From the NCBI GenBank assembly GCA_010365215.1, contig JAAFGT010000013.1, forward strand, positions 16,928 to 80,927: a stretch of DNA of 64,000 nt, written 5' to 3'. The stretch is from Acidipila sp. GTDB lineage: Bacteria; Acidobacteriota; Terriglobia; Acidiferrales; UBA7541. Numbering within the stretch: position 1 is the stretch's first letter; the number at the start of each line of letters is the position of its first letter. A program made the position numbers and the translations under genes. This document shows positions 1 to 64,000 of this stretch, piece by piece. The notes below the pieces were generated by a model. It was not told the DNA's origin. It did not search any database and saw nothing but the letters and a program-made list of their open reading frames with translations.

Positions 1-937
1 GCTTGCGGGCGAATACGGGAAGAATCGTGGAAACGATTCCCATGGCCGGCAGAATGGCGATGTAAACCTCGGGGTGCCCGAAGAACCAGAAGAAGTGCTG
101 CCAGAGCAGCGCTGAGCCGCCGGAATGAGGTTGCAAGCGGTCGCTGATAACCAGGCCCCCGGGAATAAAGAAGCTTGTGCCGGCGACGTGGTCGAGTATC
201 AGCAAAATGCAGGCGGGCAGCAAGACCGAGAAGGCGAGCAAGCCGATGACGGAAGTGACGAACCAGGCCCACGAGGCGATGGGCATGCGCGCCAGGGTCA
301 TGCCTTTGGTGCGCAGGTCCAGCGTGGTGGTAATGAAATTCATGGAGCCGAGCAGTTGCCCCACGCAAAAAATGGCGATGGCGAATATCCACAGCACCTG
401 CCCGAGCGCCAGGCCGGGACCGGCGTCGCCGCCCACGGCGCTAAGCGGCGCGTAGGCGGTCCATCCGGAGATGGGCGGGCCGTCGGAGACGAAGTAGGAA
501 GCCATTAGCACCATGAAAGCCACGAACGTCACCCAGAAGGACATCATGTTCATTTTGGGGAAGGCCATGTCTTCCGCGCCGATTTGAATGGGAAGGAAAA
601 AGTTTCCGAAACCCGCGAACGGAGCATTCGTCAAGACGAAGAAGACCATGATGGTGCCGTGCATGGTCATCAGCGAAAGATACAGCTCCGGAGTGATAAC
701 GCCGCCGGGAGCGCCACTGGTAGCTACTTTCGCCAGGCCGGGAATGGCCAGCGCCGGCCAGGCCAGATGGATGCGCATCAGCCAGGAGAGCACCATTCCA
801 GTGACTACGGCGACGAGCGCCAGGCCGTAATATTGCCGGCCGATTACCTTGTGGTCGAGGCTGAAGACGTATTTGCGAATGAAACCCTGGGGCGGAGCGT
901 GCTGGTGAACCGCAGGTTGGACGGATAAATCACTCAT
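1..937 (-). CDS. coxA: Cytochrome c oxidase subunit I (3' part outside window)
   Basis: Catalytic subunit of a haem-copper oxidase in the inner membrane, reducing O2 at a haem/CuB centre and pumping protons. The first 312 residues are visible and the rest runs off the window start. His93 in the segment MTMHGTIM is the expected low-spin haem ligand. The segment FFGHPEVY (His288, Glu290, Tyr292) carries the CuB histidine, the D-channel glutamate and the cross-linked tyrosine, which points to an A1-type enzyme. Several hydrophobic helices lie between. The ATG at 937 is chosen because it opens the conserved N-terminus and follows a GAGGA-like site. It lies 60 bases after coxB on the same strand and is the last visible gene of the operon that starts with the Cyc2-like protein. 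Confidence 0.95.
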
Positions 938-997
938 TTTCTGTCCTCAAAGGATCAGCCGAAGTTGCCGCGTCGCAGGCGCGGCCCGGCCGGATCC

Positions 998-1795
998 CTA
1001 CTGCGACTGGGTCTTCAACCACTGATCGAACTGATCTTGCGGTACCACCTCAAGAAACGCGCGCATGTTGTAGTGACCCAGCCCGCAGAGCTGGGTGCAG
1101 ACGATCTCAAACCTGCCGGTTTTTGTTGCGGTGAAGTGCAGGGGGATCAACATACCGGGGACAATATCCTGCTGAATGCGCAGCTCCGGGACGTAGAAGG
1201 AGTGCGTCACATCCTTGGAATGCATGGTTAATAGGATGGGCTTGTTAACCGGAATGGTCATGGTACCCACTACGATGTCATCGCGCGAGGCGATGTCGTT
1301 GGCGGGATCAAGGCCGTAGGGATTCTGGTTTCCCTCGTTGATTTTATCGGGATGCAGCGTGCCGAATTTGCCGTCGGGTCCGGCATAGCGGAAATAGAAA
1401 GCAAACTGCCCGGTCTGAAGATCAATCACCATGGAGTCGGGATCGGGCGGGGTCATATACACAGAGGCCCAAACCTTGGAGCCGACAAAAGTCATGGCGA
1501 GAACTTCGAGGCCCACCAGCACGACGGCGAAAATCACCATGGGGGTGGCGCCGCCGGGGAAGGTCTTGATCTTGCGCTGGCGGCTGGTGTCGCTCGACTG
1601 CCACACGAACAGGCTTAGAAGCAGTTGCGAGGAAACAAACAGGACGCCTGCAGCGATCATGGTTTCCATTATCTGGCGGTCAATCGATGCGCCGTGAGCG
1701 GAGATGATCTGCGGCAACCACCAGACGCGCATGATGAAAATACCCGTAGAGACCAGGGTGATGACGGTCACGACGGCAGCAAATAATTTGCCCAA
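998..1795 (-). CDS. coxB: Cytochrome c oxidase subunit II with CuA site
   Basis: Receives electrons from a periplasmic carrier at the binuclear CuA centre and passes them to subunit I. It has 265 residues with hydrophobic segments near 5-25 and 45-65 and again near 85-105, then the periplasmic cupredoxin domain. The CuA ligands are visible: His198, Cys233, Cys237, His241 and Met244, in the segment CTQLCGLGHYNM. Gln235 stands where most aa3 oxidases have Glu; Gln is also known at this place in ba3-type subunit II. The start is a TTG at 1795, preferred because GGGGAG lies six bases upstream. The gene sits between the cupredoxin-like gene and coxA. Confidence 0.94.
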   Translation of the reverse strand: MGKLFAAVVTVITLVSTGIFIMRVWWLPQIISAHGASIDRQIMETMIAAGVLFVSSQLLLSLFVWQSSDTSRQRKIKTFPGGATPMVIFAVVLVGLEVLAMTFVGSKVWASVYMTPPDPDSMVIDLQTGQFAFYFRYAGPDGKFGTLHPDKINEGNQNPYGLDPANDIASRDDIVVGTMTIPVNKPILLTMHSKDVTHSFYVPELRIQQDIVPGMLIPLHFTATKTGRFEIVCTQLCGLGHYNMRAFLEVVPQDQFDQWLKTQSQ

Positions 1796-1925
1796 GGTGG
1801 TTCTCCCCTAGATTCCACCGCGAGAAATCCGCGTGCCCCACATAAGCTTAAAGACGCGGGAGTGGAACGACCCGTTGCCGAAGCCCGTCGCGAAAGTTCA
1901 GTTGCGTCACTTCAGTCGCGTCACG

Positions 1926-2651
1926 TCAGTAAGGAACCGCCTTAAACACGAAATTGGTTCCTTTGGCGTCGGCGCCTGCCACGGTGACGTCCTGGCTTTG
2001 CGTACCGAACTGCTCGTGCCACGCAGTAACCGTGTACTTGCCCGGAGGCAGGTCCTTGATGCTGAACTCTCCATCGTCGTCGCTCACCGCATAGTGAGAG
2101 GTATTTAAGACGATGAAATAGCCGTGCATCCAGGGATGCACGTTGCACTTTACCGGGATGAACTCGGCTTTGGGATACTGCGCGTTCAGCGGTGGCGTGC
2201 CCGGCGGCTGGGACTTATTCCATTCCGGATTCACTTTGGCCAGCGGGTGAATGTTGTGCGACGTGGGATCGTCGTTGATTATCTGGAATGCCTGGCCCAC
2301 CTGCATAGCCAGCACATGGGGAATGTACTGGCATCCCTTCTGGTCAAACTTCAGCGCCTTCGTAGGAGCCGTAGAACCCTGATCACCCGACGAAATGTAA
2401 ATCACCGCGTACTGGATACTGTTGTTCTTTCCGGTGACCACGTTTTCGGTAGTCACTGGAGTGGGGTGCTGCTTTACGCAGGATGGCTCCTTGGACATGT
2501 CGATCGCTTTCATCTTGGGCGGCGTGCCGGTATAGGTGATCTTGCCGCTGATGGAGCCGGAAGCGGGGCGCGGAGGCTGGCCGGCCAAAGCCACCAGCGA
2601 AGCGCCGGCAACCAGAGTCAGCGCAGTCATCGAAATATATTTAGTTCGCAT
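1926..2651 (-). CDS. Secreted cupredoxin-like protein with carboxypeptidase-regulatory-like C-terminus
   Basis: This 241-residue protein has an N-terminal signal peptide (about residues 1-24). A plastocyanin-like region follows with candidate type-1 copper ligands: His132 and His135 (SHNIHPL), Cys169, His172 and Met175 (KCNVHPWMHGYF). Residues about 185-241 form a beta-rich carboxypeptidase-regulatory-like domain (DDDGEFSIKDLPPGKY). It is probably a periplasmic or cell-surface electron carrier or copper protein. Its place between a di-haem cytochrome c and coxB suggests it could feed CuA, but this is inference. The ATG at 2651 has AAGGAG seven bases upstream. Similar proteins are often labelled only as carboxypeptidase-regulatory-like, so the copper role is unproven. 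Confidence 0.8.
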   Translation of the reverse strand: MRTKYISMTALTLVAGASLVALAGQPPRPASGSISGKITYTGTPPKMKAIDMSKEPSCVKQHPTPVTTENVVTGKNNSIQYAVIYISSGDQGSTAPTKALKFDQKGCQYIPHVLAMQVGQAFQIINDDPTSHNIHPLAKVNPEWNKSQPPGTPPLNAQYPKAEFIPVKCNVHPWMHGYFIVLNTSHYAVSDDDGEFSIKDLPPGKYTVTAWHEQFGTQSQDVTVAGADAKGTNFVFKAVPY

Positions 2652-2696
2652 CGTAAGACTCCTTATATAGGAAAAGGTGTAGGAAAAAGGTGGAAA

Positions 2697-3551
2697 TCAC
2701 TGCCCCACTCCGGGCGCCTGTTCGGGCCCGATCGGCTTGAGCTCGTTTCCGTGCGTCGTCACCCAGGCTTTCCATACGGTTGCCTCAGGCGTAACCAAAG
2801 GCTGGAGGGTTCGCAAGAAGTGCACCAGATCCCAGGCGTCGGCGGGCTTAATCACATCGGCAAACGACGGCATCGGTGTGCCGTCAAGGCCGGTCATGAA
2901 AATACGGTAGAGTTCGCGGTTGGTGTTGCCACACTTGAAGCGCGTGCCGGTAGAAAAATTGTAGGGCGGAATCGGCCGGTCTTTGCTGTCGGTAAGCGTC
3001 GCGGCGGAAGGACCATCTCCATGACCTTCGGGCCCATGGCACTTCCAGCATTCCATCTTCTGAAAAAGTTCCCGGCCGTGCAGAACGCTTTCAATGGTGA
3101 CCGGGCTTTCCGCGGGAATCTCCACGGGCGCGCCGGCCTTGTCGGACTTCCACTTGGGAGAAAAGGTCTTAATATAGGCGACCAGGTTCACACGGTCGAC
3201 GACAGTTAGAGGCATCCACGGCGGCATGTTGGTGGTGTCGAAGCCGCGAGTTACCGCGTCGTAGAGATCCTGATCAGTGGGCAAGGTTCCCGTGGGCGTG
3301 GAGCGGCACTTGAATACCGCGGCGGTGAAGTCGCGCGGCTTGGGATCGATCCACGGCGCGTTTTCGCCGTTGCCGTCGCCTGCCGGGCCGTGACACCCGA
3401 TGCAATACCGGCGGTAATTGATCTTGCCTGCTTTGGCGTTGCCGGAATACTTGCCGACGTGCGATTCCTGCGCCGATGCAGCGCCGGCGCAGAGCAATAC
3501 CGCTGCGGCCAATCCCACGCCTGCCCAGCGGTTCCATCTTGTTCCCCTCAT
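2697..3551 (-). CDS. Di-haem c-type cytochrome, periplasmic
   Basis: This 284-residue exported protein has two class I cytochrome c domains. The haem motifs are CIGCH (residues 50-54) and CWKCH (168-172). Likely axial methionines are Met109 (NMPPW) and Met227 (GTPMPSF). A signal peptide with an ASA cleavage context covers about residues 1-27. I chose the ATG at 3551 because AGGAGGG lies just upstream and the signal peptide starts there; an upstream in-frame start at 3608 would overlap the preceding gene. It probably shuttles electrons across the periplasm between the outer-membrane cytochrome encoded 46 bases upstream and the oxidase. In A. ferrooxidans the corresponding position is occupied by the di-haem Cyc1. 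Confidence 0.9.
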   Translation of the reverse strand: MRGTRWNRWAGVGLAAAVLLCAGAASAQESHVGKYSGNAKAGKINYRRYCIGCHGPAGDGNGENAPWIDPKPRDFTAAVFKCRSTPTGTLPTDQDLYDAVTRGFDTTNMPPWMPLTVVDRVNLVAYIKTFSPKWKSDKAGAPVEIPAESPVTIESVLHGRELFQKMECWKCHGPEGHGDGPSAATLTDSKDRPIPPYNFSTGTRFKCGNTNRELYRIFMTGLDGTPMPSFADVIKPADAWDLVHFLRTLQPLVTPEATVWKAWVTTHGNELKPIGPEQAPGVGQ

Positions 3552-3597
3552 GATCCCTCCTGGATGTCGCAGGGAGTAGGAGATGCGTGACGCGAAT

Positions 3598-5010
3598 TTA
3601 GAAATCAAAATCGAAGCCCATGAGAAGACTGCTGTTCCCCTGGTCGAGATTGTTCACCAGCGAAGTCTTGCGCGAGCGCACATAGGAATATTCCTGGTGC
3701 CAGGCCAGACCGGCGCGGCTGAACATGATGGGATACCAGCGGTAGCCCACGGAGAAGGCATCGATGTCGCCGAAATCGGAGGGAACCGTGGTGGTGGTGC
3801 CCGGAAGAACGGTAAAGGCCTGCCGGGACACGCGAATCGCCTCGTAGCGGTTCACCAAAACGAACTGCGGGTTGACGGTAAAGTGAGTTTCGATAAAGCC
3901 GCCGTTCCATGTAGGCGAACGCGAACCCAGTGGCAACGGGGTGTTGGCCGGAGTATTCGTGGCCAGGAAAGCGTTATCCAGCCCGTGCATATACAGCGTG
4001 CTGAAATCGAATTTGCCGAGATACCAGATGCCGTAAGCTCCCACGCGATAGAAAGACCGGTCGCCCCGTCCAGTGCCGGGAATCGCCGCGCCCCCGTCGG
4101 TCAGGAAATAAGTGGGCGAACGGCCTACGTAGGCAAATGCGCCAACCCGCTGGAGGCCCAGCCTTCCAGCCTCGAACGCCTGGCTGCCGTTTAGATAGAG
4201 GTCGTAACTCTGGTTCGTAGGAAGTCCGACGTTGCCGCTGTTACTGCTGAGCACGGACACTGCGTAACGCGTGTAGCTGTTCTTGGAATGGCCCATCAGC
4301 TCGACGCCCAGTTGATTGTCACCGATGCCGCCGAACTGGTTCAAGCTGCTTAATCCCGGGCCACCCACCGGAGTGAAATGGTAGAGCTGGAAGAAGCCGC
4401 CGTTGGCGGTCAGAAAGAGGAAGCGCTTTTCGGAGATGGGAGTATCGAGTTCGTGCTTGCCGAACTTCAAGTTCAGCCAGGATGAGCCGAAGAGATTATC
4501 GAAGCGCACCCAAGCAGATTCAAAATGAAAGGCCCCGGTCGAGTCCGCGGATGGCAGTACCTGAAAGGAGATGTTTTTATACAGGGTGCCCGCGGTCCAG
4601 ATGTCGATGCCGGAGAGGTCGAAGCCGGAGGTGGTAATGTTCTGTTCGATGGAAGTGCCGAGCGGGCCATCGACCTGTTGGCGCTGGTTGTGCTCCAAAT
4701 GCCACTGAGGCGTCATTCTGATGGTGATGGGAAAGTAGGCGTTGTTCTGGAAGATCGGTGAATCGCGGTCGTTCTCGAGCTGGTAGCCATTGTCTTTGAA
4801 TACCTGGCCGAAGTTATTCAGCTTGGGCCAAGCCTCGTGGCAAGCCGAGCACGGCAACCCGTACTTGCGCGCGAAGGCGGGAATGGCTTGAGCCGGCTGG
4901 CTGGTGATGGCCAGCAGGGCGATAGCGATCAGACCCCAAGCGATGCCATTGCGGTTTAGAACCAGGAGTCCAATTGGCGTTCCCGGCGATCTCAACGTGG
5001 AGAAGTGCAT
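3598..5010 (-). CDS. Cyc2-like outer-membrane cytochrome c-porin fusion
   Basis: The 470-residue protein has a signal peptide (about 1-42), then one haem motif CSACH at residues 54-58, then about 390 residues of alternating beta-strand sequence ending in Phe, as expected for an outer-membrane barrel. The segment from Ile43 to Tyr76 (key features: PAFARKYG, then CSACH, then P-L-FG-FK-GY) follows the signature of Cyc2 iron-oxidising cytochromes. In that family the small haem domain is thought to plug a porin and pass electrons from outside the cell to periplasmic carriers. It is the first gene of an operon with a di-haem cytochrome, a cupredoxin-like protein and cox genes. The start at 5010 has GGAGG eight bases upstream. 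The substrate (Fe(II) or other) cannot be told from sequence. Confidence 0.82.
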   Translation of the reverse strand: MHFSTLRSPGTPIGLLVLNRNGIAWGLIAIALLAITSQPAQAIPAFARKYGLPCSACHEAWPKLNNFGQVFKDNGYQLENDRDSPIFQNNAYFPITIRMTPQWHLEHNQRQQVDGPLGTSIEQNITTSGFDLSGIDIWTAGTLYKNISFQVLPSADSTGAFHFESAWVRFDNLFGSSWLNLKFGKHELDTPISEKRFLFLTANGGFFQLYHFTPVGGPGLSSLNQFGGIGDNQLGVELMGHSKNSYTRYAVSVLSSNSGNVGLPTNQSYDLYLNGSQAFEAGRLGLQRVGAFAYVGRSPTYFLTDGGAAIPGTGRGDRSFYRVGAYGIWYLGKFDFSTLYMHGLDNAFLATNTPANTPLPLGSRSPTWNGGFIETHFTVNPQFVLVNRYEAIRVSRQAFTVLPGTTTTVPSDFGDIDAFSVGYRWYPIMFSRAGLAWHQEYSYVRSRKTSLVNNLDQGNSSLLMGFDFDF

Positions 5011-5127
5011 CGGCCATGCCTCCGCTCGTAAAAAATAAGCCCTTACCTCTGCCCGGCTAATCCAGAATCCCGCCCCCGGCTCACATCATCGCTTCATAAA
5101 GTGGTCCAGACACCGTATCGCTTGGAT

Positions 5128-5157
5128 GTGTTAGCACCGCAAACAAACCGGTGTCAA
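5128..5157 (-). promoter_or_regulatory. Candidate sigma-70-type promoter of the cytochrome operon
   Basis: On the minus strand a perfect TTGACA (5157-5152) is followed after 18 bases by TAACAC (5133-5128) with an upstream TG (extended -10, TGCTAACAC). It lies about 118 bases before the Cyc2-like start codon, leaving a long leader. The -10 is weak, so this is a suggestion. Confidence 0.4.
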
Positions 5158-5581
5158 GAAAAAATGACAATAATATTACAATTCGCAGTGCAGGCACTCT
5201 CGTAATCGTAGAGGCAAGGCGGCCTCGAGAGCCGCAATTGTTCCCTGCCGGAGCCAAGGTTTGGCCGCCGGAGCCAAAGCGATGATTGATCGCGCCTGCT
5301 TGCTGGCGCGGCAGGCCCTATCGCCAGGACTCGAAGTCTGCGCCGAGTTCCTTAAAGCCACCGGGCCAGAACGCCAGGAAGTTTTGCAATCGAGCATTTC
5401 CTATTCGCGAACCGATCTTCTGGAGGTGCGCTGGACTGGTGCTTTTGTGCACGGCAGCACAGAAGGAGCAGCGGCAACAATTCCCGGCAAATAGCTACCG
5501 GCGGCTCTTTAAAGCTGTCTGATCCGACTCACTCCGGCTTACTCATTTGGTCGTTTCATCCACGTGCGATTCCGGCTGTCA
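5158..5581. other. Intergenic stretch without a convincing gene
   Basis: This region separates the cytochrome operon from the DedA gene. It holds an AT-rich patch near 5160-5185 and an 11-base direct repeat GCCGGAGCCAA at 5247 and 5267 (20-base period). Short open frames exist on both strands, but none has a ribosome site, a recognisable domain or a start that fits. Confidence 0.5.
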
Positions 5582-6211
5582 CTAAGCCGGGGTATTGCGT
5601 CGATTCGCATCAATGGCAAAGTAGATTGCGGCAGCGAGCGCGATAGCACAGAGGACGGAGAGACTGAAGGCAAGTCCGTGTTGAGAGAGGAAGGAAAGTA
5701 TGGTCCGTCCGAAATGGGCGGCCAGGAAAGCCAGCGCGGTGTAGCGGAAGATTCGCCCCAGGGAGAGCGCGACGAGAAATTTATTCAGCGGGTACTGCAT
5801 GGCGCCTGCCGCGAGCACGAACGGGACCATGGGCATGGGCGGCGGCAGCAGGGCCGGAATTGCGATGGCGCCGAATCCCCAGCGCTCGAAAACTTTGCAA
5901 AATGTTTCCACCCGCCTGGCCGGGAATCTGTGTGCCAAAGTTTCTTTCCCTCCTTTACGGGCCAGGCGATAGGTGACAAAACCTCCGAGCACCGAGCCTA
6001 CCGTGGCCATGACGGCGTAATAGAGCCAAAATTCTTTTTTGCTCGCGGCCAGAACGATCAGCAGGACATCCATACTTCCCGGAAGCGGAATGACGGAGCT
6101 ATCCAGCAATCCTAGAGGAATGAATCCTATGGCCCCAAGGTGAAAGATCCAGCTTCTGAAGCTTCGCGCTACAGCAGGAGCTAAAAGCGCGAGGATATGG
6201 TGATCGTACAT
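5582..6211 (-). CDS. DedA / SNARE-associated (VTT) family membrane protein
   Basis: A polytopic inner-membrane protein of about 209 residues. The VTT-domain features are visible: an early helix with GLLDSSVIPLPGS, then GSVLGGFVTYRLARKGG, then the proline-rich PALLPPPMPMVPFVLAAG and the amphipathic GRIFRY region. DedA proteins are linked to lipid flippase activity, envelope integrity and proton-motive-force homeostasis. The ATG at 6211 starts the family-like part, while an in-frame start at 6265 would add an unusual Cys-containing leader. A paralogue lies at 22934-23572, sharing the PPPMP and GRxFRY elements. The gene is isolated, with no clear operon partner. Confidence 0.85.
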   Translation of the reverse strand: MYDHHILALLAPAVARSFRSWIFHLGAIGFIPLGLLDSSVIPLPGSMDVLLIVLAASKKEFWLYYAVMATVGSVLGGFVTYRLARKGGKETLAHRFPARRVETFCKVFERWGFGAIAIPALLPPPMPMVPFVLAAGAMQYPLNKFLVALSLGRIFRYTALAFLAAHFGRTILSFLSQHGLAFSLSVLCAIALAAAIYFAIDANRRNTPA

Positions 6212-6473
6212 ACTTGTCTGGGCGCAGCGAGTATTCTGGCATGCGGTCTGACCGGCTTGCTGCAATCATTTGAGAAAAACTCAGTCGCCGTCCCGCTCCT
6301 TTCGACGTTGCCCCCGAGCCCAAGAAATTGCGACGGCCGCGCCGGGAGCCGGCGTAATCGCGGCAAAGTCAGAAAATGGTGACGGTGAACATCCGGCATG
6401 AAAGCGCGGTGGCGAGCGTTTCGAGGTGGAAAGAACATAGCACGGGAGGACTGAGCGATAGCCCAACGCGGAC

Positions 6474-6872
6474 CTACTGTTGAGGAGGATGTTTTCCGTT
6501 CGGAGCGATCTGAGGTGAAAGAAGCGCCTCGATGATTCCCACCATGGGGAAGACGTCTGTTTTCGAAACCACCGAGCGAATGCCGACTTCGCGCGCGTGG
6601 CGCTCCAGATCCGGGCTGGCGTGTTGCGTGAACATCACCAGCGGCACGTCTGGCGCAATCGCCGTCATGCGGCGCGCGGTTTCGATGCCGTTGATTCCGG
6701 GCATCTGAAAATCGACGATCACGACATCGGGCTTAAGTTCTTTAAACATTTCGATGGCGGTCAAGCCGTCGGCGGCCTCGCCGCAGATTTCCCATGTAGG
6801 GTTGGCTCGTAAGACGGCGCGTAGTCCGTTGCGGACGAGCTCGCTATCGTCCACGATCAGGATGCGGGTCAT
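6474..6872 (-). CDS. Single-domain response regulator (receiver only)
   Basis: A 132-residue CheY-like receiver with no output domain. The acidic pocket (Asp8, Asp9), phospho-acceptor Asp54 (VIVDFQMPG), the Thr of MFT and the conserved Lys of SVVSKTD are all present, so it should be phosphorylatable. It lies 82 bases after a receiver-histidine kinase gene and downstream of the poly-HAMP hybrid kinase on the same strand. It probably works as a phosphate shuttle, sink or protein-binding output in the same relay. No DNA-binding domain is encoded here. Confidence 0.9.
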   Translation of the reverse strand: MTRILIVDDSELVRNGLRAVLRANPTWEICGEAADGLTAIEMFKELKPDVVIVDFQMPGINGIETARRMTAIAPDVPLVMFTQHASPDLERHAREVGIRSVVSKTDVFPMVGIIEALLSPQIAPNGKHPPQQ

Positions 6873-6954
6873 TCGAAATCCTCCGCGGCTGCGCCAGGTT
6901 GTGCTGGCAGGAGCCGGTGTATTGCGAATTGCACTCCAAGTTCCACAACGGGCA

Positions 6955-8049
6955 TTATCCGCCTTTGCCTGCGCCGTTGAGCGGAAGCGACGCGATTACC
7001 GTAGTGCCCTTATTGCTCGATCGAACTTCGAACGTTCCACCCAGCTCGCGCACGCGCTCGCGCATTCCGCTGAGGCCGACGCCCTGGCTTTTTCCGAGCG
7101 ACATCGAGAGGCGATTCTCCAAAGGAATCCCTTTGCCCTCGTCGCAGACTTCAACGGTGAGCAGGTTCCGGTCGGAAGGGTGAATGGTGATTTTGGCTTT
7201 CTCACTTCCGGAATGCCGGTACACATTCGTCAGGCATTCCTGCACAATTCTAAAAATCGAAATCTCCACATTCGGCGGCAGCCGGCCGAGCTCGGGAGAC
7301 AGGTCCACTTCGACTTGCACTTTGCTGCGGTCGGAAAAGCCATCGGCAAACATTTTGATGGCGGGCATAAGCCCGATTTCGTCAAGCAGAGGCGGATGGA
7401 GCAGATGGGAAATGGTGCGAATCTCCTTGGAAAGCTGCTCCACCAGCCCGGAATTCTGACGAAGTGCATTGGCCGCTTCGGGAGAAATCTTGTCAGCCTC
7501 GCGAATCGCCAAACCGTTATTCATGGAGAGCGCGGCCACGTACTGCCCCACGCTATCGTGCAGGTCGCGGGCGATGCGGCGGCGCTCTTCGTCCTGCGCG
7601 GCGATCAGCCGGGCGGAGAGAGCGTGCAGCTCCTGGTTGAGCGATTCCAACTGGCGAGTCTTGCGATGCAAATCGGCGAACAGGCTCACTTTGGCGCGAA
7701 GCAGCTCAGGAATGATCGGCACGGATATGTAATCGACGGCGCCGCGCTGGTATCCCTTCAGGCGGTCCAGATCCGAGAGGTATACGGCGGAGATAAAGAT
7801 AATGGCGGTCTTCTGAAAGCGCGGATGCTGGCGCATCATATCCGCCAGCTCAAAACCGTCGATCTCGGGCATGCTGACGTCCATCAGTACGACTGCAATA
7901 TCCGTCTTTAGAAGAAAGTCGAGGGCTTCCCTTCCGGTATGAGCCTGGATCAGGTTTTCACCCAGCTCTTCCAGGATGGTTTCGTAGGTGAGCAGCTTGC
8001 CAGGCTGATCATCGACCATCAGGATGTTGACCTTGTGCCGCTCCGTCAT
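6955..8049 (-). CDS. Receiver-histidine kinase (REC-HisKA_3-HATPase)
   Basis: A 364-residue cytosolic protein with an N-terminal receiver (about 8-125, Asp57 acceptor in VVLMDVSMPEIDG), a short coiled coil (about 128-155), a NarL/DegS-type dimerisation domain with His164 in ARDLHDSVGQ, and a HATPase (DEGKGIPL, GVGLSGMRERV) near the C-terminus. There is no membrane segment or sensor domain, so input probably comes by phosphotransfer or protein contact. The receiver lacks the usual switch lysine: GAVDYISVP stands where KP is expected. It lies 75 bases after the poly-HAMP kinase and before a single-domain receiver, forming a likely three-gene unit. Confidence 0.93.
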   Translation of the reverse strand: MTERHKVNILMVDDQPGKLLTYETILEELGENLIQAHTGREALDFLLKTDIAVVLMDVSMPEIDGFELADMMRQHPRFQKTAIIFISAVYLSDLDRLKGYQRGAVDYISVPIIPELLRAKVSLFADLHRKTRQLESLNQELHALSARLIAAQDEERRRIARDLHDSVGQYVAALSMNNGLAIREADKISPEAANALRQNSGLVEQLSKEIRTISHLLHPPLLDEIGLMPAIKMFADGFSDRSKVQVEVDLSPELGRLPPNVEISIFRIVQECLTNVYRHSGSEKAKITIHPSDRNLLTVEVCDEGKGIPLENRLSMSLGKSQGVGLSGMRERVRELGGTFEVRSSNKGTTVIASLPLNGAGKGG

Positions 8050-8124
8050 GTATCTCCGATGGCCTCGGCCGATTCCTCGCTGCGCGTTACGACGGAATTG
8101 CCGGCACCAAAATTTGAGTATACC

Positions 8125-11100
8125 TTATCGGTGCAACCACATGCGCAGTGCCGAGAGGAGCTGTTCCGTGTTAACAGGTTTTGCCAAGTACTCGGAAGCC
8201 CCGGCTTCGAGACACTTTTCGCGATCGCCTTTCATGGCTTTCGCGGTCAAAGCGACGATAGGCAAACGACGGAATAGGGGATTCTGCCGGATGACCTGCA
8301 TGGTTTGGTAGCCGTCCATTTCAGGCATCATGATGTCCATCAGCACGATGGCTGTGTCCGGGGTCGATTCCAGCGTGGCAATGGCTTCGCGTCCGGTGCC
8401 GGCCGTGAGCACGGTCATTCCGCGGCGTTCCAGGACGCTGCTGAGGGCAAAGATGTTCCGCACGTCGTCGTCGACCACCAGCACTTTCTTGCCGATCAGC
8501 GCTTCATCGGAGTGATGTAGACGGTCGAGCATCTGCTGCTTTGCCGGGGGCAGATCCGCGACTACGCGATGAAGAAATAGCGCGGTTTCATCCAGCAACC
8601 TTTCCGGCGACTCGACGCCTTTAACCACTACGCTGCGCGCCAGCATGTGCAGACGCGCGTCCTCATCGGGAGTCAGGTCCTTTCCGGTAAACACAACTAC
8701 CGGCATGTCGGTCAGGGCGGGAATCTCGCGGAAGCGCTCGAGTAGATCGAAGCCGGACATATCCGGCAGCCGCAGATCGAGCACAACGCAATCAAACGGT
8801 TTTTTGGCGATGGCCTCGAGCGCTTCCTTGCCGGTGCCGGCGAGGCAGACCTCAATATCGTCATAGCCGAGAAGCTCGCAGATACTCATCTGCTCGGCAG
8901 GATTGTCTTCCACCACCAGGAGCCGCTTGCGGCGCGGCAAAGAATATTCTTTCATGCGATCAAAGGCCAGATCCAGCACTTCGGAGGTGACCGGCTTGGT
9001 GACGTAAGCGAAGGCCCCGCGCGCCAGGCCGTGCCGGCGGTCCTCGTCGAGGGTCAACATCTGCACGGGAATGTGCCGCGTGGCCGGATTCTGTTTCAAA
9101 TGATTGAGCAGAGTCCAGCCGAGCATGTCCGGCAAAAAGACATCGAGCGAGATGGCGATAGGGTGGAATTCGCTGGTTAACGCCAGGGCCTCTGCGCCAC
9201 GGTCGGCCACGAGGACCTTAAAGCCCTTTTCGTGGGAGAGGTCACGCAACATGCGGGCAAAGTACGGGTCGTCTTCAACGATCAGCAGAATGGCGTCATC
9301 CGGCTGCAAGTTCGCACGATCGTCAGCGACCCGCTCCATCGAGCGGTCCATCGGGGGAGGTGGAGTGGCCGCACGGTTTGAGATAGCGACGACTCTAGTC
9401 TCGATCGGCAATATTCCTGACGACGGACCTACGTAGGTTTGCGGCAGATAAAGCGTGAATGTGCTTCCCTTGCCGGGCACGCTGCGCAATTGAATTTCGC
9501 CGCCGAGCAGGCTGGAGAGTTCGCGGCTGATCGCAAGGCCCAGGCCCGTCCCGCCATATTTGCGGCTGGTGCCTGCGTCGGCTTGCTGGAAAGCCTCGAA
9601 GATGATGCGTTGTTTTTCCGCGGGGATGCCGATGCCGGTATCGGTGACCTCGAAGGCGACCACCGACGCCGCCCCGTTGAGGATGGGATGGTCCTCACTC
9701 CAGCCGCTGGTGGGATTGAACAGAGACAATGTGACGCTGCCGTGGTCGGTAAATTTAAATGCGTTGGAGAGCAGGTTCTTGAGGACCTGCTGCAGGCGCT
9801 TGGAGTCGGTGACCAGGCTGTGGGGAAGACTTGCCTCGGTGTGGATGTTGAAGGTAAGGCGCCGGTTTTCCGCTTCGTGGCGGAACGGGCGAGCAATCAT
9901 ATCCAGAAGGCTGGTGAAGAAGACTTCCTCCGCCTGCACAGACACGGTGCCGGATTCGATCTTCGAGAGGTCGAGAATATCGGTGATGAGATTCAGCAGG
10001 TCGGTGCCGGCACCGTGAATGGTACGGGCGAACTCCACCTGCTTGGCGGTTAAGTTACCGTCGGGGTTGTCGGTCAGCTGCTGGCCCAGAACCAGGATGC
10101 TGTTAAGCGGAGTGCGCAGCTCGTGGGACATGTTGGCCAGGAACTCAGACTTATACCTGGAAGCGAGGGCCACTTCCTTGGCTTTTTCTTCCACCGCGCG
10201 GCGGGCCTGCTCGATTTCCTGGTTCTTGCGCCCGACTTCGACGTTTTGTTCAACAAGCTGCTGAGCTTTTTGCGCGAGCTGCTCGTTGGTAGTCTGCAGC
10301 TCAATCTGCTGCGTCTGCAATTCGGTGGCGAGCTGCTGCGACTGCTTGAGCAGGCCTTCGGTCTGCATCGTGGCGGCAATACTGTTGAGCACGATGCCGA
10401 TGCTGGAGGTCAATTGCTCGAGGAACGCGATGTGGGATGCAGTGAAGACGCCAAGAGAAGCCAATTCGATTACAGCCTTCACGCGATCTTCGAAAAGTAC
10501 CGGCAAGACAATTACGTTTCGCGGAATGGCCTTGAATAAGCCGGAGCTGATGGCCACAGCGTTGGCCGGAACGTCGGTGATCAGCAAGCGGCGTTTCTCC
10601 GCGGCGCACTGCCCGACCAGGCCGTCGCCAACGCGCAGGTGGCGGAGATGGCCGATTTCTCCATCGTCCGCGAACGTGGAAAGCAGCGTGAGATCCGAAG
10701 ATTCTTCCGTCTCCATCTGGTAGATGACGCCTTGCTGTGCATTGACGAGCGGCGCCAACTCGGAAAGCAACATGCGGCCGACGGTGGATAGATCGCGCTG
10801 GCCCTGCAACATTCCAGTAAAACGCGCGAGGTTGGTTTTCAGCCAGTCCTGCTCGTTGTTGCGGTCCGTCGTAAGCCGGAGGTTATCGATCATCGTGTTG
10901 ATGTAATCTTTCAGTTCGGCCACTTCGCCACGCGCTTCCACCTGAATCGAGCGGGTCAGGTCGCCTTTCGTGACAGCAGTGGTCACTTCGGCGATTGCGC
11001 GCACTTGATTGGTTAAGTTGTCGGCGAGAAGATTGACGTTCCCGGTCAAGGCCTTCCAAGTTCCGGCCGCGCCGGGCACGTTCGCCTGGCCGCCGAGTCG

Positions 11101-13059
11101 GCCTTCCACCCCGACCTCACGCGCAACCGTAGTCACCTGATCGGCAAACGTTGCCAGGGTGTCGGTCATGTTGTTAATCGTTTCGGCGAGCGCGGCAACT
11201 TCTCCTTTGGCGTTTACCGTGAGTTTCTTGGTGAGCTCTCCGTTGGCGACGGCAGTGACCACTTTCACGATGCCGCGCACCTGTTCGGTCAGGTTGGCGG
11301 CCATAACGTTGACGTTGTCGGTGAGGTCCTTCCAGGTACCGGCCACGCCGGGCACCTTGGCCTGACCGCCAAGCTTGCCGTCTGTGCCCACTTCGCGAGC
11401 CACGCGAGTGACCTCGGCGGCGAACGCATTGAGCTGATCGACCATGGTATTGATGGTGTTCTTCAGCTCGAGAATTTCTCCCTTCACATCGACGGTAATC
11501 TTGCGGGAGAGGTCGCCTCGCGCGACGGCCGTGGTCACTTCGGCGATGTTGCGTACCTGGCCGGTGAGGTTGCCGGCCATGGAGTTAACCGAGTCGGTAA
11601 GATCTTTCCAGGTGCCCGCGACGCCGGGCACGTTGGCCTGCCCGCCGAGCCTGCCTTCGCTGCCCACCTCGCGCGCCACGCGTGTAACTTCAGCGGCGAA
11701 GGAGCGCAGCTGCTCCACCATGGTATTGAGAGTTTCTTTAAGCTGCAAAATCTCTCCGCGCACATCCGCCGTGATCTTGCGGGAGAGGTCGCCACTGGCA
11801 ATGGCCGTGGCGACTTCAGCGATGTTGCGCACCTGGCCAGTCAAGTTGCTGGCCATGAAGTTCACGTTGTCGGTGAGGTCTTTCCAGGTACCGGCCACGC
11901 CGGGCACCTGCGCCTGCCCGCCCAACTTTCCTTCGGTACCTACTTCGCGAGCCACGCGGGTAACCTCGCCGGCGAACGCATTGAGCTGATCGACCATGGT
12001 ATTGATGGTGTTCTTCAGCTCGAGAATTTCGCCTTTGACGTCGACGGTGATCTTGCGGGAGAGGTCGCCTCGCGCGACGGCCGTGGTCACTTCAGCGATG
12101 TTGCGAACCTGGCCGGTGAGGTTGCCGGCCATGGAGTTAACCGAGTCGGTAAGATCTTTCCAGGTGCCCGCGACGCCAGGCACGTTGGCTTGACCGCCGA
12201 GCCGGCCTTCGGTGCCCACCTCGCGCGCCACGCGTGTAACTTCCGCGGCGAAGGAGCGCAGCTGCTCCACCATCGTATTGAGGGTGTCTTTTAGCTCAAG
12301 GATTTCACCCTTCACGTCGGCGGTGATCTTGCGGGACAGATCGCCTCGCGCTACGGCCGTGGCTACTTCGGCGATGTTGCGCACCTGGCCGGTCAAGTTA
12401 CTGGCCATGAAGTTCACGTTGTCGGTGAGGTCCTTCCACGTGCCGCCCACGCCGGGCACGCGAGCCTGGCCGCCCAACTTACCGTCAGTGCCGACTTCGC
12501 GCGCCACGCGCGTCACTTCAGCTGTGAAAACGCCGAGCTGCTGAATCATGGTGTTGACGATATTGGCGGAGCGGAGGAACTCGCCCTGCAGCGGACGCCC
12601 ATCGACATCGAGCTGAACCGTTTCCTTCAAATTGCCCTTAGCCACTGCGCCGATCGCGCGAGTAACCTCGGTGGTGGGACGAAGGAGATCATCCACGAGA
12701 GTATTAACGGAAACTTCGATCTGCCCCCAAGCCGCTTTAGGTTGGTGAAAACGCATGCGCTCGCGAGTTTTGCCCTCTTTGCCCACTACCTGTCCGAGGC
12801 GCTTCAACTCCTTGGCGATGTCATGGTTTGCGCTGACGATGTCGTTGAAGGTGTCGGCGATCTTCCCTGAGACCCCAGTCCAATTGCCTGGCAGACGAAC
12901 CGAAAAGTCACCGTCACGCATGGTCTGAAGGCTAGCCAGAATCAGGCTGAGCTCACCGGCAGAGATGTTGGCGCGGACGGAGTTGTCGCCGTTGGTCTTG
13001 GGTTTGCTTTTGTGGACTGTGCCAGTGCCCAGCTCAGGGGTTGGGTCGATTCTCTTCAT
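8125..13059 (-). CDS. Poly-HAMP hybrid histidine kinase with three receivers
   Basis: A very large (1644-residue) soluble hybrid kinase. In order: divergent HAMP units (about 30-190), six near-identical 92-residue HAMP/linker repeats (about 195-745, each with LGGQA-VPG-GTWKxLT), a GAF domain (about 760-900), a coiled coil rich in Gln/Glu, HisKA with the phospho-His near 979 ([12 protein letters not shown]), HATPase ([16 protein letters not shown]), then three receivers with acceptors in [18 protein letters not shown] and [12 protein letters not shown]. No signal peptide or membrane helix is seen. This resembles group III (Nik1-like) kinases that respond to osmotic or envelope stress. The ATG at 13059 has AGGAGA upstream. 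The neighbours are a second kinase and two stand-alone receivers. Confidence 0.95.
11041..12444 (-). repeat. Tandem HAMP repeats, exact 276-base period
   Basis: The codons for GTWKDLTD recur at 12421, 12145, 11869, 11593, 11317 and 11041, always 276 bases (92 codons) apart. Alternate copies match best, so the real unit is a 552-base pair of two types. For example, the run starting at 11569 is nearly the same as that starting at 12121, also at synonymous positions. This implies recent duplication or gene conversion inside the coding region. Confidence 0.93.
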
Positions 13060-13540
13060 GCTGATCTCCTGGGAAAATAGACGCAAGGACAGTCGAGGAA
13101 CGAGTGCGGGAACTCGATTCGGCTAAGCGTTTTAGAATCTGTCATTTACTTACCGTCATAGGACGTGTCATGACAAATGGATTTTTCGTAACTACCCAGA
13201 AATGAAAGCAAACATACATACCTATCACTAATACGGCTACGGCGCCCTACAGTGTTTCCTGTATACGGCACCGGAAAATACTTGAGGGTGCCTCGCCGCA
13301 ACCGTCCCCATGTTAAGGCTTGTACCTGATTCACAGTATTGAAGGCGATATTTTGCTCTGGAACAATCGCCCAGTCAACGGTAGGAGTGACGGGACTGTT
13401 CAGGATGCCACCCATCGAGCTACTCTGGGAACTACTTCACTCGAGACGCCAGACTCCGACGCCTCGAATCGCGCCTTATTTTTCATCCAGGTGCCAGGGC
13501 TGAGTTTTTCCCCACAGGAGATGAATCCAGATCTATTGCC
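13060..13540. other. Divergent intergenic region between kinase and receiver genes
   Basis: This region separates the poly-HAMP kinase (minus) from a receiver gene (plus) and should carry both promoters. Open frames here have atypical composition and no domain. A 13-codon frame (13521-13562) overlaps the start of the receiver gene, but its GGAG is too close to the ATG to be convincing. I see no clear -35/-10 pair. Confidence 0.45.
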
Positions 13541-13936
13541 ATGGGCGCAGTGCGAATTTTAGTTGCGGACGATCAGGAGCTGGTCAGGAAGCGCGTGTGT
13601 TCGACTCTCGAAGAGGCCGAAGGCCTACAGGTGTGCGCGGAAGCCACCAACGGCCAGGAGGCTGTGGACAGAGCGCGCGAGCTTAAGCCTGACTTGATCA
13701 TTCTGGACATCACCATGCCGGTGTTGAACGGCCTCGATGCCGCGCGACTGATTCAAGAGTTTGCGCCGGAAATTCCCATCATTATTTTGTCCGTGCACAA
13801 GAGCAAGCAACTGATGGAGGAAGCTCAAAAAATCGGCGTGCGCGGGTATGTAACCAAGGCCGAGGCAGGCCAGAATCTGGTTAAAGCCGTGAGAACAGTA
13901 TTAGCGAAGGGAACGTATTATCCCGTCGACCTTTGA
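13541..13936 (+). CDS. Single-domain response regulator (receiver only)
   Basis: A 131-residue stand-alone receiver. It has the acidic pair in VADDQE, acceptor Asp in LIILDITMPVLNG, Ser in ILSVH and switch Lys in YVTKAEAG, then a short C-terminal helix (residues 108-120). The sequence resembles the receiver of NarL/FixJ-type regulators but the DNA-binding part is absent; the frame ends right after the receiver, so this is a full CheY-like protein. It is transcribed away from the poly-HAMP kinase and is probably one of its phosphotransfer partners (inferred from position). A GTG at 13550 is an alternative start. Confidence 0.9.
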   Translation: MGAVRILVADDQELVRKRVCSTLEEAEGLQVCAEATNGQEAVDRARELKPDLIILDITMPVLNGLDAARLIQEFAPEIPIIILSVHKSKQLMEEAQKIGVRGYVTKAEAGQNLVKAVRTVLAKGTYYPVDL

Positions 13937-14011
13937 GACGGCGTCATAGCTTATATCCTCAAAAACGACGCCGGTCATCTTGTCGGCTGACAAGTTCTCG
14001 CCCAAAATATT

Positions 14012-15433
14012 TCAGGAAATAACTTTCAACGCGGCCGTTCCGTTCTGGTGAACCGTAGCGCCTTGTGCTCGCCACCAGTCCTGGCCCGCCTCGGGCAGGG
14101 TGTAGATGGGATCGTAGTATTCGTAGCCGCGAGTAAGCGCTTCAGGGTCCTGCGCCTCGATGCCGGTGCGGTAATTTTTCGTCCAGTAACTGATTCCCTT
14201 CTCGCGGTCATAATCTTTCAGTTGATGAACCCAGCGCTTGCCGACGAAGGGGACGTCGCAGACCATGCGCGGCGTAGCGAAACCGGGCAAGTATCCCATG
14301 ATGTCGTGCTGCAACTGCTGCGCCTCGAAAACGGCCAAGCGCCAATGCTCGGCATTCGGGATCATGTCGCACATATAAAAGTAGTAGGGCATGATCGCGG
14401 CGTGGTCGAGGAGCATGAAGCACAGATCGAGCAGCTCCTTGGGCGAAGTATTGACGCCGCGCAGCAGGACGCCCTGATTGCGCACGTCGCGAAAGCCGAT
14501 TTCCAGCAGCTTGCGCGCAGCACGGCCCACCAGAGGAGTCACCTGGCTGGCATGATTGGCGTGCGTGTGGAAGGCCAGACTTACGCCGCGCTCGCGCGCC
14601 TTGAGCGCCAGACGCTCCAAACCGCGCACCACTTCGTCCTGCAGGAAATGCTGCGGGATTCCGATGAGCCCCTTGGCCGCGAGGCGGATGTCGCGGATGT
14701 TCTGAATGTCCAGCAGGGCGCTAACGAACGGCTCCAGCATCTGGATGGGCACGTTGGCGATGTCGCCGCCGGAGACCACTACGTCGCGCACGGCCGGGGT
14801 GCGGCGCAGGTAATCCAGAATCTGCTCCCAGCGGTCTTTTTGCGGGATCTGAAAACGTAGCTTGGTAATTTGCGGCACGTCGTTGCCCACCAGATCCATC
14901 CGCGTGCAATGTCCGCAGTACTGCGGGCAGGTGGAAACGAGCTCGGCCAGCACTTTCGTGGGATAGCGGTGCGTTAAACCTTCCACCGGCCACATCTCGG
15001 ATTCGTGCAGGCTGTCGCGGCTGGAATGCGGATGGCTGGGCCAGCCTGGATGACGGTCATCAAATGCGGGCAGCATGTAGTGACGCACTGGATCCGCCCA
15101 CAAATCTTTGTCGTTCATGGTGTTGATCATCTGCGGGGGCACGAGCATGGACATGGTGGCGCGTTCGGCCATATCTTTAGCGATGTCCCCAGCAAGATCA
15201 GCAGGCAACAGCGCACCCATCACGGTAGTGAGTTCTTTCAGGTTTTTGACGGTGTTCTGGCGCTGCCAGAGCGCGGATTCCCACTGCTCGCGGGTGACGT
15301 CCTTCCAGCCGGGATAGCGGCGCCAGTCGGGCTCGACGAACTGGCGCTCGAGCGGGTAGGTGAACGGCTGATCGCCAGCGTGCACTTTACCGGTGGGTTT
15401 CCAGACCGGCCGCAATGCTTTGGTAACACTCAT
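14012..15433 (-). CDS. KamA-family radical SAM aminomutase-like protein
   Basis: This 473-residue protein has the radical SAM cluster motif CPQYCGHC (Cys169, Cys173, Cys176) and the following SGGD segment for SAM binding, in the arrangement of lysine 2,3-aminomutases. These enzymes use a 4Fe-4S cluster, SAM and PLP to move an amino group. The usual glycine-rich PLP-lysine segment PGGGGK is replaced by DVPFVGKRW, where the Lys is kept. The substrate is therefore uncertain (lysine, glutamate or another amino acid). The ATG at 15433 has AGGAG six bases upstream, better than a TTG two codons earlier. No lysine-degradation gene is adjacent. It converges with the receiver gene at 13541-13936. Confidence 0.85.
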   Translation of the reverse strand: MSVTKALRPVWKPTGKVHAGDQPFTYPLERQFVEPDWRRYPGWKDVTREQWESALWQRQNTVKNLKELTTVMGALLPADLAGDIAKDMAERATMSMLVPPQMINTMNDKDLWADPVRHYMLPAFDDRHPGWPSHPHSSRDSLHESEMWPVEGLTHRYPTKVLAELVSTCPQYCGHCTRMDLVGNDVPQITKLRFQIPQKDRWEQILDYLRRTPAVRDVVVSGGDIANVPIQMLEPFVSALLDIQNIRDIRLAAKGLIGIPQHFLQDEVVRGLERLALKARERGVSLAFHTHANHASQVTPLVGRAARKLLEIGFRDVRNQGVLLRGVNTSPKELLDLCFMLLDHAAIMPYYFYMCDMIPNAEHWRLAVFEAQQLQHDIMGYLPGFATPRMVCDVPFVGKRWVHQLKDYDREKGISYWTKNYRTGIEAQDPEALTRGYEYYDPIYTLPEAGQDWWRAQGATVHQNGTAALKVIS

Positions 15434-15703
15434 GGACAACTCCTAATACCGGAGACGGAAAAAGACAGCTTTCCTGATGCTACCAGAAAGTAGCGGATTC
15501 TTAAGAGAACAAGTGCGCGGAAGGGAGCCGATGCCTAAGGCGACGCGGGGCCCGCAATGAGGCAGACCCCTCGCTGCGCTCGGGATGACAACTTGCCCGG
15601 AACTACTCTGCAACGGCCGATTCGGTTGGCGCCTCGTTTACTTCGAAATGTTCCGGAAGTAAGATGGCGCACAGAATACGGCGCGTCCTGACTGGGATGA
15701 CCA

Positions 15704-18373
15704 ATGCCCGAACCACACGCACGAAAAGAGAAAACCTCGGATGCCGCGCGCGACTTGAGCGGCGTGACCGTCGGACGCTTCACCATCCGGCGGCGCCTGG
15801 GCGCGGGCGGCATGGGCGAGGTCTATCTGGCCGAGGACCAGCGCTTAAAACGGCAAGTGGCGCTGAAGCGGCTCAGCGCCGGTCTGCGCGACGACGCGCA
15901 GTACCGCGCGCGCCTTTTGCGGGAGGCTGAGTTCGCCTCACGGCTTTCCTCCGAGAACATCGCCGCGGTGTATGACGTCTTCGAGAGTGAAGGCGAATCC
16001 TTTCTGGTGATGGAATACGTGGAGGGCCAGAGTCTTCGGCAGCACATTGTCGAGCAGGCATCGCGCCATCTAGGGCAGGCTCCGGGCGGTGCATTTCCTA
16101 CGCCGAGCCTTCTCGAGATCGCCATGCAATGCGCCGCGGCATTGGCCGCCGCGCACGAGAAGGGCGTGGTGCACCGCGACATCAAGCCCGAAAACATCAT
16201 GCTGACGCCGAAGAATCAGGTAAAGATCCTGGATTTTGGCGTGGCGCGGCCGGTGCTGCACGGCACCGATACCATGACCAGCGATGATCCCCAGCAGCGC
16301 AGCGAAACCTCCGGCGGGACGATCGCTTACATGGCGCCAGAAGTTCTGCTCGACAAGGAAACGGATACGCGCTCGGATATTTTTTCTCTGGGCCTGGTTT
16401 TCTATGAAACGCTCACCGGAAAGCATCCATTTCTGGCTTCTACCGCGCTGACCACATCGAACCGCATCCTGAACGAAGAGCCGCCTCCCGCGAGTCGCGC
16501 AAATCCGGAGGTATCGCCTGAGCTCGACCGCATTCTCGCGAAAATGCTGGAAAAGGATCCGTCCAAACGATATGCGCGAGCGGACGACCTGCTCAGCGAG
16601 CTGCGCACACTGGCCCGCGCGAATACAACGCGCGCCGCGCCGGCCTCCCCACGCCGGCGTCATGGTTCGGTAACAGCAATTCTGGCAGCCGCTGGGGCGG
16701 TCGGCATCACTCTCTTGCTGTTGACATTAGTTCCCTCTCTCCGGCAGCGTGCTGGGCGCTGGATTGGAAATGCCCCACCGGCAGCCGGGAAGTACGTAGC
16801 CGTGCTGCCGTTCGTGGCGGTGGGCGACGACCCCTCATCGAAAGCGCTGTGCGACGGATTGGTGGACACGCTGGCCGCCAAATTGAGCCAGCTTACCGAA
16901 CGCGGCAATTTGCAGGTGGTGCCCAATCGCGAGGTGCGATCGCGCGGGGTTTTTTCGGTGGCGCAGGCGAGGCGTGAACTGGGCGTCAATCTCGCGCTGA
17001 CGGGAAGCTGGCACCAGTCGGGGGATACCGTACGAGTAAATTATGCGCTGGTGGACGCGCAGACCAGCCGTCAACTGCGCGCTGGCACGATCACTTCACC
17101 GGCCAGCGACCCGTTCGCCGTGGAGGATCGCGTGGTGCACGAAGTGCTCGAGGCGCTGGAGCTTGAGTTGAAGCCCGTCGAGAAGCAGACTTTTTCCGTT
17201 CACGGCACGCAGGTGCCGCGAGCTTACGATTTCTATCTGCAGGGCCGCGGCTACCTGCAGGAATACAACAAGCCGGAAAATATCGACAGCGCGATTGGAG
17301 CGTTTCAGCAGGCCTTGGCCCTGGACTCGAGCTATGCGTTGGCTTATACAGGCCAGGGCGAAGCCTACTGGCTGAAGTATGAGAACACGCGCGAGCGCAA
17401 ATGGGTGGACGCGGCGCAAACATCGTGCGCGCGTGGCCTCCAGCTCAATACGCATCTGGCCGCGGGCCACATCTGCCTGGGTACTCTGTACAACGGCACA
17501 GGCAAGCCGGATGCCGGTGTATCCGAGTTTGAATGGGCGCTGGGCGTTGAGCCAACCAGCGACGACGCTTACCGTGGCTTGGCTCTTTCCTTCCAGAAGC
17601 TCAACCGGCCGGATGAGGCGGAACGCACCTACCGGCGAGCGATTGCTCTGCGTCCCCATTATTGGGCCGGCTATAGCTGGCTGGGAGCGTTCTACTTCCA
17701 ACGCGCAAGGTATCAGGAAGCGGCGGAAATGTTCCGGCAGGTGGTGGCCATCGCGCCCGACAATTACATCGGCTACAGCAGCCTGGGGGGAGTGCTGATC
17801 CTCGAGGGCCAATACACGGAAGCGGTCAGCACGCTTGAACGCGAAGTGACACTGCGTCCCTCGCCGCACGCCTACTCGAACCTGGGAACCGCTTATTATT
17901 ATCAGCGTAAATTTGCGGACGCCGCGGCGAACTACGAGCGCGCGCTGGTATTCGATCAACGCGATTATCGCGTGTGGGGAAACCTGGGGGAAGCGCTATC
18001 GCGCGTGCCCGAGAAAAAAGGCCGCAGGGATGAAGCGTTGCACAAAGGCGTCGAATTGGCTGCGGAAAAGCTTCAAGTGAACCCGCTGGATGCCAGTACG
18101 CTGGGCGACGTGGCCAGGTACCACGCCGTGCTGGGCGAGCGCAACACGGCACTCGCTACACTCAAACGCGCGCTGAGCCTGGCTCCCCAAGATCCCGACC
18201 TGCAGCTAAGCGCGGCAGTCGTGTATAACCTGCTGGGAGAAACCGGCGCGGCGATCGCTTCGCTCCGGAACGCTCTGGAGGCCGGTTTTTCGATGACCGC
18301 CGTGCGCGATGAGCCGTTTTTTGATAATCTCCGGGCCAATCCCCAGTACGAGCAAGTGATCGAAAAGCACTGA
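15704..18373 (+). CDS. Ser/Thr protein kinase with TolB-like and TPR region
   Basis: An 889-residue membrane-anchored kinase. The PknB-type domain (about 22-305) has the glycine loop GAGGMGEVY (33-41), Lys55, HRDIKPEN (157-164, catalytic Asp159) and DFG (177-179), so it should be active. A basic stretch and one transmembrane helix (about 323-345) follow. The external part starts with a TolB/FlgO-like domain (AVLPFVAVGDD, about 358-470) and continues with some ten TPR-type repeats (about 480-880). The repeats probably bind protein partners, making this a transmembrane sensor or scaffold kinase. The layout is common in Acidobacteriota. The start has no strong ribosome site, so the exact N-terminus is uncertain. 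Confidence 0.93.
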   Translation: MPEPHARKEKTSDAARDLSGVTVGRFTIRRRLGAGGMGEVYLAEDQRLKRQVALKRLSAGLRDDAQYRARLLREAEFASRLSSENIAAVYDVFESEGESFLVMEYVEGQSLRQHIVEQASRHLGQAPGGAFPTPSLLEIAMQCAAALAAAHEKGVVHRDIKPENIMLTPKNQVKILDFGVARPVLHGTDTMTSDDPQQRSETSGGTIAYMAPEVLLDKETDTRSDIFSLGLVFYETLTGKHPFLASTALTTSNRILNEEPPPASRANPEVSPELDRILAKMLEKDPSKRYARADDLLSELRTLARANTTRAAPASPRRRHGSVTAILAAAGAVGITLLLLTLVPSLRQRAGRWIGNAPPAAGKYVAVLPFVAVGDDPSSKALCDGLVDTLAAKLSQLTERGNLQVVPNREVRSRGVFSVAQARRELGVNLALTGSWHQSGDTVRVNYALVDAQTSRQLRAGTITSPASDPFAVEDRVVHEVLEALELELKPVEKQTFSVHGTQVPRAYDFYLQGRGYLQEYNKPENIDSAIGAFQQALALDSSYALAYTGQGEAYWLKYENTRERKWVDAAQTSCARGLQLNTHLAAGHICLGTLYNGTGKPDAGVSEFEWALGVEPTSDDAYRGLALSFQKLNRPDEAERTYRRAIALRPHYWAGYSWLGAFYFQRARYQEAAEMFRQVVAIAPDNYIGYSSLGGVLILEGQYTEAVSTLEREVTLRPSPHAYSNLGTAYYYQRKFADAAANYERALVFDQRDYRVWGNLGEALSRVPEKKGRRDEALHKGVELAAEKLQVNPLDASTLGDVARYHAVLGERNTALATLKRALSLAPQDPDLQLSAAVVYNLLGETGAAIASLRNALEAGFSMTAVRDEPFFDNLRANPQYEQVIEKH

Positions 18374-18389
18374 GTGCGAGGAGATAGCC

Positions 18390-18743
18390 ATGCCAAAGAA
18401 ATCCGTGCGGAAAGCGAGAAAGAGTAAGCGCTACCCGCGAATACCGGCGGGTTGCGTCCGGACTAACAAGGTGGAAATCAGCGAAAATTCGAGGGGACTC
18501 AAGGTGATCCCGAAGTGCGTTGTGCTCTCCAAAGAAAACGGCGACCAAGTAACTTGGAAGCACGTAAACGGGAAACCTTTTATTATTTTTTTTGACCACG
18601 AAACCCCGTTCAACGACGCGATTTTCTATCCCGGTAAGGAGAAGTCGGGATCCGCAAACAGCAACGCGAAATACCGAAAGTACGAATATACCGTGAAGGC
18701 CGGCAAGAAAACGCTCGACCCGCAGGTGATCATCGACAAGTAA
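18390..18743 (+). CDS. Small basic protein, unknown function
   Basis: A 117-residue protein starting 16 bases after the Ser/Thr kinase, with GAGGAG upstream of its ATG, so the two are likely co-transcribed. It opens with a very basic stretch (MPKKSVRKARKSKRYPR) and continues with a beta-rich region (VLSKENGDQVTW, KPFIIFF, YEYTVKAGKK) that recalls a small immunoglobulin- or cupredoxin-like sandwich. The copper ligands of a cupredoxin are absent, and only one Cys follows an early one. No signal peptide is visible. It may be a partner or target of the kinase, but this rests only on position. Confidence 0.75.
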   Translation: MPKKSVRKARKSKRYPRIPAGCVRTNKVEISENSRGLKVIPKCVVLSKENGDQVTWKHVNGKPFIIFFDHETPFNDAIFYPGKEKSGSANSNAKYRKYEYTVKAGKKTLDPQVIIDK

Positions 18744-18757
18744 TGCGGTGGGCGCGG

Positions 18758-20821
<2,064 letters not shown>

Positions 20822-20841
20822 TCATGCCTGAGGCCGCGGAT

Positions 20842-20870
20842 ATTATACAATGCGCGTTCGCCTGTGCCGA
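20842..20870 (-). promoter_or_regulatory. Candidate ligA promoter
   Basis: On the minus strand a perfect TATAAT (20847-20842) is preceded after 17 bases by TCGGCA (20870-20865, 4 of 6 matches). It lies about 66 bases before the ligA start. Confidence 0.4.
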
Positions 20871-20893
20871 CGGAAGCCGTCCGCCAACCGTAT

Positions 20894-21823
20894 ATGACTG
20901 ACGCTGTACTGATTTTCAACCCCACCGCTGGGCGCGGACGCGCGAGCCAGAGCCACATCGAGAGCGCGCGGAAGGTCCTTGCGCAAGCCGGCATTGAGAC
21001 TACGCTGCGTCCGACGAGCGCGCGCGGCGATGCCACCAAACTCGCGCGGGAGGCTGTGGCGGAGAATCGCGACATGATCATAGTCTGCGGCGGCGATGGC
21101 ACGATCAACGAAGTGGTCAACGGCATGGCTGGCAGCAGAGTTCCCCTGGCCGTGCTGCCGGCCGGCACAGCGAACATCCTAGCCAAAGAGCTAGGCTTGC
21201 CGTGGAACGTGAGCAAAGCCGCGGCGCTGATTGCGCGAGGCAAGCACAGGCGTATCGCGCTGGGGATGGTGTCCTCGGCAGCAAGCTCGGAAAGCACCGC
21301 CGCCTCGGACGAGCCGCCGCGATATTTCTTCTCGGTGGGCGGCGCGGGGCCTGACGGCGTGGTGGTTTACGCACTCGATGCCGGACTCAAGAAAAAAGCG
21401 GGCATCCTGGCGTATTGGTATGAAGGTGCCAGGCAGTTATTTCAATACCCGTTTCCGCGCTTCCGCGTGAATTCGCATGGGCGCGAGATCGACGCGACGC
21501 TGGTAGTGGTCGGGCGCACCAAACATTACGGAGGGCCGTTTCGCATCACCACGGAGGCGGATCTTTTTGAGGATTCGTTTGAGGTGCTGGCCGTCACCAC
21601 GCGCAGCCCGGCGAAATTTCTGAGCTACCTGCCTGCCTTGTGGCTGGGCTACTTGCGCCGTATGGAAGGCATCCACACCTGGAAAGCGACCGAACTGCAT
21701 TGTCTGCCGCCGGCGGATGGCGTCGCGTACGCGCAGGTGGATGGCGAGGCCTTGGGACGCCTGGGCGTTAAATTTACGATTGTGCCGGATGCGCTGACGA
21801 TTATTGTTCCGGAATCGTTGTAG
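20894..21823 (+). CDS. Diacylglycerol kinase-family lipid kinase (YegS/DgkB-like)
   Basis: This 309-residue protein carries the diacylglycerol/sphingosine kinase catalytic fold: FNPTAGRGRA at the N-terminus and the ATP-binding VCGGDGTINEVVNG (GGDGT at 66-70), then PAGTANILAKEL. The C-terminal beta-sandwich includes the segments PFRITTEADLFEDSFEV and YAQVDGEALG. It probably phosphorylates a lipid such as diacylglycerol at the inner face of the membrane. The ATG at 20894 begins the family N-terminus directly; an upstream in-frame start at 20864 would add ten unlikely residues. No strong ribosome site is seen. The next gene, a YdjM-like protein, follows 93 bases later on the same strand. Confidence 0.9.
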   Translation: MTDAVLIFNPTAGRGRASQSHIESARKVLAQAGIETTLRPTSARGDATKLAREAVAENRDMIIVCGGDGTINEVVNGMAGSRVPLAVLPAGTANILAKELGLPWNVSKAAALIARGKHRRIALGMVSSAASSESTAASDEPPRYFFSVGGAGPDGVVVYALDAGLKKKAGILAYWYEGARQLFQYPFPRFRVNSHGREIDATLVVVGRTKHYGGPFRITTEADLFEDSFEVLAVTTRSPAKFLSYLPALWLGYLRRMEGIHTWKATELHCLPPADGVAYAQVDGEALGRLGVKFTIVPDALTIIVPESL

Positions 21824-21916
21824 CGGCGCGGGGTTAGCGCGGCTTTATAATGCGCTTGGCTGCGCTGGACTCGTATCGCTTTGCTTCGCGTGGCGCGACA
21901 AATCTGGTTTGCTTCT

Positions 21917-22924
21917 ATGGACCCTGTCACACACGGCTTGACCTCGTATGCGCTGGCCAGGGCCGTCCTATCCAAGCCGGCGAAAGCGTCGATCTTCCTG
22001 GTGGTGGTGGCCGGCGTGGCCCCCGACCTCGATACGCTCACAAGCCTGGCCGGACTTTCTTCCCGACTGCGCTATAGCGGCTCCGTAACGCATTCCTATC
22101 TCGGTGCGGGAATTCTGGCGGCGCTGCTGGCCTGCAGTTTCTGGATGTGGCCACGAAGGCGCGCGGGCGCCGCCTGCTCCTTTCGATTCGCGCTGGGTTT
22201 GGCCGCGCTGGGCGTCGCTTCGCACGTGCTGCTTGATCTCACCACCAGTTACGGTATCGCTCTGCGCTGGCCGTTTCGCCAGGTGATAACCGCATGGAAA
22301 TTCATGCTGACGCTCGATCCGTTGTTACTCGGCATTTTGCTCATGGCGTTGTTGCTTCCGGGACTTTTCCGCCTGGTGAGCGATGAGATCGGCGCGCAGA
22401 AGAACGACAATGTAGGGCGCGGATGGGCGATTGGCGCGCTGATTTTTCTTGCGCTGTTCTCTGCGGGGAGGTTCGTGCTGCATGCCAATGCAGAAACGCT
22501 TTTACGCGCCAGTGAATTCCACCGGCGTGCTCCGCTCGAGGTTGCGGCGTTCGCTGATTCAGCAAATCCATTTCACTGGCTGGGAGTAGCGGAGACAGAG
22601 GCGAGCATTGAGGAAATAGAGGTGGCCGCGGGCTCCGGCGCAGGGTTCGATCCCGATCGCAGCCGTACCTATTTCAAGCCGGACGCGTCGCCTGCGCTTG
22701 AGGCTGCGCGCAAGGCGCCCGGGGCGTCAACTTTTCTGGAGCTGGCGCGTTTTCCGGTGGCCAGTGTACAAGCGACGGCGGACGGTTCTCGCATTACATT
22801 TCGCGATATCGGGTATTCAAGGCTACGTGATGGCAGCGGTTATGTTTTCGCCGACGTGGAGCTGGATGCGCAGGGGCGAGTCCTGCGCGAAGAGCTGAAC
22901 TATGCGAGACAGCGGGGGCGCTGA
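21917..22924 (+). CDS. YdjM-like (DUF457) membrane-bound metal-dependent hydrolase family protein
   Basis: A 335-residue protein starting with MDPVTHGL, typical of the DUF457/YdjM family. Conserved candidate metal-binding residues are visible: His6, Asp in GVAPDLD and His in GSVTHSYLG, plus a later His-Asp pair (SHVLLDLTTSYG). About five hydrophobic helices cover the first 190 residues and a soluble C-terminal part follows (about 200-335). The precise reaction is unknown for this family; proposed roles are membrane hydrolase and stress functions. The ATG at 21917 opens the family signature, so upstream frames are ignored. It ends nine bases before the end of the convergent DedA gene. Confidence 0.85.
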   Translation: MDPVTHGLTSYALARAVLSKPAKASIFLVVVAGVAPDLDTLTSLAGLSSRLRYSGSVTHSYLGAGILAALLACSFWMWPRRRAGAACSFRFALGLAALGVASHVLLDLTTSYGIALRWPFRQVITAWKFMLTLDPLLLGILLMALLLPGLFRLVSDEIGAQKNDNVGRGWAIGALIFLALFSAGRFVLHANAETLLRASEFHRRAPLEVAAFADSANPFHWLGVAETEASIEEIEVAAGSGAGFDPDRSRTYFKPDASPALEAARKAPGASTFLELARFPVASVQATADGSRITFRDIGYSRLRDGSGYVFADVELDAQGRVLREELNYARQRGR

Positions 22925-22933
22925 GATCGAACG

Positions 22934-23572
22934 CTACCTTCTTGGCGGTGGTTTGCGGAAAGCCAGGCGGGTCACGAGATAGCTCAGTAGCAGGAATGTG
23001 AGCCCGACGAGCGCTAAAACGATTTTGTGATCGAGAAGGTAATGCTCCGCGGCCTGGCCGTAGCGCACTGCGAGAAATCCGATGGCGAAGTACCGGAATC
23101 CGCGGCCCGCGAGCAGCGCCAGACTGAACTCCCGTGCGCTCACCTGGAACACTCCCGCGCCGATCACAAAAATCTTGAAGGGCATGGGAGGCGGCATGAG
23201 CGAGCTCGCCGCGACGGCGATGAAACTGTTGCTGGCCAGCCACTCGCGCACTCGTTCGCCGCGACCTCCGGCGTGACGATGCCAGTAGATTTCGCCGCCC
23301 TTGCGCGCTAGAAAAAATATGCACAGGCTTCCGGCCAGCGATCCGAGCGTGGCCGCGACGGCATAAAGCGGCATGCGCAACGGGTGAAGAATGGAAAGCT
23401 CGATCACCAGCAGGTCGTTGATCACCGGAAACGTGAGAAACGAGGAATCGAGGAAAGCGATCAGGAAGATTCCTCCTGCGCCCAAAGCGGGCACGGTGGC
23501 CTCGATCCAGTGACGGAGTCTGAGAAACCTGGACAGCGCGGCTCCTTGTTTACCCAAGACGGATTTGCCCAA
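22934..23572 (-). CDS. DedA / VTT family membrane protein
   Basis: A 212-residue polytopic membrane protein, paralogue of the one at 5582-6211. Visible family features are the early FLDSSFLTFP, GSLAGSLCIFFLARKGG, the proline segment SSLMPPPMPFKIFVIGAG, and GRGFRYFAIGFLAVRYG. Roles in envelope lipid transport or membrane potential homeostasis are known for the family; the substrate is unknown. The start at 23572 is a TTG without a clear ribosome site, chosen because no ATG precedes the first helix. It is divergent from the pyrophosphatase gene, with about 250 bases of shared upstream DNA. Confidence 0.85.
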   Translation of the reverse strand: MGKSVLGKQGAALSRFLRLRHWIEATVPALGAGGIFLIAFLDSSFLTFPVINDLLVIELSILHPLRMPLYAVAATLGSLAGSLCIFFLARKGGEIYWHRHAGGRGERVREWLASNSFIAVAASSLMPPPMPFKIFVIGAGVFQVSAREFSLALLAGRGFRYFAIGFLAVRYGQAAEHYLLDHKIVLALVGLTFLLLSYLVTRLAFRKPPPRR

Positions 23573-23727
23573 TAAAGGTTGCCCTATATCGGCGTCGCAA
23601 AAAAACGCATCAGTTTAACAGACTCGATGACAGTAGCGGCGCGGACAGTGCGCTCCAAGGGGCCGCGTCTCTTGAAGTGATTGCCAAAAACGCGTCCGGT
23701 TGTATCGCGCCGTTACGGGCGAAGTGG

Positions 23728-23756
23728 TTGACCGCAAATGAAATATCCTGTATAAA
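23728..23756 (+). promoter_or_regulatory. Sigma-70-type promoter of hppA
   Basis: TTGACC (23728-23733), a 17-base spacer and TATAAA (23751-23756) lie about 67 bases before the hppA start. A strong ribosome site GGAGG (23815-23819) follows, four bases before the ATG. Confidence 0.65.
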
Positions 23757-23823
23757 TCTCGATTCAGCTTTCGATTTGCGCCCGCCTAGGGTTGCCCAAT
23801 CGCATTGAAACGGTGGAGGTTAG

Positions 23824-26289
23824 ATGTCGCCCCAAGCATTAGTGAATTTATTGAAGAGCGCAGGTGTGGTCGTTTTGCCCATCGCAGGTGCGTTCAGCCG
23901 CCAGGTATCGGCCGTATTCGGCCGCCTCGCGCCTATGAGCGCTGAGCCCGCGGGCGGCGAAGCCAACCTCCAACTTCCTGATCTTTCTCAAGTGCAATTC
24001 CTGGGTGTCGACGGCCACAAACTGCTGATGATGGGAATCGTGTTTTGCGTGCTGGGGCTCGCGTTCGGGATGACGATTTACATTCGCCTGAAGAACTTGC
24101 CGGTGCATCGCACCATGCGCGAAGTTTCCGAGCTGATCTACGAGACCTGCAAGACCTACCTGATTACGCAAGGCAAGTTCCTGCTGCTCCTGGAAGCCTT
24201 CATCGCCGTAGTGATTGTGCTGTATTTCGGCGTGCTGCTGAAATACGAAGCTAAACGCGTGGTGGTCATTCTGCTCTTCAGCCTGCTGGGAATTGCCGGA
24301 AGCTTCGGCGTGGCGTGGTTTGGAATCCGCGTGAACACTTTCGCCAACTCACGCACGGCGTTCGCCGGACTGCGCGGCAAGCCTTTCCCCATTTTTCACA
24401 TTCCGCTCGAAGCGGGGATGAGCATCGGCATGATGCTGATCAGCGTCGAACTGCTGATGATGCTTTTCATTCTGCTGTTTATTCCCGGAGATTATGCCGG
24501 GCCGTGCTTCATCGGCTTCGCCATCGGCGAATCGCTGGGTGCCGCGGCGTTGCGCATCGCCGGCGGAATTTTCACCAAGATCGCGGACATCGGCTCCGAC
24601 CTGATGAAAATCGTCTTCAAGATTAAGGAAGACGACGCGCGCAACCCCGGCGTGATCGCCGATTGCACCGGCGACAATGCCGGCGATTCGGTGGGCCCCA
24701 GCGCGGACGGCTTCGAGACGTATGGCGTGACTGGCGTCGCGCTGATCACCTTCATCCTGCTAGGAGTAAAAGATCCTACGGTGCAGGTTCAGCTGCTGGT
24801 GTGGATTTTCGTGATGCGCATCGTCATGCTGATCGCCAGCGCGGCAGCCTATTTCATCAACGACGCCATCGCCAAGGCGCGCTTTGCAAACGTGGACGTG
24901 ATGAACTTTGAAGCGCCACTGACTTCGCTGGTGTGGATTACTTCGCTGGTATCGATCGCGCTCACTTACCTGGTCTCGGCTTACATTATTCCCGTCCTGC
25001 TGGGGGATTCGACGCAGTGGTGGAAGCTGGCCACGATCATCTCCTGCGGAACACTGGCCGGAGCGGTGATCCCGGAGCTGGTGAAAGTATTTACTTCCAC
25101 CGAATCGCGGCACGTGAAAGAGGTGGTGGCTTCAGCGCAGGAAGGCGGAGCGTCGCTGGCCATTCTTTCGGGTTTTGTGGCGGGCAATTTTTCGGGATAT
25201 TACATCGGCTTGGCCATGGTTCTGTTGATGTCCATCAGTTACCTGATCAGCCTGCTGGGCCTGGCCAGCCTGATGATTGCCGCACCGGTGTTCGCTTTTG
25301 GCCTGGTGGCATTCGGCTTTCTGGGCATGGGACCGGTGACCATCGCCGTGGATTCCTACGGCCCGGTGACGGATAACGCGCAGTCGATCTACGAGCTTTC
25401 GCTGATCGAACAGGTTCCCAACATCAAACAGGAGCTGAAGCGCGACTTCAACATGGACGTGGATTTCGAGCGCGCCAAGGACCTGCTGGAGGCCAACGAC
25501 GGCGCGGGCAACACCTTCAAGGCCACGGCGAAACCGGTGCTGATCGGAACGGCGGTAGTGGGAGCCACGACCATGATTTTTTCGATCATCATGGCGCTGA
25601 CCCACGGGCTTCATGACAACGTCGAAAAGTTATCGCTGCTGCACGCGCCCTTCATGCTGGGGCTGATCACCGGCGGGGCGATGATCTACTGGTTTACCGG
25701 CGCCTCGACGCAAGCAGTGACCACTGGCGCGTATCGCGCGGTGGAGTTCATCAAAGCCAACATCAAGCTGGAAGGAGTGGAGCGGGCGTCGGTGGAAGAC
25801 AGCAAGAAAGTCGTGGCCATCTGCACCAAGTACGCGCAGAAGGGGATGTTGAATATTTTCATCGCCGTATTTTTTGCCACGCTGGCTTTCGCCTTCGTCG
25901 AGCCGTTTTTCTTTATCGGTTATCTGATTTCCATCGCTATCTTCGGGCTGTACCAGGCCATCTTCATGGCCAACGCCGGCGGCGCGTGGGACAACGCGAA
26001 AAAAATAGTCGAAGTCGAGCTTAAGCAAAAGGGCACGCCTCTGCACGACGCGATGGTCATAGGCGACACGGTGGGCGACCCGTTTAAGGACACATCTTCC
26101 GTGGCTCTCAACCCGGTAATCAAGTTCACCACTTTGTTCGGCCTGCTGGCTGTACAGCTTGCGGTGAAGCTCACCGCGGATACCGGTGGCGGGTTGACGC
26201 ACATACTGGCCGGGGCGTTTTACCTGGTGTCCGCTTACTTCGTCTACCGCTCGTTCTATGGAATGAGCATACGCAACACCAAGGCGTGA
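23824..26289 (+). CDS. hppA: Membrane-bound ion-translocating pyrophosphatase
   Basis: An 821-residue protein with about 16 membrane helices. It hydrolyses pyrophosphate and pumps H+ (or Na+) across the inner membrane. The substrate site is seen in DDARNPGVIADCTGDNAGDS, a variant of the classic motif, and the second acidic site in GDTVGDPFKDTSS. In the segment GNTFKATAK, Lys566 occupies the position that separates K+-independent (Lys) from K+-dependent (Ala) enzymes, which suggests a K+-independent proton pump. Ala569 is unusual beside it. The protein is longer than typical (about 670-770) through an extended N-terminus and loops. The copper ATPase gene follows after 27 bases, so the two are probably co-transcribed. 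Confidence 0.96.
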   Translation: MSPQALVNLLKSAGVVVLPIAGAFSRQVSAVFGRLAPMSAEPAGGEANLQLPDLSQVQFLGVDGHKLLMMGIVFCVLGLAFGMTIYIRLKNLPVHRTMREVSELIYETCKTYLITQGKFLLLLEAFIAVVIVLYFGVLLKYEAKRVVVILLFSLLGIAGSFGVAWFGIRVNTFANSRTAFAGLRGKPFPIFHIPLEAGMSIGMMLISVELLMMLFILLFIPGDYAGPCFIGFAIGESLGAAALRIAGGIFTKIADIGSDLMKIVFKIKEDDARNPGVIADCTGDNAGDSVGPSADGFETYGVTGVALITFILLGVKDPTVQVQLLVWIFVMRIVMLIASAAAYFINDAIAKARFANVDVMNFEAPLTSLVWITSLVSIALTYLVSAYIIPVLLGDSTQWWKLATIISCGTLAGAVIPELVKVFTSTESRHVKEVVASAQEGGASLAILSGFVAGNFSGYYIGLAMVLLMSISYLISLLGLASLMIAAPVFAFGLVAFGFLGMGPVTIAVDSYGPVTDNAQSIYELSLIEQVPNIKQELKRDFNMDVDFERAKDLLEANDGAGNTFKATAKPVLIGTAVVGATTMIFSIIMALTHGLHDNVEKLSLLHAPFMLGLITGGAMIYWFTGASTQAVTTGAYRAVEFIKANIKLEGVERASVEDSKKVVAICTKYAQKGMLNIFIAVFFATLAFAFVEPFFFIGYLISIAIFGLYQAIFMANAGGAWDNAKKIVEVELKQKGTPLHDAMVIGDTVGDPFKDTSSVALNPVIKFTTLFGLLAVQLAVKLTADTGGGLTHILAGAFYLVSAYFVYRSFYGMSIRNTKA

Positions 26290-26316
26290 GGCTGACGCGC
26301 CTGCCGCGGAGGGGCC

Positions 26317-28815
26317 ATGCCAATCCTACCGATCGACCCTGTTTGCGGGATGAAAGTGAACCCCGAATCGGCGGCCGATCGGGTGGAATACGGTGGGCAG
26401 ACCTTCTTCTTCTGCTCGGCGGGATGCGGTAGAAAATTTCGCGCTGACCCTGAGAAATACATCGCGAAAGCAACTGCCTTGGAACCTTCCGGCACCGCGC
26501 AATTGCTAACCGTTCAAAGCTCACCCGTACAGAACCCAACCGTAACAACCCCTGTGGTTCTCAAAACGCAGCGTTCCGCCGCGGGCCAGGACGATTACAC
26601 CTGCCCTATGCATCCAGAGGTGCGTCAATCGAAGCCGGGGGCTTGCCCCAAGTGCGGCATGGCGCTGGAACGGATTCACGCCGCCACGCCGGTGCAGAGC
26701 GTTGAATATACCTGCCCCATGCATCCTCAGATCGTGCGGCAGGCGCCGGGATCGTGCCCCATCTGCGGCATGGCGCTCGAACCGCGCACGATCACCATCG
26801 ACGAAGGGGAAAATCCAGAGCTTACGGATATGCGCCGCCGCTTCTGGGTCAGCGCGGCGATAAGCGCGCCGTTGGTGCTGCTGGCCATGAGCGAGCATCT
26901 TCCCGGCTGGTCCGTTCATACGCTGATGTCTCCGCGCGCCTGGAGTTGGCTGCAGCTGGCTATGGCAACACCCGTGGTGCTGTGGGGCGGCTGGCCGTTT
27001 TTCGCTCGCGCATGGGAATCCATTGTGCGGCGCAGCCTGAATATGTTCACGCTGATCGGTTTGGGCGTCCTGGTCTCTTATGTTTACAGCGTGGTGGCTA
27101 CGCTTTCTCCGCAAATATTTCCGGACTCCTTCCGCGGCATGGGTGGGGAAGTGGACGTCTATTACGAGGCTGCGGCGGCCATCGTAACGCTGGTGTTATT
27201 GGGCCAGGTGATCGAGCTCAAAGCCAGGGGCCGGACCGGTGCCGCCATTAAGGCGCTGCTGGGCCTGGCTCCTAAGACCGCGCGGTTGGTGCGCGAGGAT
27301 GGCACCGAGGGCGACGTGCCGCTTGAGCAGGTGCAGCGCGGCGATCGCGTGCGCGTACGCCCTGGCGAAAAGATTCCTGTGGATGGAGTAGTGCTGGAAG
27401 GCGCGAGCAGCGTGGACGAGTCGATGATTTCAGGCGAGCCGATCCCGGTGGAAAAGCAGTCCGGCGCCCGTGTCACGGGAGCTACGATAAACGGAACCGG
27501 GTCATTGGTGATACGCGCCGAGCGCGTGGGAGCAGAATCGCTGCTGGCGCAGATCGTGCGCATGACCAGCGAGGCGCAACGCAGTCGCGCGCCGATTCAG
27601 AAGCTGGCCGACGTTGTCGCAGGGTATTTTGTTCCTGTAGTGGTGGGAATTTCAGTGCTCACCTTTGTGGTGTGGGCGGTTTGGGGACCAACGCCGCGCA
27701 TGGCCCATGGCATCGTCAACGCCGTGGCAGTGCTGATTATTGCCTGTCCCTGCGCGCTGGGGTTGGCGACGCCCATGTCCATCATGGTAGCCATCGGGAA
27801 GGGCGCATCGCTCGGCGTGCTTTTCAAGAATGCGGAAGCCATCGAGTTGATGCGAGAGGTTGACACGTTGGTGGTGGATAAGACTGGAACGCTTACCGAG
27901 GGAAAACCGAAACTGGTTGCGGTCAAGGCTGCGGATGGATTCGACGAGAACAAAGTAATCCATCTTGCCGCCAGTCTGGAGCGTGGAAGCGAGCATCCAT
28001 TAGCCGCGGCGATCATTGCGGGCGCCGAAGCAAAGGCCATCGCGCTTAGTTCGGCGGAAGCGTTTGAATCACTGACCGGGCGTGGTGTGCGCGGCCGCGT
28101 GGATGGACACGACGTGGCGCTGGCCAATGACAAACTGCTGGAGGAACTCGGTGTGCACCCCGGCGCGCTGTCGGCAGATGCGGAAATCATGCGGACCGAC
28201 GGCCAGACCGCGATGTTCGTGGTCGTCGATGGAATGGTGGCGGGGTTGATTGGTGTGGCGGATCCGATCAAAGCCACTTCGGTGGAGGCGATTCGCCAGC
28301 TGCACGCCGAAGGTGTGCGCATCGTGATGCTTACCGGCGACAGCAAGACCACTGCCGCTGCAGTGGCTGCAAAACTGCAAATCGACGAAGTGATCGCGGA
28401 AGTCCTGCCGCAGGACAAAGCCGCGGTCATCAAGAAACTTCAGAGCGAAGGGCGAATTGTGGCCATGGCGGGAGACGGAATCAACGATGCGCCGGCACTG
28501 GCGCTGGCGCAGGTAGGTATCGCCATGGGGACGGGTACAGACATCGCCATGGAAAGCGCGGGTGTCACGCTGGTCAAAGGAGACCTGCGCGGGATCGTGC
28601 GCGCGAGACACCTAAGCCGCGCGACGATGAGCAACATCAAGCAGAACCTCTTCTTTGCTTTCGCCTATAACAGCATCGGCGTGCCTGTAGCGGCGGGAGT
28701 GCTCTATCCGTGGTTTGGATTGCTGTTGAGCCCGATTATTGCTGCCGCAGCAATGAGCTTCAGCTCGGTATCGGTGATTACGAACGCGCTGCGGCTGCGC
28801 GCGGTTCGTCTTTAG
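26317..28815 (+). CDS. Copper-transporting P1B-type ATPase with YHS and two heavy-metal-binding domains
   Basis: An 832-residue metal exporter. At the N-terminus it has a YHS domain (about 5-50, with DPVCGMKV and [10 protein letters not shown]) and two short heavy-metal-binding domains with CPMHP and CPKCGM or CPICGM (about 85-160) instead of the usual HMA domains. Then come eight membrane helices, the metal-path CPC at 477-479, phosphorylation site Asp521 in DKTGTLTEG, the SEHPL motif and [10 protein letters not shown]. The late segments FAYNSIG and MSFSSVSV match copper-type (P1B-1) transporters. It probably exports Cu+ or delivers it for oxidase assembly. Its closeness to hppA suggests joint expression. 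Confidence 0.95.
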
Positions 28816-28861
28816 CTCCGCGCCGACGGAAACTGGCAGCGTAAGAAAAACCCTTCAATAC

Positions 28862-30118
28862 TTACGCGCGCACGAGCCCCAACGCTTTGTGAGGGTCGTA
28901 AGTGAAGCCCGGGAAAACATATTTGAGCTGGTTGTTGCCGAGATGGATCTGCACCAACTCGCCGAGGACCTGGCGGAAGTCGGTGGTAACGTTAAGGTCG
29001 CGTCCTTCGTAAAGATGTTCGCGCTCTAGCCCGGGCCATTTGCCATACACCTTTCCGCCGAGCACGTCGCCACCCAGCACAAACATGCAGTTGGCGTGGC
29101 CATGATCGGTGCCGCGATTTCCGTTTTCCGCCGCAGTGCGCCCGAACTCAGACATGGTGACCAGGGTGACGTCGCGCATGGTTTCGCCCAAGTCCTTATG
29201 GAAAGCAGCAAGGCTGTCGCCAAACTCGCGCAGCAGATTCGAGAGCTGCCCCTGCACGCTGCCTTCATTGACGTGATGGTCCCAGCCGCCTAAATCGAGG
29301 AAGGCCACTTCAAGACCAATATTGCCTTTGATCATCTGCGCGATCTGTTGGAGGCTTTGCGCAAAGCGCCCCTTGGGATATTGCGCGCCGTTCGCAGGCT
29401 GATAATTTTGTTGGCGGATTTTCTTCAACATATCAATGGCTTCAAATGTTTCCTGGCCGGTCCCGCGCAAGGCGTGGTCGACGGTCTGCGCATAGAGCGC
29501 TTCAAATCCGCCGGACATGGCGCCGGAGATCTGGCCGGGAGCCATCACCTGGAACTGGCGAATGTCCGGGATAGCCAGCGCGGGCGCGGCTCCTTGCAAC
29601 ATTCGCGGCATCTGCTGGCCCATGGCGATCGCGCGGAAGGGACTCGACTGCTCCTCTTTTTGCTGCTGCAGATAGCGGTTGAGCCAGCCGTCTTCTGTGG
29701 ACTTCACGCCGGGCGTGCCGGATTCCATGTAGTCTTGGGCGTCGAAGTGCGAGCGCGTGTTGTCGGGAGAACCGACGGCCTGAACGATGGCCAGTTGACG
29801 ATCGTGGAAAAGCGGTTGGAGCGCCTGCAAGCTTGGGTGCAGACCGAAAAAACCGTCGAGATCCAAAGCCGAAAGCTCTCCCGTGCGCGAGGGCTGCGGG
29901 ATAGCAATCGAGGGCCGCATGCGGTAGTACGCCGGCTCGCCGAAGGGTACCACCACATTCAAGCCATCCATCGCGCCGCGCTGAAAGAGCGCGACAAGAA
30001 TTTTTTTGTTAGGCGTGGCCGTAGCTTCCACCGTGCGCGCCAGGAATGAGGGCATCGCGCCGAAGCCCAACATGGCGACTCCTCCGCCCTTCAGAAACAC
30101 CCGCCGTGAGATCGTCAT
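28862..30118 (-). CDS. DUF1501 family exported protein
   Basis: A 418-residue protein with a twin-arginine signal (SRRVFLKGG near residue 4) and an alkaline-phosphatase-like fold typical of DUF1501: LFQRGAMDGLNVVVP near the start, DLGGWDHH in the middle and SEFGRTAAENGNRGTDHGH near the end, which could bind a metal. The function of the family is unknown; it is found next to DUF1800 proteins in many soil bacteria. Here it follows the DUF1800 gene after 70 bases on the same strand, so the pair is almost certainly one operon. It converges with the copper ATPase gene, leaving 46 bases. Confidence 0.9.
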   Translation of the reverse strand: MTISRRVFLKGGGVAMLGFGAMPSFLARTVEATATPNKKILVALFQRGAMDGLNVVVPFGEPAYYRMRPSIAIPQPSRTGELSALDLDGFFGLHPSLQALQPLFHDRQLAIVQAVGSPDNTRSHFDAQDYMESGTPGVKSTEDGWLNRYLQQQKEEQSSPFRAIAMGQQMPRMLQGAAPALAIPDIRQFQVMAPGQISGAMSGGFEALYAQTVDHALRGTGQETFEAIDMLKKIRQQNYQPANGAQYPKGRFAQSLQQIAQMIKGNIGLEVAFLDLGGWDHHVNEGSVQGQLSNLLREFGDSLAAFHKDLGETMRDVTLVTMSEFGRTAAENGNRGTDHGHANCMFVLGGDVLGGKVYGKWPGLEREHLYEGRDLNVTTDFRQVLGELVQIHLGNNQLKYVFPGFTYDPHKALGLVRA

Positions 30119-30188
30119 GGTATTGCTCCTTCCCTGCCCTGGTGCTGTTGTTTCATTTGATCGCCTCGAATTGCAAAAGGCAGATCTT

Positions 30189-32045
<1,857 letters not shown>

Positions 32046-32291
32046 CGAGCAATGCTCCTGCCGCCCAGGGTCGGGGCCCTGACTGAAACTTTGCGGCTTT
32101 TGGGTGACTAGGCTTTACGTTACCTCTGATAGAAACCCGCGGGCCAATGAAAAGTTGTGGTGTATTAACTATTCGGAACTGGACCAGCGGCTGGATTGGC
32201 GAAGATGGCTAACTGCCTGAGGTAGGTTGCTAAATGGGGAGGCGCGGAACGGGGATATGAATTTGCGATAAATCAGATTTTACGCGTGGCT

Positions 32292-32567
32292 TTACGACTC
32301 GTGCTTGGTCTGAATCTTTTTTGCCTGACCACTGAGGTTTATAACCAGCACCGAGTTCTGACCGGTCAGCAGGCGGATTTTTTTGGCCAGGGCTCTCACG
32401 GGAGCTGCTTTGGCATCTACAATCTCTATAACTATGGAATCCTCGGCCTTGCCCCGGTAGTATCCAACCGTTTCATGGACGGTGAAACTCTCAAACTGTT
32501 TCGCGACCATTCGTATAACCGCGTTTCTGTCGACGTCTTCCGTATAGATCCGATAGACTTTGTCCAC
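32292..32567 (-). CDS. Small protein of unknown function
   Basis: A 91-residue protein with a GTG start preceded by AGGGA at a suitable distance. The pattern of strands and helices (YRIYTEDVD, helix, FTVHETVGYYRG, SIVIEIVD, helix, SVLVINL) suggests a small ferredoxin-like alpha/beta fold, as in some regulatory or enzyme-like subunits. There is no signal peptide or known motif. It stands alone between the DUF1800 gene and the DUF6496 gene, all on the minus strand. I do not recognise a family with certainty. Confidence 0.65.
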   Translation of the reverse strand: MDKVYRIYTEDVDRNAVIRMVAKQFESFTVHETVGYYRGKAEDSIVIEIVDAKAAPVRALAKKIRLLTGQNSVLVINLSGQAKKIQTKHES

Positions 32568-32674
32568 GCTTTATTTCCCTGTACTGCGATACTGAAAATG
32601 CTGTCCTATACCTTCGCGACTATGGGGCCGCTGCCGAGTCATCATCAGCTATTGAAGGATGACCAATGATTTGA

Positions 32675-32860
32675 CTAGCCCTTCTTCCGTGGAACTTTCG
32701 CGCCTTTTTTACGCGCTTCCGAGAGTCCGATGGCGATAGCCTGCTTTCTGCTGGTCACTTTCCCGCCCTTTCCGCCTTTTCCGGAACGGAGCGTGCCCTT
32801 CTTTTCACGGTGCATCGCGCTCTTGACGCTTTTTCCAGCCGCCTTCCCGTATTTGGCCAT
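32675..32860 (-). CDS. Small basic DUF6496-like protein
   Basis: A 61-residue, strongly basic protein, with Lys, Arg, Gly and Ser making up most of it. The segment VTSRKQAIAIGLSEARKKG is typical of the DUF6496 family. These look like histone-like or DNA-condensing proteins, but no activity is known. AGGA lies eight bases before the ATG. It is near the LigD polymerase-domain gene, which may be chance. Confidence 0.8.
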   Translation of the reverse strand: MAKYGKAAGKSVKSAMHREKKGTLRSGKGGKGGKVTSRKQAIAIGLSEARKKGAKVPRKKG

Positions 32861-33095
32861 TTGTCCGTCCTAGAAAGAAACTGCTTTTAAGTTTCCTGCA
32901 GTTCCTTCACGGGAATCGTATTGGCCTGGCTTCGCGAAATGGATACAGTGAAAACTGTAGATCGGAGATGTAATCCGGGTATGCAGATCGCCTGTCCGGG
33001 TTTCAAGCCACTACAGGTGTCGCTCTGGCATCCGGCGCCAGTCTTCGTGTCAAGGATTCAACGAGGATCTGCACTTGAATTCTGGATGCGGTTTT

Positions 33096-33989
33096 CTAGG
33101 CCGGGAGCTTCTGGCGCTTTTTGTAACGATCGATGTCGGGGCGCGATTTATTGACACGCTTGATCATGTCGCTGATGGTGAACTGGTTTCCAGCCTTCAG
33201 ACGATCCAACTCTTTCCAATCGAGAGGAGCGGCCACTGGCGCTCCGGGGCGGGCGCGCACCGAAAAATCGGCGATGGCAGTGGCCGTGTAATCGTTGCGG
33301 AAGAAATCGATGAAGATTTTACCGGTACGCTTGGCCTTGCTCATGGTGGCGATATAGGCTTCGGGCACCGCCGCAACCATTTCGTCGGCTAATGCTCGAC
33401 CGAATGCTTTAACTTCCGCCCATTTATTTTTTTCCGCTAGCGGCACCGTAACATGCAGCCCTTTGCCGCCGGTACACTTCAGAAACGATTCCAAGCCACG
33501 GTCTTTCAGGCGGCGCCGCAGATCGCGAGCGCCCAGCTTCACGGCCTCGAAAGGTACATCGGGGGCGGGATCGAGATCGAATATCAACCGATCGGGATAA
33601 TCGATCTTGCTGGCACGGGCGCCCCAGGGATGAAGCTCGATGGCGCCCATCTGCACCACCTCCAGCAGCCCCTTTTCATCGTCGATGTAAAGATATTCGT
33701 AGGTTTTTCCTTCATGTTTAAATTGAAACGGCCGCACATCGGGACCGAGGCCGCGGCCCGGATTGCGTTGATAAAAGCAGTCCTTATTGATTCCGCTCGG
33801 GCAGCGTAACAAACTGAGCGGATGCTCCGTAATCGCCTTTAAAAGAAAAGGCGCCACAGTGGCGTAATATTTTGCCAGCTGGCCTTTGGTGATGTGGCCA
33901 ATCTCGGAAATCACACGCTCCGGATGTGTGATGGTAATTCCGGATAGTACCAGGGCTTCTTTCTTCTGATTTGTCGGAGTACGAGGCAT
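33096..33989 (-). CDS. Stand-alone LigD-type polymerase/primase domain
   Basis: A 297-residue protein corresponding to the polymerase domain of bacterial LigD (archaeo-eukaryotic primase fold) used in non-homologous end joining. The catalytic acids Asp138 and Asp140 (LIFDLDP) and Asp228 (IFIDFFRND) are present, as are His120 (ELHPWGA) and the KCTGGKGLHV segment, so it should be active in adding (ribo)nucleotides at breaks. No ligase or nuclease domain is attached and no Ku gene is in the window; the ligase may be encoded elsewhere. It ends in a basic tail. The peroxiredoxin gene ends 27 bases upstream on the same strand. Confidence 0.92.
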   Translation of the reverse strand: MPRTPTNQKKEALVLSGITITHPERVISEIGHITKGQLAKYYATVAPFLLKAITEHPLSLLRCPSGINKDCFYQRNPGRGLGPDVRPFQFKHEGKTYEYLYIDDEKGLLEVVQMGAIELHPWGARASKIDYPDRLIFDLDPAPDVPFEAVKLGARDLRRRLKDRGLESFLKCTGGKGLHVTVPLAEKNKWAEVKAFGRALADEMVAAVPEAYIATMSKAKRTGKIFIDFFRNDYTATAIADFSVRARPGAPVAAPLDWKELDRLKAGNQFTISDMIKRVNKSRPDIDRYKKRQKLPA

Positions 33990-34016
33990 CCCGGTCGCGC
34001 CTGGTTTAAATCGAGG

Positions 34017-34676
34017 TTACTTCGGCTGGGGAACGATCCGAAGATAGGGCTTGGGAGCTTTCCAACCGCCCGGGTATTTCTGTTTCGCTTCTTCCTCCGG
34101 CACTGAGGGCAGGATGATGACGTCATCGCCCGGCTTCCAGTTCACCGGCGTGGCCACCTTGTGCTGAGCGGTGAGCTGCATGGAATCGACGACGCGCAGC
34201 ACTTCGTCAAAATTCCGGCCGGTGCTCATGGGATAACTGAGCATCAGCTTGATTTTTTTATCCGGGCCGATGACGAATACGGTGCGCACGGTGGCATTCG
34301 TTGCTGCGGTGCGGCCTTCGGAAGTGCTGCCGGCGTCGGCGGGCAACATGTCATAAAGCTTGGCAACTTTTAGCTCGGTGTCGCCGATCATGGGGTAGTT
34401 CACTTTGTGGCCCTGGGTCTCTTCGATGTCGCTCGCCCACTTTCCGTGGCTGCTGACGGGATCCACGCTCAACCCGATCACCTTGCAGTTACGTTTGGCG
34501 AACGCGGGTTGCAGGCCGGCCATATAGCCCAGTTCGGTGGTGCACACCGGCGTAAAGTCTTTGGGATGGGAAAAAAGGATTCCCCAGCTGTCACCCAGCC
34601 ACTGGTGGAAATTAATCGTGCCTTGCGTTGTTTCGGCTGTGAAATCCGGGGCCTGGTCATTGATGCGTAAAGACAT
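34017..34676 (-). CDS. 1-Cys peroxiredoxin (Prx6 type)
   Basis: A 219-residue thiol peroxidase. The peroxidatic Cys45 lies in the segment PKDFTPVCTTELG, and the Prx6-like long C-terminal domain is present (KPGDDVIILPSV and a tail ending near PYLRIVPQPK). No resolving Cys is seen, so it should work as a 1-Cys enzyme reduced by an external thiol, removing H2O2 or organic peroxides in the cytoplasm. AGGAG precedes the ATG by six bases. It is followed by the LigD polymerase-domain gene on the same strand. Upstream lies the alcohol dehydrogenase gene, with about 100 bases between. Confidence 0.95.
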   Translation of the reverse strand: MSLRINDQAPDFTAETTQGTINFHQWLGDSWGILFSHPKDFTPVCTTELGYMAGLQPAFAKRNCKVIGLSVDPVSSHGKWASDIEETQGHKVNYPMIGDTELKVAKLYDMLPADAGSTSEGRTAATNATVRTVFVIGPDKKIKLMLSYPMSTGRNFDEVLRVVDSMQLTAQHKVATPVNWKPGDDVIILPSVPEEEAKQKYPGGWKAPKPYLRIVPQPK

Positions 34677-34777
34677 GTCACGCTCCTGGAAACCTTTTTC
34701 CGAATGTCCGATGGTAAATCCTACCCTTGGTTATCTTAAGCTATTCCTCGTTCTTTATGTGAACACCCGCTCGACGC

Positions 34778-35827
34778 TCACTGCATCGGCAAGGAAGCCA
34801 TGTCAATCACAAAGCGGTACTTCACATCGTTTTTTAGAACGCGCTCGTAGGCTTCATTTATCTTTTGTATAGGGATGATTTCGATCTCGGAAGTAATCCC
34901 GTGTTCGGCGCAATAGTCGAGCATTTCCTGAGTCTCGGCGATGCCTCCGATGGTAGAGCCGGCCAGCGAACGGCGCTTGGCTATGAGCGAACCGGCAGGA
35001 ATGGCGGCTGGCTTCTCTGGAATCCCCACCAGCGTCATCGTGGCGTCTCGCTTCAGCAGGCTGAGGTACGCATTAAGATCGTGGTCGGCAGACACAGTAT
35101 CGAGAATGAAGTCGAAGGTATTGATGTGTCTATCCATGTCAGCGGTGTCGGTGGAAAGAACAACTTCATCGGCGCCCAAACGCAGCGCGTCTTCTTTTTT
35201 ACCAGGCGAGGTGGTGAATTGCACCACATGGGCTCCAAATGCCCGCCCGAACTTGAGCGCCATATGTCCCAAGCCGCCCAAGCCGACGACGCCAAACTTT
35301 TTGCCCTTCTGAACTTTCCAATGCCGCATGGGGGAATAGGTGGTAATGCCTGCGCAGAGCAAGGGAGACGCGGCAGCAAGCGGTAGCTTGGGAGAAATCT
35401 TCAGCACAAACGCCTGGTCGACGACAATGTTATTCGAGTAGCCGCCGAAAGCCGGTGCACCGTTATTGTCGAGACAGTTGTAGGTAAAGACGGTGTGGGT
35501 TTCGCAGAACTGTTCCTCGTTGTGTTTGCAGCTTGGGCAGACACGGCAGGAATCCACCATGCAGCCGACGGCGGCGAGATCGCCGGGCTTGAAGTTCTTT
35601 ACCGCGTTTCCAACGTGGACGACGCGCCCCACGATTTCATGCCCTGGCACCATGGGAAAAATGGCTCCGCCCCACTCGTCGCGCGTCTGGTGGATATCGC
35701 TGTGACATACGCCGCAATACTGGATGTCGATGACCACGTCGCCCGGGCCGGGATCCCGCCGCTGAAACTTGAAAGGCGCAAGCGGCGCTTTCGCCTTCGC
35801 TGCTGCATAACCCCATGATCGCGTCAT
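34778..35827 (-). CDS. Zinc-dependent NAD(P) alcohol dehydrogenase (YahK/CAD-like)
   Basis: A 349-residue medium-chain dehydrogenase. Catalytic zinc ligands are Cys41 (CGVCHSD) and His63-Glu64 (GHE); the structural zinc is held by Cys94, Cys97, Cys100 and Cys108. The Rossmann motif GLGGLGHMALK follows. It belongs to the cinnamyl-alcohol dehydrogenase group and probably reduces aldehydes with NADPH. The start at 35827 is chosen because GGAGA lies eight bases upstream and the sequence (MTRSWGYAA) matches the family N-terminus; an in-frame ATG at 35851 is possible. A detoxification role would fit the neighbouring peroxiredoxin. Confidence 0.94.
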   Translation of the reverse strand: MTRSWGYAAAKAKAPLAPFKFQRRDPGPGDVVIDIQYCGVCHSDIHQTRDEWGGAIFPMVPGHEIVGRVVHVGNAVKNFKPGDLAAVGCMVDSCRVCPSCKHNEEQFCETHTVFTYNCLDNNGAPAFGGYSNNIVVDQAFVLKISPKLPLAAASPLLCAGITTYSPMRHWKVQKGKKFGVVGLGGLGHMALKFGRAFGAHVVQFTTSPGKKEDALRLGADEVVLSTDTADMDRHINTFDFILDTVSADHDLNAYLSLLKRDATMTLVGIPEKPAAIPAGSLIAKRRSLAGSTIGGIAETQEMLDYCAEHGITSEIEIIPIQKINEAYERVLKNDVKYRFVIDMASLPMQ

Positions 35828-35981
35828 TGAACTTGTCTCCAGCATCGCCAACGCTTTATAGATGCCGTACGGCGCCCTGTCGTTGCGGCAAAGAGAAGGC
35901 CGGCATGGTGACTGCTCCAGACGCTAGCGCGACGCGGATGCGCTACAAAACGCCCCACAATACTGCTATGTTATCGTCGCC

Positions 35982-36917
35982 ATGATGCGCAGCCTAATCT
36001 TCTGGGTCTCGAGCAAGAAGGCGGTCACATCGACCATTGCCCGAAATGGGATGCGTTCCGGATTTGCCAGGCGGTTTGTCGCCGGCGAAACGCTGGAAGA
36101 GGCGCTGGCGGCCAGCGCCGAATTGGGCCGTGCCTCGCGGCGCGTAAGCCTGAATTATCTGGGAGAAAATGTCTCGTCGCCCGAAGAGGCGCGAACCGTG
36201 CGCGATAACTACATCGAGATGTTGCGCGGGCTCGATTGCCGGTCGATTGACGGCAATATCTCCATCAAACTTACGCAGCTCGGACTGGACTTCGACCGCA
36301 CACTCTGCCGCGACCTGACCATGGAGATTGCCGCGACCGCCCAAACACTGTGTAGAGACATCGAAGTGGATATGGAGGCCTCTGCTTACATCGACGCTAC
36401 ACTCGATATTTTTGAAGCGGTGCGAAAGCAACACCAAAATGTCGGCTTGGCTGTGCAGGCGTATCTTTATCGCACGGAAAAAGATATCGAGCGTCTGGCG
36501 CCACTCCGTCCAAAACTGAGGCTGGTGAAAGGAGCCTATCGCGAACCAGCCAGCATTGCCTGGCAGAAAAAAAGCGAAGTCGATGCGAACTACCGGCGCC
36601 TTGTCGACCTGCTGTTCGACGGCCGATTTTATCCGGCGATTGCCACGCACGACCCGGCCATGCAAGAACACGCCCTGACGCGCTTGCGCGAACGAGGCGT
36701 GGCTGCGTCGGCATACGAATTCCAGATGATTTACGGGATTCGAAGGGATTTGCAGGAGTCCATCCGCCAGGCAGGACACGCGTTGCGGATCTATGTTCCG
36801 TTCGGCAGCGACTGGTGTCCGTACTTTATGCGGCGGCTCTCGGAGCGGCCGGCCAACTGCATTTTTGTGTTACGCAGCTTGATCGCCGAAGCGTTCCGCC
36901 CCACCCGCAAGGCGTAA
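35982..36917 (+). CDS. Proline dehydrogenase
   Basis: A 311-residue monofunctional PRODH with an FAD-binding TIM barrel. It oxidises proline to pyrroline-5-carboxylate and passes electrons to quinone. Family segments are seen: SIKLTQLGLD, RLVKGAYREP, ATHDPAM, YEFQMIYGIRRDLQ and RIYVPFGSDWCPYFMRRLSE with the paired arginines that bind the substrate. No pyrroline-5-carboxylate dehydrogenase follows, so the second step is encoded elsewhere. The ATG at 35982 is one of two adjacent ATGs; no ribosome site is evident. It is divergent from the alcohol dehydrogenase gene and convergent with the PilZ gene. Confidence 0.93.
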   Translation: MMRSLIFWVSSKKAVTSTIARNGMRSGFARRFVAGETLEEALAASAELGRASRRVSLNYLGENVSSPEEARTVRDNYIEMLRGLDCRSIDGNISIKLTQLGLDFDRTLCRDLTMEIAATAQTLCRDIEVDMEASAYIDATLDIFEAVRKQHQNVGLAVQAYLYRTEKDIERLAPLRPKLRLVKGAYREPASIAWQKKSEVDANYRRLVDLLFDGRFYPAIATHDPAMQEHALTRLRERGVAASAYEFQMIYGIRRDLQESIRQAGHALRIYVPFGSDWCPYFMRRLSERPANCIFVLRSLIAEAFRPTRKA

Positions 36918-36925
36918 GCGGGAGC

Positions 36926-37312
36926 TTACGACTTGGGTTCGCCCAGCACTTCACTCAGGTGGGAAAGCAATTGTGTGCGCGGGGGCATGAACTCAACTCC
37001 CATGCCATCCGTCTCTTTGCTGCGCACCACGCAGACCGCCTCGATCCATTCGCCGCCCTTGCGGATTCGCAAACCGAGCGGATGGCCTACGGGATACAGA
37101 TTGGATGTGCGGATGAACGCGCCGCCCAGACCGACTACAGAAATCTGCCCGTGCAGCTCGGCGCCGACGCCCTCGCACTCGAGCCACTGCGAACCCGGGA
37201 GCTGTTTGCGAGGGTAACGCCGTTCCTCGATCTCAAGGCTTCCGGCGCCCCTGGGACCCGGGCTTAGTTTCCCTCTGGATTTATTCCTGCGCGGCGGCGT
37301 CACCAGCATCAT
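36926..37312 (-). CDS. PilZ-domain-like protein
   Basis: A 128-residue small protein with a basic, Pro-rich start (about 1-28) and a PilZ-like barrel. The RxxxR element is seen in ERRYPRKQ and the second motif in SVVGLGGAFIRT, which departs from the classic D/NxSxxG, so cyclic-di-GMP binding is uncertain. Later strands (LGLRIRKGGEWIEAVCVVR, GMGVEFM) fit the fold well. It may tune an unidentified process in response to cyclic-di-GMP. It stands alone; YihY lies upstream on the same strand. Confidence 0.75.
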   Translation of the reverse strand: MMLVTPPRRNKSRGKLSPGPRGAGSLEIEERRYPRKQLPGSQWLECEGVGAELHGQISVVGLGGAFIRTSNLYPVGHPLGLRIRKGGEWIEAVCVVRSKETDGMGVEFMPPRTQLLSHLSEVLGEPKS

Positions 37313-37363
37313 CCTTATACGAAAACAAAGAATAGCACTACTTGGACTTAAGGCGCGGATCTA

Positions 37364-38248
37364 CTATTCAGAGCCAACCGCTGTCACTGGTTTTACGGGC
37401 TTTACCGGGGCGTCTGGAACCGCGGAGAGCGCCTTCCCCGTACGCGATGCCAGGCGCTCGGCATTGAAAGCTGCGCCCAACAGCACAACCACGGCGCTGA
37501 TCTGCATCCAGATCAGCAACCCCATCACCGCTGCCAGCCCGCCGTAGACCGGGCTATAAGGCATCAAGCGCATGTACGATCCGAAACAAAGATTCGCGAC
37601 CCACCACAATGCCGCGGCTACCAGCGCCCCGGGAAAACAGAATCTCCATTTCTCGACACTTGGTTGTCCTGCGCGATAGAGCAGTGCCAAAATAATAAAA
37701 ACCAGAAAAAATGCCACGCCCACCGCGGACCAAAACCAGAAAATCTGCAACAGGCGACTCAACCCGAATCGCCAGGTGATCCATTTGCGCAAAAAGTCGG
37801 CGAACACGGTTAACAGAACGGCAGCCAGCGTGGGGACGACCGCCAAACACAGCAGCAACAGGGAGTTCAGCTGCTGTCGCCAATACGAAGGGGGCGCGCT
37901 TCCGTGCTCCATGAAACGGAAACTTTCCACCAGCGCCGACATGCATTGTGTTCCCGCCACCAGCGTCCCAATAAATCCCAGGAACACCCATTTCATGGGG
38001 TGGGTGTCATAGCCGCGAAGATTCTGGAAGAGCATCTGTTCGGTACCGGGAGGCAGGAACCATCGCTCGCTCAACATTTCAAGCAGCGCGATGCTCCCCA
38101 GACGGGAATGCGCGAGCAGGCTTACCAGGAACAGCAGAAGAGGAAAAAACGTCAGAAACATATTGAAAGCCAGCGCCTGCGCATAGAGCGCGGCAGCGGG
38201 ATAGACGCGGTGGAATGCTTTTCGGAAATCGCGCCAGTAAGAACGCAT
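37364..38248 (-). CDS. YihY/virulence factor BrkB family membrane protein
   Basis: A 294-residue inner-membrane protein with about six helices. Family segments are present: ALAFNMFLTFFPLLLFLVSLL at helix 1 region, GTQCMSAL, YRAGQPSVEKWRFCFPGALVAAALWW and a late PVYGGLAAVMGLLIWMQ segment. Its function is unsettled; it was once called RNase BN by error. The ATG at 38248 is preferred: a perfect TATAAT (38264-38259 on the minus strand) overlaps the more upstream ATG at 38260, so that codon would lie before the transcript start. The transcript would then have a very short leader. Confidence 0.88.
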   Translation of the reverse strand: MRSYWRDFRKAFHRVYPAAALYAQALAFNMFLTFFPLLLFLVSLLAHSRLGSIALLEMLSERWFLPPGTEQMLFQNLRGYDTHPMKWVFLGFIGTLVAGTQCMSALVESFRFMEHGSAPPSYWRQQLNSLLLLCLAVVPTLAAVLLTVFADFLRKWITWRFGLSRLLQIFWFWSAVGVAFFLVFIILALLYRAGQPSVEKWRFCFPGALVAAALWWVANLCFGSYMRLMPYSPVYGGLAAVMGLLIWMQISAVVVLLGAAFNAERLASRTGKALSAVPDAPVKPVKPVTAVGSE

Positions 38249-38426
38249 GAGCGGTTCCATTATACAGAGGCGATGAGCGCGCGCCAGTTGGCGAGCGCTG
38301 GCGGAAGTAGACTGAGCGCGAGCTTACATGGGAGCAACTACGGGGAGGCTTGTCGCGACGCTTCGCGCGGAGTACACTGCCCTCCTGTTCGGCAGCACGG
38401 AAAACTTTTCCACCAGGATAAAAATC

Positions 38427-39743
38427 ATGACTACACCGGTGGTGACACCGCTCAATGCCAGCGAAGAAGTGCTGCGCAAACATAAGGAATATCTCTGGCC
38501 CAGCGTGACCAACTATTACTCGAAGCCGCTGGTGGCCGATCACGGTGCGATGCAATACCTGTGGGACCTGGAGGGACGGCGCTACCTCGATTTCTTCGGC
38601 GGCATCCTCACCGTATCGGTGGGCCATGCCAACCCGAAAGTTGCCGGCAAGGTGCAGGAACAGGTAGGCAAACTCCAACACACTTCCACGCTGTATCCCA
38701 ATGAAGCGATCGTCGCGCTGGCGGAAAAGCTGGCGCACATTACCCCCGGCAAATTGCAGAAGAGTTTTTTTACGAATTCCGGCACGGAGGCCAATGAGGC
38801 GGCGATTCTGCTGGCGCGCATGGCCACCGGCAGCTACGACATCGTGGCCTTGCGCCACGCCTACGCCGGTGGCTCACAGCTGGCCAAGAGCGTTACCGCG
38901 CAAGCGCCATGGCGCAAAGGCGGAGTCATCAGCTTTGGCGTTACGCACGCCATCAATCCGTATTGTTACCGCTGCCCGCTGGGGCTTAGCTACCCGAGCT
39001 GCGAAGTGGCCTGCGCCAACGACGTGAAAAATCTGATCGAGACTGCCACCAATGGGGCGCCGGCGGCGTTTATGGCCGAGCCCATTCAAGGCGTGGGTGG
39101 CTTCATCACGCCGCCCAAAGAATATTTTAAAATCGTTTTCAAAATTGTGAAAGAGTTCGGCGCGCTGTTTATTGCCGACGAAGTGCAGACCGGGTTCGGC
39201 CGCACCGGGAAAAAGTGGTTCGGCATCGAGCAGTGGGAGGTGACGCCCGATATCATGACTTGCGCGAAGGGAATGGCAAACGGCGCTCCCGTCGGCGCGA
39301 CGATCACCACCAGCGAACTGGCCAATTCCTTCCAGGGGCTGAATATTTCGACGTTTGGCGGTAATCCCGTGACTTCGGTGGCGGCGCGCGCGACCATTCA
39401 AGTGATCGAGGAAGAGCACCTGCTCGAAAATGCGCACGTGGTGGGAACTTACTTCCGGCAGAAACTCGAAGCGCTGAAAGAAAAATATCCGTTAATCGGC
39501 GACGTTCGCGGCATGGGGTTGATGCAGGCGCTGGAGCTTGTGAAGGACCGCACCACCAAGGAACCCGCACCGCAGCAGACTACGCAGATGCTGGAGCGAA
39601 CCCGGGAAAACGGCCTGCTGATCGGGAAAGGCGGCCTGTACAACAATGTGCTTCGTCTCTCTCCCATGCTGAATATCACCAAGCCGGATGTGGATGAGGC
39701 TGTGCGCCTGCTCGACAAATCGTTTTCTGAAGTCTCCGTCTGA
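38427..39743 (+). CDS. Class III aminotransferase (AGXT2/omega-aminotransferase type)
   Basis: A 438-residue PLP enzyme of fold type I. The PLP lysine is Lys281 in TCAKGMANG and the ring-binding Asp251 is in FIADEVQTGFGR; the phosphate-binding NSGTEANE lies at 117-124. It resembles alanine-glyoxylate aminotransferase 2 and related omega-aminotransferases, moving an amino group from an amine or beta-amino acid to a keto acid. A distinct insertion with three cysteines (NPYCYRCPLGLSYPSCEVAC, 178-196) is present and could bind metal or form disulphides. The ATG at 38427 has AGGA upstream; a longer frame to 38328 lacks support. Confidence 0.92.
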   Translation: MTTPVVTPLNASEEVLRKHKEYLWPSVTNYYSKPLVADHGAMQYLWDLEGRRYLDFFGGILTVSVGHANPKVAGKVQEQVGKLQHTSTLYPNEAIVALAEKLAHITPGKLQKSFFTNSGTEANEAAILLARMATGSYDIVALRHAYAGGSQLAKSVTAQAPWRKGGVISFGVTHAINPYCYRCPLGLSYPSCEVACANDVKNLIETATNGAPAAFMAEPIQGVGGFITPPKEYFKIVFKIVKEFGALFIADEVQTGFGRTGKKWFGIEQWEVTPDIMTCAKGMANGAPVGATITTSELANSFQGLNISTFGGNPVTSVAARATIQVIEEEHLLENAHVVGTYFRQKLEALKEKYPLIGDVRGMGLMQALELVKDRTTKEPAPQQTTQMLERTRENGLLIGKGGLYNNVLRLSPMLNITKPDVDEAVRLLDKSFSEVSV

Positions 39744-39809
39744 AGCCGGAATCATGAATCCGAAGAAGATTGAAGGTGTAGGCGATTCAAAACAGGCATA
39801 ATCATTCTT

Positions 39810-40265
39810 ATGGTTCTGCGCAAAACTATTAACCGTGCCTGCTCGTCGGTCGCGCTGTTATTGGCCATGCAATTCATGGCCATGCCCTCGCGCGCCGCCG
39901 ACAAGTCAGTCTGGAAGCCCATCGAGTACGCACTGCTGAAAATCGATGAGAAGCCGGTGAAATTGTGGACTGCGTACCGCACCGAAAAAGATAAGAGCGT
40001 GAAACGGCTTTTGCTGCAACTGGGATCGCGTTATCTGCTTATCGATACCGAAGACCGCGAAGTGCGCGAATTCCGCCCGGAAAGTTTTGATCGGCACGGC
40101 AAGGACCTGAAAGCTGGACGCAGCGAGCAGACGGCGAAGGTGTTGACTACCAGCGAATGGCTGCTGCGCGAAGCCGGCATGGTACGAATCATCCACGTGC
40201 GCCTGGTGGATGAGGGACGCGTGATTGAAATTCAACTGCCCAGCTTGCCGGATTTGCGCTACTAG
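39810..40265 (+). CDS. Exported protein of unknown function
   Basis: A 151-residue protein with a signal peptide (about 1-29, ending SRAAD) and a compact beta-rich body (EYALLKIDEKPVKLWTAYR, RYLLIDTEDREVREF, VRIIHVRLVDEGRVIEIQLP). It may fold as a small sandwich or barrel in the periplasm. No lipobox, catalytic motif or known domain is seen. It follows the aminotransferase gene after 66 bases on the same strand, and the pair may be co-transcribed. It ends near a 212-base gap before the convergent gene. Confidence 0.75.
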   Translation: MVLRKTINRACSSVALLLAMQFMAMPSRAADKSVWKPIEYALLKIDEKPVKLWTAYRTEKDKSVKRLLLQLGSRYLLIDTEDREVREFRPESFDRHGKDLKAGRSEQTAKVLTTSEWLLREAGMVRIIHVRLVDEGRVIEIQLPSLPDLRY

Positions 40266-40477
40266 TCGAAGCGCTGGGGCCATTCCGGATCCCCTGAGGC
40301 GGGCGGCGGATAATCCCGGCATCCAGTAGGAAGCTGACCTGCACCTGCTTCGTGAACACCACCAGCTTGCAGTCCGAAAACGTCGACAACCGCGTAATTC
40401 ATTCCCAGCGCGATCGGCTTCCTTTGGGAGACAAACGGGCTACGCGCAACCTGGGTCCTGGATTTCAAATCGCATTT

Positions 40478-41068
40478 TCAATGTCGCAGGACTGAATAGA
40501 TCCAGGGTATGCCGACAAGTCCCGGCTGAACGAGGATTTCGACGGAATCGCCGTTGCGAAAGCGGGCGAAGTCATCTTCATCGACTGGGACGCGCTCGAT
40601 GCGCTGCCCGGGCCGCCAGGAGGTGACCATCAGACGGCGTGTATGGAGAACGCCGGGCATGGCAAATTTGCTCACCACGCGCGTGACTTCACGGTACGGC
40701 GGTGAGGTGTCAAAACGGCCGTTAAGCACCAGGAGAAGCGACAGCAGCCACGGAACCGGCAGCAACCCGCGGAAAATGCGCCGCAGCGCTTCGAGAGGCT
40801 CCGCTTGGCGCGCCCGGCGATCGAGCACGACGGCCAGCACCAGCTCAACCGCGGCGACGACGCCCAGAAAAATCATCATGCCGTCGGCGTCGAGTGGAGG
40901 GTAATAGTGCATCGCGGGAAGAAAGGCCAGCGCGCCCAGCAGAAAGATCGCCGTGCTATAGAGCAGGCGGCGCCGAAAAATGAACTCAGAGAGCGCGGCA
41001 GTGGACGCGCAATTGTCGCAAGGCTCGCTTGGGTTTTGAGCGCCGCAGTTTAGGCAGTAACCAGTCAT
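40478..41068 (-). CDS. Zinc-ribbon membrane protein, unknown function
   Basis: A 196-residue protein with a short zinc ribbon at the start (CLNCG and CDNC, residues 5-20), then three hydrophobic helices (about 35-52, 62-80, 98-115) and a soluble C-terminal domain with basic strands (RRLMVTSWRPGQRIERVPVD). Such zinc-ribbon membrane proteins are common but not characterised. I start at the ATG at 41068 because it places the ribbon at residue 5, as usual; the long upstream frame to 41350 has no support and runs over the terminator area. Confidence 0.7.
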   Translation of the reverse strand: MTGYCLNCGAQNPSEPCDNCASTAALSEFIFRRRLLYSTAIFLLGALAFLPAMHYYPPLDADGMMIFLGVVAAVELVLAVVLDRRARQAEPLEALRRIFRGLLPVPWLLSLLLVLNGRFDTSPPYREVTRVVSKFAMPGVLHTRRLMVTSWRPGQRIERVPVDEDDFARFRNGDSVEILVQPGLVGIPWIYSVLRH

Positions 41069-41290
41069 GTCAGTCGTGGGCGATCTAGCCTTGCATGGGG
41101 CGGGTATTGCCGCCGGCATCCATCCGCCCTGGTTTAAGGATACCGCACAGACCGTGACCAAGTCTCGGACGACTATTATTACAGACACCTCCACGCAGCC
41201 AAAAGTTCCCGCCGCGGCGGGCCAGTCGATACAAAGCCGGGTTGAAAATCTGGCAGCGATACCGAGAAAATGACCGTGGTAGCTTGCGGG

Positions 41291-41332
41291 ACACAAAAAG
41301 AAAGGCTGCGGAGAGGAATTCTCGCCGCAGCC
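41291..41332 (-). terminator. Rho-independent terminator of the TonB receptor gene
   Basis: An 8-base perfect stem GGCTGCGG/CCGCAGCC (41304-41311 with 41325-41332) encloses a further GAG/CTC pairing. On the minus strand it is followed by TTTCTTTTT. It lies 30 bases after the receptor stop codon. Confidence 0.88.
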
Positions 41333-41361
41333 TTGAGGCCAGACCTTCAATCGTGCAACCG

Positions 41362-44300
41362 CTAAAACGTTACCTTGATCCCGTACTCAATCTGGCGCGG
41401 CGCTCCGAGAGAGAACACGCCGGATCCCAAGCCAACGCGATTTGTCCGTGAAGCCACCGTCGTGCTGTTCACCGCCGTTCCGTTGTCCACCGCCGCGCAG
41501 GTCAGGGTGGCGACAGGACAGCCCTGGAGAATGCCGTTCGGAGGCTGGCTGGGCGAGTCGTAGTTGAAATGATTGAACAGATTGAAGAACGCGATCTGTG
41601 GCTCGACCTGGAGAGACTCGGAGAGCCGTTTCCACCACCGGTTCGGCCGAATCACCCAGCCAAGCCTCATATCCACGGTGAAGAGGCCGGTGGTGTGAAC
41701 TGCGCCCGGTACCACCGGCTGGATGGTGGGCACCACGCCGCCGAGCGACACGAGCTGCGCGGGAGTAAATATTCCATTCGAAACCAGCACCTGACCCGCG
41801 GGGGTGAACGTGCCGGCCACGCTGGTGTTGTAGGAGCTGATCAGTTTGTTGAGCCCGTTTAGATCCACGCCGTGGTTGAACGAGCCAATGTTGGTACCCG
41901 GCAACAAATCTCCTGCGCCGCCGCGCGTGCTTCCGAGATAGGCTCCGTCGCCGGTCAGGTCGCTGGTGAAGATGCCGGCGGTGGTGCCGCCGAATGGAGA
42001 GCCGGGAATTTGCAGAGTAACCGGAAGCGCAGTGGTGTAGTGGGAGATCAGGCTGATCCGCGTCCACCAAGGGAGATCGAACACGCCACCCGCGGAAAGC
42101 TGATGGGTGCGGTCGAGGCCGTTGGGACCGATGAACTTGCCCGAGGCCGCGTAATCTGGCGCGCTACTAATAAAATCGGAGTCACGCACTTGGCTGACGT
42201 AACGGGAATAGGAGTAGGAGATGATGAAGTTGGCGTGATGGATTTCCTGCACTAATTCTTTCACCTGTGACTGCAGAGAAACTTGCAGACCGTTGTAAAC
42301 CGCGCGGCCGACGGGGAAGGCCATCTGGTTCTGGCCGACATTGGGATTAATTCCCGGAAAGGCGCAGGTGGGACAGGGGCCGCCCGATGCGAAAGAATTC
42401 CCGGAATCGAGGCCGCGCGAAGCAAAATCCGCGAGGTTCAAGCCACGACCCATGATTTGCGTGGTGGACATTGGAACGCCGGGACAGTTCGCGATCCCTG
42501 CACTTATCGTGGTCACCCCGCAATCCGCCAACGTTGTAGCGACGGCCGCCTGCGCATTTCCGAGGTTAAAGAAGCGCGCATCGCCGACGTGGTTCGTATC
42601 CCTGGTTAGCAGGTAGTGCAGATTGACGTTACGGACGTAGTCCACTTTCAGCACCGTGCCAGGGAATAACTGGCGCTCGATGCCGGCATTCGCCTGGAAA
42701 GAATACGGGCTCACGTAGCCGGGATAAAGCAGATTGTTGCCGGTGCTGTTCGATCCATCCGCGAGAGTGTTGCCGATAAAGCTCGAATTGCTCTGAGCTC
42801 CCGCTGCCAGCGTAGCAGCTACAAATGTATTCTGCAGGTCGATGACGTCGTTAATTACGGAGCCGATCGGCTGCGTACAGACTTTAGTAGCGATGTCCTT
42901 TCCGTTAATCGTGGGAAGCGGTGAGGAAGTTCCGGGCAGGGTGGGCCCACTTGGACACAGAAAGGCCAAGGTGTTGAACAAGCCTTTCTGAAGACGGACG
43001 GGCCGGTCGAAGAGCACGTTGTTGAAGATCGCATTTTCATAGTAGATGCCCGCGCCGGCGCGGATTACGGTCTTGCCGGATTTCCATGGGTCCCAGGCGA
43101 TGCCGATGTTTCCTCCGTAATTGTGATTCGGCTGGTTGGTGCGGCCACCCAAACCGGAGCCGAACTGGTCAATCAGATTCCCGGTGCAGCCAGGAGGCGG
43201 CGTTGCAGCAGCGGAACACGGGATTGGGGCCAGGTCGTTGTTGGTGCGCCCAGTGTCTCGAACGTATCGGACACCGTAGTTAAAGGTCAGGTTGGGGAGC
43301 ATCTTCCAGCTATCGCCCAGATACCACTGGAGCCGGTGGTCGAGCTGTCCTCCCCCCTTCAGGCCGAATGCCGGCAACTCGGTAAAAAACCCCTGACCGT
43401 TGCCAAGGGTAATCGCGTCCACGGTGTAATTCAACGGATTGGACGCCCCGCCGGCCAGGGCCAGGCAGGTGCTGTTGCATGTGCCAAAACTGGCGGCGAT
43501 CGGCTGAGTACCGATGAAAGATGCGAAACCTCCGCCCACGATGCGGTTGTAACCGAAGCCGAACCGTATGACGTGGGAGCGAATGGTCTTGCTGCCGTCA
43601 TATTTAAACTGCGTGTTCTGTTGATAGGTGCCCTGCGGAGCCAGGAAGTTCGCACCCGAGCAAAACGAGTCAGCGCCTGCCGTGAGGCAGAGTTGGTCGC
43701 CGCCGATGGCGATGGCGATGCCCGGGGCGGGGTTCAGAATCTTGGACCCGACTACGGCGTCGACGATCGCATTGCGAAATTTGGTATATCCAAAACGGAT
43801 GGAATGGGAGAACGAACCGGTGTTGAAGTTTGTGCCGACAACATGCACAGGCGTGTGGTCCACGTTTGCGAACGGCTGAAAGGTATTGGGAATGAACGTG
43901 CTTACGTTGCGGTTTTGCTCATAAGAGAATCGATAGAAGATATTCCAACTTGGCCGCACCTGCCAGTCCACCCGGCCCAGTAGCTCCAGGTCGCGGAACG
44001 GTGAAGTGAAGCTGCCGGAAGGGAACGAAGACTGGCCTAGCACTGTGGCCTCAAGGTCCTGACGTGTGCGCTCAGCCGTGGCGAAGAAGAAAAGCTTGTC
44101 TTTGTAAAAAGGCCCGCCGAGGCTGACCCCGTACTGGTGCCGCAGAAATGGCCCGACCTCCTCGGCCAGGCCGTCGTTGCGGTCGTAGAAGTACGCACCG
44201 CCGTGTAAGACATTCGAGCCCGCGCGAGTGGTGACGTTCACGGCGCCTGACGAGGTCAGCTCGGTGGATAGGTCGAGCGACGACTGGCTCAACTGGAATT

Positions 44301-44982
44301 GATCGATGGCGCTGGCGGGGATGTTCTGCGTCGTGGTGCCGACGGTCTCGTCGCTGATGTCTATGCCGTCCACTTCAATGCGAGCGGTGCGGCCGAAGCG
44401 TCCGCCGAAGGAGATGGACGAGTACCCGTTCTTGGTGGGGTCAAAATTCCCGCCGTCCTGGATTTGCACACCGGGTTCGAGCTGCGCCAGCTCCAGGAAG
44501 TTTCTACCGTTCACCGGGAAATTCTCGATCTGTTCCCGGGTCATCACGCCCTGAACCGTGGGCTGCTCCGTATTCACTTGCACGTCTTCCTGGGTGACGG
44601 TGACCACGGTGCTGCCGGCGCCCAACTCCAGCTTCAGGTTTCCGGGCGTAGCGACGCCAACTTGCACGGTGAGGGTCTCTTCCGTCGTCTTGAAGCTTGG
44701 CGCCTCCGCTCGTACGCCATAAATGCCAGGGAGCAACGCACCCGAGGAATAAGTGCCGGTGGCGGTAGTGGTGAGTCTGACGGTCTGGCCGGTGCCCTTG
44801 TTGGTAATGGTGACCGAGGCCCCGGGGACGACGGATCCGCTAGGGTCGGTGATGGTTCCCTGAATGCTGCCCGTCGAGGTAGTGGCTTGCGCGTAAGCCG
44901 GCGGCGCCACGCTCAACGTAATCGCGAAAAGGCAGGCCAGTACGGAAAAGTAAGCTAACACCAATCTGCGGGTCGCATTCAT
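41362..44982 (-). CDS. Oar-like TonB-dependent receptor with carboxypeptidase-regulatory domain
   Basis: A 1206-residue outer-membrane protein. A signal peptide (about 1-32) is followed by a carboxypeptidase-regulatory-like domain (about 36-115, GSIQGTITDPSGSVVPGA), a plug (about 125-260, MTREQIENFPVNGRNFLEL) and a large barrel ending in a terminal Phe. The type is widespread in Acidobacteriota, presumed to import or bind large substrates such as plant polysaccharide fragments; the ligand is unknown. The ATG at 44982 has a GGGGGA site five bases upstream. A LytS-type kinase lies upstream and tandem repeats overlap the promoter, so expression may be signal-dependent. A strong terminator follows. 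Confidence 0.95.
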   Translation of the reverse strand: MNATRRLVLAYFSVLACLFAITLSVAPPAYAQATTSTGSIQGTITDPSGSVVPGASVTITNKGTGQTVRLTTTATGTYSSGALLPGIYGVRAEAPSFKTTEETLTVQVGVATPGNLKLELGAGSTVVTVTQEDVQVNTEQPTVQGVMTREQIENFPVNGRNFLELAQLEPGVQIQDGGNFDPTKNGYSSISFGGRFGRTARIEVDGIDISDETVGTTTQNIPASAIDQFQLSQSSLDLSTELTSSGAVNVTTRAGSNVLHGGAYFYDRNDGLAEEVGPFLRHQYGVSLGGPFYKDKLFFFATAERTRQDLEATVLGQSSFPSGSFTSPFRDLELLGRVDWQVRPSWNIFYRFSYEQNRNVSTFIPNTFQPFANVDHTPVHVVGTNFNTGSFSHSIRFGYTKFRNAIVDAVVGSKILNPAPGIAIAIGGDQLCLTAGADSFCSGANFLAPQGTYQQNTQFKYDGSKTIRSHVIRFGFGYNRIVGGGFASFIGTQPIAASFGTCNSTCLALAGGASNPLNYTVDAITLGNGQGFFTELPAFGLKGGGQLDHRLQWYLGDSWKMLPNLTFNYGVRYVRDTGRTNNDLAPIPCSAAATPPPGCTGNLIDQFGSGLGGRTNQPNHNYGGNIGIAWDPWKSGKTVIRAGAGIYYENAIFNNVLFDRPVRLQKGLFNTLAFLCPSGPTLPGTSSPLPTINGKDIATKVCTQPIGSVINDVIDLQNTFVAATLAAGAQSNSSFIGNTLADGSNSTGNNLLYPGYVSPYSFQANAGIERQLFPGTVLKVDYVRNVNLHYLLTRDTNHVGDARFFNLGNAQAAVATTLADCGVTTISAGIANCPGVPMSTTQIMGRGLNLADFASRGLDSGNSFASGGPCPTCAFPGINPNVGQNQMAFPVGRAVYNGLQVSLQSQVKELVQEIHHANFIISYSYSRYVSQVRDSDFISSAPDYAASGKFIGPNGLDRTHQLSAGGVFDLPWWTRISLISHYTTALPVTLQIPGSPFGGTTAGIFTSDLTGDGAYLGSTRGGAGDLLPGTNIGSFNHGVDLNGLNKLISSYNTSVAGTFTPAGQVLVSNGIFTPAQLVSLGGVVPTIQPVVPGAVHTTGLFTVDMRLGWVIRPNRWWKRLSESLQVEPQIAFFNLFNHFNYDSPSQPPNGILQGCPVATLTCAAVDNGTAVNSTTVASRTNRVGLGSGVFSLGAPRQIEYGIKVTF

Positions 44983-45146
44983 GTTATTCCCCCATTTGGT
45001 AAGACGTTGGAGAGCCCTGAAAGCAAACGAAAGCTTGAAAGTCGCCGGAGAGCACCACGGGCCAGCGGATGGGACGCGCGGCTGCGCATTTCGGAAAGAG
45101 TTCAACCAAGTACATCTACACACCCCTGAGAAACTTGATTGAGAGC

Positions 45147-45175
45147 GTTCTATTCTGTTCTGAATTGCCTGTCAA
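45147..45175 (-). promoter_or_regulatory. Promoter of the TonB receptor gene
   Basis: On the minus strand TTGACA (45175-45170), 17 bases and TAGAAC (45152-45147) form a good sigma-70-type promoter about 165 bases before the receptor start. The -35 lies directly next to the tandem direct repeat. Confidence 0.65.
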
Positions 45176-45207
45176 TGTGAAATTTAGATGCGTTTATGTG
45201 AAATTTA
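45175..45207. repeat. Two 12-base direct repeats 21 bases apart (candidate activator site)
   Basis: ATGTGAAATTTA occurs at 45175-45186 and 45196-45207. The 21-base period puts both on the same face of the helix. They lie immediately upstream of the receptor promoter -35 and reach the LytS stop codon. LytTR-type regulators are known to bind paired direct repeats with such spacing. Confidence 0.7.
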
Positions 45208-46521
45208 TGTAATTGCGGGCGAGAGGGAAACCAACTCCGGCACTTCGATGCGAACCTGGGTGCCAATTCCCGGGCGGCTGGTGATATGGAATTGGAATTC
45301 CTCACCGTAGAGGAGCTTGAGCCTGGCACGTACATTGGACATGCCAATGCCCTCGCCATAGACACGCGCTAGACGGGCCTCGGACATGCCGATGCCATTA
45401 TCCTGCACTTCAATTACCAGGTGGCCGTTCTCGAGCACGGTGCGTATCCGAATCTCACCGCCTTCGATCTTGGGAGCCAATCCGTGTTTTATCGAATTCT
45501 CGACGATGGGCTGTAAGAGCATCGCAGGCACGAAAGCTTCAAGAGTGTTTTCCTCGATCTCCTTGAAGATAGCTAGCTTGTCCGCACCGGAGCGGGCCAC
45601 TTCAATGTCCAGGTAGTCGTCCACGAAACTCAGCTCCTCGCGCAGCGGGACGAAGTTTTCCTGCGTGCGCAAAAGTCGCCGAAGTATGTTGGACAGCTTG
45701 AGGACTACGACGCGGGCCATATCCGGGTCCATGCGAATCAAAGCGGAAACGGTGTTGAGCGTGTTGAAAAGAAAGTGAGGATTGATCTGGCTGGAGAGCG
45801 CGTCCATGCGCGCTTTGAGAAGCATCTGCTGGTGCTCCTCGAGATTGGCCTCCACGCGAATGGTGTTCCAGATTTTTATGGGGATGGCCACGGACATGAC
45901 CGTGCCAAAGAGGACCGGAAGCGGCGCCCAGGCAGCGTGGGCGGTGAACGTGTAAAGCCAGCGTCCGTGTACGGCAGCGCCCAGTGAGATGCGTCCAAGC
46001 TCCAGGGCCACGCAGCCGGCCAATGGCAGCATCTCCCAATGGCGGTTGCGCTCGAGGCCCTTCGCCCAGCGCACCAGCCACCGCGGAATACCCATAAAGG
46101 TGAAAGGGCCAAGATTCCAGACCGCCTCGGTATTGGGCATGGCTTGGCGGATCAAGCCTCCCAGAAGCCCCGCTGCTGTGGCCAGCGGAGTAGATAACCA
46201 TTCATGGTTGAAGAATGCAGGCAAGCTGATGATGGCTCCGCCCAGGACGCCAGGAACCCGGCCGCCCAGGAGTCCCAGCACAAACGCGCCCTCCACAGTG
46301 AGATCGGCGAACTGGTAGCCCAGCAGCCGCAGCATTACCCCAACGGCCAGCGGCGGCGTGAAGTAAAGCATAAGGCGTATTTTTTCGTCGGAATCGCGCT
46401 GCTCGGTGTAAAGAACCTTACGGAATCCCTTAGACCGCGCCAACAGCGCCGCCAGCGAGCCGGCCAGGCCCATCTTGAGGAACAGCGTGAGCAGCAGCTC
46501 TTTGCCGGTAAGAACTTCCAT
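45205..46521 (-). CDS. LytS-family sensor histidine kinase
   Basis: A 438-residue membrane kinase. About six hydrophobic helices (about 5-225) make a 5TM-LYT-like sensor with the segment LGLLGGRVPGVLGGAIISLP. The His_kinase domain follows with the phospho-acceptor His near 249 (SQINPHFLFNTLN) and the HATPase boxes PIVENSIKHG and DNGIGMSEARL. Such kinases normally phosphorylate a LytTR response regulator, but no such gene is in the window. Start at 46521 is chosen (MEVLTGKELL); an ATG at 46536 is possible. The gene lies upstream of the TonB receptor on the same strand with 222 bases between, and is divergent from ribA. Confidence 0.93.
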   Translation of the reverse strand: MEVLTGKELLLTLFLKMGLAGSLAALLARSKGFRKVLYTEQRDSDEKIRLMLYFTPPLAVGVMLRLLGYQFADLTVEGAFVLGLLGGRVPGVLGGAIISLPAFFNHEWLSTPLATAAGLLGGLIRQAMPNTEAVWNLGPFTFMGIPRWLVRWAKGLERNRHWEMLPLAGCVALELGRISLGAAVHGRWLYTFTAHAAWAPLPVLFGTVMSVAIPIKIWNTIRVEANLEEHQQMLLKARMDALSSQINPHFLFNTLNTVSALIRMDPDMARVVVLKLSNILRRLLRTQENFVPLREELSFVDDYLDIEVARSGADKLAIFKEIEENTLEAFVPAMLLQPIVENSIKHGLAPKIEGGEIRIRTVLENGHLVIEVQDNGIGMSEARLARVYGEGIGMSNVRARLKLLYGEEFQFHITSRPGIGTQVRIEVPELVSLSPAIT

Positions 46522-46602
46522 GTGCGAGCGCGCCAAGAATTCAGCGGATGCGCGAGACGTGTACGTTAGCCCAGTCCGCGGCGCGCTGTAAAGCAGCGGG
46601 CC

Positions 46603-46611
46603 TGCTATAAT
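46603..46611 (+). promoter_or_regulatory. Extended -10 element upstream of ribA
   Basis: TGCTATAAT is a perfect extended -10. Transcription would begin near 46618, which is after the ATG at 46614 and before the ATG at 46626. No good -35 is seen, as is usual for extended -10 promoters. Confidence 0.5.
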
Positions 46612-46625
46612 TCATGGCAAAACAC

Positions 46626-47297
46626 ATGAGCAAGAAAAAAGCATCCCGTGGCGCGTCGCGCCCGGCAAGAAAAGCCGCGCGCAAACGCGGCCCGGCGGCG
46701 CGTGCCCTGCCAAAAATAGTGGCGCAAGCCGCCCTGCCCTCGCGCTTTGGCCGGTTCACAATTCTGGGCATCGAGGACGGCAAGGGAAAAGATGAGGCCG
46801 TTGTGCTGTTGCGCGGCAAAGTGGACGGGGCGGCGGCGCCCTTAGTGCGAATCCATTCTCAATGCCTGACCGGTGACGTGTTCTGCAGCGAGCGCTGCGA
46901 CTGCCGCGGCCAGCTGGAGCTGGCGCTGGAGAAAATCGGGCGCGCCCCAAGCGGCTTGCTGCTTTACCTGCCGCAGGAAGGCCGCGGAATCGGCCTGATG
47001 AATAAGCTCAAAGCCTACCAATTGCAGGACCAGGGTCGCGATACCGTCGAGGCGAACAATGATCTGGGATTCGCCGCGGACTCACGCAACTACCAGTTTC
47101 CAGCGGCTATCCTCCGGCTGTTAGGCGTGCGCGCGGTGCGGCTGCTCTCCAATAACCCCGAAAAGGTGCGCCAACTTGAAGAGGGCGGCGTCCGAGTGAT
47201 CGAGCGCGTTCCCTGCCAGCCGCCCGTGCTGGATAGTTCACGAGCGTACCTGCGTACGAAAAAAGCTAAGCTCGGCCACGTATTGTCCGGGCTGTGA
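46626..47297 (+). CDS. ribA: GTP cyclohydrolase II
   Basis: This 223-residue enzyme opens the ring of GTP in the first step of riboflavin synthesis. Zinc-binding cysteines are seen in CLTGDVFCSERCDC, the catalytic segment in LYLPQEGRGIGLMNKL and the end-domain in VRLLSNNPEK. It lacks the fused dihydroxybutanone-phosphate synthase domain often joined in bacteria. About 35 residues at the N-terminus are very rich in Lys, Arg and Ala and are not part of the enzyme fold. I use the ATG at 46626 because a TATAAT at 46606-46611 makes the one at 46614 unlikely; the latter would add four residues. The SRPBCC gene follows 11 bases later. Confidence 0.93.
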   Translation: MSKKKASRGASRPARKAARKRGPAARALPKIVAQAALPSRFGRFTILGIEDGKGKDEAVVLLRGKVDGAAAPLVRIHSQCLTGDVFCSERCDCRGQLELALEKIGRAPSGLLLYLPQEGRGIGLMNKLKAYQLQDQGRDTVEANNDLGFAADSRNYQFPAAILRLLGVRAVRLLSNNPEKVRQLEEGGVRVIERVPCQPPVLDSSRAYLRTKKAKLGHVLSGL

Positions 47298-47308
47298 GGA
47301 GATCCAAC

Positions 47309-47713
47309 ATGACGCCAGTGATCCAACAATCCGAACAATTTGCAGCATCGTCCGCCGAGCTTTTTGAGATGTACATGGACTCAAAGAAACATTCGGCGGC
47401 GACGGGTGGACTGGCCAAGCTGAGCCGCAAGGCGGGTGGCGCCTTTACGGCGTGGGGCGGACAACTCTGGGGAAAAAATCTGCTGATCGTTCCGAAGCGC
47501 ATGATCGTGCAGACTTGGAGATCTTCGAACTTCAAGAAAGATGATGCGGATTCAATTCTCGTGCTCACGTTCAGCAAAGCTCCCAAAGGAAGCCGCATCG
47601 ATCTCGCGCATGTTGGTGTTCCCGCGCAGGACCATGCCGGGGTAAGCAAGGGTTGGCCAAAATATTATTGGCAACCGTGGCGAGCGTATCTCGCCAAGCG
47701 CCGCAAGGCGTAG
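47309..47713 (+). CDS. SRPBCC / AHSA1-like domain protein
   Basis: A 134-residue single-domain protein of the START/Bet v1-like superfamily. The fold pattern is seen: FAASSAELFEMYMDS, GGAFTAWGGQLWGKNLLIVP, IVQTWRSSNF, ADSILVLTFSKAP, GSRIDLAHVGVP and a C-terminal helix ending WQPWRAYLAKR. Such proteins bind small hydrophobic ligands or help other proteins; the ligand is unknown. GAGGAGA overlaps the ribA stop region and precedes the ATG at 47309 by about six bases, so it is co-transcribed with ribA. Confidence 0.82.
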   Translation: MTPVIQQSEQFAASSAELFEMYMDSKKHSAATGGLAKLSRKAGGAFTAWGGQLWGKNLLIVPKRMIVQTWRSSNFKKDDADSILVLTFSKAPKGSRIDLAHVGVPAQDHAGVSKGWPKYYWQPWRAYLAKRRKA

Positions 47714-47805
47714 CGTGGGACAGCGGCTGGAAGCTAGTTCGACGCGGTAAGTCGGGTCTCCTTCCGCAGGTGGTTCCGCTGCAGCCGGGAAATAATCCAA
47801 GGGGC

Positions 47806-47834
47806 TTGACAGATGGCAACCGCGCGAGGATACT
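47806..47834 (+). promoter_or_regulatory. Promoter of the ArsR gene (leaderless transcript likely)
   Basis: TTGACA (47806-47811), exactly 17 bases, and GATACT (47829-47834). The predicted transcription start (about 47841-47842) coincides with the ATG at 47842, and there is no ribosome site before it. Confidence 0.68.
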
Positions 47835-47835
47835 A

Positions 47836-47847
47836 AACCATATGGTT
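47836..47847. promoter_or_regulatory. Palindromic operator over the ArsR start codon
   Basis: AACCATATGGTT is a perfect 12-base palindrome; the ATG of the ArsR gene is at its centre. It lies just after the -10 element, at the expected transcription start, where a dimeric repressor would block initiation. It is the natural site for autorepression. Confidence 0.65.
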
Positions 47848-48330
47848 AAGTATTCCGAGGCCGCTCTGGATTCGACCTTCGGCGCTCTGGCCGACCCGGT
47901 CCGCCGCGCGGTGCTGGCCCGGTTGGCGCAAGGTGTGTCCAGCGTCAGCAAGCTTGCCGCGCCATTTTCCATTTCTCTGCCGGGTTTCGCCAAACATATT
48001 CGCGTGCTGGAGCGCGCCGGCCTCGTCAGCAGCGAAAAGGACGGCCGTATCCGCCGCTGCCGCCTCGACCCCCAGGCCATGAGCGAGGCCGCGGAATGGA
48101 TCTCGCATTACCGTGAGTTTTGGGAGGCGCAGTTCGACGCGCTTTCCGAGCACCTGGCAGAATCAAATGCCCACAATTCCAGGAAAATTCAATTTAAACG
48201 CGCACCAAAAAAGGAGAAAAAAGTATGGCCACACCAAGTCTTGCACCCGAAACCTCTCTCCAAATCAAGCGAACGTTCGCGGCGCCGGTCCCCACGATCT
48301 TCGACGCCTGGACGAAACCAGAGCGGCTGA
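47842..48330 (+). CDS. ArsR-family transcriptional repressor
   Basis: The first 105 residues form a winged helix of the ArsR/SmtB type: DSTFGALADPVRRAVLARLA, recognition helix around SISLPGFAKHIRVLERAGLV, and wing SSEKDGRIRRCRLD. The metal-binding ELCVCDL motif is absent, which fits the SRPBCC-linked subgroup rather than a metal sensor. The last 55 or so residues are low-complexity and basic, and come from reading through the start of the next gene in another frame (106 bases of overlap, 48225-48330). The start at 47842 begins inside a palindrome and has no ribosome site. It probably represses itself and the SRPBCC gene downstream. Confidence 0.85.
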   Translation: MVKYSEAALDSTFGALADPVRRAVLARLAQGVSSVSKLAAPFSISLPGFAKHIRVLERAGLVSSEKDGRIRRCRLDPQAMSEAAEWISHYREFWEAQFDALSEHLAESNAHNSRKIQFKRAPKKEKKVWPHQVLHPKPLSKSSERSRRRSPRSSTPGRNQSG

Positions 48331-48704
48331 AGAAGTGGTTCCTGATGCCCAACCCCGGCCAGGAAAGCACAATTCATGAAGTGGACCTGCGCGTCGGAGG
48401 AAAAATTCGCGCCGAGGTGCAGAATAAAGAGGGCAAGACGCATCGCTTGCTCGCCGTCTTCAAAGAAATCGTGCCGCAGCAGAAACTGGTCTACACATGG
48501 AAGTGGGAAGAGGGTATGCCCGACGGCGGCGAGAGCCTGGTCACCATTCTGTTCCGCCAAATGGGCGAATCCAACTTTACCGAGGTTACGCTCACGCACG
48601 AACGCTTCCCCAACGCAAAGGTGCGCGATCAGCACAACATGGGTTGGAACGCCTGCTTGGACGGTCTGGAGCGGGTGATTGGAGAAACTACGGCAAAACA
48701 CTGA
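48225..48704 (+). CDS. SRPBCC / AHSA1-like domain protein
   Basis: A 159-residue protein of the Bet v1-like/AHSA1 family: LQIKRTFAAPVPTIFDAWTKPERLKKWF at the start (split here in two recognisable blocks), GGKIRAEV, LVYTWKWEEG, TEVTLTHERF and the C-terminal helix HNMGWNACLDGLERVIG. The ribosome site AAGGAG lies within the coding region of the ArsR gene, eight bases upstream of the ATG. Pairing of ArsR with a SRPBCC protein is frequent; the latter may bind the inducer or take part in detoxification. The exact ligand is unknown. Confidence 0.9.
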   Translation: MATPSLAPETSLQIKRTFAAPVPTIFDAWTKPERLKKWFLMPNPGQESTIHEVDLRVGGKIRAEVQNKEGKTHRLLAVFKEIVPQQKLVYTWKWEEGMPDGGESLVTILFRQMGESNFTEVTLTHERFPNAKVRDQHNMGWNACLDGLERVIGETTAKH

Positions 48705-48724
48705 TTAAGTTGACCTGCACAAAC

Positions 48725-48934
48725 TCAGCCGCCGCCGACGAAGTGCACCACTTCGAAGCGGTCGCCGGCGGCTACGGTGGTGGATGCCCATTTGTCGCGT
48801 TGCAGAATATCCAGATTGCGCTCGATGGCGATACGGCCGGCTGGAATAGCAAGATGGGCGAGCAGGCCAGTGACCGTGAGGCCTTCGGGGACTTCGCGAT
48901 GCTCGCCATTCAGAAGGATCTTCATCAATGCCAC
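48725..48934 (-). CDS. thiS: Sulphur-carrier protein ThiS
   Basis: A 69-residue ubiquitin-fold protein: MKILLNGEHREVPEGLTV at the start, IAIERN in the middle and the C-terminal Gly-Gly tail (HFVGGG) that becomes a thiocarboxylate. It donates sulphur to the thiazole of thiamine (or to another acceptor if it is a MoaD-like relative). An internal ATG at 48925 may be the real start. No other thiamine gene is adjacent, so it is an orphan here. It converges with the SRPBCC gene with 20 bases between. Confidence 0.88.
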   Translation of the reverse strand: MALMKILLNGEHREVPEGLTVTGLLAHLAIPAGRIAIERNLDILQRDKWASTTVAAGDRFEVVHFVGGG

Positions 48935-48965
48935 CGAAACACTGCCAAGTAAACTTCGACCAGGG

Positions 48966-49640
48966 TCATACCGCGGGCGGTTTGGATTTGGCGCGCAACG
49001 AGTAGCGGATTTCGTCTTCGCCGTCCGCGCACTTGGCGCGGATTACCAGGTCAGCGCCTCCCGATCCCAGGTGCGGCATGGGAAAGCTGAGTTCCGCACG
49101 GCCTTGCGAATTGGTGACGGCCGGGAAGATTAGCGATTGTTGGGTCCCTTCGAAAGCCACTTCCACTTCGGCGTTTTCCACGGATGTACCCGCCACTCGC
49201 GTTCGTACTTCGATGATCAAGCTCGCCGATCCCGACTTGAGCCAGGAAGCTGGATTCGTAAGCTGCACCTGAATGCCGCTGGCCGCCTGCGTATTGGCCC
49301 CGGCGGGACCTCGGACCGCAGGCGCGGATGATGCGCCCTCAGCCGACGATGAGCCGTCGACCTGCGAGGTTGGCGGCGACGGCAGCGGCACCACCAAAAC
49401 TCCGCTGCGCAGCTCTTCAATCACCGTGCGATGCTGTTCCTCAAGCCACTGTCTCAACACATCGTCATTGAATGAGGGATCGTTGAGGTGCTCGGCATAT
49501 TTGCGGATGCGACGGTGCAGGACGCGCCCGCCCGCGTAGACGGTAGTATCGATAACCGGGTTGCGCTTGCCTCGATCTTCCGTCTGCACGTGGAGCGCAA
49601 GACCGCCTAACTGAACGTCTGTATTGAATCCAAAGTTCAC
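48966..49640 (-). CDS. Unknown protein with C-terminal Ig-like domain
   Basis: With a GTG start at 49640 the protein is 224 residues. The first 85 residues contain a beta-rich patch (FNTDVQLGGLALHVQTEDRG) and a helical one; a Ser/Pro/Ala-rich linker (about 95-135) follows; then an Ig-like strand domain (SLIIEVRTRVAGTSVENAEVEV, GRAELSFPMP, ADLVIRAKCADGEDEIRYSL). The domain order suggests an adaptor or surface component, but no signal peptide is seen. The start is uncertain; the frame stays open to 49790, though that longer stretch has no plausible content. It is divergent from nuoA. Confidence 0.65.
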   Translation of the reverse strand: MNFGFNTDVQLGGLALHVQTEDRGKRNPVIDTTVYAGGRVLHRRIRKYAEHLNDPSFNDDVLRQWLEEQHRTVIEELRSGVLVVPLPSPPTSQVDGSSSAEGASSAPAVRGPAGANTQAASGIQVQLTNPASWLKSGSASLIIEVRTRVAGTSVENAEVEVAFEGTQQSLIFPAVTNSQGRAELSFPMPHLGSGGADLVIRAKCADGEDEIRYSLRAKSKPPAV

Positions 49641-49690
49641 AGGGGATCGCTTTGCGGCCGAGACCTGCCGCCGATTCCGGCGTAGGTGAT

Positions 49691-49720
49691 TTGACCGAAC
49701 CGCCGCCAGGTCGCTATTAT
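49691..49720 (+). promoter_or_regulatory. Promoter of the nuo operon
   Basis: TTGACC (49691-49696), 18 bases and TATTAT (49715-49720). The transcript would start only a few bases before the nuoA ATG at 49733, and there is no Shine-Dalgarno sequence, so a very short leader is likely. Confidence 0.6.
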
Positions 49721-49732
49721 AGCAGTCGACGT

Positions 49733-50116
49733 ATGAGTCCCAGCTACCTGAGCGATTATGCGCCGTTGCTAATCCATATCCTGGCGGCAATGATCGTCGC
49801 CGGGGCGCTGCTCTCCTTGTCGGTGCTGGTGGGCTACCGGCGGCCCTCGCGAGAGAAGAGCGAGGCCTATGAATGCGGAATCCATCCCACCGGAGACGCG
49901 CGCGAACCTTTCTCGGTGAAATTCTATCTGGTGGCCATTCTCTTTATTTTGTTCGATGTAGAAGCGATTTTCCTTTATCCCTGGGCCTACGTGTTTCGGG
50001 ATCTGAACCCGGGTAAGAGTCTGGCTGGCTTCTACGAAATGCTGCTTTACATCGTGATCCTGCTCGCGGGTTATATCTACCTCTGGCGAAAAGGCGCGCT
50101 GGATTGGAACCGCTAA
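49733..50116 (+). CDS. nuoA: NADH-quinone oxidoreductase subunit A
   Basis: A 127-residue membrane subunit with three helices (about 10-32, 65-85, 95-115). It has the family segments SEAYECGIHPTGDAREPFSVKFYL (in parts) and FILFDVEAIFLYPWA, with the acidic residues of helix 2 thought to act in coupling near the quinone site. The upstream in-frame residues from 49652 look unlike a nuoA start, and the ATG at 49733 is preceded by a good promoter. It is the first gene of the complex I operon. The next gene is nuoC, 24 bases later, without a nuoB between. Confidence 0.93.
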   Translation: MSPSYLSDYAPLLIHILAAMIVAGALLSLSVLVGYRRPSREKSEAYECGIHPTGDAREPFSVKFYLVAILFILFDVEAIFLYPWAYVFRDLNPGKSLAGFYEMLLYIVILLAGYIYLWRKGALDWNR

Positions 50117-50140
50117 GCGCCCTGGAGGGGCAAGTATTCA

Positions 50141-50629
50141 ATGGCTGACGAGCAGACGGCGACTCCCGCGCCCACAGATGCAATTCTCGAACGGCTTCGC
50201 GCGTGGGATTCCTCCGCGGTTTCGAGCTCGGAGCTGTTTCGCGGCGAGCTAACGGTAACAATTTCCTCCGAGAACTTACGGCGGATATGCGATTTCTTGC
50301 GCGCCGACCCTGCCTTGCTCTTCAATTTTCTTTCTGACGTGACTGCGGTTGATCGCTTTCCGATCGAGCCGCGCTTCGAATTGAATTACCACTTGCTGTC
50401 CATTCCCTTCCGTCAACGGCTACGCCTGAAGGCGCGTGTTAGCGGGCAGAAGCCTGTGCTGGATTCGGTGATCTCCATATGGCCAACGGCGAACTGGCAC
50501 GAGCGCGAAGTGTTTGACCTGTTCGGCGTGCGTTTCGAGGGCCACCCTGACTTGACCCGCATCCTGCTGCCCGAAGACTGGGAAGGTTATCCCCTGCGGA
50601 AGGATTATCCCACTGAGGGCTATCGCTGA
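50141..50629 (+). CDS. nuoC: NADH-quinone oxidoreductase subunit C
   Basis: A 162-residue peripheral-arm subunit (30 kDa type). The signature WHEREVFDLFGVRFEGHPDL-like segment and the end RILLPEDWEGYPLRKDYP are clear. It has no cofactor and helps hold NuoD to the arm. A GGAGGGG site lies about ten bases before the ATG. Its stop overlaps the nuoD start by one base (TGATG), as in translationally coupled genes. Confidence 0.95.
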   Translation: MADEQTATPAPTDAILERLRAWDSSAVSSSELFRGELTVTISSENLRRICDFLRADPALLFNFLSDVTAVDRFPIEPRFELNYHLLSIPFRQRLRLKARVSGQKPVLDSVISIWPTANWHEREVFDLFGVRFEGHPDLTRILLPEDWEGYPLRKDYPTEGYR

Positions 50630-51828
50630 TGCCCACTACGGTTTCGACGGCCACGGGGCAAGCGGAGTCGATGGTCCTGAATATGGGGCCGCAGCACCCC
50701 TCCACGCACGGAGTTCTTCGCGTGGTGCTGGAGTTGGATGGCGAAAATGTCGTCAAGGCGCGGCCCGACATTGGCTATCTTCATACAGGAATTGAGAAAA
50801 GCTGCGAAGCGAAGACCTACTCGCAGGCCATCACGCTTACCGACCGTATCGATTATCTCGCGCCACTCTCGAACAACCTTTGTTACTGCCTGGCGGTGGA
50901 AAAGCTGCTCAACCTGACCGTGCCCAAGCGCGCCCAGTACGTGCGTGTGCTGCTCACCGAGCTTACGCGCATCGGCTCGCATCTGGTATGGCTGGGGACA
51001 CACGCCATCGACCTGGGAGCGATGTCCGTGTTTTTGTACTGCTTCCGCGAGCGCGAAGAGATCATGAAGATTTTTGAGATGGTCTCCGGCCAGCGCATGA
51101 TGACCAGCTATTTCCGAATCGGAGGCTTGGCGCTGGAGCCCCCGGTGGGTTGGCTCGAGCGGGTGGCAAAATTTGTCGAAGCCTTCCCTTCCCACCTGGC
51201 CGAGTACGAGGATCTGCTGACAGAAAACCGCATCTGGCAGGGTCGTACCAAGGGCGTTGGCTATCTGAAGCCGGAAGACGCCATTGCCATGGGAGTCAGC
51301 GGGCCGCCTTTGCGCGCGGCCGGTGTGGCCTATGACGTGCGGAAATTTTTCCCATATTCGAGCTACGACGAGTTCGCGTTCGACGTGCCCACGCGGACGG
51401 AAAGTGACTGCTACGCGCGCTATCTGGTGCGTATGGCGGAGATGGGGGAAAGCCTGAAAATTGTTCGCCAGGCCATGAGCAAGATTCCCGCCGAAGGCCC
51501 CATCCGCACGGACGCGCCGGGCATCATCCCACCACAGCGCGAAAAGATGAAAACGGAAATGGAAGCGCTGATCTATCACTTCAAAATATTTACCGAAGGT
51601 TTTTCGCCGCCGCCGGGCGAGGTCTATCAGAACGTAGAATCGCCGCGCGGTGAGCTGGGATTTTTTGTGGCCAGCGACGGCTCTCCCAAGCCGATGCGCG
51701 TAAAGGTTCGCGCGCCGTCGTTCGTCAACCTGCAGGCGCTGCCCATGCTGGTCACCGGCCGGTTGGTGGCGGATGTGGTAGCCTGCATCGGAACGCTGGA
51801 TATTGTACTCGGGGAGATTGACCGCTGA
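50629..51828 (+). CDS. nuoD: NADH-quinone oxidoreductase subunit D
   Basis: A 399-residue peripheral subunit that forms the quinone-binding site with NuoB. The motif GPQHPSTHGVLR near residue 22 and the ends FSPPPGEVYQNVESPRGE-like segment and the C-terminal LGEIDR are typical. It descends from the large subunit of NiFe hydrogenases but has no metal. Its partner NuoB (carrying cluster N2) is not encoded in this operon. The stop overlaps the next start by one base (TGATG). Confidence 0.96.
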   Translation: MPTTVSTATGQAESMVLNMGPQHPSTHGVLRVVLELDGENVVKARPDIGYLHTGIEKSCEAKTYSQAITLTDRIDYLAPLSNNLCYCLAVEKLLNLTVPKRAQYVRVLLTELTRIGSHLVWLGTHAIDLGAMSVFLYCFREREEIMKIFEMVSGQRMMTSYFRIGGLALEPPVGWLERVAKFVEAFPSHLAEYEDLLTENRIWQGRTKGVGYLKPEDAIAMGVSGPPLRAAGVAYDVRKFFPYSSYDEFAFDVPTRTESDCYARYLVRMAEMGESLKIVRQAMSKIPAEGPIRTDAPGIIPPQREKMKTEMEALIYHFKIFTEGFSPPPGEVYQNVESPRGELGFFVASDGSPKPMRVKVRAPSFVNLQALPMLVTGRLVADVVACIGTLDIVLGEIDR

Positions 51829-53648
51829 TGGCGCCGCTGTCGCTTTCACCACAACTGGAAATGAAATTCGGCGAGCTGATTGGGCGTTATCCGGTCCAGC
51901 GCTCGGCGCTGATTCCGATGATGCTTTACGCCCAGGACGAAGTGGGCTACGTCAGCGACGCAATGATCGAGGAGATTGCCAGGCGCCTCGATCTGCACGT
52001 GGTACAGGTGACGGAGACACTGGCCTACTATTCGATGCTGCGGCGCAAACCCGCCGGCAAGTGTCATGTGCAGGTGTGCACGAATATTTCGTGCATGGCG
52101 CGCGGCGGGAATCAGATTTACGAGCACGTGCAGCGAACTCTGGGTATCGGCAACCGCCAGACCACCGCCGACGGGCTCTTCTCCATTGAAGAGGTCGAAT
52201 GCATCGGCGCCTGCACCGGGGCGCCGGCCTTGCAGGTGAATTATGACTTCTACGAAAACCTGACGCCGCAGAGCGTGGACAGTATCCTGGGAGAATTTCG
52301 CGCCGGAAGAAAGCCTGCGCCCGCGCCCTATACCTCCGGAGCGCGCCACGACGCTTGCGCCGCGGAGTCGCCCGTGATCAGCCGGCGGTTTAACATTCCC
52401 GGGGCGCATCGCATCGATGGATTTCTTGCCAATGAAGGCTATCAGGCGCTGGCCAAGGCGCTGAAAGACATGACACCTGAGCAGATAATCGAGGAAGTAA
52501 AGAAGTCGAACCTGCGCGGGCGCGGTGGCGCCGGATTTCCCGCCGGCATGAAGTGGAGTTTCGTGCCGAAAGACACGGCCAAGCCGAAATACATTATCGC
52601 CAACGCCGACGAAAGCGAGCCGGGGACGTGTAAGGACCGGCCGCTGATGGAATTCGACCCCCACCAGTTGATTGAGGGCATGGTCATCGCCGGGCGCGCT
52701 GTAGGATCGCATCAAGGCTACATCTACGTGCGCGGCGAATACCGCTACGTGCTGGAAATTGTGGACGCAGCGATCGCCGAGGCTTACGCGCGAGGCTATC
52801 TGGGAAAGAACATCCTCGGCAGCGGTTTTGATTTCGATTTGATCGCGCACACCGGCGCCGGCGCTTATGAATGCGGCGAAGAGTCCGCGCTGATGGAATC
52901 GCTCGAGGGCAAACGCGGATATCCGCGCATCCGCCCGCCGTTTCCAGCCATCGTGGGACTCTATGGGTGCCCCACGGTGATCAATAACGTGGAGACGCTG
53001 AGCTCTGTGCCGTCCATTATTCTGAAAGGCGCGGAGTGGTATTCGAATCTCGGCTCGCCCAAGAACGGCGGCACGCGACTGTTCTGCATCTCGGGTCACG
53101 TGAATAAGCCCGGAGTGTACGAGCTGCCCATGGGATTTAATCTTCTGCGCATAATCAACGAGGTGGCCGGCGGCATGCGCGGCGGAAAGAAACTGAAGGC
53201 GGTGGTCCCGGGAGGAAGCTCCACGCCGCCTCTGCGCGCCGAAGAGTGCGACATCGCCATGGACTACGATTCGGTGGCCAAGGCAGGTTCCATGCTGGGC
53301 TCCGGCGGCGTGGTGGTGCTCGACGAAGACACCTGCATGGTGGATATGGCCCGGCGCATAATGCAGTTTTATGCGCACGAATCCTGCGGCTGGTGCATTC
53401 CCTGCCGCGAAGGCACTGCTTGGCTCAAGCAGCTTCTCAACCGTTTTCATGACGGCGGCGGCCGTAGCGCGGACATTCCGCTGATCGACGAGCTGGCAAA
53501 AAATATGTTGGGGAAGACGTTCTGCCCGCTGGGCGACGCCGCGGCAATGCCTACCAGCGCAATTGTACGGAAATGGCGAAGCGAGTTTGAAGAACATCTG
53601 AGTGGACACTGCCCTTACAAACCGGCGGGTGCCTTGGTAGGAGTGTAG
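51828..53648 (+). CDS. nuoEF: Fused NADH-quinone oxidoreductase subunits E and F
   Basis: A 606-residue fusion. The N-terminal NuoE part (about 1-160) has the 2Fe-2S cysteines Cys84, Cys89, Cys125 and Cys129. The NuoF part (about 190-600) has the NADH and FMN segments GRGGAGFPAG and ESEPGTCKDRP, and the N3 4Fe-4S cysteines Cys520, Cys523, Cys526 and Cys566 (SCGWCIPC and FCPLGD). The linker (about 160-190) is Pro/Ala-rich. It accepts electrons from NADH and passes them to NuoG. It is coupled to nuoD by a one-base overlap. Fusion of E and F occurs in some other bacteria, so it is not unique. Confidence 0.95.
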   Translation: MAPLSLSPQLEMKFGELIGRYPVQRSALIPMMLYAQDEVGYVSDAMIEEIARRLDLHVVQVTETLAYYSMLRRKPAGKCHVQVCTNISCMARGGNQIYEHVQRTLGIGNRQTTADGLFSIEEVECIGACTGAPALQVNYDFYENLTPQSVDSILGEFRAGRKPAPAPYTSGARHDACAAESPVISRRFNIPGAHRIDGFLANEGYQALAKALKDMTPEQIIEEVKKSNLRGRGGAGFPAGMKWSFVPKDTAKPKYIIANADESEPGTCKDRPLMEFDPHQLIEGMVIAGRAVGSHQGYIYVRGEYRYVLEIVDAAIAEAYARGYLGKNILGSGFDFDLIAHTGAGAYECGEESALMESLEGKRGYPRIRPPFPAIVGLYGCPTVINNVETLSSVPSIILKGAEWYSNLGSPKNGGTRLFCISGHVNKPGVYELPMGFNLLRIINEVAGGMRGGKKLKAVVPGGSSTPPLRAEECDIAMDYDSVAKAGSMLGSGGVVVLDEDTCMVDMARRIMQFYAHESCGWCIPCREGTAWLKQLLNRFHDGGGRSADIPLIDELAKNMLGKTFCPLGDAAAMPTSAIVRKWRSEFEEHLSGHCPYKPAGALVGV

Positions 53649-53730
53649 CGGCTGGCTCTTATGAGCCTTCGATGGGCATCGCGCACTGGCAAATGGTCGT
53701 CTGCACTTTTTGAAGTAAACCGGAACGAGC

Positions 53731-56049
53731 ATGGCAGAACAAAAACAGATTACGCTGACCATCAACGACCGCAAGGTGTTGGTTCCGTCTGGCACGCTGG
53801 TCATCGAGGCCGCGCGGCGGATCGCCACGGAAGTGCCCGCGTTCTGCTACTACCCGGGGCTTTCGCTCCAGGCGGCCTGCCGCATGTGCCTGGTGGAAGT
53901 GGAAAAAGCGCCGAAGCTGCAAACCGCGTGCACGCTGCTGGCCACCGAAGGCATGGTCGTGCGCACGGAAACCGAACAGGTGAAGCAAGCGCGCAAAGCC
54001 ATGCTGGAATTCCTGTTGGTGAACCACCCTCTGGATTGCCCGGTGTGCGACAAAGGCGGCGAGTGCGAGCTGCAGGATATGGTGTTCCGCTACGGAGCGG
54101 ATAGCAGCCGCTTTGTTGAAGAGAAACTGCACGCCCCGGAAGAAAAATGGTCGGAGCTGGTGTACTTCGACGCGCCACGGTGCATTCTATGTTTCCGCTG
54201 TGTGCGCGTGTGTGATGAAGGCCTGGACGTAAAGGCGCTGGGCGTGGGAGCGCGCGGCGTGCACTCCTCGATTATCCCGAATGCCGGCGACCACCTGGAG
54301 TGCGAAGAGTGCGGGATGTGTATCGACATCTGCCCGGTGGGCGCGTTAACCAGCGGAACCTATCGCTACAAGGCGCGGCCTTGGGAGATGCAATACGAAT
54401 CAACGATCTGCACGCACTGCTCGAACGGCTGTAAGACTACGCTCAGCGTGCGCAATAACGCCGTGCTGCGAGCCAATAATCGTGACCTCTCGGGAATCAA
54501 CAAGGAATTTTTGTGCGTGAAGGGACGCTTCGGCTTTGACTTCATCGGCCATCCCGAGCGCCTGCGGGAGCCGCTGGTGCGACGCGGCGGAAAATTGCAG
54601 ACGGCCACGTGGGAAGATGCCATGGGCGAAGTGGCGTCGCGGCTGAAGGGCGCACACCAGTCGCACGGAGCTGCAGCCATCGGGTTCATCGGATCCAACC
54701 GCACGACCAACGAGGAAAATTTCCTGCTGGGCTGGCTGGCGCGCGGGCAGATTGGAACCAATAACATCGATCACCACCGCACCGCGGATTACGCGGGGCT
54801 CGCCGTGGCGCTGGGCAACAGCGCGCGCGAATCCATGGGCACTATCGCGCAGCTCGATCAGGCACGGGCCGTCCTGGTGATCGGCAACGACACCGGGCAG
54901 CAGAATCCGCTGGTGGACTGGCAGATTCGCGCGGCATTCCGCCACTACCAGGCGCGCGTGTATATCATCAATTCCGCAGCCATCAAGTTAGGACGCCGCG
55001 CGAAAGTCGAAGTGCGTGTGCGCGAAGGAGACGAAGCGCGCGCGGTGAAGTGGCTGGCGGGAGGCGAGGCCGAATTCTCCGCCGATGTGGCCCAGCAGAT
55101 GGCGGCGCTGAAATCGGCGCTCGAGGCGGAAAGCGATGTAGTGGTAGTTTTCGGAGCCGCGCTGCGCGGAGCCGCCATCGCCGATCTTGTGAAGTTTGGC
55201 GCGCGGCTGCCGGGCCGCACCCTGTATATCGCGCTAGGCGATTACGCCAATTCGCGGGGGGCGGCGGATATGGGCTTGCTGCCGGACCGGCTTCCAGGCT
55301 ACGCATTTATTGACGATGCCGCGGCCCGAGAGCGCTTTGGCAAGTTGTGGGGTGGCGCAGTCAGTTCTACGCCGGGCCTCGACGCGCGCGCCATGCTGGG
55401 AGCGGCGGAATCCGGCAAACTGAAAGCGTTGTACGTGGTCGGCGCGAACCCTGTACGTACATTCGGGCTCAACGCCAAGCGCCCTGCCGGCCTGGAGTTC
55501 CTGGCGGTGCAGGAAATGTTCCTCACGGAAACGGCGGCGATGGCCGACGTCGTGCTGCCCGCGGCCTGCGCGTACGAAAAAGAAGGAACGCTCACCAACA
55601 CTGCCGGCGAAGTGCAGATGCTGCGCAGGGCACTTAACCCAGCGGGTTTGCGCAGCGACTTCGACATCTTGCGGATACTTTCTCACCAACTGGCGCGTGT
55701 TGGCGTGGGGAGCGCAATCCATGTGCGCTCAGTGGAGGCGGTTTTCGAATTGATTCGCGGGAGCGTGCCTGGTTACGACCTGCCGCAGGCGGGACTGCTG
55801 GCGGGTGGCGCCGAAGCTTCCGCAGCCGCGGCGCCGAAGAACGGCCATAAAACTTATGATGTGCCCGCGGAGCTGATTTTTTCTGCGAGAGATACTCTGT
55901 TCACGAGCGGAACGCTGAGCCGCTATTGCACGATGATCAATTCGCTTCCCGAGGCTGCCCAACCGGAAGCGTCTCAGTCCAAAGCGGGCCAGTCCGAAGC
56001 GCACCTGCAACATACGACAACCTCGAAGCAAGCGAGCGACCAGCCGTGA
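53731..56049 (+). CDS. nuoG: NADH-quinone oxidoreductase subunit G
   Basis: A 772-residue iron-sulphur subunit. Ligands are clear for the 2Fe-2S cluster N1b (Cys39, Cys50, Cys53, Cys67), the His-Cys3 cluster N5 (His99, Cys103, Cys106, Cys112) and N4 (CILCFRCVRVC with CEECGMCIDICPVG). A molybdopterin-enzyme-like domain follows, with the CTHCSNGC cysteines of the N7-type cluster still present. It extends electron transfer from NuoEF toward NuoI. The C-terminal 60 residues are low-complexity (Ala, Gln, Ser). The stop overlaps the nuoH GTG start (GTGA). No strong ribosome site precedes the ATG. Confidence 0.95.
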   Translation: MAEQKQITLTINDRKVLVPSGTLVIEAARRIATEVPAFCYYPGLSLQAACRMCLVEVEKAPKLQTACTLLATEGMVVRTETEQVKQARKAMLEFLLVNHPLDCPVCDKGGECELQDMVFRYGADSSRFVEEKLHAPEEKWSELVYFDAPRCILCFRCVRVCDEGLDVKALGVGARGVHSSIIPNAGDHLECEECGMCIDICPVGALTSGTYRYKARPWEMQYESTICTHCSNGCKTTLSVRNNAVLRANNRDLSGINKEFLCVKGRFGFDFIGHPERLREPLVRRGGKLQTATWEDAMGEVASRLKGAHQSHGAAAIGFIGSNRTTNEENFLLGWLARGQIGTNNIDHHRTADYAGLAVALGNSARESMGTIAQLDQARAVLVIGNDTGQQNPLVDWQIRAAFRHYQARVYIINSAAIKLGRRAKVEVRVREGDEARAVKWLAGGEAEFSADVAQQMAALKSALEAESDVVVVFGAALRGAAIADLVKFGARLPGRTLYIALGDYANSRGAADMGLLPDRLPGYAFIDDAAARERFGKLWGGAVSSTPGLDARAMLGAAESGKLKALYVVGANPVRTFGLNAKRPAGLEFLAVQEMFLTETAAMADVVLPAACAYEKEGTLTNTAGEVQMLRRALNPAGLRSDFDILRILSHQLARVGVGSAIHVRSVEAVFELIRGSVPGYDLPQAGLLAGGAEASAAAAPKNGHKTYDVPAELIFSARDTLFTSGTLSRYCTMINSLPEAAQPEASQSKAGQSEAHLQHTTTSKQASDQP

Positions 56050-57275
56050 ACGGTCTCTTCGCACAGAATGCCTATCTGCTGATCTCCCTGCTCAAAGTTG
56101 CGGTGGTCGTTTTAGTTCTGCTGACCGGCATCGCCTATCTGACCTGGTTTGAGCGCAAAGTCGTGGCGCACATGCAGTCGCGCTGGGGCCCGGAGCGCGT
56201 GGGACCCTATGGACTGATGCAGCCGCTGGCCGATGGCGTAAAATTTCTATTCAAAGAAGATCCCACGCCGGCGGGCGCGGACCGCTTTGTCTATTTCCTC
56301 GCGCCGTTTCTGTCGCTCTCCCTGGCGCTCTGCACGATTGCGCTGATCCCGTTCGGGCCGGGTGAAATTTCAATATTCGGACGATCCACTTCCCTGTCGA
56401 TCGCCGAAATCAACATCAGCCTGCTGATTGTATTTGCTTTCACTTCGCTGAGCGTTTACGGGGTGGCGCTGGCGGGCTGGGCGTCGAACAGCAAGTATCC
56501 ATTGCTGGGCAGCCTGCGCAGCTCGGCGCAGATGCTGAGCTATGAGCTGGGGCTGACCATGTCCGTGGTAGGCATCGTGCTTTTGTCCGGCACATTCAGC
56601 CTGCGGACTATCGTTCTCGCGCAGCAGGGCACCGTGCTCGGCGTACTGCCGCGGTGGAACGTATTTTCTCCGATCATGCCGCAGGTGATCGGATTTCTCT
56701 GTTTTTTTATCGCCGCGCTGGCGGAGACAAACCGCGTGCCTTTCGATCTGCCGGAAGCGGAGACGGAGCTGGTGGCGGGCTTTCACACCGAGTACGCCAG
56801 TTTTAAGTTCGCCATGTTTTTTATGGCCGAATATGCGGCGATGGTTACCGTCTCCGCGGTAGCCTCGGTGCTGTTCTTTGGAGGCTGGCTTTCGCCGTTT
56901 CCGGAAAATCCCGCATTTCACTTCACTTACTATTTGCCGGCGGCGCTGGCTGCGGTGGGCGGAGTACTGCTCATCGTCAACGGACTGCGCTACCGGAGCA
57001 AGGTCGGGCGGGTGGTGGTGCCGGTGCTGGGCTTGATTCTTCTTCTGCTGGCTGCCACCTGCGCGCTCCCGGGAGTGAATCCCGTGATTCAGGGACCATT
57101 CTGGCTGCTGAGCAAAATATTCTTTTTTCTTTTTGTCTATGTTTGGATACGCGGCACGTTACCGCGCTTCCGCTACGACCAGTTGATGGCTTTCGGCTGG
57201 AAGGTTTTACTTCCGGTTTCGCTGGCCAACGTTGTGGTCACCAGCCTGTTGATCTTGTTGCGAGAGAAGCGATGA
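56046..57275 (+). CDS. nuoH: NADH-quinone oxidoreductase subunit H
   Basis: A 409-residue membrane subunit that forms part of the quinone cavity (eight helices). Signature segments are FERKVVAHMQSRWGPERVGPYG-like and the acidic loop LAETNRVPFDLPEAETELVAGF, with the tail YASFKFAMFFMAEYA. The GTG at 56046 overlaps the nuoG stop by four bases, better than the earlier in-frame start inside nuoG. No nuoI follows; nuoJ starts directly at its stop. Confidence 0.95.
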   Translation: MNGLFAQNAYLLISLLKVAVVVLVLLTGIAYLTWFERKVVAHMQSRWGPERVGPYGLMQPLADGVKFLFKEDPTPAGADRFVYFLAPFLSLSLALCTIALIPFGPGEISIFGRSTSLSIAEINISLLIVFAFTSLSVYGVALAGWASNSKYPLLGSLRSSAQMLSYELGLTMSVVGIVLLSGTFSLRTIVLAQQGTVLGVLPRWNVFSPIMPQVIGFLCFFIAALAETNRVPFDLPEAETELVAGFHTEYASFKFAMFFMAEYAAMVTVSAVASVLFFGGWLSPFPENPAFHFTYYLPAALAAVGGVLLIVNGLRYRSKVGRVVVPVLGLILLLLAATCALPGVNPVIQGPFWLLSKIFFFLFVYVWIRGTLPRFRYDQLMAFGWKVLLPVSLANVVVTSLLILLREKR

Positions 57276-57769
57276 GCGCGGAAACAGTCTTATTCATCGT
57301 GTTCGCGGGGATCGCGGTGATGGCGGCCGTGAACCTGATTTGGCAGCGGCACCCCATTCACAGCGCGCTTTCGCTGATCGTGGTGATGGTGTCGCTGGCC
57401 GCGCTGTATCTGCTGCTGGGGGCCGAGCTGCTGGCCGCGGTGCAGATCATCGTGTATGCCGGGGCGATCATGGTGCTTTTTGTATTCGTGATCATGCTGC
57501 TGAACGCGGGCGAAGAGGAACGCACCGAAGTCAGCCACGCGGCAAAGTTTTTGGGCGTGCCGCTGGCTGTAGCGCTGACTGGGCTGCTGGCATGGCGCAT
57601 GTGGGCATTCGCTCCAGCGGCTGCGGCAAGCGCGGTGACGGACCAGAACCAAACCAAAATGCTCTCGCGGCTGTTGTTCACGGATTTCACGTTTCCGTTC
57701 GAGATGACATCGATTTTGATTCTTATCGCGATACTGGGAGCGGTGGTGCTGGCCAAGCGCGAGCAGTAA
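57272..57769 (+). CDS. nuoJ: NADH-quinone oxidoreductase subunit J
   Basis: A 165-residue membrane subunit with five helices. The family segments HPIHSALSLIVVMVSLAALYLLL-like and QIIVYAGAIMVLFVFVIMLLN are clear. The ATG at 57272 overlaps the nuoH stop by four bases (ATGA). NuoI, which normally sits between H and J, is absent. Helix 3 of this subunit is known to move during coupling. Confidence 0.94.
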   Translation: MSAETVLFIVFAGIAVMAAVNLIWQRHPIHSALSLIVVMVSLAALYLLLGAELLAAVQIIVYAGAIMVLFVFVIMLLNAGEEERTEVSHAAKFLGVPLAVALTGLLAWRMWAFAPAAAASAVTDQNQTKMLSRLLFTDFTFPFEMTSILILIAILGAVVLAKREQ

Positions 57770-57846
57770 TCGTGTGAGAAATTGCACTTTGGGGCGGAGG
57801 GCGACGCAGGCCTCGCCCCTGCGGGTAACGGGAAGGGGAAGGAGTT

Positions 57847-58152
57847 ATGGTGGATCTGGCTGCCGACTGTGTCGTATTGAGTGCCATCCTGTTTGGATTG
57901 GGCGTGGTTGGTTTCGTGTTTAAGCGGAACATCATCACCATTTTCATGTCCATCGAGCTGATGCTTAACGCCGTGAACCTGGCCTTCGTGGCCTTCAGCC
58001 GGCAATGGCACGATCTCTCAGGGCAGGTTTTTGTATTTTTTGTGATCGTGGTAGCCGCGGCGGAAGCGGCCGTGGGGATGGCCATCATCGTGTTGATCGC
58101 GCGCAACCGGCACTCGCTCAACGTGGAGCGCGTGAACCTGCTGAAACTCTAA
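57847..58152 (+). CDS. nuoK: NADH-quinone oxidoreductase subunit K
   Basis: A 101-residue membrane subunit with three helices. The two conserved glutamates of the proton path are Glu37 ([13 protein letters not shown]) and Glu73 ([11 protein letters not shown]). GGAAGGAG precedes the ATG. A 77-base gap after nuoJ is the largest within the distal part of the operon. The stop codon overlaps the nuoL start by one base (TAATG). Confidence 0.95.
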
Positions 58153-60104
58153 TGCCCTTGCTCGACCATCTGTGGATCATTCCCGCGCTGCCTCTGCTGG
58201 GCGCGGCACTGAACGGTTTGCTCGGCAGCCGCTGGCCGAAGTCCGTGGTAAACGCTGTGGCCGCCGGTTCCACGGGCCTGGCCTTCGCCGCGGTGCTTAA
58301 AGTTGTGCAGGAGTTTTCTTCCCTGCCTGCCGCGGCAGTTCCCTGGGTGCGTGCTTATTTTCCCTGGATTGTAGCCGGCAAGTTCCGCGTGGATTTTGCC
58401 TTGCAGGTTGACCAGTTGACCGTGGTGATGCTGCTGGTGGTCACCGGCGTCGGCTGGCTGATTCACATTTATTCCACCGGCTACATGGCGCATGAGGGCG
58501 GCTACTATCGCTTTTTTGCCTACCTCAATCTATTCATGTTCTTCATGCTGGTGCTGGTGCTGGCGGCAAATTACGTGGTGATGTTTGTGGGCTGGGAAGG
58601 CGTAGGGTTGTGCAGCTACCTGCTGATTGGATTTTATTTCCACAAGAAATCGGCTACCGACGCGGGGAAAAAAGCATTTATTGTCAACCGCATCGGCGAC
58701 TTCGGATTCATGCTGGGGATGTTCCTGATCTTCAAAACTTTCGGCGCGTTCGACTTCGCCACGGTGTTCCAGAAAGTTGCCGCGCTGCCGGTGGACCCAT
58801 TGCACCGGTTCGGCACGCTATCGGCGATTGCGCTGCTGCTGTTTGTGGGCGCCATGGGTAAATCGGCGCAGGTGCCGCTTTACGTGTGGCTGCCGGATGC
58901 CATGGAAGGTCCCACGCCGGTGAGCGCGCTGATCCACGCGGCGACCATGGTAACCGCAGGCGTCTACATGGTGGCGCGGTCCAATACGTTTTATCTGCAT
59001 TCATCGGTGGCTATGCATCTGGTCGCGACCATCGGATTAATGTCGGCCTTTTTCGCAGCGACAATTGCATTGGTGCAGACGGATATCAAACGCGTTCTTG
59101 CTTATTCCACGGTAAGCCAGCTGGGTTACATGGTTCTGGCCTGCGGGCTGGGCGCCTTCTCCGCGGGCATTTTTCATTTGATGACGCATGCGTTTTTCAA
59201 GGCGCTGCTGTTCCTGGCGGCGGGCAGCGTCATTCACGCCATGGGCGGCGAGCAGGACCTGCTCAAGATGGGCGGCCTGCGGAAAAAGATTCCGTGGACG
59301 TTTTGGACCATGCTGGTGGGCACACTGGCGATCGCGGGCTTTCCGCCGTTCGCCGGCTTCTTCAGCAAGGATGAGATTCTTTTGGCTTCGCTCACCTCAC
59401 CGGCGGGCGGCGTGGTCACCTATTGGATCGCCCTGCTGACCGCCCTTTTTACTTCGTTCTATATGTTCCGTCTGATTTTTCTTAGCTTCTTCGGGAGCGC
59501 GCGCTACGACGAGCACTCCGTGCATGTGCATGAATCCCCCAGCTCAATGATCGTGCCGCTGGTAATTCTGGCCGTGCTTTCGCTTACCGGCGGCTGGATG
59601 GCCGCTCCCGCGTTGCTGGAAGGGGGCGTAAACCATTTCGAGGCTTACCTGTCTCCCGTATTCGCCGGCATCGCGCATCTTCCGTTCGAGACTCAGTCTG
59701 TAAGCCCGCCGGGATCGGAACACGCTTACATGGCCCTCGCCGTGGCTTCTTCCGCGTTCGGTCTGCTGGTGGCGTGGCTGTTCTATATCCGGCGGCCGGC
59801 CATTCCGGCGAAACTAGCCAAGTTTTTTGATACTCCCTACAACCTGCTGCTGCACAAATATTATGTCGACGAGATCTACGACGCCCTGGTGATCGAGCCA
59901 TTGGAATGGGTCTCAACGAATGTGTTATGGCGTGGCCTGGATGCCGCAGGCATCGATGGGGCGGTGAATGGAACCGCCGACCTGGCTCAAGACTTGGGCG
60001 GACAACTGCGCCGCCTGCAGTCAGGCAATGCGCGCAGTTATGGCACCTGGGTAATTGTTGGAGCGGTGGCGCTCACCACGCTCTTTTTGTGGCTGGTGGC
60101 CTGA
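58152..60104 (+). CDS. nuoL: NADH-quinone oxidoreductase subunit L
   Basis: A 650-residue antiporter-like subunit. The core helices contain the conserved residues of the Mrp/NuoL family: VGWEGVGLCSYLLIGFY (acidic in helix 5), KSAQVPLYVWLPDAMEGPTPVSALIHAATMV-type region in several parts, and DIKRVLAYSTVSQLGYM. The C-terminal lateral helix that spans the membrane arm is predicted near 560-620. It pumps one of the four protons per cycle. The ATG at 58152 overlaps the nuoK stop and gives a normal N-terminus ([11 protein letters not shown]). Confidence 0.95.
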   Translation: MPLLDHLWIIPALPLLGAALNGLLGSRWPKSVVNAVAAGSTGLAFAAVLKVVQEFSSLPAAAVPWVRAYFPWIVAGKFRVDFALQVDQLTVVMLLVVTGVGWLIHIYSTGYMAHEGGYYRFFAYLNLFMFFMLVLVLAANYVVMFVGWEGVGLCSYLLIGFYFHKKSATDAGKKAFIVNRIGDFGFMLGMFLIFKTFGAFDFATVFQKVAALPVDPLHRFGTLSAIALLLFVGAMGKSAQVPLYVWLPDAMEGPTPVSALIHAATMVTAGVYMVARSNTFYLHSSVAMHLVATIGLMSAFFAATIALVQTDIKRVLAYSTVSQLGYMVLACGLGAFSAGIFHLMTHAFFKALLFLAAGSVIHAMGGEQDLLKMGGLRKKIPWTFWTMLVGTLAIAGFPPFAGFFSKDEILLASLTSPAGGVVTYWIALLTALFTSFYMFRLIFLSFFGSARYDEHSVHVHESPSSMIVPLVILAVLSLTGGWMAAPALLEGGVNHFEAYLSPVFAGIAHLPFETQSVSPPGSEHAYMALAVASSAFGLLVAWLFYIRRPAIPAKLAKFFDTPYNLLLHKYYVDEIYDALVIEPLEWVSTNVLWRGLDAAGIDGAVNGTADLAQDLGGQLRRLQSGNARSYGTWVIVGAVALTTLFLWLVA

Positions 60105-60120
60105 CGTGCAATCGAACCAC

Positions 60121-61410
60121 ATGCTGACGCTGGTAACGTTTCTGCCGCTGGCCGGAGGGCTGCTGCTGCTCCTGCTGGGCCGGGAAAGCCACGCAGCCAT
60201 TCGCCGGGTAGCCTTGCTCACGTCCACGGTGACGTTTCTTCTGTCACTGCTTCTGCTGCGTGGTTTCGACGCAACGGCCTCGGGGTATCAGCTTGTCGAG
60301 CGGCGCCCGTGGATGTCCAATCCGCAAATTCAGTACCACATGGGAATGGACGGCATCAGCCTCTTCCTCGTGCTGTTGACGACGTTCCTGATGCCGCTGG
60401 CTGTGCTGTGCTCGTGGGAAAGCATTCACACGCGGGTGAAAGAGTTCTTCCTGATGCTGCTGGCGCTGGAGACGGCAATGATCGGCGTCTTTTTCGCGCT
60501 GGATCTGTTCCTTTTCTTTTTATTCTGGGAAGCCATGCTGATCCCGATGTATTTCCTGATCGGGATCTGGGGCCACGAGCGACGGATTTACGCTGCGATC
60601 AAATTCGTACTCTACACCATGGCCGGGTCCATCCTGATGCTGGTGGCGATCATCTGGCTCTATAGCTTGAGCGGCACGTTCGATCTGCCGAGAATCCAGA
60701 GCCTGCTGCAGGAAGGCGTGATCCGCCTGCCGGTGCGGCAGGAGATGCTGCTGTTCGGAGCGTTTTTTCTGGCGTTCGCCGTGAAGGTGCCGCTATTCCC
60801 GCTGCACACCTGGCTGCCCGACGCGCACGTCGAGGCGCCGACGGCGGGATCGGTGATTCTTGCGGGCGTGTTGCTGAAGATGGGAGCCTACGGCCTGGTG
60901 CGTTTCTGCCTGCCGCTGTTTCCCGACGCGTCGCACAAGTTCGCGCCGTGGATCGTCGGGCTGGCCATTGTAGGAATCATCTACGGCGCGCTGGTGGCGA
61001 TGGTGCAGCCGGACTACAAAAAACTGGTCGCCTATTCCTCCGTAAGCCACATGGGATTTGTGGTGCTGGGCATATTTGTTTTTAACCAGGTGGGGATGCA
61101 GGGCGCGGTCTACCAGATGTTGAACCACGGAGTGTCGAGTGGCGGGCTGTTTCTGGTGGCGGGGATGCTTTACGACCGGCGGCACACGCACATGATCAAG
61201 GAGTTTGGGGGCCTCGCCACGCCGATGCCGGTGCTGTCGTCATTTTTTATTCTGATCACTCTGTCCTCGCTCGGGCTGCCGCTGTTGAATGGTTTCGTCG
61301 GAGAATTCCTGATTCTCACCGGCGCATTTGAGCGGCGCCCGGCGTGGGCGGCGTACGCGGCCACGGGCGTAATTCTTTCCGCGGTCTACTGTGGAGTTAC
61401 CAGCGTGTGA
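60121..61410 (+). CDS. nuoM: NADH-quinone oxidoreductase subunit M (frameshifted; N-terminal 423 residues authentic)
   Basis: This frame codes for the antiporter-like subunit M up to residue 423 (AVY) and then ends after six aberrant residues. Family features are present: FWEAMLIPMYFLIGIWG, VKVPLFPLHTWLPDAHVEAPTAGS in parts and KKLVAYSSVSHMGFV. The normal C-terminal continuation (LWSYQRVIFGEV) is in the frame one base back, from 61389. One base is therefore missing around 61387-61391. Restoring it gives a 528-residue protein, normal for NuoM. A GTG at 60106 is an alternative start; the ATG at 60121 has no ribosome site. Confidence 0.9.
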   Translation: MLTLVTFLPLAGGLLLLLLGRESHAAIRRVALLTSTVTFLLSLLLLRGFDATASGYQLVERRPWMSNPQIQYHMGMDGISLFLVLLTTFLMPLAVLCSWESIHTRVKEFFLMLLALETAMIGVFFALDLFLFFLFWEAMLIPMYFLIGIWGHERRIYAAIKFVLYTMAGSILMLVAIIWLYSLSGTFDLPRIQSLLQEGVIRLPVRQEMLLFGAFFLAFAVKVPLFPLHTWLPDAHVEAPTAGSVILAGVLLKMGAYGLVRFCLPLFPDASHKFAPWIVGLAIVGIIYGALVAMVQPDYKKLVAYSSVSHMGFVVLGIFVFNQVGMQGAVYQMLNHGVSSGGLFLVAGMLYDRRHTHMIKEFGGLATPMPVLSSFFILITLSSLGLPLLNGFVGEFLILTGAFERRPAWAAYAATGVILSAVYCGVTSV

Positions 61411-61706
61411 TTTTCGGCGAAGTGACCTCGGAGAAAAATCGCGACCTTCCTGATGCGTCGCCGCGCGAACGGCTGATTCTGGGCGCGGTTTGCGCGATGA
61501 TTCTGGTCATGGGTGTAGGCTCGCCATTTTTCACGCGGCGCACGGAGAATTCCAGCGCGCGCATTTTCACAGAAATGGAGCGGCCATTTCAATATTTCGC
61601 GCGCGGTGCACCAGCGCAGGGCATTCGGAATACCCGCCAGCCGGTAAGTGCCCCGCCGGATGTGCGCCAGGCGAATGATGCGCGCCCCTTGGCGAGCGAC
61701 CGATGA
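61389..61706 (+). pseudogene. nuoM: C-terminal part of nuoM in shifted frame
   Basis: From 61389 the frame gives LWSYQRVIFGEVTSEKNR and the final helix LILGAVCAMILVMGVGS, matching the known C-terminus of NuoM. The stop at 61704-61706 overlaps the nuoN start codon (ATGA), the same coupling seen elsewhere in the operon, so this is the true end of nuoM. As drawn here it cannot be translated from the main frame. Confidence 0.88.
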
Positions 61707-63148
61707 CGCCGGCGCTTGCGGACGCGTATAGCCTGGCGCCGGTCATCACCGCGTGCGGCTTCGGCATTCTAATTATCGTAGGCGATGCCTTTTTGCCGCG
61801 AGGCGGAAAGAGCTTGCTGGCGCGCATTGGCGTGGTGGGAGCGCTGGCCAGCCTGGCCGCGGTGACCCTGGCCTCGCGCCATACCGACGATGCGTATTCG
61901 GGGCTGATCCGCACCGACGCGTTTAGCCTGTTTTTGGAGTCGCTGATTTTTGTAATTACCGTGCTGGTGATGCTTGGCTCCTATGACTACCTGGTGCGCG
62001 AGGGCCTGCCGCTCGGCGAGTATCACGCGCTGCTTCTGTTTGCCGCGAGCGGCATGGCGGTGATGGCCTCAGCCAACGAGCTGCTGACGGCCTTCGTGGG
62101 CCTGGAAATATCGAGCATCGCCAGCTACGTGCTGGCCGGCTATCGCCGCACAGCCTCGAAATCCAATGAATCGGCGCTGAAATATTTTCTACTGGGGTCG
62201 TTTGCCACGGCGTTTTTCCTGTACGGCGCGGCTATGGTTTATGGCGCCACGGGGACAACGCGTCTGGACGTGCTTCGCGAAATGTTCGTGGCCGGGCGAG
62301 CGCCGGGACCGCTGATGCTGCTGGGCTGCGCGATGATCCTGGTGGGCCTGGGCTTCAAAGCAGCCGTGGCGCCGTTTCAGGTGTGGACGCCGGACGTCTA
62401 CGAGGGCGCTCCCACGCCGGTGACCGCGCTATTTGCCAGCGGGCCGAAGGCGGCGGCATTTGCTCTGCTGGTGCGCATTTTGGTGACCGGCTTCGGCGCG
62501 GCGAACGCAACGTGGTTCTGGGCCATCTGGGTTTCCGCGGTGCTGACGATGTTCATCGGCAACCTGGCGGCGCTCACGCAAAACAATGTAAAACGCATGC
62601 TGGCGTATTCTTCCATCGCGCATGCCGGGTATCTGCTGGTAGCCCTTGCCGCGCGCAGCGAGATCGGAATTGCCGCGCTGCTCTATTATCTGGTGGTGTA
62701 TGCGCTGGTGACGCTGGGGGCGTTCACCATCATCACGCATCTGGGCGAACCGGGAGAGCGGCGCCTGGAGATTGACGCCTACGCCGGACTGGGAACGCGG
62801 CAGCCGTTTACGGCGTTCTGCATGACAATTTTTCTGCTCTCGCTATTGGGATTGCCGATTACCGCGGGCTTCCTGGGCAAATTCTATATTTTCGATTCGG
62901 CTTTGAAAGCCCAGCTTCCCGGCCTGGCGGTCATGCTGGCGATGAACAGCGTGATCGGGGCCTATTACTACCTGCGCCTGGTGCGCGTGATGTACTTCAC
63001 CGAGCCGGAACAGGAGTGGACGCCCGAGCCGGTGACCGCCGGAGTGGGTGCGGTGATGTTCCTGACGGCGGTCGCAGCTTTGGGCTTTGGCCTGTTTCCC
63101 GGCCCGCTGATGACATTCGCAACCATCTCCGCGCAATCCTTCCGATAG
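61703..63148 (+). CDS. nuoN: NADH-quinone oxidoreductase subunit N
   Basis: A 481-residue antiporter-like membrane subunit with about 14 helices. Conserved segments are FVGLEISSIASYVLAGY (acidic residue of helix 5), KAAVAPFQVWTPDVYEGAPTPV (in parts), NNVKRMLAYSSIAHAGYLL and GLPITAGFLGKFY. The ATG at 61703 overlaps the real nuoM stop. It is the last gene of the operon. The atpE gene converges from the other side, 106 bases away, across a terminator that faces the atp transcripts. Confidence 0.95.
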   Translation: MTPALADAYSLAPVITACGFGILIIVGDAFLPRGGKSLLARIGVVGALASLAAVTLASRHTDDAYSGLIRTDAFSLFLESLIFVITVLVMLGSYDYLVREGLPLGEYHALLLFAASGMAVMASANELLTAFVGLEISSIASYVLAGYRRTASKSNESALKYFLLGSFATAFFLYGAAMVYGATGTTRLDVLREMFVAGRAPGPLMLLGCAMILVGLGFKAAVAPFQVWTPDVYEGAPTPVTALFASGPKAAAFALLVRILVTGFGAANATWFWAIWVSAVLTMFIGNLAALTQNNVKRMLAYSSIAHAGYLLVALAARSEIGIAALLYYLVVYALVTLGAFTIITHLGEPGERRLEIDAYAGLGTRQPFTAFCMTIFLLSLLGLPITAGFLGKFYIFDSALKAQLPGLAVMLAMNSVIGAYYYLRLVRVMYFTEPEQEWTPEPVTAGVGAVMFLTAVAALGFGLFPGPLMTFATISAQSFR

Positions 63149-63185
63149 CTCAGCGTCTTGCGTGTCCACGACGGAGTGCCCGCGC

Positions 63186-63226
63186 TATAAAAATCAATCG
63201 GCCCGGAAGCTTGCGCCCCGGGCCGA
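63186..63226 (-). terminator. Rho-independent terminator after atpE
   Basis: A nine-base stem TCGGCCCGG/CCGGGCCGA (63198-63206 with 63218-63226) is followed on the minus strand by TTGATTTTTATAG. It lies 29 bases after the atpE stop. On the plus strand no T-run follows, so it would not be a standard terminator for nuoN. Confidence 0.85.
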
Positions 63227-63254
63227 GGAATAACCGCAGACGGAATTTGAGCCT

Positions 63255-63563
63255 CTAGGACTTCAGATAGATCATCCCGAAGGTGAATAGCACCAGCGTT
63301 TCGATAAACACCAGGCCAAGAATCATGGCGGCGCGGATAGCGTCCGCGGCTCCAGGATTTCGCGCCATGCCTTCGCATGCCGCCGCGGCCACGCGTGACT
63401 GGGCGATTCCGCAAAACGCCGCTGCCAGCGCCATGCCGAACGCCGCGGAAATAGCGATCCAGTTCACTCCCGCAACCACCGGGTTGCCCTCCGCGGCAAA
63501 TGCCGCCGGCGCGACGGAAATCACGAATACCAGCATCAGAAAAATCATCACTGCTTTCCTCAT
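63255..63563 (-). CDS. atpE: ATP synthase subunit c with N-terminal signal sequence
   Basis: A 102-residue rotor-ring subunit. Residues 1-23 form a signal-like hydrophobic stretch ending AFAAEG, then two helices follow with the polar loop ARNPG (67-71). The ion-carrying residue is Glu88 in FIETLVLF; Gln55 on helix 1 aligns with Gln32, and Thr89 with Ser66, of the Na+-binding c subunit of Ilyobacter tartaricus. The gene begins 99 bases after atpB on the same strand, with GGGAG upstream of the ATG. A strong terminator follows, so the F1 genes must be transcribed elsewhere. Confidence 0.94.
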   Translation of the reverse strand: MRKAVMIFLMLVFVISVAPAAFAAEGNPVVAGVNWIAISAAFGMALAAAFCGIAQSRVAAAACEGMARNPGAADAIRAAMILGLVFIETLVLFTFGMIYLKS

Positions 63564-63662
63564 TTCGATTGCTCCCTTAATTAAGAATTTGCCGCAGGAG
63601 GTGGTTCCCGATCACCCCTCATGCAGATCGGGCTCACGCTGGACGGCGATGAAGCCGGAAGA

Positions 63663-64000
63663 TTAATGCTCCTCTGCGACCGCCATGCCCAAATAGACCG
63701 CGGGCAGGACCGTGAACACAAAGGCCTGAATGATCGCTACAAAAATATGAAGCGCGATAAACGCCAATGGAATGATTGCGGGGAAAATTCCGACGGCCAG
63801 GCCGAAGGCGGCATTCTTGGCCATCAGCGATTGCACGGGGATCAGCAGCATGGCCAGAAAAATTCCGTAGAGCAGTTCGCTCGAGAACATGTTGGCCCAG
63901 AGACGGATGGTGAGCGAGAGAACACGGGCGCAGGTGCTGATGATTTCCACCGGGAACAACAGGATGGCCAGCAACAGGCTGCCGAAGGACATCTCTTTCA
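63663..64000 (-). CDS. atpB: ATP synthase subunit a (5' part outside window)
   Basis: The C-terminal 112 or so residues are visible, and the frame stays open past the window end. The essential arginine of the proton channel lies in LTIRLWANMFSSELLYG, and the last helix region in FIALHIFVAIIQAFVFTVLPAVYLGMA (in parts) is typical. It forms the ion half-channels against the c ring. The gene precedes atpE on the same strand. Its start, and any atpI upstream, are beyond the window. Confidence 0.93.
   Translation of the reverse strand, partial: KEMSFGSLLLAILLFPVEIISTCARVLSLTIRLWANMFSSELLYGIFLAMLLIPVQSLMAKNAAFGLAVGIFPAIIPLAFIALHIFVAIIQAFVFTVLPAVYLGMAVAEEH

Follow-up and report, generated by a model that had tools for sequence, protein, structure and literature searches.

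The window analysed here, a stretch of 64,000 nucleotides of an Acidipila sp. contig, carries at its start most of an operon whose genes follow one another on a single strand in the order cyc2, dihaem cytochrome c, amicyanin-like cupredoxin, coxB, coxA, coxC and coxD (Table 1). The ATG of the cyc2-type gene is preceded by GGAGG. With a TTG start, the ORF of the dihaem cytochrome overlaps that of cyc2 by 11 bases, and the next two gaps are 45 and 130 bases long; the ATG at 3551 is the likelier start of the dihaem cytochrome. The part of coxA beyond the window contains a short stretch of N. The source genome contains two further coxA genes, and the operon oxidase is therefore not its sole one. 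Just past coxD, two proteins with weak bacterial SH3 matches are encoded on the minus strand (L009:12374-14622); 31 of 52 loci have such a pair close to the operon, in many cases in divergent orientation upstream of cyc2.

Table 1. Coordinates of the operon genes and of features within their products (window positions unless stated otherwise).
Feature	Position	Strand	Basis
Cyc2-type monohaem cytochrome-porin, 470 aa	3598..5010	minus	ORF 5010..3598, ATG start
Signal peptide, residues 1-42 (...QPAQA)	4885..5010	minus	translation by inspection; hydrophobic helix 17-34 in AlphaFold model
Haem segment, residues 43-76 (IPAFARKYGLPCSACHEAWPKLNNFGQVFKDNGY)	4783..4884	minus	Cyc2 consensus; core invariant in 43 homologues
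CXXCH	4837-4851	minus	inside haem segment of cyc2-type gene
Predicted outer-membrane beta-barrel, residues 95-469	3604..4728	minus	AlphaFold pLDDT mostly 80-96; Foldseek
Dihaem c-type cytochrome, 303 aa from TTG	2697..3608	minus	Pfam Cytochrome_CBB3 and Cytochrom_C, two stretches each
Amicyanin/plastocyanin-like cupredoxin with CarboxypepD_reg domain	1926..2651	minus	CarboxypepD_reg match, AlphaFold, Foldseek
Cu ligands H132, C169, H172, M175 (HNIHP...CNVHPWM)	2127-2258	minus	invariant in 40-sequence alignment
coxB, cytochrome c oxidase subunit II, CuA motif CTQLCGLGHYNM intact	998..1795	minus	COX2 and CoxB matches
coxA, N-terminal part, runs past window start	1..937	minus	CtaD_CoxA, E 1.8e-83
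coxC	L009 16055..15384 on contig, outside window	same strand	COX III model, E 7.6e-26
coxD	L009 15341..15027 on contig, outside window	same strand	contig read

Keffer et al. (2021; PMC8406198) recognize Cyc2 proteins by the motif AXPXFAR[Q/K][T/Y] just before CXXCH, a PXL motif 4 residues further on, a single haem, a length of 365 residues or more and a barrel of the porin kind. The product of the cyc2-type gene begins with a hydrophobic stretch which, by inspection, has an AXA-type end before IPAFAR, as expected of a signal peptide; this is followed by AIPAFARKYGLPCSACHEAWPKLNNFGQVFKDNGYQL and by a long beta-strand-rich part ending ...GFDFDF. AIPAFARKY occupies residues 42-50, CSACH residues 54-58 and PKL residues 62-64, after which comes NNFGQVFKDNGY, so that the consensus reads AIPAFARKY-GLP-CSACH-EAW-PKL. 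The first motif thus lies immediately before CXXCH (residues 42-58), with five residues between R48 and C54, which agrees with the published spacing of 5 if this is counted from FAR, and P62-K-L64 stands 4 residues after CXXCH, which ends at H58. CXXCH occurs once, indicating one haem site, and the protein is well above the minimal length. Neither Pfam nor NCBIfam has a model that covers it.

Alignment of 43 homologous proteins reveals 43 fully invariant columns over the whole length and a nearly invariant haem segment, in which P44, F46, A47, R48, C54, C57, H58, P62, L64, G68, F71, G75 and Y76 never vary. This conservation leads us to reject a chance CXXCH in an ordinary porin. The barrel region likewise contains invariant arginines (R98, R169, R196, R248, R388, R424 and R432). 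The preliminary description had given the extent and size of the gene exactly (the strand, which it did not give, is minus) and had placed a Cyc2 consensus around CXXCH at residues 43-76; both the published criteria and the invariant core in the homologues agree with this placement.

An AlphaFold model built with the 43 aligned sequences has a mean pLDDT of 82 and a pTM of 0.80. Foldseek places OprP (2o4v, E 3.1e-13) and OprO (4rjx/4rjw) at ranks 1-3 for the barrel, and OprP/OprO are also the matching porins reported for Mariprofundus Cyc2. DSSP assigns about 17 strand segments to the model, compared with the 16-stranded porin of the Cyc2 criterion. In this haem-free model, the haem segment, described for the Cyc2 family as a plug at the pore's periplasmic mouth, has a low pLDDT of about 45-50, with values below 50 at residues 35-45 and 54-62. 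The predicted structure supports an outer-membrane porin barrel similar to OprP/OprO, as had been anticipated from the sequence. Motif, size, signal peptide, modelled barrel and a profile match to other Cyc2-type proteins (see below) all bear out the earlier reading of a single-haem cytochrome-porin fusion, and the assignment to the Cyc2 type by the published recognition features is well supported at the level of sequence.

The proteins encoded downstream include two candidate electron carriers. Nearly all homologues of the dihaem cytochrome have two CXXCH motifs. Its nearest solved relative is 6h5l_B (E 1.5e-53), further solved relatives are two c552 chains, and no c4 cytochrome is found among its solved relatives at E <0.001. 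Cytochrome 579 was considered as an identity for this protein and rejected, as the NCBIfam score is far below the cut-off. In the cupredoxin, a short ligand loop of the amicyanin type was seen by eye in the copper motif, and amicyanin (2idq) was later the top solved Foldseek match of the model, which has a pLDDT of 90.5. The CuA motif of coxB is conserved among homologues.

A contig scan yielded 52 loci with homologues of the Cyc2-type protein, nearly all of them in soil and groundwater Acidobacteriota (Terriglobia, Ca. Acidiferrum and Ca. Sulfotelmatobacter); the remainder come from two Myxococcales and from one record each under the titles Gemmatimonadetes and Verrucomicrobia. Of 37 genomes sampled from the family of the source genome, 13 have a close homologue, the source genome included, and of 297 genomes sampled across Acidobacteriota, 7 do, which indicates a patchy distribution. 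The contig titled Verrucomicrobia has a Cyc2-type gene equal to one from an acidobacterial genome in length, start and neighbours (L060:7825-9222 and L020:6233-7630), and was probably misbinned in the public database. The record titled Gemmatimonadetes (L047) has the full operon and is nested in the acidobacterial clade, owing either to transfer or to misbinning.

For comparison with other Cyc2 proteins, plasmid-borne FARQTG-type homologues from Proteobacteria were used (Caballeronia, Paraburkholderia, Ideonella, an Acidithiobacillus plasmid, Polymorphobacter and Methylocystis). In a single hhalign comparison with these proteins, the probability is 98.6 and E is 5.5e-16, the alignment reaching the haem segment and the first strands only; tblastn to the Caballeronia homologue gives E 5e-6. 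Both serve as proxies for the family criterion of a match to cluster references by blastp (E <1e-5) or FeGenie HMM. The window's protein shares with the Cyc2/Cyt572 family (PMC8406198) the signal peptide, the AXPXFAR[Q/K][T/Y]-CXXCH-PXL series, the single haem, the size and the OprP/OprO-like barrel, whereas its barrel is barely alignable with those of proteobacterial Cyc2-type proteins, from which its clade stands separate on a long branch.

A 73-protein tree joins the acidobacterial sequences of the same type as the window's protein, and the one from the Gemmatimonadetes record, in a single clade with 100/100 support. Next to this clade stand the two Myxococcales proteins and two acidobacterial sequences that branch more deeply, and both the FARQTG type and a second acidobacterial type (AIPAFSRKYQTSCTTCH in the source genome) are separate; the deep order is uncertain because of long branches. 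The suggestion of the preliminary description that the protein might represent a new branch holds in this tree, in which, of the three named clusters, Cluster 1 and 3 reference proteins are represented by the FARQTG-type set as a stand-in. The well-supported clade of the window's protein lies far from proteobacterial FARQTG-type Cyc2. In a published similarity network, Acidithiobacillus Cyc2 is grouped with Burkholderiales, Acidiphilium and similar taxa, and acidobacterial homologues are already linked to Leptospirillum Cyt572 (PMC10654088); acidobacterial relatives of Cyc2 are therefore not themselves new.

The second acidobacterial type lies elsewhere in the source genome (L066:4326-13294, contig C15). 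Its gene is followed by those for a plastocyanin-like protein, an Fe-S flavoprotein oxidoreductase, what by inspection is a cytochrome b, and multihaem cytochromes c. Several related genomes contain the greater part of this cluster as well.

The arrangement of the operon recurs in about 30 acidobacterial soil and groundwater genomes with 50-65% identity. Where the contig leaves room downstream of cyc2, the dihaem cytochrome is present in 47 of 48 loci, the cupredoxin in 41 of 46 and coxB in 30 of 44; in about eleven loci of the acidobacterial type, the module has no adjoining cox genes despite sufficient room. Mean identity between loci is about 55% for Cyc2 and 57-75% for its partners, which means that the gene order has been kept through much divergence. 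The distances of six operon proteins are intercorrelated (r 0.42-0.84), with none of 999 permutations reaching values as high, a pattern that shared ancestry alone can also yield. In a deeper acidobacterial lineage (L083:3800-10091), cupredoxin, Cyc2-type protein and dihaem cytochrome c are encoded in one run with ccoN and a ccoO-like gene, the latter with three haem motifs, which together represent a cbb3-type oxidase. That the same module can stand beside a different oxygen reductase argues for a role in delivering electrons to oxidases, and its association with both aa3 and cbb3 oxidases suggests a modular unit for electron entry.

This organization resembles the rus operon of Acidithiobacillus (cyc2-cyc1-cup-coxBACD-rus), in that cyc2, a dihaem cytochrome, a cupredoxin, coxB, coxA, coxC and coxD are arranged in this order on one strand. 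Unlike in that operon, no rusticyanin gene was found after coxD at the acidobacterial locus, the SH3-domain genes lying there instead; the cupredoxin bears a CarboxypepD_reg domain; and whereas the dihaem cytochrome of the rus operon (Cyc1) is of the c4 family, 6h5l_B is the only strong solved relative of the acidobacterial one. Since the locus lacks rusticyanin and its cytochrome is not of the c4 family, the operon is not classed as a rus operon. The Leptospirillum Cyt572-Cyt579-cbb3 chain is also similar, since there a monohaem cytochrome-porin feeds a periplasmic cytochrome and an oxygen reductase, and the L083 locus likewise has a cbb3-type oxidase; the Leptospirillum genes are unclustered, however, whereas the acidobacterial ones form an operon. 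Acidobacterial XoxF3 methanol oxidation clusters (PMC10875860) share cox genes beside a cytochrome c, but no methanol dehydrogenase gene was seen at the operon locus, and the operon is thus not regarded as part of such a cluster.

From the sequences, motifs, predicted folds and the conserved gene order observed here, we infer the donor, the direction of electron flow and the order of the carriers as follows. A dissolved reduced metal, most likely Fe(II), would enter the barrel pore and, at the periplasmic mouth of the Cyc2-type porin, hand one electron to its only c-haem. In the periplasm, the dihaem cytochrome c, the amicyanin-like copper protein or both would carry the electron on to CuA of the aa3-type oxidase encoded in the same operon, and this oxidase would reduce O2. 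The operon would thereby encode a complete chain from an extracellular donor to oxygen, rus-like in organization and with partly different carriers. We give this reading, with dissolved Fe(II) as the most likely donor and O2 as the acceptor, a probability of about 0.6; the evidence for a route leading from outside the cell to O2 is stronger than that for any particular donor. No match to RuBisCO was found in the source genome, which is 98% complete. Calvin-cycle autotrophy of the host is rejected on this ground, and the energy gained would supplement growth on organic carbon rather than sustain CO2 fixation by the Calvin cycle.

Several observations count against the proposed chain, namely the low confidence with which the haem segment is modelled, the roughly eleven loci in which the module occurs without cox genes, the patchy distribution and the invariant barrel-region arginines, which would be unexpected if they face a lumen that must attract Fe2+. 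In addition, Cyc2 homologues are present in bacteria not known as iron oxidizers and in proposed manganese oxidizers (PMC7029218; PMC9040806), which counts against reading Fe(II) as the donor from sequence. With the same architecture and electron direction, the donor might instead be Mn(II) or some other reduced metal, humic compounds in reduced form, or a neighbour from which electrons are taken up. In Ca. Manganitrophaceae, Mn(II) oxidation has been proposed as a function of Cyc2 (PMC9040806), and outside the haem segment the window's type is strongly different from its proteobacterial counterparts; within that segment, however, the consensus is that of the Cyc2 family, whose characterized members oxidize Fe(II), and a donor other than Fe(II) seems rather unlikely.

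It is improbable that the outer-membrane protein functions in oxidase assembly or in copper/haem traffic, with the cytochrome and the cupredoxin acting in ordinary quinol:cytochrome c reductase respiration and no extracellular donor being involved. The occurrence of a copper protein and a copper-containing oxidase in one operon, and the two SH3-domain proteins kept nearby in 31 of the 52 loci, would fit such a role, but a covalent haem motif is conserved throughout, which an assembly porin would not need, and some loci have the module with no cox genes beside it or next to a cbb3-type oxidase. Reduction of an extracellular acceptor such as Fe(III) by the fusion protein is highly improbable: the related cytochrome-porin type beside cytochrome b, multihaem cytochrome and flavoprotein genes in the source genome suggests that direction may vary by type, but with oxygen reductases encoded in the same operon at most loci, electron flow inward to O2 is the simpler reading.

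Few bacteria are as abundant in soil as the Acidobacteria. The proposed inward chain from the Cyc2-type porin to the oxidase raises the prospect that these common soil bacteria use oxygen to respire dissolved iron or some other electron donor outside the cell. Should that donor be Fe(II), soils would host aerobic iron oxidation on a far wider scale than the known iron-oxidizing groups suggest. A broader proposal, which is less likely than not, is that Acidobacteriota possess their own deep Cyc2 branch and an independently assembled rus-like operon, with an amicyanin-like cupredoxin-CarboxypepD_reg protein and a non-c4 dihaem cytochrome, and that soil acidobacteria constitute a large unrecognized group of aerobic Fe(II) oxidizers living mainly on organic carbon. 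A literature search outside bioRxiv preprints and most subscription journals found no paper on an acidobacterial operon joining an outer-membrane cytochrome-porin to a terminal oxidase, which hints that the operon might be newly described here. The operon supplies a ready set of partner genes for testing the role of acidobacterial Cyc2.

Acidobacterial cytochrome-porins of the FARQTG type (L098, L099 and L100) also adjoin cupredoxin-CarboxypepD_reg-like proteins, and in two of these three loci one such protein lies on each side of the cytochrome-porin. Upstream of the operon, the window encodes a smaller kinase and response regulators (6474-8049) and, on the minus strand (8125-13086), a 1653-aa sensor kinase with several receiver domains and many near-identical repeats, which are probably HAMP.
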